Assembly: GCF_002105155.1 (NCBI RefSeq)
Contig: NW_019029001.1
Span: 558,001 to 622,000 of the forward strand
Source of the DNA: Lobosporangium transversale
Lineage: Eukaryota; Mortierellomycota; Mortierellomycetes; Mortierellales; Mortierellaceae
Length of the DNA: 64,000 nucleotides
Direction of reading: 5' to 3'
Part shown: in pieces, positions 1 through 64,000 of the stretch
Position numbering within the stretch: position 1 is the stretch's first letter
How the letters are laid out: every line of letters starts with the position of its first letter
Notes under the pieces: model-generated
The model's input: only the letters and a program-made list of their open reading frames with translations
Database searches by the model: none
Told to the model about the DNA's origin: nothing
Position numbers and translations under genes: made by a program

Positions 1-2206
1 AGGAAGAAACAGGATATGGTTTAAAAACTCGACTTTATGAAAAGGCTGTCCAAAGGGGCGTCAAAGGAGATGAAGAAGAAAAAAAAGGGATGTGTGGTTG
101 CCCTTTTTTTATTCTATCATTTGTGATGAGCGGAAACGAACGTAATCTCAGTATCCTGTGGGATTGAAGATCGGGAATCAGAAACAAATGGATCTTAAGA
201 TAATGGGAATAAACAAATAATAATAATAATAATAAAAAAAAATAAAAAAAAAAACGTTGAGAAGTGTGTGTGTAAGAAATAAAGAGGATGAGGATGATTA
301 TTGAGATGGTGATGCGTTGTCGTACAAGTTGCGTGCTAATAATCAGCTCAAAGGCAGAACGGAAATATTGGGCGAGAACAGTGGAGAGGATTAGTGATGA
401 AAATGATTCGCGAGCAATGCTGTCCGAGTACAGTTGATGTTGTTAAAGATATCAAGTAGAGTAGGATGGCAATACGTGGCGTTGCAGGAGTATCAGTGAG
501 GGTGTAAGGATGTGGGAGTGTTCTGTTAGAATGAAATGGGAGAAAGAGAGAGAGAAAAGAGAAAGAAAGAGAGGATCAACCGCTAGCCCAGCCCATCGAT
601 GATGATGACTCGGTCTGCCTGTGTCAACACTGGATGAATCTTCTGTGTCTGTGTCTGTCGGTGTTCGGTCTTGATGAGATTCAATCGAGGACCAAATTTG
701 TAGTCACTCGTGAAAGAAAGAAAACCAGTTTAACATTCATTTCATTCGTTATTCAATAAATACAGATGTATTGTATATATTTCTTTAATTATCGTTCGTT
801 TAAATGTTTGTGCTGTTATTATTGTTATTATTTATGTGTCTTCGTTTGCTTTTCAAAAGTCTTCTATCTCTGTGGATCTTCTAGTCTAGTCATGCTTGCA
901 TCCAATTCTTTTTCTGATCTTTATAATTCCTTTTCATCGCTGCGCCCGAATGAATAACAATTTTTTTAAAAAAAAAAAAAAAAAAAAAAACTTGGTTGTT
1001 GGGTATATTTTGCTTTTTTTTTTTTTTTTTTGTTTTTATAGAAACATAATCATCTTTTCTCCTTTCCCACACTTTTTTTTATTTTTTATTTTTTATTTTG
1101 CCTTTCGAGAGTTTGTATAACATTCTTTGGATAAAACTCTTTCTCTGATTTTTTTTTTTTTTATTCCAAATTGTGGAGCAAAGAAATTAATGGCAATGCT
1201 GAAACATGGTATCTCTTTTTTTTTTTTTCTTGTCATCTTCATCTGCCACGGGCCACTGAAACATCCAACTTTTCATTGAAAGATATTTAGTACAACGGGC
1301 TTGTCCGACTTTTAAAGATCTTCTGTTCATGAATAATGGAAATGCATTGACAGATTATTACGAGAGAAGAGTGGCAATCTCAAAACTTCATTGACATTGA
1401 CACATCAAATAAACATGTGGACCGACATGCATATGTCCGTCAAGTAAAGTATATAAAATGACGAATGTTTGTAACCTAGATTTTTTTTTATTTTTTCATG
1501 CGGACGCCTTGTTCGGGCAGTTCCCTTTTATGGAGCTTGCTCTCCTTAGACTGCTCATACAACCCCTCGTCTATGGAACTGTTTCCTCCATGGCCATGGT
1601 GGCTTCAATTTAGATCATAAGGGAGAACCCTTGAATTGAATCTATCAACCATTATCTCTTTTTTACTTTTCTTCCCTATTCTTTGTATTCAAATGATTTA
1701 TACTTGTGTCTGTTCTGCATTCCAAATTTTAGTAAGACATCATGGTACTGAAAAAAAAAAGCTTATCCCGATGGACAGAAATTTTGAGTGAATATATTTT
1801 TACCCCAGATAAAATAATGATAACGACGTCCCATAAGTCTTGTTATGGCTCAGAGAAAAAAAAAGGAACTACTAATCTCCCAGGACAAGATAGTTTTGAA
1901 TGAAGAAAGAGAATGAGGTATTAAAATAAACCACGCGAGAAAATATTGTGCCTGAGAGAAACGTTAGTTCCCGATCAAAAACAAGGTTCAACAACAGTCG
2001 AGATGGATCCATGTTGACAGGATTGGCAGTCTCGAATAAAGAAGAAGTAAAAAAGACAAAGCCCTTGAACAACCAAACTTTCTTCATTAATCATAAGTTC
2101 CTGCATTATGGATCTTTATGACAAAGTACATAGTATTCAACCAATCTCGTGGCAAAGTCAACTTGTCGATCTGCAATAGTCATTTTAAACAGAGGTAATA
2201 GTATAT
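1..2206. other. Gene-free AT-rich left flank
   Basis: No coding region can be supported on either strand. The stretch has A and T runs (for example 968-990 and 1013-1031), purine-rich patches around 540-580, and only short open frames made of homopolymer codons. It may include promoter or UTR of a gene beyond the left edge, but nothing visible shows that. Confidence 0.5.
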
Positions 2207-2371
<165 letters not shown>

Positions 2372-2806
2372 GTGTTGAGTAATTGAAAGGATATTTTTGT
2401 GTCCGATCAGATCTTCCTCTCCACGTCTTTACGTCTTGAACAAACTCGTCAGCTTTATTAATCGCGTACTTGTTAAATCATCCTACACGTCTACACACGT
2501 ACTGCATTCACGAAAATCAATGCAAAACCTCCTTTCTCACCCCAACAACAACAACTCAGCATCATGGAATTATTCGTGCTCTTTTTTTCTCTCTCTCCTT
2601 CTCTCTCTTTATTTTATTTTTTCGTCCATCTCTTTTGCATGTTTCTCCCTCATTAACCTTCATCTAATCCTTACCCTGTCTATCCCGAAGATGTGCAGTC
2701 CTTTTAGTCCATTCTAGACTACTTGGGTATTTGGCATTAGTAGGGCCTCAGGCACAGATTCAAAATGAATTGTTTGACCAAAGAGGAAATGCCGAGCTGC
2801 CCATCG

Positions 2807-2992
2807 TATCGGGCCTTTAATTTTTTTTAAGTCACACACCATGTTCACGTCCGAAAACATGATTATAATTTTTTAATCTAAAAACGATGATTAAATTGAC
2901 TTGGTGACAGACTTTTTTACAAACTAAATTGGTGCCAATCTGTATTCATTCAACAAATGTTGCGGGGTCGTGCCCAATTGAAACGGGCTATA
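2807..2992. mobile_element. Diverged MITE-like element, copy 1
   Basis: This 186-base non-coding element starts TATCGGGCC and ends GGGCTATA. Its interior carries TTTTTAATCTAAAAACGATG (2869-2888). The same block occurs on the opposite strand in the element at 3710-3899, followed in both by similar GATTRAATTG and TTGGTGCCAAT-type sequence. The ends resemble those of the second copy, but this copy is decayed and its terminal inverted repeat is poor. The TA-rich ends suggest a Tc1/mariner or pogo-type non-autonomous element. The class is inferred. Confidence 0.6.
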
Positions 2993-3709
2993 TTTATACA
3001 CATATGGCTCCCTTGTTGCGCGTCAACAAGTGAAAGGTAGGGGGTGAGTAACCCTAAATATTATAAGAGCAGCACCTTTTATACTTCCTTACTTTCAGTT
3101 GGACTTGCTCCCATACATTCAGAGTGTCCACAAGCCAGGACAATAGATTCAGCAGACTTAGGCTTAAATGTCAAGCACATGATTGTCTGGTATCCAGGGT
3201 GTCCCAAAGGGCAGGAACATTATGATTCTATTGAATAAAATCAAAATAAATAAGTGACACATCCAGATGTATGTGGATAAATATATACAGTAGTCCCCAT
3301 GTTGACATCTTGAGTATATAAAGTTTACAATCAGTTTTTTTTTTTTTTTTTTTTTTTTTTGCGGAGTCTCTCACAATTCGAGGTCTAGTCCCAAATGTAA
3401 TCAGAACTGAACAACTGATATATATGTCTATACATAGGACCTGGACACTTGATGATGTTAAACTGGACCTGTTTATAAGGTATTGTACCGAAGTTAGACC
3501 GCTGTACATGCTCATACATAGGAGATTTCTACGCGTATGTGTAGTTCTTGGTATCTCCTTGTGATTGCGCCACCAATATGGGATTATTCAGTCAGTCACG
3601 TGGAAAGTCGGCACAGAAATATTTAAAGTTCACAAGATTCACAGTCTGATCATGTCATGGGGTTTAGACTCTGGAGGTATTCCATCAACTTGCATACGTA
3701 TATAAAATA
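2993..3709. other. Spacer between the two MITE copies, no gene seen
   Basis: There is a 26-base T run at 3335-3360. Neither strand has a convincing coding region. The open frames at 3044-3238 (+) and 3228-3515 (-) resemble no family I know and lack splice support. Confidence 0.4.
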
Positions 3710-3899
3710 TATAGCCCGTTTCATTTGGTCATGATACCTTATATTTTTTGAATACTTTCGAGTGTATTGGCAGCCAATTGGCTCGCTTGTTGCGAGTATT
3801 GTTGCAAGTCCGTCACGTAGTGAAATGCCACCAGAACAATTCAATCATCGTTTTTAGATTAAAAATATAAGGTATCATGACCAAATGAAATTGGCGATA
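3710..3899. mobile_element. MITE with about 40-bp terminal inverted repeats, copy 2
   Basis: A 190-base element. The left arm (3710-3748) and the reverse complement of the right arm (3861-3899) share a perfect block of about 30 bases beginning TTTCATTTGGTCATGATACC. The outermost bases are TATAGCCCG against TATCGCCAA. Flanking DNA is TA-rich, so a TA target duplication is possible but cannot be proven here. There is no coding capacity. The core matches the element at 2807-2992 in inverted orientation, so this is a dispersed family and not a chance hairpin. Confidence 0.75.
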
Positions 3900-5061
3900 T
3901 ATGTATATAGTGTAAAAATATACATTACACATATACCTCCGCGACTTTTCCCGTGTTCATCAATGTTTATCTGTGTTTGTAGGCTCATCTAACAAATCTA
4001 ACATGTATAAACATGAATAATATATTTTTATGTGTACATACTGCATAACTGGTCAGAGATAGTATATATAAATATATATATAAACACATCTCTATATATA
4101 TAAATATTTATACAAATAAACACCTATACTTTTGTTACATTCCAGAGATGGGCGAAGCATTTATTGGATTGACAGCTAGTAAGACCTTCATCGTATAAAT
4201 AGGATCCTTTTGCTCACTATTTCCTTTAAAGAAAAAAAGAAAAAAAAAATAGTTAGCGATAGCTCGCTATTCTCTTGCTTTGAACCAACTATAAATTAAG
4301 AAAATTGATTGAAATAGAATGGGCCTAGTGCTTAGTACGTTCCCTTGAGATACAAAGTCTGGATGCTGGAATGAATAACATTTCTAGTACGAGGCTTTTC
4401 ATTTTTGTATCTCTTTTTTTTTATTGAGTGTCATATAGTTTCATTGTAGTGAAATTCTATTAGGACTTGAATGATGCCGAGGGAGGTCGGACAAAAAAAA
4501 AAAAAGTTACATCTAAGTTTCCTTTTCTTTTACATCAGCTACTCCTAAACTTTCATTTTCGCACCATGCAGCGATAGCTTTTTTTTTTTATAAATTTCTG
4601 CTTGCCCTAAATAGAATAAGAGAGCAGAAAAAAAAAAAAAAAAAAAAAAAAGAGCAGGCATTATTGGTAGGACAGGAATTGGTATGCATCTCGATCTTGA
4701 AGCGCGATTCGTTGCATGTAGACTCATTTACTTGCCCTGCTTGCTCTCCTCCCCCTAATGACCCCTCTCTCATCTTTTTTGCAAGAAGTATGGGGATGCT
4801 AGTGAGCATCCAATAGGCCTCTGTATTCTGGCTCTTCTACATTTTTCATGTCTATACACCCTTTTTCTTTTTCTTACCATCGCTCTCCCTGTTTCTCTTT
4901 CTCTTCTTTTCTTTCTTTCTTCCACTCTTTTTTTTTTTTTTTTTTTTTTTCTTCGTTTCACTTTACATCACCACCACTCCAATATTTAAATACCCCCACT
5001 TCTTTAATATTTAAACCCATCTTCTTCATTTACTCTATTAACACCCCATCTCATCTTCATA
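3900..5061. other. Intergenic DNA and upstream region of alpha-tubulin 1
   Basis: AT-rich, with (TA)n-like patches at about 4060-4110, an A run at 4629-4651 and a T run at 4929-4951. The last 100 bases are a C/T-rich strand with two AATATTTAAA-like motifs before the tubulin ATG, typical of a fungal promoter or leader. No gene is seen. Confidence 0.4.
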
Positions 5062-6737
5062 ATGCGTGAAATTGTCTCACTACATATCGGTCAGGTAAAA
5101 TAACGCTTTATTTGATTGTTTAAAAGAAAAAAGGAAGGAAAGGAAGGAAATTAAGAAAGGCGTTCTCAGACTGACATTTTTATTATTATTATTATTATTA
5201 TTTGTTTTTTTTTCCTTTATAGGCCGGAATTCAGATCGGAAATGCATGCTGGGAACTTTACTGTCTTGAACATGGCATTGCACCTGATGGCACCAGGTAA
5301 TTTAAAAGAAAGGAAAAAAAAAAATCCTGTATTACCACACTGTTGATGGTTACACCAAGAGAAAGAAAGCGCGACTGAGATGAATCTCATCCTTCATTAG
5401 AAACGCGGACGCACCCGAGTCCACCCCTGGTACCTTCTTTGCCGAGGGAAGCAATGGAAAATTTGTCCCACGAACTGGTAAGGTCTTTGCTACTATCTCA
5501 AATCCTAAAAAAAAAGAAAAAGGAAAAACAATGTCTCAACAATTTTTTTTTTTCTTTTTTCTTTTTTCTTTTCATTTTTGGGATAGTCCTTGTGGATCTT
5601 GAAGAGACAGTAGTAGACGAGGTTCGCAATGGCAGGTACAAGAACCTGTTCCATCCAGAATCCCTCATCTCCCATCGTGAGGATGCTTCCAACAACTACG
5701 CTCGTGGCCATTACACTATCGGCAAAGAGTTGATTGATCCCGTCATGGACAGAATTCGTAAAGTTACCGACAACTGTAGTGGTCTTCAGGGTTTCATTCT
5801 TTTCCATTCCTTCGGTGGTGGTACGGGTTCAGGTCTTGGCGCACTCTTACTTGAGCGTCTTGCCCTAGACTATGGTAAAAAAGCTAAACTCGAATTCGCT
5901 GTTTACCCTGCTCCTCGTATTGCCACCTCTGTGGTGGAGCCCTATAACTCCGTCTTGACCACACATGCGACCTTGGATCAAGCAGATTGTACATTCATGG
6001 TCGATAACGAAGCCATCTATGAGATCTGTCGTCAGAAATTGAACGTGGAACGTCCTAATTATACAAACCTCAACCGAATGATTGCCCAGGTGGTCTCTTC
6101 AATCACACTCTCTTTGCGATTCCCTGGCTCCTTGAACGTGGACATGAACGAGTTCCAGACTAATTTGGTGCCCTTCCCCCGTATCCATTTCCCTTTGATC
6201 TCCTATGCCCCCATCCTGTCTAAAGGCAAGGCGCTCCATGAACAATCTTCGGTCAGCGAGATTACTGCAGCTTGTTTTGAACGATCCAGTCAGATGGTCA
6301 ACTGTGATGCTCGTCTGGGCAAATATATGGCTTGCTGTCTCTTGTACCGTGGAGATGTCATTCCCAAGGATGTGACCAGTGCCATCAATACTATCAAGAC
6401 CAAGAGTTCAATTCAGTTTGTAGATTGGTGCCCTACTGGCTTCAAGGTCGGCATTAATCAACAACAGGCAGCAGTTGTCCCTGAAAGTGAAGTCGCTGCT
6501 GCTACCCGATCCGTCTGTATGCTCAGTAACACCACCTCTATCGCCACTGCCTGGACACAATTGGACCGAAAGTTTGATCTCATGTATGCAAAACGTGCTT
6601 TCGTGCACTGGTATGTCGGAGAGGGTATGGAAGAAGGCGAGTTCTCAGAGGCGCGTGAGGATCTCGCTGCTCTGGAGAAGGATTACGCAGAGGTTTCAGG
6701 TGATGGTGCAGCAGAAGTTGAACATGACGAGTACTAA
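5062..6737 (+). CDS. Alpha-tubulin, divergent paralog
   Basis: Alpha-tubulin pairs with beta-tubulin to build microtubules. Exons are 5062-5094, 5223-5296, 5401-5477 and 5587-6737, giving 444 residues (the usual length is about 450). The N-terminus [11 protein letters not shown], the nucleotide-binding GGGTGSG (residues about 138-144), the catalytic-loop Glu in NEFQTNLVP and the C-terminal [11 protein letters not shown] with a terminal EY are all present. The loop after strand S1 is rewritten: the second copy has NVASDKKA where this one has TRNADAPE, so the acetylatable Lys40 is absent, and [12 protein letters not shown] is replaced by [12 protein letters not shown]. Many substitutions against the copy at 20853 suggest a specialised isotype. 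The frame is intact, so it is probably expressed. The first two introns sit at the same positions and phases as in the other copy. Confidence 0.93.
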
Positions 6738-6933
6738 AATAACCTCGTCCACTGCGTAATTATGAAACATTCAAGCATGATACCGCCTCCCCTCTCCTCC
6801 AGCAACAAAGAGCATTTATTTTCTTTGTCAATTGCTTTCATGTAGTGTATTAATTAGATAGAGAACAAATAATAATAATAATATATATAAAGACAACTGA
6901 AAAGAAAACATTTGCAAAAATGCGTTTGATTGT

Positions 6934-8960
6934 CTAAGAAAAGTATTGAATTTCAAGGCCTACGGTTTTGACTATAGGATCTTGGGTATGAGGCGAAAAC
7001 ACATGTCCTACAAACCCGAGGCTGAACAATAGCTTATTGAATCGACCTTCCCACATGATGGCTAAACCAGATTGCACGCCTAATCGAGCCTTGATCACTC
7101 CAATGACAGGCTGTTTTTCCTTCGTCTCAGTTGTTGCTACTGTAGCGGGCAGATCGGGCATACCCACAGTCTTCGGGAATGGGATATCATCTTTCTCTTG
7201 CGCAGCAGCAACAACAACCGCTGTGGACGATTTCTTGCTTTCACGAATCCACCATTCAAATCCTGCGGTCAGCTCACTATCATAACTGTAGAGATTGAAA
7301 TCAAACCGTGAACAAAGTCCCAAATCTGGATGGACTTGAGCTGCGTAGCTACTGGAGACATGGCCCATGATTGGATTTAATGTTTGAGTAATAGTAATAG
7401 GAACGTAGTTTTGGTGTTGTTCTGGAGCGGTGGATGTTGGGTAATGTAGCGTTGTAGGGTTTTCTGATGATATATCAGCGGGCGCCAGTGGGGGAAGCGT
7501 CCTGTAACGTAACCCTGTTGAAACTATGAGTATTAAAGAAAAAAGGAATGGCAATCAAATTAAATAACGGACAAGAGATGGCTTATTGGCGAATGGCCCA
7601 ATGAAATAAAAACATAGTATTGTATAAATGACATACATCCTCCAAGTTTTTCGGTTGCACTGTAGTAAAGCTCAGCACCAACTGACCAGTACCCTCGGAT
7701 CCTTTCTGATGGTACTATCCATTCCTCGGGCATCTCCTCATCCAAGTACCCCGCACGGCTTGAATCAACCTTACTACTAATATCACTGTTGGGGTCCCTT
7801 GAAAGGTCTGATGTCGGTATTACAGTTGATTTAGATAATGGTGATGATGATCTCGATGTGGAACTAGTAGCTAGCGTAGAATCCTCAGACTGCTGTTCAG
7901 GTTTAACAGAGCTACTGTCCTGATTTTCTAGTAATACCTTTTCTATGCATTCTTCCTGCTGTAGCTGCCGGTGTCGACGAAGGCGGCTCTCCTGAAGCAT
8001 GCTTTCATAAGAGTCATCAAAATCCTTGCCAAAGTTATACAACCCGCGAATGCCGATCAATCCATCATCCGTTGTAAATGACATTTCTGCACAATATTTG
8101 CCCTTATCGTACTGATACTGTGCTGAAAGCTATATGTACATGTTTATATATAAGTGATAGGATCGAGTCAACAACTCCCATACGTCGCTTCGCCTACTCA
8201 GTCCTGCATTTTTTTTTTTTTTTTTTTTTTTTGCGATACAAATATGTTTTATGGGTGATAATGATACCTTACATGAGATGCGCTCCTGGATGCTGGATCA
8301 CTGATTCCTGAAATGACATACTGTCTATGTTTTGAAATGCGCCGACTATACAATGCCTCCAATCTTGCGTTCGCCAAATTAATCCGTCCACAAAGCAAAT
8401 AGTCTGTAATAAAGAATAAAAAGAACTATTAAAAAAAAAAAAAAAAAAAAATCCATGAAATCTTTCCTGAATTAATAAAGGATCATTTTTTACCTTTCCG
8501 TTTCTTCCCATCCTGGTCAAGCTCTGTCCATTGATCTGCTTCGCGGATGGAGTGATCCAAGCAGATAATCCGGAATCGGTCAACTAAATGTCGAAATCGA
8601 ACTGAAGCAGAGTCGTCGATTGGCAATGCCCTGGAAGTAAACAGATAGCCCAGTGAACCCTCCAGGATCGGAAGCGCATTCATTGTAGTGGTGGTTTTGA
8701 ACACAGTACTAGGAAGTTTTGACAGACGTAATGACAATCCCTGTGGTGCTTGGAAATCCAATAATGCTATAAAATGGAAAACATGATAATAAAAAAAAGT
8801 TAGGATAGCGCAGCGTACTTGTAATGTTACTTGGCAGTTTTCTTTTTCTTTTTCCTTCTTTACCTCGCGTGGTTGCACAAAGATGAGAGTATTGATTATC
8901 TTCGTTCCAGCCAGAGGCACGATAGTACCGCCGGAGACAGTACTCCATAAAGTCGTACAT
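6934..8960 (-). CDS. MDM10: Mitochondrial distribution and morphology protein 10
   Basis: MDM10 is a beta-barrel of the mitochondrial outer membrane. It belongs to the ERMES tether between ER and mitochondria and also works with the SAM assembly complex. Exons (minus strand) are 8960-8864, 8766-8494, 8403-8273, 8117-7637 and 7523-6934, giving 523 residues. Recognised motifs in order are MYDFMEYCLRRYYRASGWNE at the N-terminus, LLDFQAPQGLSLRL, a segment with RINLANARLEALYSRR, YQYDKGKY, LIGIRGLYNFG, WSVGAELYYSATEKLGG and STGLRYRTLP, with LNPIMGHVSSSYAA near the end. A Ser/Thr-rich insert of roughly 100 residues follows the RGLYNFG motif, as in other fungal homologs. The acceptor of exon 4 was chosen because it restores YQYDKGKY in phase. 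The gene is convergent with alpha-tubulin 1. Confidence 0.92.
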
Positions 8961-9269
8961 TGTGTGCGAAGCCAGTTCTGGGCTGTAAAATCCTTATCAA
9001 CTGAAAGCGAGGGATTTATTTAATTGTTTCTATTGACACGTATCTACTGCTGAGAATAACGTTCTTTGTATTGAGAGACTATGTGTAGTGTGGTATATAA
9101 TCAAAACTAGTAATGATGTTGGAGCTAGATTGAATTAAGAGTGGAGACGTGTGGATGCGAATATGATCAATCGATCAGTTTTGTGATCGGAAACTAAGAC
9201 AGCATGAAGGCGAGAGCAGCACAATCTCGGCCCAATTACGTCACCGGCCCAAAAATTAATTTAAACTTT
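8961..9269. other. Upstream region of MDM10
   Basis: 309 bases between the MDM10 start and the 3' end of the transposase relic. It contains no open frame or motif that I can support. Confidence 0.4.
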
Positions 9270-10968
9270 CTAATATGATATTAGACGCCGATATTCGACA
9301 AACATTTCCATGCTGGTCACCACATTGTTGAAGTGAGTTGTAAGCTCAGGATCATGAACTATGTTGTCCGGATCTTCCGTAGTGTCCAAAAGCCCTTCGA
9401 GGGTTTCTTGAAAATCATTGGGCTTGACATTCTCTTGATCTGGCCCCATAGTGTCCTCACCACTTTCATGATCCGGATCTGTTATCGGCGATGAAGAAAC
9501 TTCTTGAAGAATCGTTCTCACAACTGTGCGGCTAGGAAGCTCGACAGGGATCTCCCGCAGGATTGGTTGTTCTATGTCCAAAGGCTTTGGATGAATATAA
9601 TCTAAGTCCAATTCATCTTCCTCAAAACCACTTTCGTCTAAGAAATCAGATTCAGAGCGAGATATAAAGATATCCTTATAATCTTCATGCTTTAAGGCCT
9701 TTTCGATGGCTTCCATAACTGATAGGGATGGTTCTTCGCTTCCGTACGTTTCAATATAGTTAAGAACCGCAAAATCATCTTGCTTGGAAATGAACTCACT
9801 GTCGCCTCTGTACTTGGTTATGAGTTCTCTCTTTAAGCGGTCAATATGACCTTTTTTGTTTGTTTCGACGCCAAGACTCAACAGCCTCTGCTTGTGGTTG
9901 TCTGGAATGACGGGGACCTTGCCGAAGTCCTTGCGGATACATTCAGTAGTAATCGTGTCCTAGGCTTTGAAGAGAAATGGCCAGAGTAACCTATTGATGT
10001 TTTCGTCTCGCTCGATGTAGCGCGCAGCCATTTCAAGCATGAGCCGACTGTAGTGAGCCTTGAAACAACGAATGACTCCAGCACCCATTGGCTGTGTAAG
10101 TGATGCAGTGTTTGGTGGAAGACGCACAATGGTAATATTGGTGAGACCGACGCATTCGCAGCCTTTATTACCCGGTGCGCTGCCAATCAGCAGGGTAATC
10201 TCCCGTCCCTGCTGTCTATTTCATCGTCAAACTCTTGGAGCTACTCTCATAGCCCACTTTCAAAGGATGAGAGGGCTTCATTTGGCAGGAACCCGAAGAG
10301 TTGTTACAAAACAAAATGGATACTCGAACCACGCGCACAATCTTGCGGCCATGGACAGGCTCGGTAGCAAGGGTCTTATCTGCCATGGCATTGAAAAAGA
10401 GACTGATTTCGTCACAGTTATAAATGTTCTCGGAGTCAAATCGAGTGAGCTCATTCTGAATTTCCTGAATCCGGCCTTGCCGTTTCGAGAGGTCAACAGA
10501 ACCACTTTCTCCATGTGTAACAAATCCTTCGATCCCCGTCCGTAACTTGAACTTGTCTAGCCAACCGCGGGAAAAGTCGAGGGGTTCAGGGCGTAGCCCT
10601 GAGTGGTAGTACTCCTTGATGATGATCCATATCCCGGCCGCAGTCCCTTGCAGACGGGCAGCAGTGACATTAATTTCCATTGAAAGGTGGTGAAATGCTT
10701 AGATGCCCCTTACCTTAATTGTTCTCAACAAAGCTTTCAGTATTCAGAATTCAGTGCGCACTCAGTTTGACTTGCTTATTAAACCAGTGAATTAATATGA
10801 CGTCCAATCCACTGACTTTTCTCTTTCGAATACGTGTCAAACGCTAGGAAGCTAGAGAAGAGAGACTCTGATAATATTAAAGGTAGTAATCCGCCTTTTT
10901 GAGGATCCACTAGACTGTATAAGGGTTGATACCATACATCTTCGCAATCGACCTGTCCGATGCATATG
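9270..10968 (-). pseudogene. Pogo/Tigger-like DDE transposase relic
   Basis: Reading right to left on the minus strand, pieces of one transposase appear in changing frames. The first is a pipsqueak-type helix-turn-helix at 10960-10877 (SIAKMYGINPYTV, then a stop, then WILKKADYYL). A CENP-B-type HTH piece at 10680-10530 contains RGWLDKFKLRTGIEGF. Next comes the first catalytic block IYNCDEISLFFNAMADKTLA. A further block near 10190-9960 reads LTNITIVRLPPNTASLTQPM, followed by GAGVIRCFKAHYSRLML. The tail to 9270 is an open acidic stretch. Stops and frameshifts separate the blocks, and the second catalytic Asp (DNAPSH in relatives) reads GSAPGN, so the protein is dead. I could not find convincing terminal inverted repeats. 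Confidence 0.8.
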
Positions 10969-11247
10969 GATTTCTAGCGAAACTTCATGATAAAGGCGTG
11001 CCTAGGTTAAATATATTTTCAAGCTTGCTTATGATCTTCGGCTCCGCAATATCAGAAAAAATCCAAATTAGAGCGGCTTAAATATATTTTTGACTAGTAT
11101 AAATATTATTATTCTGTTCGTTTAATGATCAAAAGGACTCATTCAAGGAGTTCATCATATTGTCTTGATAGTATGCTATATGTCTTTTTTTTTTTTTTTT
11201 TTTTTTTAAAAAAAAATCATCACATTATTTCGTTTCAATACGCGTTA

Positions 11248-12748
11248 TTACTGTCCTGCCCGTGCTGTGCTTCGGCCAGTGTTATCAGTTGTGCGCGTTG
11301 TTTGTGCTCCAACTCGGCCTTGGCTCTCTCGTCTCAACCGCACGGGTCGGGATGAAACAGGAGAGCGACTCAGAAGACTGGCCTCGGTGAAATCTTCCTC
11401 TCCAAATGAAATGTTTCCATCGTCGTCATCGTCATCGTCATCATCTGCCTCTTCAGCAACGTACTCATCATCCTCTTCCGTATATTCTGATTCTACTGCT
11501 GCACGACGACGCCCGCCATTGTCCCCTCGACTCTGCGACATTTGGAACTCTGAAGATCGTTCTGAAAGTAATGAAGGAGGAGGAGGAGGGGGTGGGTGCA
11601 GACTAGACGAAGTGGTCATGGACATGTCGATACCACCCCTTACAATACGTCTTGAGCTCTCTGTAGTTGTTGTGCTTCCAGATGTTGATGCACCGTCGTC
11701 CGTCTCTACGACTGTGCCACGATGCTGACGTTGTGTTGTGGCTGCGGTCGTGGTCGTAATTGGGATAGTAGTGGGAATGCTGCGTTGTTGCCTTTCTGTT
11801 GTTTCTCTTGTGGAACGTGATCCAAGGAGTGAAGCATCTCCGATGCCGGCACCAGCTTCATGGCGACGCTGCAAAGGTGTCTGAGGTCTCTCTGGAACAA
11901 CTGCATCATCTTCAAGCGCTTGATCCTCGTCGTCCTCCATTTCATCATGATCAAAAATCAAGTCTCTTGCTACGCCTCGCGAAGTCCTGCCTAATTCTTC
12001 TTCTTCAAACTCATTATCAGATTCAGTATTGGCTTTTTGCCTTTGGATCTGAACTTGCGGTTGGCGAGGTGTTGTACCTGATGGGAAGATTGGAGTTGCA
12101 CTTCCCATCTCCGGGTGTCCGCGCAACAACTGCTGCTGCTCTCCAAGCTGTCCCGGTTGAGTTCCTTGTACACCTGGTCCAGTGCGCATTTGATGCGCGA
12201 TCGCCAAAGCCTCAGAATCGCTACCAAACCAGCCTGCAAGCACCTGCCAGGTAATCACCGAGAAGATGATCTCCCAGAAGATAAAGACCGCCATAAAAAC
12301 CAGTGCAGTAGAGACCTTGTAGTAGTACATGAAATATCTGGTGAAGGGTGTAGTGACGGTGGATGATAGTTATTATTAATGATATAATACTGAACCCTAC
12401 CTCATTTCGCTTGTAATTTTTTTTTTTTTCCCTACCTGAGGCCATGGAAGTGGGCATCAATGTGGATAGTAGTTTTGTAAACTTGGAGGTCAGGACTTGA
12501 AATTTCCACGCGCGCACGAGCCACAGGATTGACAGCATCTTCGACATAATTCTCAACCAATGGGACCCGGAGGACTTGGTCCTCTTTGGACCACTCCAAG
12601 ACCAATGGAACTGCTCTCCACGCCGTACGCATGAGTTTTAATGGTAGGGACTGGTAGGTGAGGATGGCCTAGAATTTCATCGTAAATCATATTAAAGTAT
12701 AGGGAGAATTAATACATTTGCATCATTTGCTCATCTGTTTTGAAACCG

Positions 12749-12779
<31 letters not shown>

Positions 12780-13608
12780 CGTAGAATGAGTTACTCACAG
12801 GTCTACTAGAGGTCATGATTGCCGTGCCATCAACGCGCAACAGAGTCACGACAACCATGAAGTTCCCAATGGCCACGTTCTTTTCCGATGTAGGCACGTG
12901 CAAGTTGACGGAGATATCATATGCCTGATCCGCACGTAAAAACTAATAGCAACAACCAACATGTACATCTGTATGTTAATATGTCGATTTGTACCTAAAA
13001 AACGTCATTTCTCTTGTTTCATTCAGTTGGAATTCTAATGTTTACCTGGGTATAGCGTCCTCCTCTTGAGAAGTCAACTTCAGCTGATGGAGGGCTTGGG
13101 ACAATGCCAGGAAGACTATCAAAAATGAAGAGTACAGTTTTGTATTGATGTAAATCAGATCCATAACGATTAAAAATAAATAAATAAATAAAAATAGTAA
13201 AAAGACTCAATCAGGACATTACGTTGGTCTATCATATTGCAGATGTACTTGACCGACATGTCCACGTTGAGGGATATAGACCCAGTAGAAGGAAAGGTAA
13301 GCAAAAAGGGATACCCCGACTAGTAAGAGTAGAACAATGAGACCCACGAAGAATTTGATAATCTTGCGATGCAGCGCTGATGAGGTTAACCATTGTGTCA
13401 GTTGTTTGACGTATGGATCAAGCACTGCCAATAATGGAGTGATAAAGAATGAGAGAATCTAAAATATATAAAAGAAAAAGAAAGAAAAAAGTTGAGCGTT
13501 GCGGAAAGATAGACGAAGGAGTGGGCAGAAAAAAGAAGGGTGAAGTATGGGTTAGAGGAATGAGATTCGAATGAGATGAACACTTAAACTTGCCTCAAAG
13601 AGAGTCAT
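11248..13608 (-). CDS. SEI1: Seipin, with long disordered C-terminal tail
   Basis: Seipin forms a ring in the ER membrane that organises lipid-droplet birth. Exons are 13608-13594, 13458-13223, 13115-13046, 12942-12799, 12668-12436 and 12337-11248, giving 595 residues. The order is an N-terminal membrane helix (FFVGLIVLLLLVGVSLFAY), the YWVYIPQRGHVGQVHLQYDR start of the lumenal beta-sandwich, NLHVPTSEKN, WSKEDQVLRVPLVENY, then HIDAHFHGLR and a second helix (VSTALVFMAVFIFWEIIFSV). After that come about 310 residues rich in Ser, Thr, Gln and acidic residues, with a proline run and an Asp run. The first exon is only 15 bases, and its donor reads GAG|GCAAGT, a GC-AG intron. The GC donor is the only way I found to join the start to the membrane helix in frame. 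Confidence 0.88.
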
Positions 13609-14253
13609 GTTGTGGGTTGAGTCGAGACTCTAAGTAGGTAAGAACGATAAGAATATGAATGTGAATGCGAGAATTGGGTGAATGAGTGTGAATGAGTAAT
13701 GAAAGAAGGAAGAAAAAAAAAAAAAAAAAGAAAGAGGAAAAGGCGTTGGGGAGTAGAAGGTTTTTTTTAATGCAAAGTGCACACACCTCGCATATTATTT
13801 TATTTTATTACACGCAAGGGTAATGTATAAATGTTTGGGACATGCCAGACAAGAGTTGTGCCTCGTGCACGGGTCGTGCCTTGACATGTGAACTCAATCA
13901 AATTATTCAATCATCCCAAGCTCTTTTTTTATAATTATCCCTTCATATGCTGTCTTTTATTCTTCCTATCCCTCATGGGAACCAAGTCTTGTCTTGGCAA
14001 ACAACTTATTCCTCTGCCATATTGAGCAACCGCGATTACAATGACAGCGACAACAGCAACCACAACCACGACAAATATTACATGAACACGACAATTGTAT
14101 AATAGTATATAAATATATATGTATATATTGCATGTTTATGGTTTTCTGGCCTTATTCTCAACTAACCCTCTCTCTTACTTTCTTTTCTTTTTTTTTTTTG
14201 CTCTTTTTCTTTTTCCTTTTCTTTTTTTCTTTGACAATGATATACTTCACATT
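13609..14253. other. Intergenic: seipin upstream, VMA2 3' side
   Basis: AT-rich with A and T runs. The part nearest seipin is likely its promoter, and the C/T-rich stretch at 14160-14230 lies just past the VMA2 stop. No gene is seen. Confidence 0.4.
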
Positions 14254-16074
14254 CTAGTTATCGTCATCACCCTCGTCCTCTTCAGGTGCTGGTGCATCGC
14301 CTTCCCTACTGCCATGGCGACGTCCTTTGCGATCGCGTTGGTAAAATTCAGCAAGCAATTTCTGAGGAATACGATTCAACAACTCCTTGGGGAAGATACG
14401 CAACAACGACCATGCCTGGTCAAGTGACTCGAATATAGTACGCGATTCATAGTTTCCTATTCATCAAGCAATATAGTTAGTATACATACAATCTATCTTT
14501 AGACCTCTCTTTTTTTTCTTTTTTCTTTTTTCTTTTTCAAAAGCAAAAACATACAAGTGTCCCATTAAAGGAAACTACCCGCTGGAAAAAAAAAAAAAAA
14601 AAAAAAAATTTACCTTGAGCAATATAGGTCTTTTCAAACTTCTCCAAAAACTCAAGACTGAGCTTATCTTCCTGGTTCAGGGCTTCCTCTCCAACTACAG
14701 CCTTCATCGCAGCTGCATCACGACCAATAGCATACTTGGCATATAGCTGATTAGAGACATCACCATGATCCTTACGAGTCAACTTCTCGCCGATAGCAGA
14801 CTTCATAAGACGTGACAATGATGGCAGTACGTTAATAGGTGGATAGAGCTGGCGATTGTGCATCTGTCTATCGATAAAGATCTGACCCTCAGTAATGAAC
14901 CCAGTCAAATCAGGAATAGGATGAGTGATATCTATTTATCATCACAAATATTATAAAGTCAGATACCAAAGATGAAGAAAAAAAAAAAAAGGAGTCGAAT
15001 ATTGCATACCATCGTTAGGCATGGTCAAAATAGGAATCTGTGTAATAGACCCGTTTCTGCCATCAACACGACCAGCACGTTCATAGATGGTCGATAAATC
15101 TGTGTACATATAACCAGGATAACCACGACGACCAGGCACTTCCTCACGTGCAGCAGATACCTCACGCAATGCATCAGCATAGGAACTCATGTCAGTCAAA
15201 ATGACCAAAACATGCTTTTCCAATTGGTAAGCATAGTATTCTGCAGTGGTCAAAGCCAGACGAGGAGTGATAATACGCTCGATTGTAGGATCGTTGGCCA
15301 AGTTCAAGAACAGAGTGACACGCTCGATCGAACCATCCTCCTCGAAATCCTGTTTGAAGAAACGAGCAGTTTCCATATTGACTCCCATAGCCGCGAACAC
15401 GATAGCAAAGTTGTCCTCATGATCATCGAACACACCCTTGGTTTTCTTTACTAAACCAGCCTGTCGACAAATTTGAGCAGCAATCTAAATGGGTGTAATA
15501 GATAATGAATAGGTTAGTCTGTTCCTCATATGCATCAGTTGAAAAGATCATCTCTACATATTGCGTCAAACTCGCAGTTACGATACCTCATTGTGAGGAA
15601 GACCAGCGGCAGAAAAAATGGGGATCTTTTGACCACGTGCAATTGAGTTCATGGTGTCAATGGCAGAAATACCAGTTTGAATCATCTCCTCGGGGTAAAT
15701 ACGGGAATAAGGGTTAATAGGCGAACCTATTTATCCAATTAGCAATGAAAAAAGAAAAATGGTTGATAACATAGCTTAAATTCAAAGGGCCTTCATTTGA
15801 AAAGCTCATCTTTAGTACCATTAATATCGAGGTAGTCCTCAGCAAAAACCTTAGGGCCTTTATCGATACTCTTTCCTGATCCGTTATAGACACGACCCAA
15901 CATGTCCTCAGAGACGGGCATTTTCAAGACATCTCCCGAAAACTCGACATGGGTTTGCTTGGCATCAATTCCCGTTGTACCTTCATAGACCTATATCCAT
16001 TTTGAAAACGACCATGGCAATATTTTTTTTTTTGTTGTTGTTGTTAATAATGTTGTATTGTGAAGATGTTGTTG

Positions 16075-16105
<31 letters not shown>

Positions 16106-16604
16106 GGGTGGAAGAAAATGTCAGCCGCTCTTATCATTAGCGAAATAGCCTTATGCGACCTAATCCCCCCTAACTGGTGACTAGGGAGGAGTGATCACGT
16201 CGACAGACAGGCTACTGATAACAAAGATCGAATAGCAATAATAAAAATATGTCTGCTATTCTGTACCTGAACGACTGCACGCTTGCCCTGGACTTCCAAA
16301 ACTTCGCCAGCGCGCTTGGTGCCGTCTGGAAGTGTAAGCTCAACAATCTCAGAATATTTTGGGAACTACAAGAGTCCAAAAGGGAGAACCACGTTAGTAG
16401 AGGAAATAGAAAAAAAGTTTTGGGAAATAGAGTGATTGCTCCTCTTACCTTGACATTGTCAAGCATAACCAAGGGACCATTGACACCAGCAATAGTACGG
16501 TAATCTGAGTAGAATGTGGAATTATGTTTGTTAGATAAAACAGAATGCTCGAGTATTGGAACACATTAAGTCGCTTTAGCATGGCATTGCTCTTGGGTCC
16601 ATGT

Positions 16605-16642
<38 letters not shown>

Positions 16643-16759
16643 AGAGAGAGAGAGAGAAGCGTGGGTTTATTTACCAAGACGCGGCTCAATGGCATAGTTG
16701 CGGGTAACAGCAGCTGCATGGAGCACGCTAGCTTCCCTTGGAGTAAGGCGAGGATCCAT
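14254..16759 (-). CDS. VMA2: Vacuolar H+-ATPase subunit B
   Basis: Subunit B is the non-catalytic partner of subunit A in the soluble V1 head of the proton pump that acidifies vacuoles. Exons are 16759-16675, 16504-16449, 16365-16267, 15990-15819, 15726-15587, 15484-15010, 14931-14614 and 14456-14254, giving 515 residues, normal for the family. Motifs in order are [57 protein letters not shown], the B-subunit block [92 protein letters not shown] and ending with an acidic EEDEGDDDN. As expected for B, there is no Walker A P-loop. All eight exons join in phase. Confidence 0.95.
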
Positions 16760-17716
16760 TTAGTTTTTTATTTACTTTTACAGGAATTTGAGAGATGGGC
16801 GTTAAATGAAGAGGAACTGAATGAAAATAATGTGAAAGGGGTCAATTGCGCGTTCGAGCTTGGTGTCGTGGTGGAGGAAAGAGGAGACAGCCAACATCTC
16901 CATAGTTTAAAATCTGTCAAACTTAAGGGTCAGTTGATCAGTAGCCAATTCCTCACGTCATTGAAAAAGGTGATGCCGCTTTATTGATTGATATTCATTC
17001 AGCAATAACAACAAAAACAGCGCTGGACCATCAAGTTTTACAAATGAATATAACCTTGACCCAAAAACAAAGAAGCCTGCTGATTTATTATTACTTTTTA
17101 CAGCTTGTTGAACACCCCTCACTGCCATTGTATGAATTACATTTTTCAGATCTGCCACTGGGACTTGTATACCCTTCATTGTACATACACAGCCTCCTTT
17201 ACCCCTGATTTGGACGGACTTAGCTCTACGTACACATATCAAAAACCTTGCAGAGCACCAGCATTGAGTATTGGTAGACATTAACGGATGATCGATGACT
17301 CAGGGCCCCGGGGATCTTGATCACCAGCCTCCTTAAAACCGTGGGACACAGAAGACCTGGCAGAGACAAGGCGGAGATCAGCCCAACGGGGCGCCAGTCC
17401 ATGAGTATCATGTCTCCAGGAGGCGCGAAGGTTCATCTTAGGAGGACTAACCATCGAGGCCTTGATGCCACGACATACTTGCAAGAATATGTTCTTCGCG
17501 ATGGGTACAAACGGATGGACTCCGACTACAACACTCAGGTTACAAGATGAAAGAGCTTTTGGCAGTACGCTTTAGGAGACTTTGGAAAGAAGCGATACCA
17601 TTACCTCTGACTCAACTGTAGATGGCACAAGCTATTTTCTCACAGAAATACAAAATGTAGTGAAAACGAAGGAAGATGCCTCACAGCTCTGGGGATGTGA
17701 GGCCAAATATATCAAG
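16760..17716. other. VMA2 upstream region and unassigned decayed DNA
   Basis: The first 200 bases should contain the VMA2 promoter. From about 17290 to 17560 base composition is more balanced and the plus strand has coding-like but broken frames (for example GLDATTYLQEYVLRDGY at 17460-17510). This could be the N-terminal part of the Fanzor-like relic that follows, but I cannot match it to a known domain. Confidence 0.35.
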
Positions 17717-18640
17717 GTACTTAGCTTGGATCTAGGCAAACGTATATAGTTGGCGCATATGCCATTCTCCCGGAGACGAGCTCTGGCCCTGCTGATGCTG
17801 TCTGACAAGTCAGTTCACTCGCCACTGCATTCTACCTCCTTACTGCTGCTCTTCCTACTGCTGCAGCTCAGTCCTCAGCAACCACCACCGCTACATCGTT
17901 AGTATCGTCTTCATCGTCGATCCAAGTGCCTGCACCCAAGGCTTATTGTGATCTGGTAGTTAAGGCAAAGGCGGTTTATTAATCCACGCTAAAATCCTGC
18001 TGATGGCTGCAGCAACAAAACCGCGCAGTGCCAGAAGGAGCCAACCGACCTGTTGAGGATATCGAGATTAACATGTCTGCTCTTCGTGGCAATATACGGT
18101 CTTTGTGAGCTACACTGGGTATCTGAAGGACCGTGAGGAGCAACTCCAGCAGTTTTAAGGAAGAACCTTCAAGGAGTACTAATGGGACTGCCAAAGAGTT
18201 AGAATTGAAGGGTTCGCGGCGACCCCCGACCAGCTTCTTCAGATGATTGGAGGCAGTATTGGACAGAAGTGACAGCTAGACAACCATATAGTCATTACCA
18301 TAAAGCTAGGCCACTTCGCCTCTCAAAACCAACTTTCCGGCCCCAGGGGACATTTTTGGTGTACTTTATTACAGAGTAGGTATTCTTGCTCAAGCGATCC
18401 CGAGGTTTGTTTTATATGCAACAGGTTGCTGATATTTATTAAAGCTTCCTGGACTCAGGTTTGTGCACTAGGATATCTGTCTTGGGAGTGAATGAGTATC
18501 ACATTTCTAAAAAGTTTCGTGGGTGTAAGAACTTTGTAGGGAAGATTATGACTGTCCAACGTGTCACACGCGTCTTCATCGAGATGTTCTTGCGGCTGAG
18601 AACTGATCCCGTGAAAGAGATCTAGTGAAATTGACAATTG
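17717..18640 (+). pseudogene. TnpB/Fanzor-like RNA-guided nuclease family relic
   Basis: Broken plus-strand blocks fit the RuvC-type nuclease family of TnpB and its eukaryotic relatives (Fanzor). VLSLDLGKR (17717-17743) matches the RuvC-I strand with its Asp. After a frame change comes VGAYAILPETSSGPADAV. A long block from 18119 has REEQLQQF, WDCQRVR, LLQMIGGSIGQK and LGHFASQNQLSG, interrupted by three stops in the same frame. GVNEYHISKKF follows at about 18485, with the RuvC-II-like Glu at 18494-18496 and one zinc-ribbon Cys nearby. CPTCHTRLHRDVLAAEN then gives the second Cys pair and the RuvC-III-like Asp (18583-18585). Stops and frameshifts show it is not functional. Assignment is from recalled family motifs, and the guide-RNA side cannot be judged here. 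Confidence 0.7.
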
Positions 18641-19167
18641 TGTCTATAAGAAAAAAGATAGCTGGGCTTCACACTCTGGTTGCGGACTGTAAGAAAGTAC
18701 TTTTCAATATATAAGCATGCTATAAATGGTGAAAATGAAATGAAAGGACTCGACACCGAGCTTCGTCTTGCTGAGTTGCTTTATGGGAGAAGCAGTGACT
18801 TTCACCAGTGATATTATATCATGGTGTAAGATTTTTTTGGATGTGGTGCATCACTACTTAGAAAATCCTCACCGTCGGTGGTTTCCGGTATGGTATACCG
18901 TATATGAAGAATGTACCGGGATATCTTTGTATTAGGATACATCATACCGCTACTTGTAGACCAGTGGTGCATCGTACTAGTCAAGTGCATCATACTAGTC
19001 AAGTCCATGCACTGGTCAAAATCTGCTGCATTGTAAAATTTAGCACAAGGACTTTGTGGAACTCTGTACATGTGTTTTATTTAATCGAATCCAATCTCTT
19101 TTCATCAAGCATCGGCCAACATTCACTTAATCCATCATAACATTGACTACATGCTCAAATAGAAAGC
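18641..19167. other. Intergenic, no gene seen
   Basis: Follows the relic and precedes the thioesterase. Between 18920 and 19020 there are short local repeats of CATACTAGTCAAGT type. The last part is presumably the thioesterase promoter. Confidence 0.4.
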
Positions 19168-19422
19168 ATGACAACACTGAATCATTGTAGAAAAGTTTGG
19201 TAAGACAAAAAAAAAAAAAAAAAGAACGTCGCCAGCAAACAATACAAAACCGAGAGAAACCTGTGTGAGCTCAAAACACACTCTTTACGGAATGTTAGGA
19301 CTAACTTTTTGAACGCAGGAGGGTTTGATATGCAGACCCTCTCGGGGGTAGAGTAGAACCATTTATTTCTTTTTTTATGCGACTATTCTTCAGTCGTTCG
19401 TTTTTACTGATCCAATAACATC

Positions 19423-19454
<32 letters not shown>

Positions 19455-20159
19455 GTCATTGTTGTTAATGTTGTATTTTAGCTTAAGCTTGTCTCTGCAT
19501 CCAAGGGTTCAATATCATGCGAGCTGCAAGTCGAGAAGGAGCATCTAGTACATACGGATAAAAGAATTCATGTTTTAACTGCTAATTGCGTTGACAATAT
19601 ATCCGATCAATTAGTCCTAACTCGTCTTTATAATTACAATGGTATGAATCCAGAATCGACTAGGAGGATGCCATGGCGGTTTGCTCAGCACTATTGTTGA
19701 CGTTGGTGGGTCATTGGCAATTGCAGCAGAGAATATGCACGCAACTGGTGTTTCTACAGGTGAGAGCAAGAGGTTTGGAATGTATAGATGTATAAATGTA
19801 TAGAATTGTAATTATTCCTACTGCTGATCTTGAAGAGGAAGCACTAACTTTTGTGTCTTTAACAGATTTGAATATTTCGTTTGTGTCCGGAGCCAAGCTT
19901 GGTGATAAGCTGTTAATTGTAAGCCAATTTATGCCGCCTTGTCTAAAGTAAAACAGATCATCGAAGTACATTGTTACTTACTCTGGCATGGTATATGTAA
20001 TAGAACTCTCGCTGCGATAAGATCGGAGGCTCGCTTGCATATACTTCTGTTGACATTAAAGTGGGTGACAAGGTCGTTGCATTGGGTCGCCACACCAAGT
20101 TTGTCCGTCTTGCGCATCAACAAAATGCACAATTGAAGGAATCATCGACCTCGGAATAA
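19168..20159 (+). CDS. Acyl-CoA thioesterase, ACOT13/THEM2-like hotdog protein
   Basis: Hotdog-fold thioesterases of this group hydrolyse fatty acyl-CoA, usually in mitochondria. The gene is split into six small exons: 19168-19199, 19299-19347, 19482-19547, 19654-19759, 19866-19918 and 20004-20159, giving 153 residues, close to the roughly 140 of human ACOT13. Visible motifs are LKLVSASKGSISCELQVEKE, then NRLGGCHGGLLSTIVDVGGS with the Asn, the HGG and the catalytic-type Asp, then TGVSTDLNISFVSGAKLGDK, IGGSLAYTSVDIKVGDK and ALGRHTKFVRL. The acceptor at 20003 was preferred because it restores the family spacing before SLAYTSVDI. No exon is longer than 156 bases, so ORF scans miss the gene. The first exon (MTTLNHCRKV) is the least certain part. 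Confidence 0.8.
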
Positions 20160-20852
20160 TTTGCACTCGAATACTGGCTGCTTTCTGACTACTGTGAAAA
20201 TGAAATACCAAGGAGAAGAGCTACCATCATGTCTTTTGAAGTTTAAATAAAACAACTCTCCATTAGCTCAGACCTTCTACGAGATCGGGGCGCTAGCATT
20301 ACCTTTCGTACACAACAATATCGAGGAGTGAAGCAGACCATAATAGCATTCTTGATGAGAACATATGCAGTGACAGCAACAAAATGAATATACATGTATG
20401 TACATTAAGACTGGATATAAACTGTTTTTGGCAGTTGCAAGCTTGCAAGATAAAAAGCTTGTCTATTCAATCATCGTCTTTTTGATTAAAAAATAAATTT
20501 TGGACGATAATATAGGCAAAAAAACGCCTCAGACAGGATGCACCAAACGGGATACAGTTAACTTGACTAGATGCGAGTGCGGGAACTAGTGGGAGGCAAT
20601 TGTTTATCAACATGCATACAGCTCAATGTGCGTATGTACCCGAGACAGCATTCGGTTGTGTGTACTGGAATATTTCGACCCATTGGTATTTGAGGCAGCA
20701 TTCTCCTTTTTTCTTTCTTTTTTCTTTTTCTTTTTCCTGTATCGGTTTCCCTCAGTCCCTAACACGACTTTACACAACCGGCTTCTTTTCATTCCTTTCA
20801 AAAACTCCCATTCGCTCATTTCACTAAACTTAACCCATTCTAACCATTCCTC
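20160..20852. other. Upstream region of alpha-tubulin 2
   Basis: 693 bases without a supported gene. The last 150 bases are C/T-rich on the plus strand with runs of TTTCTTTT, as before other highly expressed genes here. Confidence 0.4.
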
Positions 20853-22719
20853 ATGCGCGAAGTCATCTCTCTCCACGTCGGTCAGGCCGGTATCCAGATC
20901 GGTAACGCCTGCTGGGAACTCTACTGTCTTGAGCACGGCATCGAGCCCGATGGCAACGTGTATGTGTCCTTTTTTAAGTTTTCTCGGTGCTCAAACTTCA
21001 TAAATCCAAATAACAGATTTATTTCCATGAATCCTGTCACCCTGTTGTATGTGGAGAAGATGGAAAAAACTGCTGTTAACTCGGTATTTCTTTTATATGT
21101 AGCGCATCTGACAAGAAGGCTTCTCAGTTTGACGCGTCGTCCAGCACTTTTTTTTCAGAGACCGGTGCTGGCAAGCATGTCCCCCGAGCTAGTAAGTTTT
21201 TTTTTTTTTTTTTTTTTTTTCTGATAATGACGTGCGTGTCCCTGAACAACCGCTGGAGTGGATAAGAGGCAAATTAGATTAAAAAAATGGGACCCACTGT
21301 CTGTACTACGCAAATTGGTGCAGTTATTTCAAGACATTTCAACTCGCTTAATGTAGCTAATCAATCGTATCGATATTATGATGATGAAGGCAAAAGGATA
21401 CAGAGCTGACCATAGTAATATCCTTCCTTTTTAGTCTTTGTTGATCTTGAAGAAACTGTCGTTGATGAGGTCCGCACTGGCACCTACCGCAAGTAAGTGG
21501 TTGCAAATAGGTTCTAGGACTTGTCAGTGAAGGCACCACCTTTTATGACCATTTACTTTTTCAACACGCTTACTCTTATCACTTATTTATTCTATTGTCA
21601 ATTAACCAAAATAGGCTCTTCCACCCTGAGCAGATGATCAGTGGCAAGGAAGATGCTGCCAATAATTACGCTCGTGGTCACTACACCATCGGCAAGGAGC
21701 TTGTTGATTCTGTCCTTGACCGTGTCCGCAAACTTGCTGATGCCTGCACTGGTCTTCAGGGCTTTTTGGTCTTTCATTCATTTGGTGGTGGCACGGGGTC
21801 AGGCTTTGGCGCCTTATTGCTCGAGCGTCTATCCGTAGATTATGGTAAAAAGTCTAAGCTCGAGTTTGCAGTTTACCCTGCTCCTGAAATGGCCACTTCC
21901 GTGGTTGAACCTTACAATTCAATCTTAACTACCCACACCACGCTTGAACATACCGACTGTGCCTTCATGGTTGACAACGAGGCCATCTATGATATTTGCA
22001 AGCGCAACTTGGATGTCTCGCGTCCAACCTATACCCATTTGAACCGCATGATTGCACAGGTTGTCTCATCCATCACCGCTTCGTTGCGCTTTGTTGGCTC
22101 TCTTAACGTTGACTTGACCGAGTTCCAGACCAATTTGGTACCTTACCCTCGTATTCACTTCCCCTTGGTCACCTATGCTCCTATCCTCTCGGCGAAGAAG
22201 GCGTACCACGAGCAGCTCTCTGTCAATGAGATTACTACTGCTTGCTTTGACATCCAGAACCAGATGGTCAAGTGTGATCCACGCCAGGGCAAATACATGG
22301 CTTGCTGCCTTCTCTACCGTGGAGATGTTATCCCTAAGGATGTTAGCGCCGCTATTGCGATTGTCAAGACTAAGAAGACAATCCAATTTGTCGATTGGTG
22401 TCCTACTGGGTTCAAGGTAGGAATTAATGACCAACCTCCTACTGTTTTCCCCGGTGGAGAAGTCGCCAAGGTCCAGCGTGCTGTCTGCATGCTCTCTAAT
22501 ACTACTGCTATTGGCGAGGCATGGTCTCGCCTTGATCACAAGTTTGATTTGATGTATGCCAAGCGTGCTTTTGTGCATTGGTATGTCGGCGAAGGTATGG
22601 AGGAAGGAGAGTTCTCGGAAGCCCGTGAAGACCTTGCTGCTTTAGAGAAGGATTATGAAGAAGTTGCCTACGAGTCCGCTGATAATAACGTAGGCGAGGA
22701 GCTTAATGATGAGTATTAA
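20853..22719 (+). CDS. TUB1: Alpha-tubulin, canonical copy
   Basis: This copy stays close to the fungal alpha-tubulin consensus. Exons are 20853-20959, 21103-21191, 21435-21492 and 21615-22719, giving 452 residues. The N-terminus is [20 protein letters not shown]. Lys40 is present in NVASDKK, followed by [33 protein letters not shown] binds nucleotide, [11 protein letters not shown] carries the GTPase-activating Glu, and the tail ends in ELNDEY with a terminal tyrosine. The first two introns have the same position and phase as in the divergent copy at 5062, but a third intron after TGTYR is found only here. This is probably the main housekeeping isotype. Confidence 0.97.
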
Positions 22720-23699
22720 GAGTCATTTCTCACCCAATTGCAGAGTCAAGCAAGTCTTTTTTTTACAGTCAACGATACTTAGGCAGCAAATCAAAACATA
22801 TACAAATACATTGCAAATAGTTTACCTCATTTTATCGAAAAGCCTTTTTGTATTCTTATGATGTACAATACGTCTGTGAAGCGTTGTGATAGTATTTCAT
22901 GTATTTTCCTAACCGAGTTACAAGCTGTTTGCAAGAAACTCTAGCGCTCAAGCTTAAGAGGCCCTTCAATTGTGATGTTCTATATATTTGCTGTTGAAAT
23001 AGTCTATCAGATCAGCTTTGGAGCAATCATTCGTTAAATGTGGGTATTGTCCTAGATCCTTGATGTGTTCTTCAGTCCTTGAATCCTTCTCGTGGGCGGC
23101 GCTTCGGTATTGCCGCTATGGAAACTAAAGATTCAAAAATAACAATACACCATTTTATTGCCTCGCCTATACTCTCTGTGAGAAGTGAAAGCTTCTAGCG
23201 CAAGTCGTGTGGTGTTCGATTCAATGGGAAGTTTAGTAAAAGGAAGAGAGAAAGATAGAGAGCAAAAGCTCGTGTACTGAGGAACAAAGCCCGTAAAACC
23301 ACCTAAATCAACCTCGATATAGAGGGACAAATGACCAGTCTGAAGTGAAGTCGGATAATGTAGAGCAGACGAGTTAAATAAGCAATCAGTCTATTTGGTA
23401 TGTTTTTCTGCAAAGTCGACGCTGGAGTGCTTCTTGCTACTGATCTAGATGACCTTGGTGAATACTTCTAAACCACCGACTTTAAGTTGTTAGGCTAACT
23501 CTGTGTTATATCACGTGATAAGGAAGTGGCGTCACACCAACACGCATGTGTGTGTGCGTGTTCTCCCTGACGAGACGTAAAAAAATACGCGAAACAGCAT
23601 TCGCGCTGTCTTCATTCTTTCATACTAATTCTTTTTTCTCATCACATCCTATTACTTCAACACTACTTCTACACCACCACTAACTACTCAGGATAAACA
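22720..23699. other. Tubulin 3' side and SCL1 upstream region
   Basis: 980 bases with no supported gene. The final stretch contains CACACCAACACGCATGTGTG and a C/T-rich leader before the SCL1 ATG. Confidence 0.4.
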
Positions 23700-24810
23700 A
23701 TGAGTCGAGGAGCAGGTTACGACCGCCACATCACCGTCTTCTCTCCTGAAGGGCGGCTTTACCAAGTTGGTATGTGCATGTCTCCCAAAATTGCTTAGGA
23801 GAGAAACAGGATTATTTCAAAGGTGCTAGATAGAAGTAGTATAACATACCATTCACCTTGCTAAGCCTAAATGTGTGCCGTGTATGCACGTGTTTTTCTA
23901 TCTCCATTCCATAGAATACGCCTTCAAGGCTATCTCGAACTCAGGAATTACCTCTATCGGTGTTCGTGGCAAGGATTCCTGCGTTGTTGTCACTCAACAT
24001 AAAGTTCCTGTAAGATAAGCTAAAGGAAGAAAAGTGTTTAAATTAAGAGAAGAACAAAAGAAAACTTTTGTATTGGTTCTTTTGCTTGTATTTTGCTTAA
24101 TTGACCCTTTTATTATTTTTTGAATTTTCTGCGACTGCATTTGACCAGGATAAATTGCTTGATGCATCAACTATCAGACACATTTATCCATTGACATCCA
24201 AGATTGGGTGTGTGATGACAGGACTGGTACCTGATGCTAGATCGGCTGTTTCAAGGGCGCAGCGGGAGGCAGCAGAGTTCCGGTACAAGTTTGGATATGA
24301 AATTCCTCCAGATATGCTGGCCAAGCGTATGGCCAACGTCAATCAGGTCTATACTCAACATGCTGCTATGCGACCTCTGGGTGTATCCATGATTTTGATT
24401 GGGTTGGATGATGAGCGTGGTCCTCAGCTGTTCAAAATTGATCCTGCAGGATACTTTGTTGGATTCAAGGCAACGGCAGCTGGCGCTAAACAAACAGAGA
24501 GTTTGAACCATCTGGAGAAGAAATTGAAAAAGGAGAAGGAGCTAAATGAAGAAGAGGCCATTGAGGTATGCTAAAATATTTTTCTTTGGAATTATTTTTC
24601 TTTATGTTGGGATTAATGATATCCATTTTACTGACCTTTTGTTGTTTATGTATATAGCTTGCGATTACGACATTATCCACTGTGCTGTCGTCTGATTTCA
24701 AGGCAACTGAGATCGAGGTTGGTGTTGTCTCACTCAGGGAGCCCAAGTTCCGTACCTTGGAAGTTTCTGAAATTGAGGATCATTTGCAGAGAATCGTTGA
24801 GAAGGACTGA
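23700..24810 (+). CDS. SCL1: 20S proteasome subunit alpha-1 (alpha type-6)
   Basis: A structural subunit of the outer alpha ring of the 20S proteasome, which gates substrate entry. Exons are 23700-23769, 23915-24009, 24149-24565 and 24658-24810, giving 244 residues (family about 250). The alpha-subunit signature [20 protein letters not shown] is at the N-terminus, followed by [34 protein letters not shown], the [10 protein letters not shown]-type segment (here [20 protein letters not shown]) and [19 protein letters not shown]. As expected for an alpha subunit there is no catalytic N-terminal threonine. The YDRHITVF start and the A-T-E-I-E-V-G-V ending fit alpha-1 better than the other alpha subunits. 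Confidence 0.94.
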
Positions 24811-24944
24811 AGGATTAAATAAAACATGGAAAACCAAGGAAAATATATCGTTGTTCCTTTACAGCAAACTATAAAGTACTTTATTTTATGTCTGTGCTCA
24901 ACTATGGGCTTATCTGAATTGACAGACATGACATGTATATGTGA

Positions 24945-24947
<3 letters not shown>

Positions 24948-24977
<30 letters not shown>
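24948..24977. repeat. 30-base T run between convergent genes
   Basis: An uninterrupted poly(T) of 30 bases lies between the stops of SCL1 (+) and PPE1 (-). On the PPE1 strand it is poly(A) just downstream of the stop. Confidence 0.9.
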
Positions 24978-24981
<4 letters not shown>

Positions 24982-25004
24982 GGATATACAGAATAAAATC
25001 ATCG

Positions 25005-26269
25005 TCACTTCTCTTCCCAGAATGCTGCTAGTTCCTTGCCCATTCGGTCAGGCTCGTCTTCTTGTACTGCATGACCGGAATTCTCAAAGAAGGAGAGTTG
25101 GAAATTGCCCTGTTCATATGCGGCTTTCATTTCATCGTCCATGGCATTCCTGCCTTGTAGGATCAGAATCTTGGGTGGTTTGGCGCTCAGAAACTTTCTG
25201 TTCAAATTTTCAAACCATGTGTGCCAGTGGGCTTCTGAAAGCATAAGATCAGTATACCAGGTGTACTTTGGCGGCGATCCGGGTATACGGCCAACCATGC
25301 CTGTAAACGAAATCCTGGCGGAATCCACGTTGTGGACTGTTCCTGATTCCACTCTTTATTTTATTTATTAAGAATATTAGAAATCGGATAACAAAAAAAT
25401 GCAAAACTAAATTAGGTATCATGCTTACCCCCATTGAATTGCTTGCTCTACAGAGTCGCAAGTAACTGGACGACTTTCGCACCATTTTCGGACATAGAGC
25501 AATGCTATTTCCTTGTTCGCTAACGAATCCATTTAGGAAATGAAGACGATGACTCAATATTTTCTCTTTTTTTTCTCTACAATTGTGAATGAAAGAACCT
25601 CTTCTTTTGTCTTACTTTCTTGGATATCTAAGACCGCAAACCGTGCAACATTAGGTAAAAGACCTCGTGTGGCAACCTCAGTTACAACCGCGCCGCCCAT
25701 GCTGTGGCCAACCAAGAAAAACGTTGGAAGCGATGATTCCTTCTTGCCTTGTTGGCCATACAGGGTCAAGATGATATTATGGAGATCTCTAGCCAGACGA
25801 TCGATATGCAGATTATTCTGGTCATCTGAAGTTGTCTCACCTGTTTCGTGTAAAGGCATGTTAGAAGTTAAAAAAAAAAAAAAAAAAAAAAAAGTTCCCA
25901 CGACTATTTGATTTATTTAAGCTTACCATGTCCACGAGCATCATAACTCATGATCCTGACCTGATCACCCAGAATTCTGTGCAAAGCTCGAGCTGTCGCT
26001 GCAAACGATAAGGCGCAATGTCCCGCACCGTGATGCAAAACAATGACAGGGAGGTCTCCCTTTTTGTCAGAGTTGATTTCGTAGATATTGAATGAGATGT
26101 TAGATGAATCTAATTCACTAGGAATGGACACCTTGCGGTTGGTCTCAAAGAATTCTGACCAAGAAAGCGGAGAGAAAGGACCAGCCTTGCCGTCACTCCC
26201 TGTCGTTGTAGTGACAGGAACGGGGTCTGGAGTAGGGGCATTCAAGGAAGATTCGATGTGAGAAGACAT
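25005..26269 (-). CDS. PPE1: Protein phosphatase methylesterase 1
   Basis: This alpha/beta hydrolase removes the methyl ester from the C-terminal leucine of the PP2A catalytic subunit. Exons are 26269-25927, 25840-25616, 25519-25429 and 25353-25005, giving 335 residues. PFSPLSWSEFFE lies near the start, then VIVLHHGAGHCALSFA (oxyanion-hole region), MSYDARGHGETT, the nucleophile elbow FFLVGHSMGGAVVTEVA, AVLDIQE with the likely catalytic Asp, and FFENSGHAVQEDEPD with the catalytic His. The start was set at MSSHIESS and not at an in-frame Met 22 codons upstream, because the upstream part is a Phe/Leu-rich stretch unlike relatives. The acceptor of exon 3 (25520) is inferred from phase and is weaker than the others. 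Confidence 0.9.
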
Positions 26270-26611
26270 TTTTTTCTTAGATTCTTGTGATAATCGAGTG
26301 GGAAAAAAAAGGTAAAAAAAATATAGGGATGACATAACCGCTTTTATACCTTTCTTACAAGGGCCGCAGGTAATGGCTTATCTCCTCATATCCATATGCG
26401 TACACTCTCTATCCACTATTTGTAGTGCCAATATCGATATTTTCAGAACAGAGCTCTTGAGGCGGCGGAGCACAAGATGTAGTTATTAATGCATAACGAT
26501 GGCCATAACAAACCCACCCTTGCGCAGTTTGTCTGAAACAAATTCTTTATTGATTTCACTGCTTTCCTACAAAGGGAATCCGAGGCGTAGAATAGGGTGA
26601 ATGAGTACTTT
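26270..26611. other. Short intergenic region, no gene seen
   Basis: 342 bases between the PPE1 start and the stop of the thioredoxin-like gene, both on the minus strand. It should hold the PPE1 promoter. No motif is recognised. Confidence 0.4.
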
Positions 26612-26944
26612 CTAATCCAACTCGAGCTGCGTAATTAACTTGGGAAGCCCCTCCAGTTCTTTAATTCCCTCACACTGCCCTATGAGGTCACGATTAGATA
26701 GCGCCAGGACTGTGGGTGTCGTAGTGATCTCATACCGCTTCTGGACTTCTTGTAGCTGGTTAACATTAATTTTGATAAACTTGATAGCCGAGCATCTGGG
26801 ATTTTTGGAAAACTGATTGAATTGATGATCAATGGCTTTGGACTCCTCAGAGTCTTCTGAATAAAACCCTAGCAGAATCTTGGTATGAGCATCCAGTGCA
26901 GAGTTGAGGTCTTCCATGTTGTTGATCGTCATGATGTTTGACAT
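26612..26944 (-). CDS. Thioredoxin-fold protein without active-site cysteines
   Basis: A single-exon protein of 110 residues. The pattern is that of a small thioredoxin: KILLGFYSE as the central strand, a helix with ESKAIDHQFNQFSK where thioredoxins have CGPCKxIxPxF, INVNQLQEVQKRYEITTTPT with the conserved cis-Pro, and a final LIGQCEGIKELEGL helix. Both redox cysteines are missing (SEDSEESK at the active-site position), so classic disulfide reductase activity is not expected. It may bind a partner or act as a chaperone. Length, strand order and the cis-Pro make the fold call reasonable. The function is unknown. Confidence 0.7.
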   Translation of the reverse strand: MSNIMTINNMEDLNSALDAHTKILLGFYSEDSEESKAIDHQFNQFSKNPRCSAIKFIKINVNQLQEVQKRYEITTTPTVLALSNRDLIGQCEGIKELEGLPKLITQLELD

Positions 26945-27438
26945 TTTGTTTTCCTTCTTTTATTTTGCAGTGGTAGTAGTTGTGGTGGTTGTAGGAAAAG
27001 AATTCGTAATTACATTAAAAAAGAAAGAGGAAGAGAGGAAGAGGTAAATCATCAGGATGGCAATTATTGGTCAAAATTGCAATCATTCGAACGATCGGAA
27101 CCTTCTGTTCTCTCGCATCGATTATCCCTGTCATCTGTCACCCCTGCTGCCTATTTAGGTTGCATTATAAAATAAAAAAAAATCGGTTCCTGGCCTAAGA
27201 ACCATTAACGTTTTCAATAAATGCAAAGGCTTTTTTGGTTGAGAGTTATCTCGATATTGCATACAAGACATGTATTGAAACAAAGAAGTGGATGTACCAT
27301 AAAATCATATGCGCATTTGGATTTTTTATTTTCTTATACTGGAAGTCGCGTTTCGCGAAATATATCAATGAGGTAACAAACAAAAATGAAGTGGAATTTA
27401 CTACAGCTATTTGCATTGTCATTTTCCCTTCTTTCTAT
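26945..27438. other. Intergenic, no gene seen
   Basis: 494 bases between the start of the thioredoxin-like gene and the stop of the ZIP gene. Its left end, next to the thioredoxin-like ATG, should hold that gene's promoter. The plus-strand open frame in the right half runs antisense into the ZIP gene and is not supported. Confidence 0.4.
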
Positions 27439-29093
27439 TCAAGCATAAACTCCAATGATGGCCATGGCTGCAACCCCGGTCCAGAGGGATATAAAGCACA
27501 TGGATTTGACTTTGGTGCTTTCTTTTCGGATTTCACCATTCATATTGAACTCAACAGCCAACAAATTGACGTATCCCATATACAAAAGAATGCCAGTTGA
27601 GATAGCATCGAAAATGCCTTCAATCAAGATGGTAGATGCTGAGTATGGATTGTAGGAGCTAGAGATTCCGATCCCAATTGCTGCTCCGATAGGCATAGTC
27701 AAAGAGAAGACCAAAGCTAGCAAATAGTGAGTATAGGTCTTTTCGAACTCCAAATCTGCGATCCTTGCGCCTAACGCGAAACCTGGATGAATAAAAAAAG
27801 AGACCGTTAAAAAGTTGGTGGTCATTCCAATAACGCTTGATATGCTCAAAGTACTCCACCTCATTTTTTACCTTCAAAGAACTGATGAAAGGCAAGTGCA
27901 GCCAAAAGACCTAGAAACTCGGTGCCTGAAGATACCCCTAAAGAAATCCCGACTATGACTGAATGTGCTGCTATACCTGCTTCCAAGATATAAGTCGAAA
28001 TTCTCCGTTGTGAGCCATCAAGCAATTCTAGGTCATGCACATGGGAATGCCCTGTTTCTTTCAAACAACGACGATGATGATGGGCCGTTAACTTGGTTAT
28101 ATCTTGCGCATCATGGTCATTTTTGACGATCGGAATGGTCCCATATGATGCAAACTGTATCTTGAGCTTTTTTTTACAGGAAGGCGGATTGGACAGTGCA
28201 GAGGCCTTTAATGGACTCCTGGATGGCGATAAAGAGTCCGCTCCATTCAATTCACCCACTATGATACTGTGATCGAGATCGCACGAAGACACCGATGTGC
28301 ATGCTTGTTGCTTGCAAATGGTTTCATTGAGAATCGTGGCGATATGTCTGGAGCACGGTACCGTCGCAAGGCCTGTGGTCCCTAGATCGTCCAAATCTAC
28401 GTCAATACGTCCGACATCCCGCTCTGCACAACTACAAATATCTTCTTGGTGAGTCTTATGATTTGGGACTGGCGAGATCAATAAGCCTTCGAGAACTGCA
28501 GCCTCCTGCAACCTCTTCTGAGTACGCTCCACCGCTACAAACTCCATCCAATGCATGAACAATGAAGACGACAATATGAACAGTCCTCCTAATGCAGTGT
28601 AGTTTTCAGAGAAGAATGAACTGAGACAAGGAGAGGAAAGGTTGGACATAGCAGTAGGCATCATATGAATGAACGCCGTGGCCAAGATGATACCCGTTCC
28701 AAAGTGCTTGCCGAGAATGAGTAGCTTTTCTGGAAATAGGTATCTAGTTGAGTGGGAAGGATAGAGATGGTGATAGGAGCGACAACGGTGGCGGATACAG
28801 GAGGCCATGACGGGCATGAAGACGCCTGTTGTGCTAGCAGCTAGGATGATAAAGACACCTATGATGTGGAGATCAAGGTTATAGGGTTGTAGGTTTTCGC
28901 CACTGGGGTAGCCCTCGAAACCTTGGGACTCGTTTGAACATTCGTTTTGAAACAGTGAGCCTGTGAGATGCGCAAGAAACGGTCAGATATACTATTTAAA
29001 GTCTGCTCTGTGAACAGCCTCAAAGGATTTATTTCATTACTTCTTACCATAGCCTCCTTTAAGATGAAACGAGCTGAAGGTTGATGAAGCCAT
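27439..29093 (-). CDS. ZIP-family (SLC39-like) metal transporter
   Basis: ZIP proteins carry zinc or iron into the cytosol from outside or from organelles. Exons are 29093-29048, 28960-27872 and 27782-27439, giving 492 residues. N-terminal helices IIGVFIILAASTTGVFMPVM and GKHFGTGIILATAFIHMMPT (with the functional His) are followed by a long cytosolic loop of about 190 residues containing His-rich pieces (AHHHRRC, TGHSHVHDLEL). The signature helix reads ILEAGIAAHSVIVGISLGVS and the next LLAALAFHQFFEGFALGARI, with the metal-site His and Glu in HSVIVG and HQFFEG. The last helices contain MPIGAAIGIGISSS and SLWTGVAAMAIIGVYA. This is the fungal Zrt1/Zrt2-type arrangement. Substrate and membrane cannot be told from sequence. 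Confidence 0.92.
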
Positions 29094-29837
29094 GTCTATT
29101 ATCGCAAACAAGGAAAATAAGAGAATGAATGCTTGAAACCAGGTTGTGGCCGGAGAAGGGAGGAGGCAAAGATTGTTGTGAAAAGCAAAAAAATAATTTG
29201 GACAATATATTTATGACCAGTAAGGTACTCGCTAACCAACCTGTCATTTTATTTATTTTTGGTGGCGATGGATTGTGCGTTCGAAAGTTTGAACTGAAGC
29301 TTCTAAAGTCCAACCTTGCTGGAACTTCGCATGTGGCCTTCAAATTGCTGCGCCGATATTTTTGTGCCTGCGTTGCTTATTGGCCTCACACATAAACATC
29401 GTTACAGGTACAGATTCAGATCAGAGACACTTAAGATACGTCATTGCCTTCCGCAATGGACTAACCTCAACGAATAAGATGGAAATACCATTCAAAGAAA
29501 ATTTTTTTCCAAAAGAATGAAACGGCTGTGACTAGCAAATAAGCAAATAGGGCTTTAGGCTTTCACGTACATATACATGAGTTAGTGACTGTTTCTTTAC
29601 ATCGCTATCAGCCGCAGTTTTTTTTGTGATGTGGACAAAAAGAAATCAGATCGCTTATTTGAATCATCACCTCTTCTTTTCTCTTCATCCCTTTTCCTTC
29701 ATCCCCTCCGCCATCTCGCCAGCATCTGACGTCGCACATCTCTCCACTCTTCCTTTCGTAGTTTTGATTTCCATCCTTTTTTGTGGTTGACGTCTTTTTT
29801 TTTTATCTTTTACCTTATTTCCGTTTTTAATCTCATA
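29094..29837. promoter_or_regulatory. Divergent promoter region ZIP / ARB1
   Basis: 744 bases between two diverging genes, so it must hold both promoters. The ARB1 side is C/T-rich on the plus strand. I recognise no specific binding site. Confidence 0.4.
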
Positions 29838-32237
29838 ATGTCTGCTCTCTCAGCATCAAAGCAGAAACGTCTTGCAGCCAAGGCCGCAAAAGAGGCTGCC
29901 AAAAAGTCATCTGGTACTTCATCGCCTGCCACCACTAACGGTCGCAACACTCCCCTCCCAGGAGGCGATACTGTCGACGGGGATGATACTGTTGCCGATG
30001 CTATTATTCCTGGACTTAATGCTATGAACATCGCCAAGACGAAATCTAACGACCGCAACTCGACTGGTGTCTTGACTTCTCAACCTTTGTCCCGTGATAT
30101 CAAGATTGAGTCTTTCTCGCTCTCCTTCCACGGGCGTGAGCTCATTTCCAACACAGACATTGATCTTAACTTCGGTCGTCGTTATGGTCTGATTGGTGCC
30201 AATGGATCTGGAAAGTCTACCTTTTTGGAGTGTCTTGCCGCTCGTGAGGTTCCCATTCCAGAACATATTGATGTAAGTTTCTTTGTTATTCTTCCCTATT
30301 TCTATAACCTTATTTCCTCAAAAGCACAATGGGTAGTTCTAGGATGGATATGGGGTTTACACAATGTAACAGAGGAGACTGAATGAGAGAGAAATCTTGA
30401 AACAAAAGTGCACGGGCGAGAATACACTTTTTTCTTCGGAAAGCTTTTTTTAAAGCTTGTTGACATCATCTACAACATTACACATCACAGATATTACGTT
30501 TTTAACCCCTGTGTTTTGTACATGAGTATAACACATACAAACATTGTCAATAGCACCTATATATAACTTATTGTGGCTATTTAAACTTCACCTAAGTGAA
30601 TTTAGCCCTGCCATCTAGACCCATATGTCTAGTCTGACATTTCAGACGCTTTTTCTTGTTGGATCAGGCATATGGGATGTCTTTAATGTACCCCTTATGA
30701 TGCACCCCTTATTTTTGTACTTGTCCATGGTTTTGTGGTCGCAAGTGGCTTTTTTTATATTTTATATTTATTTATTTATTTTTTTTTTCTTGGTTTGTTT
30801 TCATAGATTTATTTGCTGCAAGAAGAAGCAGCCCCTTCGGACCACAACGCTATCGAAGCTGTTGTGGTCGAAGCCAAGCAGGAAGTTGAGCGTTTAGAAA
30901 AACTAGTCGAGGATATGTTGGCTGAGGTGAACGGTGCTGAAAACCCACTTTTGGATGATGTCTATGAGCGTATTGAGCAACTGGATCCCGCTACCTTTGA
31001 GACCCGTGCTGGCACTCTTCTTCATGGTCTTGGTTTCTCCAAGAAGGATATGCTCAAACCCACCAAGGACATGTCCGGAGGATGGCGTATGCGTGTCGCT
31101 TTAGCCAAGGCTCTGTTCGTCAAGCCCACTCTCTTGCTTTTAGATGAGCCCACCAACCACTTGGATTTGGAGGCTTGTGTGTGGCTTGAGGACTATCTTT
31201 CCAAGTATGACCGTATTTTGATCTTGATTTCGCATTCTCAGGATTTCTTGAACGGAGTCTGCACCAACATCATGAACTTGAATCATAAGCGCAAGCTTGT
31301 GAACTATGGTGGTAATTACGATACCTATGTCAAGACCCGCGCTGAATTGGAGGTTAACCAGATGAAGGCTTATGTCAAGCAGCAGGACGAGATCGCACAT
31401 ATCAAGAAGTTCATTGCATCTGCTGGTACCTACTCAAACCTGGTCAGACAAGCCAAGTCCAAGCAAAAGATTATTGATAAGATGGAGGCTGCTGGATTAG
31501 TCGAGAAAGTCGATCCCCCTCACCTCTTCAAGTTCAAGTTCTCAGATGCTGACAAACTGCCTCCACCAGTCTTGGCCTTTGATGAGGTTGGATTTGCTTA
31601 CTCTGGAGACATGAAAGATGCCCTTTATAGAGGTGTAAACCTTGGAATTGATATGGACTCACGTGTTGCTTTGGTCGGACCTAACGGAGCTGGAAAGTCA
31701 ACTTTGCTCAAGTTAATGACTGGCGAGCTTACTGCTACGGAGGGACGCATTCAGCGCCACATGCAGCTCAAGCTCGGCAAATACAACCAGCACTCTGCTG
31801 ATCAACTCGATATGGACCTTTCACCTATTGATTACTTGCGCAAGAAGTTCCCTGAGATGCCTCAGGATATCGATCACTGGCGTCAACAGATTGGTCGCTA
31901 TGGTCTTACTGGTGCTCATCAGACCGCTCCTATCGGCACTCTATCCCATGGTCTTCAAACCCGTCTTGTCTTTGCAGAGTTGGCATTGTCTCGTCCACAC
32001 ATGCTTCTTTTGGATGAACCTACCAATCACTTGGATATGGAGTCTATTGACTCTTTAGCTGAGGCGATCAAGAGCTTCTCTGGAGGAGTCGTCTTGGTAT
32101 CTCACGACTTCCGTCTCTTGAAGGAAGTTGCAGATCAAATTATTGTTGTTGATAAGGGTGTCTCAATCTTTGATGGCACGATCCTCGAGTATAAGAAGAT
32201 TTTACAGAAAAAGTCGCGCGAGTCTACCCTTGCTTAA
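29838..32237 (+). CDS. ARB1: ABCF-family ATPase, ribosome biogenesis factor ARB1
   Basis: ARB1 is a soluble twin-ATPase ABC protein needed for 40S and 60S ribosome assembly. It has no membrane domain. Exons are 29838-30272 and 30807-32237, giving 621 residues. The first ATPase has Walker A GANGSGKST, signature MSGGWRMRVALAKALF and Walker B LLLLDEPTNHLDLEA. A linker with VKQQDEIAHIKKFIASAGTY precedes the second ATPase, with GPNGAGKST, LSHGLQTRLVFAELAL and LLLDEPTNHLDMES. The start was placed at MSALSASKQKRLAAKAAKEA, which matches the basic N-terminus of ARB1/ABCF2. The in-frame Met 19 codons upstream would add a hydrophobic leader that does not fit. The single intron is 534 bases, unusually long for this window. 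Confidence 0.95.
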
Positions 32238-32445
32238 ATTCTTTTCTTTTTTTTTATTCATTTCACCATCCCTTGCATTCGCTTTCGAAAGAGGTTTCCA
32301 GCATAACACATCAATCAATAAGAACATGAAAAAATAAATTAACAAAAAAATAAGCAAATTATATATATACTTTATTACTCTATACATTTCAAAAAGATCT
32401 TGCCAATCAGATGTTGTAAATGTTAATATTCATCCTGTCTATTTC

Positions 32446-34818
32446 TCACACATACCACTCTGCAAAGAAGTGGTCATCGAGATCTCGTGGAGGCTCATCG
32501 TCGCTTTGGCGATACCATCCCATCTCGATAGGATCTTCAACATCAGCATGAAAATCTAGGACGGAACTAAAGCGTGACATGGCTTGGTGATAATGACTTG
32601 GCCCTGATGTGAGATGTCGTGATGCTGTTGATGTCGAAGAGTAAGAGCGGGCAGTGGAAGATGAGAGTGATGAAGCGGAGGCATGTGAAGCTGCCCTCCA
32701 GGCTTGAAGGATAAGGTCCATGAATTCTTGAGATATTACGCCACAGCCAAACATTCGTACACGCTGAATTGACTGCCATCGTACCCCCTTGATCCCTCTT
32801 CCTGTCATAAGTGCGCAATCTCTGATATCCAATGTTTGTAGACTCCAGAGATCCGCGATCGCCTCCAGGACTGCATCTCCTAAGAGCCGTTGTCCTGAAA
32901 TATTGATAGTTTGTAGTTCGTGACAGGCTTTAATAACTGGAATCAAATCATCATCCGTAAGGACAGGTTTAGGTCCAGAAAGGAGCTGAATGAACGGGAT
33001 AGAAAGCGACGTCAAGTTTTTGCAATAGGGGGCAATCCCTTCACGAAGAACAGGACCTTGTATTGGTCGACGTCCCTGCAAAACCGTTAGACCACGGAGT
33101 CGAGAACCCAAAGAGCTCAATAAATAAATCCAAACCTGGTTACTCCAACAAGAGTCAAATACACAGAGGTTCTCCAATAAAGATAATGAGATAATGGCTC
33201 TGAGGAGAGGCCAATCGCGACTAGAGTAACCCAAGATCAGAACCCGAAGATCCTGTAATGCAGAAATCAAGTTGAGCATCCCGGGAAAAGTGGGGACAGT
33301 GCAATACATAGGCGAAGGCATATCTAGCTCCTGGATGCCAGCACCTTGAACCCCACGAACAATGGCGTCCAGGATGGGAAGAGAAGCAGATTCTGTCAGA
33401 ATTTCTGCAGCACCATATTCAATCTCTTGGGGTAATTGAATCGAGAGTGTACGGAAGGGCGAGACGTATTCAAGGATCGTTGTAATGTTGTCAGTCATGG
33501 CTGCAATGTCGGTAGCAATGGTAACACCAGTTCCTGCAGCCGGTGCTGAGGGTGGTGACAATGACGGGGTGAATGGTTCTGAGGATGTTGATTCTTCTGC
33601 TGGTATGGCTGCTGTTGATGTCACTGTTGCTGCTGCTTCCGCCGCTATAGCTATATCATTTGTATCCTCATGTTCTTGTGCTCCTGCTAATAATCTGGCG
33701 ACTTCAAATTCTTTTTCTCCCTCGGCTGCTTCATACTCCTTTTCTTCTGTCAATAGTTCCGCAGCCTCTAAAAGATCGACTTCCACGCGCTGAATAATTT
33801 CAGTAATGTCATAATTTTTGCTTGTGATCTGTGCAGAAGCATGTGAGGAAGCCACGAGGTGCAAAAGACGTCGACAAGATCGGTCAAATGGATCAGGGAG
33901 GACAATAGTCTGCCAAATTGTCGAGAGGGCGGCGATGCGCCAGGCCATATTGACTCTGGAGCAAGCGAGCAGATCAGAGGGTTGCATACGGTCATAATAC
34001 TGCTGAGCATTGGCTCTGGAAGGCAGATGTGAAAAAATTGCAAGAAGGATGTCGTGAGGGACATAAAGACTTGGTCGCCCCTTATCAAGCTGTACTTTCC
34101 CTGCAATAGTGGCATTGACATCCAAAATCATCTCATTTCCTCCAGTAGTAGAAGACGCCGCTAACGAAGTCATAGAGATCGATGTCGACGGCAAATCCTG
34201 AGAAGCATTGTTGTTGCTACTGCTGGGTAGTCGTTTAGTAGCTGTTTTGCGCGACACAATCTCTGGACGGGTTCTCCTCCATGGCTGCTTGTGCTTGGCT
34301 TGCAGGCGCCTCGATGTGGCTGCTTGACTTACAAGATGGTTACGACGAGCTGGATGATGTCGTGGGGGAGGCTGTGTAGCATTGGGCAATGGTGATGCTA
34401 ATGTTTGTTGATGAAGTGAAAGAGGAAGAGAATGAGATAGTAAGGGTGTGATCGTATCAGATGTGGTCATTCGTTCAAGTCGTGGCACGAGCACTGAAAT
34501 GTCGCCTGAAATGTCGCCTGAAATAGAGACAGATGGGACAGTAATGATAGAGGAGGTTGGAATGGAAGTGGGCCAAGTAGAAGACGAATGAGGCGGACGG
34601 AAGAGAGTATCCAAGGCCCAATCTGGCAGCTCTTCGTCGTGCTGTGATGCACTGCCAGTAGTAAACTGCATCTGTTGTTCTGTCTGTGCTTGTGCTCGTC
34701 GTCTACGTGCTCGGTGTTCCTTGAGCCAGGCAGAGAGACGAAGTGCAAATTTTGAGGATGGTCTTGCTGTGTTGGTGCCGCCAGCAGTCCGTGCATGGTA
34801 AACCTGGCGATTATGCAT
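32446..34818 (-). CDS. F-box and leucine-rich-repeat protein
   Basis: A single-exon gene of 790 residues. The first 240 residues are Ser/Thr/Arg-rich and look disordered. An F-box starts at LYVPHDILLAIFSHLPS and continues through DLLACSRVNMAWRIAALSTI after a short insert (PSRANAQQYYDRMQP). The C-terminal half has leucine-rich repeats of the AMN1/GRR1 type, such as NLTSLSIPFIQLLSG, LQTINISGQRLLGDAVLEAI and LQTLDIRDCALMTGRGIKGV. Such proteins are substrate receptors of SCF ubiquitin ligases, with Skp1 binding the F-box and the repeats binding the target. The substrate cannot be named. The gene converges on ARB1 with a gap of about 200 bases. Confidence 0.85.
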   Translation of the reverse strand: MHNRQVYHARTAGGTNTARPSSKFALRLSAWLKEHRARRRRAQAQTEQQMQFTTGSASQHDEELPDWALDTLFRPPHSSSTWPTSIPTSSIITVPSVSISGDISGDISVLVPRLERMTTSDTITPLLSHSLPLSLHQQTLASPLPNATQPPPRHHPARRNHLVSQAATSRRLQAKHKQPWRRTRPEIVSRKTATKRLPSSSNNNASQDLPSTSISMTSLAASSTTGGNEMILDVNATIAGKVQLDKGRPSLYVPHDILLAIFSHLPSRANAQQYYDRMQPSDLLACSRVNMAWRIAALSTIWQTIVLPDPFDRSCRRLLHLVASSHASAQITSKNYDITEIIQRVEVDLLEAAELLTEEKEYEAAEGEKEFEVARLLAGAQEHEDTNDIAIAAEAAATVTSTAAIPAEESTSSEPFTPSLSPPSAPAAGTGVTIATDIAAMTDNITTILEYVSPFRTLSIQLPQEIEYGAAEILTESASLPILDAIVRGVQGAGIQELDMPSPMYCTVPTFPGMLNLISALQDLRVLILGYSSRDWPLLRAIISLSLLENLCVFDSCWSNQVWIYLLSSLGSRLRGLTVLQGRRPIQGPVLREGIAPYCKNLTSLSIPFIQLLSGPKPVLTDDDLIPVIKACHELQTINISGQRLLGDAVLEAIADLWSLQTLDIRDCALMTGRGIKGVRWQSIQRVRMFGCGVISQEFMDLILQAWRAASHASASSLSSSTARSYSSTSTASRHLTSGPSHYHQAMSRFSSVLDFHADVEDPIEMGWYRQSDDEPPRDLDDHFFAEWYV

Positions 34819-35054
34819 CCTGATGAATCTTGTGTATGCAATTTACTTTAAATCTGTTAATAAGATGACGAGATATGTGTTTATGAGGTATCTGTCTTGT
34901 GTGTGTTTGTAAAAAGAGTGATGGCATGCCAAGAGGAGAGATGGGATGGGGAAAGTGAAGTGTGACCTGCGCAAAAAAAGAAAAATTGGTTGATCTTGTT
35001 TACATTGCTAAGGCCATCTTTAAATAATGAACAAGCAAAGACTCAATCTTAATT

Positions 35055-35134
<80 letters not shown>

Positions 35135-35223
35135 TGTATTCTGAATACAGTAACATATGACTTAGAGCCTTAAGGCAAGAATAATATTCATTCAATTCAA
35201 CCTTTATACCCTATTACATTGTC
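34819..35223. promoter_or_regulatory. Divergent promoter region with (CT)n tract
   Basis: 405 bases between the F-box gene (-) and the carrier gene (+). It contains the perfect (CT)n array described separately, roughly 90 bases before the carrier ATG. Confidence 0.5.
35057..35132. repeat. (CT)38 microsatellite
   Basis: A perfect 76-base dinucleotide array lies in the shared upstream region of two diverging genes. GA/CT tracts in promoters can set nucleosome-free DNA in other eukaryotes. Whether this one does so is inference. Confidence 0.95.
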
Positions 35224-36438
35224 ATGACTCCATCTACAGCAGCAACAAAACCCCAAGGAGCAATTACAGGAGACATTCATAATAAAGATAATAACACCTT
35301 CAACACCCTTATAGCCTCCTCTATTGCAGCTTTTACCTCACGTCTTTGCACTCACCCTCTCGACACCCTCAAGACTCGTGTCCAGGCCTCAAACTCGCCA
35401 CTTCCTCTATTGCCTACATTTGTTAACCTTGTCAAGAATAAAGAGCTTTATCGGGGTCTTCCGATTGCTTTGACACTTAGTGTCCCTGCTTTATCCGTTT
35501 ATTTGACTGCATATGATCTTTCCAAGGACCGACTATCAAAACATTTCTCTTATTTTGGAAGCAACACAGTCATCAACCACATGGCCAGCGCAGTTGTGGC
35601 CGAGATCTCCTCTGGACTCTTTTGGACGCCTATGGAGGTGCTTAAATCAAAGCAACAAGTAGAGAATATGTCTTCCCATTCACTGTCGTCCCTTTCTTCA
35701 ATCCCCTCAGCAGCAACCTCTGCTTCTTTACCAAAATCACCACAATCGCGTTCATCCACTGGAGCATTGCCAAGCTCCAAAACCAAAGCTTGTCACATAC
35801 CAACCGCTTCGTTTTCAACGACCAGAACAACCGCAACGGGATTGCGAACAGCCGTCAGGACTTTCGATCTTGCAAAGATGATTTATCGCCAAGAAGGACT
35901 ACGGGGATTCTATCGTGGGTATTTTATTACTTTGGGGGTTTTTGTGTAAGTACTGAGCTTTTTTTGTTGCTACTATTGTAGTTGTTTGTCGCATCATATT
36001 TATACTTGCTGAATCTCATTTTACATAATAACCTTTTTTTTTATCAGACCATATTCGATAATATACTTTACAACATATGAGCACCTCAAGAAGATGGCAT
36101 GGCGTGAGCAGCAGCGATCTGCAACTATCATAGCTGAGGGACATGAAAAAGATACACTACCATTCATGACAATTGTCACATGTGCTGCTGTCGCTGCAGG
36201 GATCGCTGGAGCTATCTCCAACATCGTTGACATCGTCAAAACGCGTTGGCAGATCTCTGTACTCGCCACAGCTGAGGATAACTCATCAACAAAGAACATC
36301 ATCCGTCAAATGTTTCGTCAGGGAGGACTGGCAAGCTTCACACGAGGCATGGGAGCACGCGTCCTATGGATGGTTCCAAGTGTTACTATCTCTATGTCTA
36401 CATTTGAATGGTTAAAGGCACAAGGATTTGCAGCATGA
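35224..36438 (+). CDS. Mitochondrial carrier family (SLC25) protein
   Basis: An inner-membrane carrier with the usual three repeats of two helices. Exons are 35224-35945 and 36048-36438, giving 370 residues (about 300 is typical). Repeat 1 has the signature HPLDTLKTRVQ. Repeat 2 has TPMEVLKSKQQ with Glu in place of Asp. Repeat 3 reads NIVDIVKTRWQ, lacking the proline that kinks the helix. Helix 4 is IIYRQEGLRGFYRGYFITLG, followed across the intron by VPYSIIYFTTYEHLKK. A Ser/Thr-rich insert of about 60 residues in the matrix loop of repeat 2 explains the extra length. The PYSIIYFTTYE motif recalls the PFSALYF group (MTM1/SLC25A39 and YMR166C-like carriers), but the substrate is not assigned. 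Confidence 0.85.
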
Positions 36439-36495
36439 TAATGTATGAACTATAGAAAACTATTGCATTTATAAAAAAATTACGACCCATGGGTT

Positions 36496-37770
36496 TTATT
36501 TCCTGGTTTTTTTGCTACTAGAATTCTCAAAATCTTCTGCCTTGCGCTTTTTACCCTTTTTGCTTGATGAATTTTCATCTATTGACTTTTTTTCCTTTTT
36601 GTCTTTTTTACTATCCTTCTTCTCCTTCTTCTCTTTTTTGGCCTTCTTGTCTTCCTTGCTTGTTTCTGAAGTAGATGCCGGTGTTGCAACAATTATCTGT
36701 TCTTCTATATTGGTTTCCACTGTGGCAGGCGTCACAGAGACAGTAGCCTTGACAAATCCGAGGCCACGTAGCCCTCTATTATTAAATCCTGAAGCCCCTA
36801 TACCCTGAGAAGTGGAGAACCCAAGACCGCCAAAAGCAGGTCTGACTGGTTCGTCATTGTTATCATCGCTAGTGGAGGCATTGCTTTGCTGCAATTGTGC
36901 GGCAAAAATGTCAGAAGAAGTCATAGCCGTTTCAACAATAGGAGTCGATGTCCCTGAAGTTGCAGGCGAGACAGTTTCGGATTTGATGCCCAAGATTTCG
37001 TTAAGACGTTCATTATTCTGCATAGCAGCAAGCTTGTTCTTGAGATATTTGTGCCTTGACCTGGAAAATAATTAAAGAAATGTAACAACGCTATCAGAAA
37101 TCATTTGAATTGGTGGTCCTTAATTGAATCACCACATGTATTTTGAAAAATTTAAACTTACGCCTTGCGACCAGTGATCGCTGCCATAGCACTATTCTTA
37201 TCGACACTCTCCTCCTGGCTCGACTTCCTTTCTTTCTTGTCTTTTTTTTCCTTCTTGTTTTTCTTCTTCTCCTTGCTCTCTTTTCTAGATTTCTTTTTTG
37301 ACTTCTTTTCTTTCTCACTGTCCGATTTTTCAGATTCTGTCTCGCTATCACTGCTATTATAACTATTGTTTTTGCTTTCATTTTCCTGCGTCTCTTTCTC
37401 GACTCGCTCGTTTAAATCGGCGAGCAACCTGCTGAAAGCATCTGTGTTACCTAGCCAGTTGTCGCTCGTCTTCTTTGTTGCGCCTACTCCAAGATTATTT
37501 TCCTTCAGGCGAACCTTCACATGTTCCTGAACACCATCCTCCTTGGCTCCAAGTCCCTTTCCTTGTGACCAGCCCATCTTCTCCATCATCTTATATCCAA
37601 ACTTATTGGTATCTATACAGTTTAAACACAGGAAGAATAAGTGATTGATACCTTAAAGATAATACAAAATCGCCCCAAATCCCTAAAAAATACATACCGT
37701 TTGCCCAATGCAAATTACGAGGGTCAGGCGCTAGCCTCTGCTTCGCATGACGAACGGCTTTCAAAGACAT
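36496..37770 (-). CDS. PXR1: PinX1-related G-patch protein
   Basis: PXR1 (GNO1) is a nucleolar G-patch protein that activates the DEAH helicase Prp43 in rRNA processing. Relatives also inhibit telomerase. Exons are 37770-37698, 37612-37162 and 37060-36496, giving 362 residues. The N-terminus MSLKAVRHAKQRLAPDPRNL leads into the G-patch FGYKMMEKMGWSQGKGLGAK and its continuation VRLKENNLGVGATKK, then DNWLGNTDAFSRLLADLN. Two Lys/Glu/Ser-rich tails resembling nucleolar-targeting KKE/D repeats follow, separated by RHKYLKNKLAAM. Its 3' end lies 57 bases from that of the carrier gene. Confidence 0.93.
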
Positions 37771-38123
37771 TGTATGAATGGACGGAAAGGTGAAGGTTGA
37801 AGTTTGTTTGTTTATTTTATTTTATGTTTTTTAAACAATAACAAAGAAAGTCGTCCTTCCATGTGACTATATCACATGACCTGAACTTATTTCCGGCACG
37901 ACACAACCTGTCATCTTTACCATCTCTGCTTGTACATCTGTGTTCTTAGCAACTCTTTACTTTACCTACCAGTCTTTGGACCTCTGCTCGAATCGACTCG
38001 GCCCGAATCCAATCTGGACTCGACTATTAGTCTGGTTGGGCATTGTAATGTGCTTCATGCACAAATCACTTATTCAACTATAGATCAAAGTACACATCAC
38101 AAATAAAGACAAACACATACGCC
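37771..38123. promoter_or_regulatory. Divergent promoter region PXR1 / CTR9
   Basis: 353 bases shared by two diverging nuclear-protein genes. AT-rich near PXR1. No specific site is recognised. Confidence 0.4.
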
Positions 38124-40500
38124 ATGTATCATCCACACTCCAGTAGTACACTTGAGATCCCTTTAAAGGGGTCCGATAATGTACTAGAGATCTCGCGTTC
38201 GAGCCTCCCCACGCCTGCAGAGCTTTTTGACATCCTGAAGGCTGAAGAAGCACCATTAAGGAACTATGTTTTATTTGCAGTAAGAACGACATCTGCATTG
38301 CAAGAGACTAATTTTGTCAACTTTATGAGACGTTCTAATCTCTATCAATTTCTCATGCTATTAGCTTGAATATGCTCGACAGAACAATGTGGACTCGGCT
38401 ATTAAAGTCTTAATCGACGGTCTTAATGGTAATATGACTCCATTCTTCCTTCTTTCTCTTAGTCAACTATCTTCATTACTAAGCGATTCCATTTATTTCA
38501 TCTCCAACAGTCGAATATGAGCCAAATCCAAGGCCGCGTCTCCCCCTCCACAACCTCCTTGCATCCCTTTACATACGAAAGGCATATCAACCAGGGATTA
38601 ACCCTCACGACCGCAACACACTATGGTCGGAGGCGACGAAACATCTTGGCGCTGCTGAGAAGATTAATCCCAAGGATGACACGACATGGATCAGCAAAGG
38701 TACAAGACAGCTACAACACTTTTTTATTGTATGAAGCCCTCAAGGAAAGGACTGCAAGCTTGACTCAAAGAACATGTACTAATCAAATGGTCCAAAATTA
38801 AAAACTAGGTCTTCTTTTGCTCTCACGTAATTCTTTGGATGAAGCATATCGCCACTTTAAACAAGTCTTGGGAGAGAATAGCAGAAGCATTCCGGCCTTA
38901 CTTGGCACCGCACGTATCCACTTCATCCGCGAGAACTACGTGCAAGCGTTGAACTGCTATCGCAATGTGCTAAAACTTCAACCAGACTGTATACCTAATC
39001 CACGCATCGGTATGGGCTTATGCTTCTATAAGCTTGGAATGGTTGAACATGCACAAAAGGCATTCACACGTTGTATTGAAATGGATGGACATGATGCCAC
39101 AGCGCATGTTTTATTGGGGATCATTGAATTCAACAAATGCAAACACCCTGACCTCTCAGAAGATGATATGAAACAACATTACAAAGCCGGATTTCTGCAT
39201 CTGAAAGACGCCTATGCTGCAGACAAGAATCATCCAGTTGTCGGGCTGTATATGAGTAGACATTTTGCAGTCATAAAGAATGTAGATAAGGCAATGGCCT
39301 TTGCAACTAAAGCTTCAAACGCGAATGGTTTGAAAAATGTTCAGTCAGAAGGTTTTTACATTTTAGGCAGGATTCATCATCAGAACGAGCGATATCTCGA
39401 CGCTGTAGCCTGTTATCAGAAGGCTGTTACATACAATCCAGACAACCTCTTGGCTCAGTTCGGATTTGGTCAGACGCTTCTGTTCAAGCAGGATATTGCT
39501 GCTGCCATTTCTGCATTTGAGCGGATTCTCAGCAAAGAACCAAAATGTGTTGAGGCTATTGCTGTAAGTTCCCCCAAAGGTGTTATGTTGCGGACGACTC
39601 TATTGCTGTTCATTACGGATAATAATACTGCTATAATCCGAAATAGATTCTAGGATCAATTTATTCTCGCTCCTCAGCATCCAAAGGCAAAGCTTTGGAA
39701 TTTTTTGACAGAGCTACTAATATCATACATGAGCGTAACACACTCTCAATTCAGGACCCACTCATGTTTACAGAGATGGCACAGCTGCTGGAACAGACAG
39801 ATATCCCTAAAACACTCAAAGCATACATGTTTGCGCTCGGAATCTGTGGACAGAAAATTGATAGAGGTGAATTTGTAGAATACATGCCAGAGCTTTTAAA
39901 TAACGTTGCTGCGATCAATCACATGGATGGACGCCTGGACGCTGCTGAAGGAAGTTATAACAAAGCGTTAGATCTCTGTGCTGCTAAAGGAGATGATGTT
40001 GATATGGCAACGGAGGCAACCATCACTACCATCCGATATAACCTGGCCCGTTTATATGAAGAGCGAAACGAAATCCAACGTGCGGAAGAAATCTACAAGG
40101 ACATTGCGGCTAGGTACCACGGTTATGCTGATGCGCATTTACGACTTGGAGTTATTGAGCAGTCGCGTGGTAACTTTGAGCAGGCGGCTGAACTGTATAA
40201 GGACGTGTTTGGTATGATTGACAACAAGAATGTGGATGCCTGGACATTGATGGGCATGTTGCAACAGAAGCAAAACCAAATCAGGAATTCACGTAAGACA
40301 CTAGAAAGGATTGTCAAGGAGATCAATCGCCACGATGTATACGCTCTGTTGGCACTTGGAAATAATCATCTTGGTATTGCTCGTGAAGAAAAAGATAATA
40401 TGGCAATGGTGAGTGTCATCTTAAATCAACATCAGTTTCAGCCATTACTGTGGTGAGGTATCAAGGCTTTTGTTTATGTTGAGCCGCAAGCGCTTATCTA

Positions 40501-40541
<41 letters not shown>

Positions 40542-42099
40542 CGGATTGTAGAAACAAGAGTTGTACAAGAAGGCGTTCGAATTTTTTGATAAGGTCCTCA
40601 AAATAGATGCATATAATGCATACGCAGCAAATGGAATAGCTATCTCTTTGGCAGTTCACGGCCATCATACGGAAGCAAGAGAAATGTTTCTTCAGCTCCG
40701 CGAAGCTGCTTCAGCGATTCCAACGATTTGGCTCAATTTGGCCTTAGTGTCTGCTGATATGGGACAGTATCGGAATGCTGTCTTGTTGGTAAGTGCTCTC
40801 GTCTTTACTAAAGTTATGTCAGGGTCACATGTACTGAGCCTATGGTAGTGTTCAATAATCCTCGCTCAATTCACTCACTCTTTCTTTTTCATTTTCTCTA
40901 GTATCAAAGCGTCTCGAAAAAGTTTTTTAATAATGAAGATGAGAATGTCATTTTGTCGATGGCTAAAGCACAGTACTGCTTAGCCAAGCAAGAAAAGAGT
41001 CCAGAGAAGATGCAGCAGGCTTTAGCAATGGCACAAAGAGCTTTTCGTCTGAATCCAAGCGATAAAACTGCACTGTATGATATTGCATTGATTCAACAAT
41101 CCTATGCTCAGCTTGTATCTGATCGTGCCTCCAGCGAACGTACTGTTGAGGATATCAATAACGCCATGGCCGGCTTGAATGTAGCCAAGAGGTAAGTGCA
41201 AAATATCAAACATGTCCACTTGGCAAATATGACTGATTTAAAAAAATAAAAAAAAAAAAAACATGGTGAGGTATTAAAGCTTTCTGATATATCATTCAAA
41301 TGGCTCTATAGTATCCTCAAATCATTAATCGCTGTCCCCGCAAAGGAACATGTCTATTATGAACGTGATATTGCTGCACAACGCGAGAAGCATGGAGATT
41401 CATTACTGAACATGCTCCAGCGAAAACTTAAAGACCAGGAAGAATTTGAGGCAGGGAAGAAGAAAGCTATGGATGAAACACGTAGGAAACGTGAAGAGGA
41501 AAAAGCAAAGAAGGACGAAGAGGAGCGTAATGAACGTGAAAGACGAGAAGCAGAAGAGCGTGCGATCTTGGAAAGGCGTCGTGCTTTGGATGAGGGAGCC
41601 AAGGAAACACAGAGAGAGCTGGATGAGATGAACCGAGAGCGTGCGGAGCGCAAGCGAATGGTAGTGAGTGAAGATGATTTGAGTGATGATGGTCTGGACG
41701 CCAATGGTGAGCGCGAATCCAAGAAACAGAAGAAGGATCGAAAGCCAAGAGAGCCGAAGGAACCAAAGGAGCCTAAAGAACCCAAGGAGGCACGGAAAGG
41801 CAAACTCCGCAAGAAATCAGAGCTTGAAGGACGAGCACGGAGTAAGAGCATGGATCGGGATGACGATGGTATACATGATGATCCTACATCACAGAAATCA
41901 TCGTCAAAGAAATAGTAAGTGTGGATTGTTCTCTCAGCTGTTAGGACCCTTATTCTCAGAAAAAAATGTGAGACAAGATGAATTAACCAATTTGTTCCTG
42001 CATACATTTTATTTTATTTTATTTTATTTTCTTTATGCATATGTTCACAGCAAATCCAAGGAGACCATTGAATCTGATGAGGATGAAATGTCTGATTGA
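38124..42099 (+). CDS. CTR9: RNA polymerase II-associated PAF1 complex subunit CTR9
   Basis: CTR9 is the TPR scaffold of the PAF1 complex, which couples Pol II elongation to histone modification. Nine exons: 38124-38279, 38365-38428, 38511-38699, 38809-39563, 39647-40408, 40552-40788, 40902-41191, 41312-41914 and 42051-42099, giving 1034 residues. N-terminal LEIPLKGSDNVLEI matches the family start, followed by TPAELFDILKAEEAPL and ALEYARQNNVDSAIKVL-like sequence across an intron. TPR units fill most of the protein, such as YRHFKQVLGENSRSIPALLG, CYQKAVTYNPDN and EIYKDIAARYHGYADAHLRL. The end is a charged coiled coil (EEFEAGKKKAMDETRRKREE) with repeated PKE motifs and a tail ending ESDEDEMSD. 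Intron 5 carries a T12A29 homopolymer pair. Confidence 0.95.
40501..40541. repeat. T12A29 homopolymer pair in CTR9 intron 5
   Basis: Twelve T are followed directly by 29 A, just before the exon acceptor at 40551. It is one of five such TnAn junctions in the window. Confidence 0.85.
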
Positions 42100-42154
42100 A
42101 GAACTTGCGCAGGACGGAATAGACGATAATTGCAATTTTCAATGTAAACCTGCA

Positions 42155-42207
<53 letters not shown>

Positions 42208-42645
42208 AGCATCTAATCTACACAGCCCCTTGATGCAAGGACCATCAAAACAATTTGAATCTGGATAGTTGTAATATTATGATTTTATGAATTTTATGAT
42301 ATCCCTTTGTCTTCTGTGTTCAGTAATCATTATCATTCTGATCGTCAGGGACATGCGACCAACTTCAACATGGCTTGAATTTGCATTGTTACTTTTGGGG
42401 TCAAACAGTCACTGGAATATTTTTTCCTGGTTCTGGATGGTGCTGCAGGAAGCAAATGTGCCTTTCTTTTCTCTCTTTTTTCTCCATTGACTCCCATCAA
42501 CATAATCTCACGCCCTTTTCAACATTTGACACCACAAACCGTTGGGAACAAAAGGCAAAATAAAAAAGGATAAACTTGCCCCGCTCGATTTCACTTACCG
42601 AATTATAATAAAAAAAGTCTTACCTCTACGCATTCACCACTAACA
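42100..42645. other. Intergenic with (TA)n and T run
   Basis: A (TA)n tract at 42154-42176 runs into a T run of about 28 bases ending at 42205. No gene is seen. The last part should be the promoter of the coiled-coil/ankyrin gene. Confidence 0.45.
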
Positions 42646-45600
42646 ATGACTTCGACCAAGAAGAGCAAAACTCGTGCCATGCCTATGCTTCCAACGTCGT
42701 CAACAGCTCCCTGTCTAGCACATTCATTGCAGAACGAGGACTGGCCAGCAGAAGCACAAAAGGTCAAGGACGAGCAGATGCAAGCCTTCTACCAAGAGTA
42801 TATTAAGGTAAAAGAGAAGGACTCTGCAACAATCTCTTAGTGTTTTTTTTCTGTTGTTATGAATCGATTTGGCTATCTGTCTGTTCAAGAGATAGGAGAG
42901 TAGCTCGAATCCAATGCTCATGTCTTACAACAACGATCCATCATATGCTCCTCCGCTTACAATTCGATATTACCTCTATTCACTTTGGCATCTTAGACTG
43001 TACCCGAGAAAGGAACAGTCGTGGATCCAGACGATCATATTCGGGTAATTCAATAAAAAAGAAAGAAGTGGTGATTCTTTACAAATATATATTGGCGTGC
43101 CTTCTCATCGATTCCTTTGCTATCTCTTAGAGACTTACAACTGCCCTTACTCAGTATACGAGCAGAGGAATGCCAGAGGATAAAGCTGTATCAGAAGAGT
43201 TTTTACGCCAAGGTTCTGAACATATCTTGACTCCTTCTCCAGAGGAACTCATGGAGCTGTATGCGACAGTCCTTCGTGAGAATTTAGGTAATACGATGGG
43301 TCCCTCAATTGCACAAAATGCTCTACCACATGAATCCTAAACAATCTTGTGTATCCCACATGTTACCTTATTATGATGGTGGTAAACACTATAGACTTGA
43401 ATCCTAAAATGAAGGAAATACTTACGGATCAAAACTTTGCGGCATCTACATTACTACATGGAGAAGAGCTCATCCAGCATTTTCGTCATCATCAGCAACG
43501 TCAACATGCAGCAGCGTCTCAACAACACGCTCCTTGCGGATGTGGTGTAGACCATGGAGATGAGGCCCTTGGCTTTCCGGAAGACAGCTATGAGGACGAG
43601 CCGGATGAGGAAGAGGAAGAAGAAGACGACGAAGGAGGCGAAGGAGATGAGGGAGAAGAGGATGATGGTGAAGAGGAGGAGGAAGAGGAGGAGAGCATGG
43701 ATGATGAAGAGTATGATGATGACGATGGACAGGATGTTGTAGATGGGTATGCACATCACTATGAAGAGAACAGCATCAAAATGATGGCCTATGAAGAAGA
43801 GAAACTTAAGCTAGAGACAGTCCGCAGAGTCCGTGAGGAAGAACGACGTCTCAAGGAGGAGTTTCGCAAGAAAAGGCTATCCGAGAGGATAAAGCAGAAG
43901 CAAGAAAAGGGTAGGCATTTTCTTGATTCTTGGCATTGATATCATGGTTTAAGTACCGCCACGCCATCGCTTAGATCAGCCATTGGACTATGAAACTAAT
44001 ATCCTTTTTGGTGTGTACTTTTACTCTTTTATAACCATCATCGCTATTGCTTTTAGAGAGAATTCAACTACTGCAACGATTACGTCTAGAAGATGAAGAG
44101 CGCCGCAGGCGCGAAGTACTGGAAAAGCAGCGTCGGGAAAAACTTGAAGAAGAGATGCGGAAGAAGCGAGAGGCGGGTATGTCTTGGCTACATTAAGGTC
44201 TCTGGATCATCTTGACATAGGCATGTAGATGCTTGGTCCTCTCCTAACGGCACTATATCATCATTATTATGGATCGTAATAGCTGAAGCCGACCAAAAGG
44301 CCCGTTCATTCTTATTTCAATGCACGATGCGGTCACAGGTTGAGACTGTAAAACAAATCATTAGCGCTACTCCGGATGAATCTTGTTCCTTGACAGGCGT
44401 ACCACGCTTCGTCACAACTGCCGCGACGCGCCTATTTGGATGGGAGTTCATGACCATGGTAGAAGGCGTTGGTGAAGTTAGTGAGGAAAAGGGCGTCCAG
44501 GAGACACTGCTTCACGTCGCTGTACGAGTAGGATGTGTTGACTTGGCGATATTCTTTATTAGCAAAGGTATTATATATTGTTCTCGCTATCAAAGCCCAT
44601 TTTCAGTATTTGATGACCAGCTATAGCTCTTTTATTTTTATTTTTATCCTTATTTTTTTCTTGTCTAATGGATGCTCCTTTATTGGTTACCTATAGGTGC
44701 GCCGTTAGATGCTCTTGATAAGGATGGGCTAACGCCACTCCATACTGCAGCAAAACATTCTTCGCCTTTTGAGATATGCAAAGTGCTTGTAGAGAAGACT
44801 GCGCATCATATTGATCAGACATGCATTCTCGACGGCAAGACAGCACTTCACTATGCAGCCCAGACTGGATATGCCGATCTCGTATTGTTGTTGTTACAAT
44901 ACCATGCTCGGATTAATCCACAAGACCTTAAGGGCAACACACCAGAATTCCTTGCAAAAGTGGGGTTGGAGAGTGTATTATCAGAAAAGTCAACAAAGGC
45001 CAATACGAAGCAGGCCAACGCAACCAAAGCACAGAAATTTCGAAATGTAATACAGCACCTCCAAAAAGCGATAATTGCAGCTAAGGAGGCTCAAAGTCGG
45101 AAGGATGCACAGCTTGAGGAACAAAGGCGAAGAGACGAAGCTCTTGCGCGCGAAGAAGCAGAGAAGGATAATGCTGCTCGAAGAAAACAGGAGGAGAAGC
45201 TCGAAGCGGATTTGAGGAGACGCTTGGAGGAAGAGAAGGAGTTAGAACGTTTGAAGGCGATAGCGTCGGACCCAAGCGGAAATAACAACACTAGCAACAA
45301 GAAAAAGAAGAAGAAAAAAGGCGGCAACAAAAATGAAGCAGCATCCACTGCAAAAGAGACACCACCAATAACATCTTCCCCGTCTAAAAAAGGAAAGGAA
45401 TCTTTCTCCGAACTATCCAACGTTGATACTAAAATGGTTCAAAGTTCAGCAGAATCGACGTCAATCTCAAATCAACCTATAAAAATCATTGACCCTCCAT
45501 TACCGACTGCAAAGCCTTCCGGGGCCAATACAAAACCGTCGACATCAGCTAAAATAGTATCAGCTGTTAGCTCACAGCCCACCATAATAAGAATTCCAAA

Positions 45601-47801
45601 ACCCAAAACAACATATCGTCCTTCACAACTGGTCGTCACTCGCATGACAGATATGGGATTTCCATTGCGTGAATCTCGGAAAGCGCTAATTCAGACTGAA
45701 GGACGTGTGGAGGATGCAATCGACCTCTTAACCAGTGGAGCACAACTCGCAGATGATTCTGAGGATGAAGCAGAGCAGGCAGCAGAGAGAGCTAAAGCCA
45801 AGGCAGCCAAACTTAGCGCTATGAATGCAAAGGCGCAGCCAGCAAAGTCGTCGGAAGGTCATGTGAATGGTCATGCCAATATTGTACGGTCACCGCAGCA
45901 GCCCAACTCCGATCCTGCACAGAACCACCATGCTCAGTCTACATCTCAACAGCAACAGCAGTCGCAGGCACATCAGCGCACATTTTCTCAGTCCCATGCT
46001 CCTCTGGGGATGCAACAAATATCTCCACGGCCTGCTAACCATCCCGTACAGATCTTGCAACGGACTCAGGCGGTGGCTCCCCATGTCCAATCCCGATCAG
46101 TACCTACGCAAGTGCTTCAGCGACCCTCAGCTCATGTTCAACAGCTGCAGCATCCACAGTCCCATATCAACGCACAAATTGCAAAAGCAGGGAAGTCACT
46201 ATCCAGCCAAGGAGCGGTACTAGCAACCTTGAACCCAGTGCTGCATCAAACTCCGGCGATTACAGGCTTCATCGCCCCTAGGGCAGCTCAGCCGATATCT
46301 TCTACACGTACTCCCTATTCTTATGGGCCAGCGACACCATACTCTCATAATAGTAAGCCTTTGACACCTTCAGTTAGCACGAGCCATGTCAACAATCCCA
46401 ACCTAACTTCTAACAGAATACCAGTGTCTCCATCCGCTTCTGGCATGGATCGAAGTGTCCCTGGACATGGGCCTGTAAATGACGCTGGAGCGATTGGGGT
46501 GGTGCATAAGTTGGGAGACATGAACCTCTCAGATCATCAAGGCTTTGGTACTGGCTCGGATTTTTCTGGATTTGCGGCAGTGGCATCTACGTGGGATGTC
46601 AGTATTGGTAGCAAGGGACCGGTGACCTCAGCTTCACAGGAGCTTCCAATGCCTATGAGTGCAGGATATCAGTCTTCGCCTATGACTGGGCATAATCTAT
46701 GGTCAACCTCTGGCTTACCCCTATCTACAACATCTTTGCTTTCTAACGTTGCCGATAACAATATTGGATCTGCGTTCGGATCCCCATTCTTGACCAGTTT
46801 ACCGACAGCCCACCACCAGCAACAGCAAACACAGTGCCAACCGGTACATCAACCAACATTACGCCAACAACAGCATCCAGGCTCGTCAGTCATGGGTTCT
46901 CCTTTGGATGGGCTGCAGGCTTTTGGTGATAATGATCTAGATCTTGGGAATGCGGGCGATGAAATGATCAAGGACGTACTTGCCATGACAGGCGCTATCG
47001 ACTCTGAAGAGTTTGCGGAACTTCAGGCAGAGTACTCACTCTTGGGCTCTGGGCCCTCAAACAACAGTAATAGCAATGGTACTTCCAGCAACGTCAGCAA
47101 TGGGCCTTCGAGAACTGTTGGAGATGGACGAAACAGCAATCAGAATAGTAATAGTGGGCAGCCCATGGCAAGTTTGTGGGACATGTCTACAACTGGCTCC
47201 TTTAATGGTGAAGGTAATCATGGACTGCCATCGCCTATTGGCCCTCTAGGTGGGCATGCACGACGTGGTATGGATTCAGGTTTTAATGGCAATGACCCCT
47301 ATGGTATTTTTTTTTTCAAAGAGGGAAAGAGGAAGGTTTTGGCTTTCGAACTTATTGATAAAGTCTTTTTTTCGTGTAACAGCTTTCTTACCGGACACCA
47401 GAAGAGATATACCCGAATACAGCCAATGGAACTCGGGATTCATATTGGATCAAAGCATGTATCCATCCTCACAGCACAACATTGGCTCATCTACATTCCT
47501 TGATAGCTTCTTTGGATCGAGTGTTGGTGTCTCCACGTCACTCTATAGCCAACAGCCTCAAGTACAGCCTCATCATTTTCCACACCAACCACAACCGCTA
47601 TCGCCGTTTGACTATTCAAATTTCGGAGGATTAGGTAATTCAACAACCTCGAACACTCCATCATTGACATCGCCTACATCGTCTGGAGTTGTATCCATGT
47701 CTGCAATTGGGAGCAGCCGACAACATTTCTCATCGCAGCAGCCTATAGGCTCCATACCAACCAAGAGTAATAATGATAGTCAAAACCCCAAACACTATTA
47801 A
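42646..47801 (+). CDS. Coiled-coil, ankyrin and UBA protein, NST1-like N-terminal half
   Basis: A 1437-residue protein from eight exons: 42646-42807, 42997-43044, 43131-43287, 43395-43910, 44057-44176, 44283-44567, 44697-47303 and 47383-47801. After a short start, a CGCGVDHGDEALG segment leads into a long Glu/Asp stretch (residues about 185-250) and a charged helix (KLETVRRVREEERRLKEEFR), which recalls the fungal stress-response protein NST1. Ankyrin-like repeats follow at about 350-510 (LLHVAVRVGCVDLAIFFIS, DGLTPLHTAAKHSS, GKTALHYAAQTGYADLVLLL). Then come a second coiled coil, a Lys-rich patch and a UBA domain near 740-780 (VVTRMTDMGFPLRESRKALI). The last 650 residues are Gln/Ser/Pro-rich and disordered. 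A ubiquitin-binding adaptor is plausible. No enzymatic motif is seen. Confidence 0.8.
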
Positions 47802-47890
47802 AATTTTGCCCTTCAATGGGAAATGTTTCTCTTCAATTTGTTGATTGCCGTTTTTTATCTAAAAAAAAAAAAAAAAAAAAAAAAAAACCT

Positions 47891-49702
47891 CTAATATGAA
47901 ACCTGATTAGAGTAAAGCTCTCTAGCCTGTGCCTGTTTGAGTTCCTTTCGAGAATTAAAGGATCTGCGATCGATCTTTGCTGTTGAATGTTTATAAGGCT
48001 CCATGATGTAAAATTTTGGAGGAAAGGGCTTTCTTATCGTTGTGTTAGATATGGGAGTCGATTGTACGGTAGTAGTTTTATGAATGGTTGAAGAAGGCAA
48101 AAATGGAAGTGAAGACGAGCAGGTTGAGGAGGATAAATAAGATGAAGGCGGACTTAAGATGGGTTGTGCTGATGAATATGAAATAGTGTTTGTGGGTAAT
48201 GCCAGTAATGATGATGCTATATATGAAGGATGGGGTACCCAACTAGGCGTCGGAGAACTCGAACTCGTTATTGAAGAGGATGGTGAGGATGACTTTATGG
48301 AGCTTCCTTGGTTCAAAGATCTGCGCGTCCTGCGACGTTCGCTTTTACTGTGGGGGGACAAGTATCTATTTCTTTCTCCTACATCCTCTTTTGCTTCTCT
48401 TGTCCCTTCGTTGACTACAGTCCTTTGGGCTAGATTCATTGCTCCATCAGTGTTAAACATAGTATCAGTAGCACTTATACTATCAACGCAAGAATGCACC
48501 ATGCATTGAAGGAACGGCATTGGCGATGTAGAACCATATACCTGACAGCATGGGATGAACGCATTGGTAGTTATTGAGGATGATGGAAGCTGTGATGACA
48601 TCAAGGCTCCGTTAACGCCACCAGCAATAGGCATCATCCAAGGGGAAATTAACGACCGATACTGCTGCTGCTGTTGTTGTTGTTGGTGCTGGCCCCGTTG
48701 TTCTTGATGTATTGACTGATGAAAAAGAGGAAGCAAAGGTGAGTCCAAAATGACCATTGATGGTAATAGAGAATAAGGTAATGTTGTTGGTACCATAGTG
48801 GTTGTAGTAGTAGTCACAGTCGCAGTCGCAGTCGCAGTGGTAGTTGTAATCGCTGTTTGACTTTGATGTTGCATAGCTGTGGTTGTTGCTCCAGAGGATA
48901 GTTGCATGGGCACCTCGGGATCTAATCCTAAAGAAGTTTGCGATGTCAGTGTCTCTTCGATGGCTCCTGGGATCTGGATTTGACACAACAAAGGCTCAAG
49001 TTTAATTTTGCTGCTGTCTTGTACAGACAGATCGTCTCGCTCCACATAACCGAGATCGAAGGCTGAGGTTGAAACAAGTGACGCCTGGTTACCAAAAGTA
49101 TCAATAGCTGTAGTAACAGTGCTAATAGAAGCGTCATCTGTGCTAAAGGAAGTGGTAATGGCATTAACGATATCTATGGCCAAAATCTCATCAACCCTTT
49201 TCTCTAAATCATGATCCTCTACGCCGATCAAGGATGGAGAGACATTCACAATATTCCGACTCGGCAGCACTGCAGCTTGGTTTGTACTCAGATAATCATT
49301 GTTGGTGTTGCTATCCTTGTTGCTGTCGCCATCATTATCATTGCAATTACCATCGTCATTGTCACTTTTATTGTCGTAGGCGTCAAAATGGGCAAGGCTG
49401 CTATGGAGATCTTGAAAAAAATCAAACTCGTGGAGAGAAATACTAGCAGTGCTGTTGTTTCTACGTTTGCCATCACGATGGTACATGTTTTTACTGTTCG
49501 TTTCCGTTGCCACCTCCATTTCCGATGTATATGAGCTTGACGTACCCAAAAATGATGGTTTGGAAAGATCATTCTCCCAACTGTTCATCTCTTTCAGAAA
49601 CTCTGCTACCTCCATTTCTTTATCGTGCCCGTTGCTTTGTACTTGACAACCGATGTCTTCAAGGACTACCATCGTAATTAGCGTTGCTAGGACCTTTTTC
49701 AA
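47891..49702 (-). CDS. Hypothetical low-complexity protein
   Basis: A single open frame of 603 codons that I do not recognise. The N-terminal third is Asp/Asn-rich (NKSDNDDGNCNDNDGDSNKD). The middle has Thr/Ala repeats from a (CAGTCG)n-like DNA tract and a run of nine Gln. The C-terminal 150 residues are Ser/Pro-rich and end in an ordered-looking basic part with FPPKFYIMEPYKHS, KIDRRSFNSRKELKQAQARE and LYSNQ. That conserved-looking end suggests a real protein. The start could be the first Met or the Met ten codons later (MVVLEDIGC), since the first residues look like an added hydrophobic stretch. It converges with the preceding gene at a gap of about 90 bases. Confidence 0.6.
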   Translation of the reverse strand: MKKVLATLITMVVLEDIGCQVQSNGHDKEMEVAEFLKEMNSWENDLSKPSFLGTSSSYTSEMEVATETNSKNMYHRDGKRRNNSTASISLHEFDFFQDLHSSLAHFDAYDNKSDNDDGNCNDNDGDSNKDSNTNNDYLSTNQAAVLPSRNIVNVSPSLIGVEDHDLEKRVDEILAIDIVNAITTSFSTDDASISTVTTAIDTFGNQASLVSTSAFDLGYVERDDLSVQDSSKIKLEPLLCQIQIPGAIEETLTSQTSLGLDPEVPMQLSSGATTTAMQHQSQTAITTTTATATATVTTTTTTMVPTTLPYSLLPSMVILDSPLLPLFHQSIHQEQRGQHQQQQQQQQYRSLISPWMMPIAGGVNGALMSSQLPSSSITTNAFIPCCQVYGSTSPMPFLQCMVHSCVDSISATDTMFNTDGAMNLAQRTVVNEGTREAKEDVGERNRYLSPHSKSERRRTRRSLNQGSSIKSSSPSSSITSSSSPTPSWVPHPSYIASSLLALPTNTISYSSAQPILSPPSSYLSSSTCSSSLPFLPSSTIHKTTTVQSTPISNTTIRKPFPPKFYIMEPYKHSTAKIDRRSFNSRKELKQAQARELYSNQVSY

Positions 49703-50276
49703 GTTCTTTGTTGGTTCTTTTTTTTATGTAAAGTGATGCAAATCGTTACCACTCGTTCATCTTTTTATGGGTGTGCGAGGCTTAAAAAGCTCTCTTCTAA
49801 CCTTCTTGCCCTCTTCTTTTAAGGGAGTTAGGCCAATGACATCCTTACTGCATTCATTTTATTAAATTTCCATGTCGGAATGTAAAGTAGACTAAAAAGA
49901 CATCAGTACACCGCTCAAAATTAATCGTATCCACGGGAGGGGAAAAAACACATCCACCAATTATCAAAGATGGGAAGCGCATAATTTTATTCTCGGTTAA
50001 AGATTGCAAATAAGCCGCGCTACGCACTGCGGATCAAGGTATGCTTTGAAAATAAAAATAATAAAATAAAATAAACTTGGTATGGTGGTATATTTGTTCG
50101 TGGATTTTCATGCGTCCTATGCAAGTAAACGATTCTAGGTTTCTTTTTCTTGTACCGCAGTCCTGACAAGTCCACATCTGATCGTTTGCGCTACATGCAC
50201 ATAAATTGTGGTCATACGTAAAAAATTGAGAGCATACCATTTTATTTTCAACATACTACGCTTCCGATACAAGTTG
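49703..50276. other. Intergenic, no gene seen
   Basis: 574 bases upstream of the hypothetical protein and downstream of the XPF-like gene, both on the minus strand. A minus-strand open frame at 50034-50240 has two CxxC pairs (CSANDQMWTCQDCGTRK) but no supported start or family. Confidence 0.4.
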
Positions 50277-50576
50277 TCAGTTTAAAGGTGTGGTTATGGC
50301 CTTATTAAATATTTTCTAGAAAAAAAAAAAAAAAAAAAAAAAAACCTGGGTCAATTCAGAAAAAAGTTGCTATCCTTTCATTACCACGGTCTAACTTACC
50401 AATACTTTCGAATCAATAAATTTCCCTACGGCCTTGACGCGTTCTTTATGTTCCATAGCTATAAATTCCTTTAGCGAACATAATGACAAGATCAGCTGAA
50501 TCGAAAACGGATTGAACAATTGAAAGGAAGTCAGGAACCGCTCATGCTATATATGTGGCAATAAAGCCAGTGTGAT

Positions 50577-50611
<35 letters not shown>

Positions 50612-52097
50612 ATACTTGGTTATATGAGAACGGCACTTACAGTACTATCTTGCTCATTTAACCAATCTCTCCAAACCCATTCTTCCCGGTCCTGCCAGCC
50701 ATCCTGCTCTCGCCTTATCCCCATCCGCTTTTCGTTTTCAATTCTAGTCGTAATCTCCTCGCCAATTGCTCGTGCCATCCATGCAGCGCACTGCTCGTCA
50801 GAGGCAAAGAGTACCTTCACTTCAAACTCTAGTTCATTAACATCTGGGAGCTCATGCGGCAATGGAGGGGCTAGATAGTAGCCCTGGGGGCCTTGATGAT
50901 CCCATCTCCTCTGATAACCACAGCTATCATCATTATTCATAGCATTACTCTGTCTCCTTTGCCATCCACACCGGTTGTATGTGAATGGGAGCCATGCCAA
51001 CAACTTGTTCAATTGTACTGTAACTGGTCCTGGGTATGGGTCCACTCGGGTCATAATAGTTTCTTTCCCATTTAGTGCCGCTGCTGGGCTTGCCATCATA
51101 GTAAAAGCCGATGATCCACCTCTATCTATGTTTGTAATATAGGAGACTGGTAAACCATTACTTCTATCACAGGCTTTGATGCGATTGTTATTGTTTTCCT
51201 CTAGTATGAGCCACAATGCTTTGTATCTAGGTCCAATCCTGGCTATTGTTGCAACTAGCTCATTCAAGCCTGCATTAGGGTCTTGTGCAGTTGATTGACC
51301 AATCTCACGAAGTGGATACAGGATAATTGCTGTCTTTTCGTCCAGTATAATATCGGCCTCGATTCGGGTCGTGAGTCGGTTGGGTAACGTGTTTGGTAAA
51401 AAGGCCTATTCTTTCCAAACAACGAAGCGTATTTGTAAGGTTAATTTAGAGTAAACAGGGGACTTAGCATCTAGCCCGTCCACCTTTGCAAAAAGATATA
51501 TATATCTAGGCGCAGTCAAGAGAAAAAGAAAATAATCGAGTAGTTTACTCTCAAGTATTCTACATCCCGCTCCACCAACTGAATATTCGCACATTGAGGA
51601 TCAAACAGAGCACGAACAAGACGCGTGTTCTGTAGTAGACGGGTTGAACCAATGTATTTGTAGGTATCTGGCCTGGGAGGCAGCAAAGGGTCATATGAGC
51701 GGAAAGCATTGGCCTTGTTGTCTCTTGATGAAATAATATTCTCTTTTATATCCTCCTGGAGCAGGGCTCTTGATCCGATTTTAGACACAGAAGGACGTAC
51801 GCCGTTGTATGGCAACGATGATGATGATTTGGATGTCGATGGTGATGTCTGAGATGAGGCTGCTGCCGTTGCTATTGATGGCAGTATCTTTTCTGATTTA
51901 TTCAAAGGTCGGTACTGTTTTGAGCTTAGCATGCAGGGTGGTGGCGTCAATGACTGAGGATATTTTCCCAGCTTATGAAGAGCTCTAAACCTGTCTACTG
52001 CAGAAGAAGGTAGAAACTGTGGTTGAGTACTAGGGGACGACGCTAAGGGGTCGTAACGGTTTAAAGGCGATTGTCGCTTCTCTACTTTGCGTAACAT
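50277..52097 (-). CDS. XPF/ERCC4-like protein, possible ZIP2/SHOC1-family meiotic factor
   Basis: Four exons, 52097-51549, 51405-50641, 50546-50400 and 50315-50277, give 499 residues. The first 130 residues are Ser/Pro-rich. An ordered block then reads LLQNTRLVRALFDPQCANIQ, LVERDVEYL, RIEADIILDEKTAIILYPLR, ARIGPRYKALWLILEE, FEVKVLFASDEQCAAWMARA, DREEWVWRDWLNEQDSTHER and FLTSFQLFNPFSIQLILSLC. The order (a strand with DIIL, a long helix, WLILEE, then a terminal helical domain) follows the XPF nuclease fold plus a helix-hairpin-helix-like end. The catalytic ERK motif of active XPF nucleases is absent, as in ZIP2/SHOC1, the meiotic crossover factors. The family call is from recalled patterns and needs a profile search. 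Intron 2 contains a 30-base T run on the plus strand. Confidence 0.55.
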
Positions 52098-52270
52098 TAC
52101 AATATGATCAAAAGAAAGTAAACCAAAGGAAAGAAAAAGAAAAGGTAAGGAAGAATAGAACAGTAGAAAAAATTCTATTATCAAAATTTATTGAATTTAG
52201 TGGTATCAGTATAATATCTGTCTTTGGTATTATAGGATCTGTACCATTAAGCCAATGCCTAAGGGCTTAA

Positions 52271-53637
52271 TTATGAGACAGCAACAGGAACTCGAGCGCT
52301 TGGAGGGTTGTTGCCGGACCCATTGTAGCCCTGCACTCTAGCTACGACATTGTTGTCCAACAAAGGCTCCCTTTCTGAGCTCTCAAAGTCACTATAGCCG
52401 TGGCTCTTAGCCTGGTAATGATAATAGATACACATCACCAGCAATATTCCCTGCAAGCAGCCCGTTACAGCATAAACAATCCACGTTGTCCAATTGGTAC
52501 CTGGCCTGAGCGCCAGCGACAATGTCAAAAGAGCTGCTCCTGGTGTCTGCATCATCATCATAGGAATACTCAGTGCTCCAACTGACTTGCGCTTATATGT
52601 TCTGTGGATCTGAGGCATATATTGAATCACAGCCAAAACAACACTCGTAATACCCAAGAAACCAGCCCAGCCTGAAGTCCAATGATTTTCAGGGCCTCCA
52701 ATAAAGACTAATAGGCCTATCGTGACAAATGTGCAAACAACCAAGTGAATTGTTACCACATGAGCAATGAGAAGCGACAGTTTCCACTCTTCACTCCGTG
52801 CAGGTAAAAACGAGTAGTGACGAATATGCTGCTGGTCTCTCTCGGCCTCGATCTTATAACTGGGGTAATAAATGAGATACAAGACAAAACTATAGGTGGA
52901 AAAAGATTTAACACAAGTTAATATGTCGAGATCTTTGCTTATTATTTCTCATCTCCTATTTTACATCTCCTGATCTTCTCATCTCTCTGACTTCTTGATC
53001 TCTTTTTCTCTACTTTCTCTCCGAATCTTCAGCTATATAATACATCACGTTTATGCGCCTCCTTACACTAATCCGAACATCACGAACTGGATTCCGAGTT
53101 GGGCAATGCCAAGAGTACTTTCTAGACACGGTCCCAGATCCTGTCAAAGGACAATATACAGAAATTAATACTTATTCTTGTGCCAAATAGTTTGCAATAA
53201 CCTGCTTTTAATAATTAAGGATAGATGGCTTACAAGGATTTTGCAGCATAAAATAACCTTCCACTGCAGAATAACGATGTTCAGGAAGGTAGAACTAGCA
53301 GAAACAGTGCCAAGAAGCAAGAACCATGGACTAATTCCTTCACTGGTGCCCTTGTGAATGATACGAATGTGCTATTGAGATGAAAACGTTAGAAAACAAT
53401 ATAAGTTAATGGACTGGTTTTATAGAACCATATGGTAACTAAATGAAAGAAGGCTTACACCTTGACATTATAAAATTTATAATATATATGAGTAAACACC
53501 TGGGGTAGGTAAGATACGACCATGCCAACAAGGATAAACAAGGATAAGGCCAGCTTAAAACTGTCGTGGTCATGGATGCACTGAGGGCCTTCTGGCTCTG
53601 AAGAGTCTGGGCTCGCTAAGTACGAAGTAAGCCTCAT
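52271..53637 (-). CDS. PQ-loop repeat membrane protein
   Basis: PQ-loop proteins are seven-helix transporters. Fungal members move basic amino acids or cystine across the vacuole membrane. Exons are 53637-53500, 53371-53234, 53140-53067 and 52889-52271, giving 322 residues. The first PQ motif lies in ILVGMVVSYLPQ followed across the intron by HIRIIHKGTSEGISPWFLLL. The second is in LAVIQYMPQIHRTYKRKSVG followed by ALSIPMMMMQTPGAALL. A later helix reads WIVYAVTGCLQGILLVMCIY, and the cytosolic tail has EREPLLDN, a dileucine-type signal that often sends proteins to the vacuole or lysosome. The PQ-loop and vacuolar location are inferred from family features. The substrate is unknown. Confidence 0.88.
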
Positions 53638-54099
53638 GGTAAATGCCGGTAGAAAAGAAAGTCTAAATGAAGCGAATTGATGTGGGAAGAATAAATGGCA
53701 AAAAAGAAAAAGTGGAAAGCTCGCGTATGTCTATCAATATTTTAGGCTCTCTGACCACCCATGTGTGCAGTGTTGCACTACACTATGTGTGAGCCTAAAT
53801 CACGTGCATTACAGTGTGATAGACACCAGTCACGTTTTTCCTTGATGGAGGAATAAGTCTGCGGGTTGCGCTTACTTTTATTATACCTCTTGATAACACT
53901 ATCAATGTCTCATCCTTGAGACCTTTGCTTTTAGCACTTTCCTTCGTAACGACTAATCCCATCATTTATAATAAGCTAATAAGCCGTCTACATGTATTTT
54001 GACGCGCTAAAGTTCGTTCACGTTTGAAAAATTCAATTCATCTCAGCCATCTTTACATCCTCCCTCTACCAGTCACATCAGTTCATTCCTTTTCAAACC
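53638..54099. promoter_or_regulatory. Divergent promoter region PQ-loop / DSN1
   Basis: 462 bases between diverging genes. A short imperfect repeat of GTGCA and CACTACAC-type sequence occurs near 53765-53815 (TGTGCAGTGTTGCACTACAC). No known site is assigned. Confidence 0.4.
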
Positions 54100-56346
54100 A
54101 TGCCACCAAGAAATAATGCCTCTAATGTGGCCAGCTACGCCGATAATGATCAATATGATAGCCTGACTAATCCTAAGACCACCATCACTCTCAGAGCTAA
54201 GAAAAGAAAGAATTTAGAGAAAAACGACAGTGATGACGATTCAGATTTCGACCATACCCATCGACAGCACAGATTACCTCAATATTCTCGTCCATCGAAA
54301 TTGAAAAACGAACAGTCTCAGCAAAAACAGCGTACCTCACCGCCGCTCGCGTTAAATAAGAACAATGAGTCTGCTAAAGGCCAAGAAACATGGAGGGCAG
54401 AATCATCAAAATCGGTGTGTTGTGAGAGAACTTTGAAGTTGCTTTTAATCACTCATTCATTCAAGATTAGTTGACAATTCCTTTACTAACAATTTAATCT
54501 TCACAAACCGACCATCACCAATAGAAGCGGACGAAACGATGTAGGGACTTTTTTTTTTGGTACTTATTTTCAATCAAGAATATCAACTGCTTTTCATGAA
54601 TAGATGAATCTAATATTTCTTATACATGATATAATATTCAACAGTTACAGAGGAGGATCGAGGATTCGTGTTTACTAGGAAGAAGCCAATCACAACAACT
54701 ACGGTTGAGAGTACACCCTTAACAGCAACTCTACGGCCACCATTATCATCAAGAAACAAACAGGATGTAGATAATTCCCACGACGTTGATAATCCGCTTT
54801 TAGCAACGCCAAACCCACCAATGACGCCAGAAGGGACACCTTCGCGGGACAGAATATATGATGTTCAAGCAGTACGAGTCAAAAAGACGTCAAAACCCAC
54901 AACAACGAGGCAATACCAGCACCAGTCGCGGCGGCAGCAGCAAGGCTACCAACAAAATCCACAAACTCCACAGAGGAATCACGAATCGATTGTGGCCATC
55001 CCAATGCGAGAAACCCCCATGATTAAGCGGAATAAAGACATGAGGAATGATGCAAGTCGGCGATCGAGCTTTACTTTAAGAGGAAAGAGGGCTTCATCAA
55101 TTGGAAATGGTTTTAGTGGTATGAAAAAGTTTTTTTTAAGGAAAAAAAAAAAAAAAAAAAAAAAAATTAAAGACGACTGATCAATTGCTCTTTTTTTATG
55201 TTCTTAATCCTCAACTTTCGTTTTTAACCCATATCAATAGCGTTGCCCCATCCATCTATTGATCCAAAAAATTTCTTCCGTCATATTGCACCGGACGATC
55301 CACAGCCAATACGGATGAAGCAACTTATGACATGGTGCGCACGCAAAACTATTGATTTACAAAAGACCCATCATCAATCCGCACTCAAGGTCGCGAAAGG
55401 AGTTGAAGAAGATGTATTGGAGATGTTGATTGCGGGACAAATCAGTGTATCATGGTATAATCGACCTGCGGATGCAGCACCGATTCAAACGGTACCTAAA
55501 AAGCCCCACCAACAAAACGTTGATAATCTCCGGAAACTGCAGGAATGTGAGGCACAAATTGCAAAACTTCAGCAAGAGGACGAGGAGTGGACACAACTCA
55601 TTAGCTCCTTCAACACATTTCATGCATCGTTGCTGGATAATGGTCCCACATTACCACCAGATAATCAGCCTATTGTTGCTGGTGATAGATTCGCGAATGA
55701 GATTGACATAGGGATGTTAACCGCAGACGAGCGGAGCTTGTGGGAGAAGTATTGCAAGGATAAGGACTCAATGTCAATGCCAGAATCAGCATCTGGGGGA
55801 GTACAAGACACTGCAGTAGAAAATATTCAAAAATCTACCAACGAGAATAACAAATGGATGATAGAGATAATGGGCTCAGTTGAAAAAGAGGTAAATCATT
55901 TTGCGACACTGTTTTTGCTGAGTAATTACCTTACATTCATCAAGAAGTCCTTCTTGTGGAATAAAGACTTTTTTTTTTTTTTTTTTTTTTTTTCCTTACA
56001 TGTCTAACATTCCTAGGTGGATACCCTTCAGGATACCTTATATACAGCCTCACAATTCGATAAGGTTGCAAAAAAATACGCCGATCAGGTTTTAGAACAG
56101 ATCGCAATGGCTTTGGATGAGCGGCAACGGCCGACGGAAACTTTAGCATTGTTGCCAGCATTAACGTCGAGGCCACTAATGTTGGATCTTTTTTCTGGAA
56201 AAAAAGCGGCATCAACATTGTCAGAAGCACTAGGCGCTAACTCTTCCTCTGTGACGACCTCATTACTGAAGACGCAGAGTATAGGTGGTGATAGTCCAGA
56301 CGATCCCCGGCAAATTTTGCGTGCACTTTCACGGCTTAGTCTATGA
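54100..56346 (+). CDS. DSN1: Kinetochore protein DSN1 (Mis12 complex)
   Basis: DSN1 is one of four subunits of the Mis12 complex, which links the centromere to microtubule-binding Ndc80. Exons are 54100-54414, 54525-54540, 54645-55118, 55241-55890 and 56017-56346, giving 594 residues. The first 240 residues are disordered and basic. The conserved region starts at RRSSFTLRGKRASSIGNGFS, matching the Aurora-B-regulated basic motif of DSN1. It continues with LPHPSIDPKNFFRHIAPDDP, PQPIRMKQLMTWCARKT and coiled coils, and ends in a Leu-rich tail. Exon 2 is a 16-base micro-exon. Without it the frame from exon 1 to exon 3 does not join. The first third is poorly conserved, so the N-terminal structure is less sure than the rest. 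Confidence 0.88.
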
Positions 56347-56360
56347 AGCAGTGGCAGAAT

Positions 56361-56399
<39 letters not shown>

Positions 56400-57494
56400 C
56401 AACCGTGCACAAAATTGATGTGAGGAATGTCTATTGTTACACAAGTTTTTTAAACATTGGCTTTGTCAGTCAAACTGTTCGCTGTTCCATGAATGTATGC
56501 TTTCTATACACGAACCATGACTGAGTAATGTCTATCAAATAATTATAAAAAAAAAATAAAAAAAAAAAAGCGGAACATTCATGTTTTCAAGATCCTCAAC
56601 AACGGTTCTAGTTAACATGGTGTTTATGAAGATGGAAACACATCTGTGCCTTTTTTTCTTTTTGCTATTGTTGTAAATCCAATTTTACTGATAGTTTAAT
56701 TTACCTCTGTCCAGCGATCACTCGAGACGAGTTATGGATATCCTTTCTCTTACTTTCGCCTACCCAGTCTTTCTACGTTTTTTTTTTTTTTTTTGTCATG
56801 TTAACGGAGTAAAAATTTTGCTTTATATTTTATTTCCCGCCTTTTTCATGATATCTATACATTATATTGCTGTTATTAAAAGTGATTTCTCAGGACGCTA
56901 CGCACGCACGTAAAAAAAAAAAAAAAATCACCTCTACTGCGGTACTCAGATGTTGCTTACATGATCTTTACAGCCCATCTATTAAACTAAAGAGACACAT
57001 CTTTCAGATCTGCATCTAAAAAAAAATAAAACCCTTTCAACCTCCACACAAAGATCCTTTGTGGAAGAATTAACCGTCAATCAAGCTTAATAATGAGAAC
57101 CAGCACTGATTACTAAGGATAAAACACTTGGCAGGAAGCCAACATACATGCACTTTATGCTAATAACATTATACTCCATGCTGATGAATGTTTTTATTAT
57201 TGTTGCGTTTGTTGGCGAGAAATAAATAGAGTGAATCGATGAGTAAACAAAACAAAGGAAAAAAAAAAAAAAAAAAAAAAAAACTAGCCTCTCTTTATCC
57301 AGTGTCGAATGCTTCGAATAATGGATGACGGATGCTGAGGAACCTATCTACTGCTCCTATGCTTAAGTAGTAAAGGAAATATATGTATATATATAAAAGA
57401 AAAGAAGGAAAGACAAGCTGGTGTTTTCAGAATGAAATGGATACATGCTGGGGAGGTTTTTTTTTTTTTTCCGAGTCGATCCCTTCGTACGTGT
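56347..57494. other. Convergent intergenic region, no gene seen
   Basis: 1.1 kb between the stops of DSN1 and VTC1. It has T8A30 at 56360-56397, an A run at 57259-57282 and several shorter runs. Neither strand has a supportable gene. Confidence 0.45.
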
Positions 57495-57911
57495 CTAGTT
57501 ATGGTGGTCATCAGCAAACCGAAGACCAAAGTTGATTACAATAGCAGCCAAGATGAAGACACAGAGAACTGTAGGTCCGAAACGGTCATCATAAGGACCA
57601 GGTAGTCTTTTACGGATCCTGTCTGCTCTCCAGTGGAAGGTTGCCAGTGCATAAACCATGACAAGTAGAGCTACCAATGTAAAGATGCCTGCTGCGATGC
57701 GACCGATCCTGTCACCAAAATTCAATAGGCCAATAGCGAGAGATCCGAGCAAGACTGTGAAGTTGAGCCACGACAAGAAGGTGCGCTCGTTAGCAAAAAA
57801 GACCTTTGGTTCCACACGGACAGGAAGAGCAATACGTTTGCCGGGAGTGGCCTGCAGCAATGGCTGCGAGGAGGAGGTGGGCATGGTCGTTGAGTGAATG
57901 TGTCCTGACAT
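57495..57911 (-). CDS. VTC1: Vacuolar transporter chaperone complex subunit 1
   Basis: VTC1 is the small membrane subunit of the complex that makes polyphosphate and moves it into the vacuole. A single exon of 138 residues. [20 protein letters not shown] gives the start of the conserved membrane domain, followed by three predicted helices: [37 protein letters not shown] and [18 protein letters not shown]. The short basic link [20 protein letters not shown] carries the arginines found in the family. It lacks the SPX and polymerase domains of the larger VTC subunits, as expected. It works with other VTC subunits not seen in this window. Confidence 0.95.
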
Positions 57912-58027
57912 AGCTGGCTATGTGTTATTATTTAGAGGTTGAGAGAAGAGTGGAGTGGGGGTATCGATTGCGTTTCGTTGTTCGTAAAATATTCTTTATC
58001 CCCAAGTCAAGGCTATTTTCTCATGAG

Positions 58028-58060
<33 letters not shown>

Positions 58061-59576
58061 GTTAATGCTGAAATTTTTTTCCTGCGCTTTCTCTCCATCA
58101 CATCCTCAGAATTGATCATGGAATATAAAAAAAAAAAAAAAAGCAGATCACCTTACAGAATGAGTAAGCAAGGAGAATAAAATGTGTGAGAAAGAGGGAA
58201 AGAGGGTAAGACAAAGAATGAGAAGAATGAGAAATGAATAAGTGTGTAATGAGAGTAAGAGGGTAAGAGGAAAAGAGAAGAGAAAAAAAGATTTTTTTTT
58301 TACACACAAATATCCATCTGCATCTTAACCATTACAGACAAGCAAAGTGATCCTTTAGCAAACGTGATAAACTATCAAGTAATAGAGAATCCCAATTGAT
58401 TTTCATTCATCCATAAACATAAAGCTTATATATAACATGTACATGCTTGGATATGTAGACATTGTATGTCTCAAACGAATGTGTTCATAATTGCTGATCA
58501 TTTTTGTTTGCTTGTCATCTGACTGACATTCAAAAAACGCTCTTGTCAACAAATTTCTGCCCTCATTCATTTGACTGGCTGGATCTGAACAAAAAGTCAA
58601 GTCCTCTAATCGCCCTCATCCGAGATCACGTTCTGAGAGAATGCTCTTTCATAGGCTAACTGCAGTCTAAGCAAATTCATTTATCAGCAATTGAAAAACA
58701 CAAAAATCCATCTCTCATCAACGTTTCTTTAAAAGACTGCGAAAAGTTTAAACCAACGCCCACATCTCCAACTTCAGTTTGTTTTGAGCAAGTGTCTGAT
58801 AAGCATGGCTCTATTGGCTAGGACATTGGGACATCTTCAACCTTATTCCCCTATGCTATTGCTTGCTCAGTTCAAACTGCTCCAGCTTCAACTCAGCCTT
58901 TTAGGGCCTTGGCCGGTGCATTTTTGTTTATTCATCTCCACTACCTCCTTTTAATCTCAAGATCTTTAGTATCACAAATATCACGCATCTATTCATTCCT
59001 CTTTTAACACTCTACTGTATGTGTACATTACACATACCAACTTCGCTCCATCCTAAATAACGCACCTTCTCAACATCGTCTTCCATTTCGGATCTGATTT
59101 ATGCTTAGGATAAATTCAACAGGCAACGAGGAAAAAAAAAAAAAAAAGAATAAACAAGATGGAAAAAATCTCGTACTCAATATACTTGACCTTATTATAC
59201 AGGATGAAGAGCATTGGGCCAGCTCTCATTAATAGTTGTCACATCCCCTCTTTCCCTAAATCAGATGCTTCCGTGCTGGTGCCAAAAAAAGGAAGCACAT
59301 AACAACTCATAGGACCTTAATTCAGACATGAACCCATAACACAATTTGACTATCAAATATGGATTTTGTTCGTATAGTTACAGATAGATAGAAATAGTTT
59401 AATTATACTGTACAAATTATAGCTAGTAAAAAAAAAAAAAAAAAAAAAAACTAGATAGTGTGAAAGGTGTCTTAATAAATTATAAAAAATTATATATATG
59501 AATGAAGATCGGCTGAAGAAAGTACATGGGATACTATATCTGTCCATATTAGTTTTCAGTTTTTAAGAATATTAAA
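57912..59576. other. Gene-free AT-rich region, VTC1 upstream
   Basis: 1.67 kb without a supported gene. It contains A runs at 58027-58059 and 59428-59450 and a purine-rich stretch at 58180-58290. The end nearest 57912 should hold the VTC1 promoter. Confidence 0.45.
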
Positions 59577-62071
59577 TTAGAGAGAATGTACATCGGGCAG
59601 ACCATTCTGTTTGGTAATAAGATAAAGAAAAGAAAAATATCTGTCAGCCTTTGTCATCAAAGTATGTTTAGATAGTCGTGCATGGCACAAAAAAAAAACT
59701 TACAAAGGGCTGTCTCCATCCACACTGGAATTCATCCTCGTCATAGCCATCCCTGCTGGATGAAGAGTTATAGCCAAGATGTCTTTGAAGTAGCGTCTTG
59801 CTTGTCACAATGGTTCCAGCACAGCTCGAGCAAAAGTCATGTTCACCCAGCATACAGTTCTGAAGCGTGATATCTGGTGGAGGAGGTAACATTCCATTGG
59901 CAAAGACCTGCATATCATTCTCGAGGATGAACGATGCTGTCAAGGCCACTGATCGTTTAAAGATTAACCCACTACCTCCAGTGCCAACAAACACGCCACA
60001 GTGGTCCTGGACTTGTCGATTAGCAGCATAAATCGTATTTAGCATCTCTTGCCATCCACCCTCACAAAAAGGGAAATCGTCCTCCATAATACCTAAATAG
60101 ACAGATTCCTCCATAGTTCCGATCTTGCGAATTGCACTCAAGAGATGCAATCGATGATTCTTTTCGAAACCCGCCTCCCGCATCCACTTGACATGCTTAC
60201 GCGCCTTGGGGATTTTATCAAAGTATGCGTTGGCCTCATCATAGGCTGGGAAGTCTGAGAAATGAGTATAAACCACAATCTGAATTCTAGAATACAAAGG
60301 ATCTACTTCCTCATCTGGGAAATTGTTGAGGTAAGAGGTGAGAGTTTCTTTGATATATGCAGCTCCCTGTTTCCTGGGCGCAGTCATCAGAATGAGTGTC
60401 AAAAGATAAGGCGTCTGTGGCTCGATGCTGCTGTTGAGGATAGCATTGGGTACATCAGGCTGGAAGGTGTGAATCTGATTGCTGCTGATAAGGATTAAGA
60501 GTCCAATGAGAAAAGTTGGAATCACATGTGCCAGAGCGATCCAGCAAGAGACCCCAGCCTTCTTCTCTCTGAATGGGGCGGCACTCTCTCCTGCCAAAGT
60601 AGAATCTGAAAATGCTTCGTCATCTTCTAAAATGTTCTCAAAAACTTCTGCCTCCCAAAATTGCTTTTCCGCTGCTGAAGCTTTCACTTTGCCTCCCCAT
60701 CGACCTCTCTGGCGCTGAAACCAAATGATCATGGCACTGAAAAATCCAACAACCATGCCTGTTCCAGCCCACCATACAATAGTCTTGGGCACAACATTGA
60801 TCAAGCATAAAAATAATTGAATGTGCGAGCGACGCAAGTTCCAAAGCGACGTTGGCTTTTCATTTGAGATGGGAAACAACGCCTGAATAATAAGCAGAGC
60901 AAAGAGATATGGTGCGAGTCCTAGATATAAATTAAGTACAAACGGACAAGGATTAGTGTGGAGCAAGCTAATGACATTCTGTAATGTGAAGTCCCTTCAT
61001 TATTGCCCAGATTGATGATAAAACTAAATATATGCTAAAGTTGTGGCGTGTTGTCGATAGTTTTGATATAAGCCCCATCACTTGGATGTTTTGCCCTAGA
61101 CATAATGATGCACTCAGATCCTTAGCGTTTTCCAGGAAACTATGTCAAATGTTGTCCTCTTCACTTCGAGTAAGGAAGAACAAAGTCTCTCTCTTTTTAC
61201 GTTTTGAGGATCCGTCCGTAATCAACATTTTTTTTTTTTTTTACTTACCAAGATTGCATTCATACATGCTGTCACTGAAAAACAATACTGGAATAGCCCA
61301 TCCTGTCGACCGTGAAAAGATGAAGCCTGAGAGCTGTCGAAAGGCCATAGTCAAAACCATAATGATCACAAAGAGATTACGAAAAATTCTCGAGCCATCT
61401 CCGTTGAAAATCGATGTCAGATGGTCCTCAAAGATCGCCAGCGAAAGGATATTGGATACCGCAAGGACAAGTGACGATACTAGATTAAGTTGAGCCCCAA
61501 TCAGAATAGAAGGGGCCAATGGCACCACAAACGGAGAGGCTAGGAGTGAGAGATACTCGCGAGAGTGAATTACATGTGTAGGTGCAGTGCAATGCTCTGG
61601 GAATTTCCCTCCGAGTGCCACCGCTGATATGATGAAGGTTAGAACCAAAACCATTCTGGTCACAGGCTGTGTAAGGAGTGAGAGTAATGATACGCTCGTG
61701 CTTTGGGGTGGAGCAGTATTAACATTGGGAAAGTAAGATGAAGATGAAGATGATGGCGTAAGGTTGTTTGGTGTACCAACGTTGATCACAGTACTAACGG
61801 GTGGTGTTGAAGGTGCAGAGGAAACGAACGTCTTCAACTGGTATGCTGTAGGAGATGGGGGAGGCGATGGCACATTAATTGTGATTCCTGCATTCATGGA
61901 TGCTGGAGAGGCTGGACGAGACCCAGGCACAGAGGATATTGAGGAGGCATAGGAAGAGTAGGCAGAATTGGATGAGTGAGGGTTAAGGTGATTTGGGGAC
62001 AAGGCGGAATGGAGCTGCTGGCTGAAATTGCGCTGCTGCGACAATGAAGATGACGAGGAAGGAACAACCAT
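59577..62071 (-). CDS. PGAP4-like glycosyltransferase with polytopic N-terminal domain
   Basis: Exons are 62071-61249, 60920-59704 and 59606-59577, giving 689 residues. The first 130 are Ser/Pro-rich. Then comes a multi-helix region (MVLVLTFIISAVALGGKF, ILIGAQLNLVSSLVLAVSNI, LFVIIMVLTMAFRQLSGFIF, LAPYLFALLIIQALF and two more helices near 340-370 and 425-445). The C-terminal half resembles GT-A transferases of the PGAP4/TMEM246 group: LTLILMTAPRKQGAAYIKET, a metal-binding-type LGIMEDDFPFCEGGWQEMLN, VGTGGSGLIFKRSVAL and MLGEHDFCSSC. PGAP4 adds GalNAc to GPI anchors in the Golgi. That role here is inference. The last exon (NGLPDVHSL) is chosen from a strong GTAAGT donor. Reading through would give VSFFFVPCTTI instead. 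Confidence 0.65.
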
Positions 62072-64000
62072 TGAATAGGTTGTATAATCCGGATCGACGG
62101 ACTAGGCAAAATCAGGAGATTCTATTGGGAGGCAATAAGAAAGAACGTTGTGTTAGCGGTGCTGGTTATTGTTTAGTAAGTAATGAACGATGGAGAAAGT
62201 GCTGATGAGATAGCATGCTGCCAAATGCCGACCTGGATCGTGCACACGCGCTAGTCCCTTCTGTTGCTTTTTTTTTTTTTTTTCTTAATCCACAGGCTAC
62301 AACATGAGCAAACAAACTCGCTGCATGTAAACCTCGTTTTATTTTTATTTTTTTACGCTGTATTCTCCTTTGCTGCTGATGGCGTCAAGATCAACAAGTC
62401 GACCACACTTGGATAGGGCACTCTTAATTGTAAGGCCAAGGAGAAGATTAAAAAAAGAGGGGGGAAGGAGGAGACGGGCAGAAGAAAGAGTGATTGAGAA
62501 AATGAGCGGACCAGGAGGACTTTTTTCTGCAAGTGTCACTGGTGTCTGCAAGGAGACATTTTTCCCACTTCTGACCCCTGGCAGTTTTTTTTGTAATGTT
62601 GGTCCCAATTGATGCTACTATTCCTATTATTGTTATTATTGCTGTTGTTGCTGTTGTTGCTGTTGTTATTGGTTACTATTGTTGGACTGTACCTCTGTTC
62701 AAAAAAAGGATGCCAGAACAAAAAAAAAAAAAAAGCGGAATGAGATGCAGATGCTATAGTAGTGAGATGACAATGAGAGCAGAAAATATGAAACAAAAAA
62801 AAAGGTCGTAACAAAGGAAAATGACACTTAAGAACAAGAAAATAAAGTAAAATAGAAACACATCGGTAAGGAGGATGAGTAAAGAAAAAAAAAAAGAAAG
62901 AGTGTAAAGAACAAGAAAAAAAGAGAGAAAGAAAAAGAAAAAGAGTCAGTCTTCTAATCCGCACCTGCTTGGCTATGTCTACAACAGTCTAAAAAGTATA
63001 TGTGAATAGGGGGGATCCGCAGAAAAAAAGACAAAAAAAAAATTGGAGTTCTATTCTTACAGAACCATAACTGTCTTTTACTTTTTTACAGCAATAAACA
63101 AAACAAAACAAACAAACAAACAAACACAACGGTTCTCTCTCTCTCTATAGTCGACAGCTACACTCTTTGTACGCTCTACTTTCGGTCGTGTCAAGGAAAT
63201 TCAGTACACTTTTTGCATGTGGTTAGAAGTGCTCTCTTTTTTCTTTTACAATCTGTATGCCGTGCGACATTGACTGACATTTACACACCATCCACTCTCC
63301 CCTTCCTGGCGATTGCAAGGTTGCAAGCGCCAACTATAACCTTCTTCCAATCATATTAAACCTTCTAGCTCCCAGGCGCCAGCGATATACATGTACCTCT
63401 GACTGCAGTCTACATGGCATCATTGTTATAAAGAAGTGAGCACATTTGGTGATCCAAAACGTGGCCAATGTCGTGCAAGAATATCCAGCTTTCTCTTGCG
63501 TTATGAATCTTTAATCCTCCTAGAGCAACCTAGACATATCTTAGACACAAAGAGTGTAGCACAGTTTGACAAAGAAAGGGAACCATCCCCCAACACTCGT
63601 ATACGCTCGATCATCAGCATTTATTCTTGAAAATCTGAGATGGAGGAAACAACGTTTGAGACGGTTACCTTTTCTCCTTTCTTCTTTTCTTGTTTCTTCT
63701 AACAAGCAAGTGTTCTAAATTCACTTTCAACGTGGCCCGTATCTACACCACGTTTAGCTTACTGTCCTTTGAAGGCTCGTCCCTTGGACGAAAACAACTT
63801 TTCTACTTGTGCAGTACAGCAGCAAGGAACATGTTTGGATTAAAAGATCGGTTGGAACTTGGAAGTGGTTCCTACCTAGAACAGTCAGCCAGTGAATATT
63901 CATTTTACGAAATGGTTGGTTAGACTTCATCGCCTTGGAAGTAATCAACATGAGAGCCCTAATCTGGGATAAAAACTGAAAAAAATAAGGCTTAAATGTG
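62072..64000. other. Right-end intergenic DNA, no gene seen
   Basis: 1.9 kb. The first 200 bases are the upstream region of the glycosyltransferase. A (GTT)n-like tract lies at 62636-62672, A-rich DNA at 62720-62950 and (AAAC)n at 63099-63126. The open frames at 63436-63630 and 63690-63923 resemble no family I know. Confidence 0.45.

Follow-up and report, generated by a model that had tools for sequence, protein, structure and literature searches.

Organization of the locus

The window analyzed here is a stretch of 64,000 nucleotides of the Lobosporangium transversale genome and corresponds to C44:558001-622000 in the assembly of 42.7 Mb and 127 contigs that was used for all searches of the organism's own genome. 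An NCBI protein of L. transversale (P0115) matches contig C69 of this assembly at 100, 99, and 95% over three stretches. Named by eye from their translations, the neighboring genes in the window are presumably those for V-ATPase B (minus strand, start near 16759), a thioesterase-like protein and alpha-tubulin. Only about 280 to 300 bp separate the V-ATPase B start codon from the remnant of a mobile element, which lies upstream of it (window 16759-17057), in the likely promoter region of this gene. The main part of this remnant is a decayed TnpB/Fanzor-like gene on the plus strand (17299-18603), which is distributed over three frames and contains stops as well as a probable intron remnant. The following features were assigned:

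17057-17194, minus strand: left end of a MULE transposon with the tail of a transposase frame (alignment to the left end of the C59 element)
17299-18603, plus strand: pseudogene of a TnpB/Fanzor-like half in three frames (paralogs, DNA match, fold of a relative)
17717-17743, plus strand: RuvC-I motif VLSLDLGKR with the catalytic Asp kept (translation and paralog alignment)
17749-17802, plus strand: peptide VGAYAILPETSSGPADAV (translation)
18156-18272, plus strand: three gene-breaking stops in one frame (18156 TAA, 18180 TAA, 18270 TGA)
18234-18269, plus strand: peptide LLQMIGGSIGQK (translation)
18377-18458, plus strand: probable remnant of the last intron, 5′ of the SLGY..NEY block (position of the paralog intron between SFQSYF and ARSLGY)
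18485-18517, plus strand: GVNEYHISKKF, whose Glu occupies the RuvC-II position (paralogs: GVNEYYTSKK)
18550-18603, plus strand: CPTCHTRLHRDVLAAEN, second half of the zinc ribbon and RuvC-III Asp (translation; Pfam TNB match of the read-through)

An earlier note, made from the sequence alone, had listed five peptides in this order on the plus strand and three stops of one frame around 18155-18280, and all of them were located at the positions given above. The extent proposed in that note (17717-18640) encloses all peptides, but homology begins at about 17299 and not at 17717. All three RuvC residues (D, E, D) are kept in the window copy, albeit in broken frames. The acceptor of the intron remnant, read by eye, is ctcag, and the stops at 18377 and 18440 probably lie inside this remnant. 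No known structured RNA reached the gathering score between 16500 and 19500, and ARAGORN, run with the bacterial code, reported no tRNAs.

Family assignment of the relic

For homology searches a read-through query of 449 residues was composed of nine frame pieces, with X at the breaks. Against the own genome this query yielded 62 rows at E ≤ 10, six of which represent the window copy itself; paralogs on other contigs were matched on C49 (E 1.1e-56) and C13 (1.1e-21). Two metagenome proteins were matched as well (2.7e-34 and 5.2e-25). Among Pfam families, the read-through matched PF07282 (Cas12f1-like TNB domain) with an E-value of 3.4e-4 and a score of 21.2, which is below the curated cut-off of 26.3. 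Across paralogs and relatives the scores for this zinc ribbon were 41.7, 29.7, 34.7, and 33.8, all above this cut-off, the values of 41.7 and 29.7 belonging to two paralogs from the own genome. At the DNA level, 17483-18603 and the C49 copy share 73.7% identity across 1143 columns; the C49 copy is the closest relative of the window copy and is broken as well. The differences between the two comprise, as unpolarized counts, 104 transitions with A/T in the window vs. 62 with G/C; an excess of CpA as left by RIP-like C-to-T changes was absent from the young pair C13/C59. Among 11 aligned proteins, the RuvC catalytic residues of the relatives are kept as D in 10 of 10, E in 6 of 6, and D in 6 of 7 sequences having a letter at the respective position. 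The NCBIfam model NF040570 for prokaryotic guided TnpB (threshold 100) gave scores of only 20.6 for the gene model P0125 and 21.2 for the last exon of the C46 copy, and no match for P0122.

Structure models of middling confidence (pLDDT 67.8 and 58.5) were compared with solved structures using Foldseek. The Fanzor-like half of a relative had Fanzor1 ranked first, with low TM-scores to Fanzor (0.25/0.40), so that the structural prediction agrees with the family named in the earlier note. Sequence comparisons with solved structures were less informative: P0002 had no match among PDB sequences at E ≤ 10, profile A5 none at 0.01, and the 11 chains listed for the last exon of the C46 copy included no TnpB or Fanzor by name.

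That the peptide blocks belong to another family or arose by chance might be suspected from the four single frame pieces, none of which matched a Pfam family on its own, and from the read-through staying below the PF07282 cut-off. The relic is nevertheless not a product of chance, since the read-through matches paralogs, a metagenome protein, and PF07282; together with the DNA identity to the C49 copy, the TNB scores and the Fanzor1 folds, these paralog matches leave this explanation with a negligible probability, and it was rejected. A phage or virus origin was rejected likewise: window DNA had no match among phage records (near mode), and P0002 gave a single pattern-matching stretch in IMG/VR, none being confirmed.

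The carrier element and its deletion in the window

Immediately upstream of the TnpB-like part, local alignment of window 17057-17194 to the left end of the C59 element reached a score of 86, compared with 34 for the best of 500 shuffles. The transposase tail in this segment is identical at 14 of 26 positions (E 1e-6 in a single comparison), and the outer terminal repeat probably begins near 17041. A right end was not found in the window, as 144 of 500 shuffles scored equally high. Two whole elements of about 7.1-7.2 kb each are present at C13:669015-676171 and C59:204306-211437. They are about 97% identical (93.6-98.4% across four blocks), and their likeness stops at the terminal repeats, which in C13 read GGGTGTAGCGCAATCTTGGCCC on the left and GAGTACAGCACAATCTTGGCCC (reverse complement) on the right. 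Both are bordered by target duplications of 8-9 bp, namely TTTAAAACG on both sides in C13 and CATGTGTG in C59, with an extra G on one side. In the whole elements the MULE transposase pieces lie on one strand and the nuclease gene on the opposite one. The first 2.8 kb of the C59 element (minus strand) contain, arranged as in a Mutator transposase, matches to FAR1 (E 0.0016), MULE (1.8e-4), and SWIM (2.7e-7); in terms of Pfam scores and cut-offs SWIM passes (30.4/19.6), MULE (22.3/27.6) and FAR1 (19.6/28.1) fall below, and the frame is broken. The assignment of the relic to a transposon family in the earlier note is thus borne out by sister copies with MULE ends, transposase pieces, and target-site duplications.

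Compared with the C13 element, the window runs from the left end and transposase tail straight into the TnpB part, and about 5.4 kb (positions about 140 to 5560) are missing. Because the MULE left end sits just upstream, the relic can be regarded as an internally deleted transposon copy. Taken alone, it is an ordinary dead transposon that itself does nothing. Two further arrangements were seen in the same genome. At C45:412k (L044) a copy is likewise internally deleted, with the left 250 bp of the element followed directly by the TnpB part. At C79:170.8k (L043:2843-3066) a second left end seemingly adjoins the C79 copy directly at its right end, an arrangement pointing to tandem or nested elements.

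An XPG-like nuclease upstream of the TnpB-like part

In the C13 copy, the sequence upstream of the TnpB part on the same strand matched the XPG I-region with a score of 25.3 (Pfam cut-off 24.9), and the gene model P0132 reached 28.5. The scores were below the cut-off in P0121, P0123, P0125, and P0126 as well as in a young family of copies (13.9); among full-length models in which the domain was matched at all, this holds for five of six. In the Foldseek comparison of the predicted structures, the half other than the Fanzor-like one had EXO1 ranked first (1.2e-7), and the 50 structure rows listed for this XPG half are EXO1, FEN1, XPG/Rad2, GEN1, or complexes containing one of these. Seven acidic positions, which we take to be those of the FEN1 active site, carry the Rad2 active-site acids in 9 of 9, 9 of 10, 5 of 5, 4 of 5, 7 of 7, 7 of 7, and 10 of 10 proteins having a letter there (11 proteins in total). 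A search with the XPG exon against all PDB sequences gave seven sequences at E ≤ 1, none of them Fanzor.

The young family occupies C84:813.5k, C46:461k, and C51:460.7k (L067, L068, L069) and 12 further places, and its XPG exon of 341 aa is 97-100% identical in 15 copies. Searching the own genome with this exon yielded 93 rows, which merge into 74 loci. TnpB-like loci were pooled from 40 rows of the read-through search and the rows of a second TnpB search, giving 95; all counts given here are lower bounds, as the search scores best candidates only. In 56 of the 74 XPG-like loci the 5 kb downstream include a TnpB-like locus of the same strand, compared with 0.44 pairs expected by chance, and none of the remaining 18 shows another close arrangement. 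Counted from the TnpB side, a listed XPG locus lies upstream of 55 of the 95 loci and is missing for 40; among the latter, C69:236617 and C85:21296 find their partner through a search with the N-terminal piece of the C69 copy, and others appear to be fragments or shortened. The search with the C69 piece itself returned 14 rows at E ≤ 1, eight of which precede TnpB-like copies by no more than about 4 kb, these eight including the query's own locus and one row at E 0.08. A downstream TnpB part accompanies every one of the 15 long young XPG copies, 14 of which have 341 aa and one 322.

A probable single fused gene

The junction of the two parts was read in the DNA of several copies. In C13 and C59 the XPG frame continues up to AG|GTAATG, with CTAAT or CTAAC and then CAATAG further on, and joining at these sites preserves the frame in phase 2; the young family (C84, C46) shows the corresponding order AG|GTAAGC ... 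CTAAC ... TTAG, which is likewise in frame and of phase 2. A phase-2 intron joining both parts is therefore common to two subfamilies. The C69 copy has kept the donor GTAATG, with no clear acceptor found, and the C79 copy has a GC donor at the junction. When three young copies were spliced in silico, one was open over 1209 aa through the XPG part, linker, RuvC, and zinc ribbon, the tail seeming to be shifted in frame within low-complexity sequence. The other two have early stops in exon 2 and are open to 594 and 370 aa. The XPG part of the C13 and C59 copies is broken. The earlier note had predicted intact copies elsewhere in the genome, and this applies to one of three young copies, which is open through both domains, but the other two are broken and the family belongs to another subfamily than the relic. 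Judging by this one copy, the fusion family appears to be still open-framed. In a selection test the three young copies, which hold too few changes, gave pN/pS values of 0.10-0.51 for the XPG part and 0.59-1.17 for RuvC.

Both parts are also found in NCBI gene models of other Mortierellomycota, namely P0121 (Linnemannia elongata, 1334 aa), P0122 (Dissophora ornata, 1289 aa), P0123 and P0125 (Mortierella alpina, 1329 and 1030 aa), and P0124 (L. hyalina, 1216 aa). P0125 has kept every checked position. Gaps occur in other models: P0121 is without most of its zinc ribbon, the RuvC-III Asp is missing from P0123, P0122 and P0124 have lost segments of the XPG I-region, and the RuvC core is lacking in P0132 (M. 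alpina, 1034 aa). A search with A1 gave 190 matches, of which the best 120 were listed, and one with A3, in which best candidates are scored, gave at least 24. The matches listed name 29 organisms from 10 genera, all of which we take to be Mortierellaceae, and many matches are unnamed. As judged from sequence, the FEN1/EXO1-Fanzor family thus appears to be common in this genome and to be present in gene models of related fungi, and the gene models together with the splice sites read in the DNA point to one fused XPG-Fanzor protein.

Most probably, the feature in the window represents a dead copy, with an internal deletion, of a Mutator-like DNA transposon whose intact type carries MULE pieces and, on the opposite strand, a spliced Rad2/XPG-Fanzor1-like gene, this estimate applying to identity and architecture jointly. 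The earlier note had named the family correctly but recognized neither the MULE carrier nor the deletion of about 5.4 kb, nor the FEN1/EXO1-like part at the N-terminus.

Occurrence of the probable fusion gene in other elements

The young copies C84 and C46 are 96.4% identical over 5967 columns. The ends of the young family, GTATAGCCCGTTCCATT, are unlike the MULE ends, with TATA at both borders in two copies, and in the C46 copy no frame longer than 91 aa was seen ahead of the XPG exon. Since this family has other ends and keeps the same fusion, the XPG part appears to be linked with Fanzor and not with MULE. The different ends and the lack of an upstream frame >91 aa in C46 further suggest that the fusion gene moves from one transposon type to another. 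A second young XPG family, with an open frame of 349 aa that is about 31% identical to the first, is present at C2:824.7k, C14:13.7k, C37:557.9k, C66:90k, C69:248.8k, C73:864k, and other places, at many of which TnpB-like pieces then follow.

Comparison with known systems

The Fanzor-like half resembles Fanzor1 (Spizellomyces SpuFz, Parasitella PpFz, Guillardia GtFz) in the RuvC D-E-D residues, with the Glu located just before the zinc ribbon. It further shares the TNB zinc ribbon, the fold, and the residence in eukaryotic transposons described for Fanzor1 (PMC3627910). The extra N-terminal Rad2/XPG-like nuclease sets it apart from Fanzor1. This half, in turn, has the fold and the active-site acids of the Rad2/XPG family (EXO1, FEN1, XPG) but is fused to a Fanzor-like protein and borne by a transposon.

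Bao and Jurka (2013; PMC3627910) described Fanzor1 in three elements from Mucorales that have MuDR-like ends and no MuDR transposase, and portrayed Fanzor1 as traveling between transposon types. The elements reported here share with them the placement of a Fanzor gene inside Mutator-type terminal repeats, target duplications of about 9 bp, and the origin from early-diverging fungi, but in contrast to those elements they contain MuDR transposase pieces. The word XPG is absent from the text of that study. MULE-Mucorales (2019 MULE survey, PMC6446971) is similar in being a SWIM-type MULE of Mucoromycota with target duplications of about 10 bp, whereas neither Fanzor nor XPG is mentioned in the main text of that survey. 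Term searches in passages of PMC10432273 (2023, Nature), PMC10711439 (2023, NAR), PMC11423790 (2024, Cell, structural study), and PMC6446971 found no such fusion, and no report of a FEN1/EXO1-Fanzor fusion was among the literature matches listed. The fusion of a Rad2-type nuclease to Fanzor may be new, although it could already be included in the supplement of a survey.

Possible mode of action and alternative explanations

Cuts made by TnpB and Fanzor at donor sites are thought to aid the retention of their elements, and the resection of 5′ ends by EXO1 feeds homologous repair. In an intact copy, the Fanzor part, guided by an RNA derived from the element, might cut a site or allele without the element; the attached 5′ nuclease would resect or trim the cut ends, and repair would thereby be steered to homologous copying, which would restore the element. 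We consider such RNA-guided cutting and resection by intact copies a tentative proposal, with the odds rather against it. The RNA guidance is assumed by analogy, from kinship with Fanzor1. Folding of five 3′ ends gave z-values of −2.1, −0.7, −1.8, −0.6, and 0.6 and thus no signal of a guide RNA at these ends. The final 73 nt of the C13 copy (L052:2016-2088, minus strand) form a long imperfect hairpin that ends at the terminus, and the C79 counterpart folds alike; this hairpin could serve the transposase or a guide RNA.

Part of the doubt concerns the fusion itself and the role of its XPG half. The XPG-like and TnpB-like parts might be two neighboring, separately transcribed genes that were merged by gene callers, given that the support for the fusion comes from gene models and splice sites read in DNA, that some NCBI entries have one part only (e.g., P0136, a PIN domain-like protein of 621 aa), and that Met codons are found just before the linker in the C13 and C69 copies. 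The in-frame phase-2 junction intron in two subfamilies, the young copy that is open through both parts after splicing, and the gene models of several species with both parts speak against this, and we consider it unlikely, the least probable of the alternatives discussed in this section. Only slightly more weight can be given to an XPG part that is a non-catalytic DNA- or RNA-binding module in a protein acting as an ordinary Fanzor; the weak Pfam scores and the absence of parts of the I-region from several gene models would fit this, but the seven Rad2 acids are largely kept where sequence is present and are readable in the young copy.

Rad2-family enzymes cut flaps, and the fusion could accordingly be real with an XPG part that trims flaps or gaps during MULE excision and insertion, the Fanzor part being a separate retention device. 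The C13 and C59 elements carrying both systems would be compatible with such a role, but the young family keeps the same fusion with other ends and without an upstream frame >91 aa in C46. This explanation appears somewhat more plausible than the two preceding ones, though still improbable, and we rank it behind the cut-and-resect proposal.

Implications

The relic in the window serves as a pointer to the FEN1/EXO1-Fanzor fusion family. It also places a Fanzor gene inside an element with MULE transposase sequence, a combination that the survey of Bao and Jurka (2013; PMC3627910) did not report for its MuDR-like Fanzor elements. It is conceivable, at about the same low level of confidence as the cut-and-resect proposal, that Mortierellomycota transposons carry a self-contained RNA-guided homing enzyme that would combine a Fanzor1 cut with its own resection of the EXO1/FEN1 type and would have been moved between transposon types. 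As to how a Fanzor benefits its own transposon, the in-frame fusion with an end-processing nuclease, as present in gene models of several species, provides a direct clue (cut, then resect). The fusion thus offers an enzyme that can be tested and that would, if the proposal is true, represent a natural cut-and-resect fusion.
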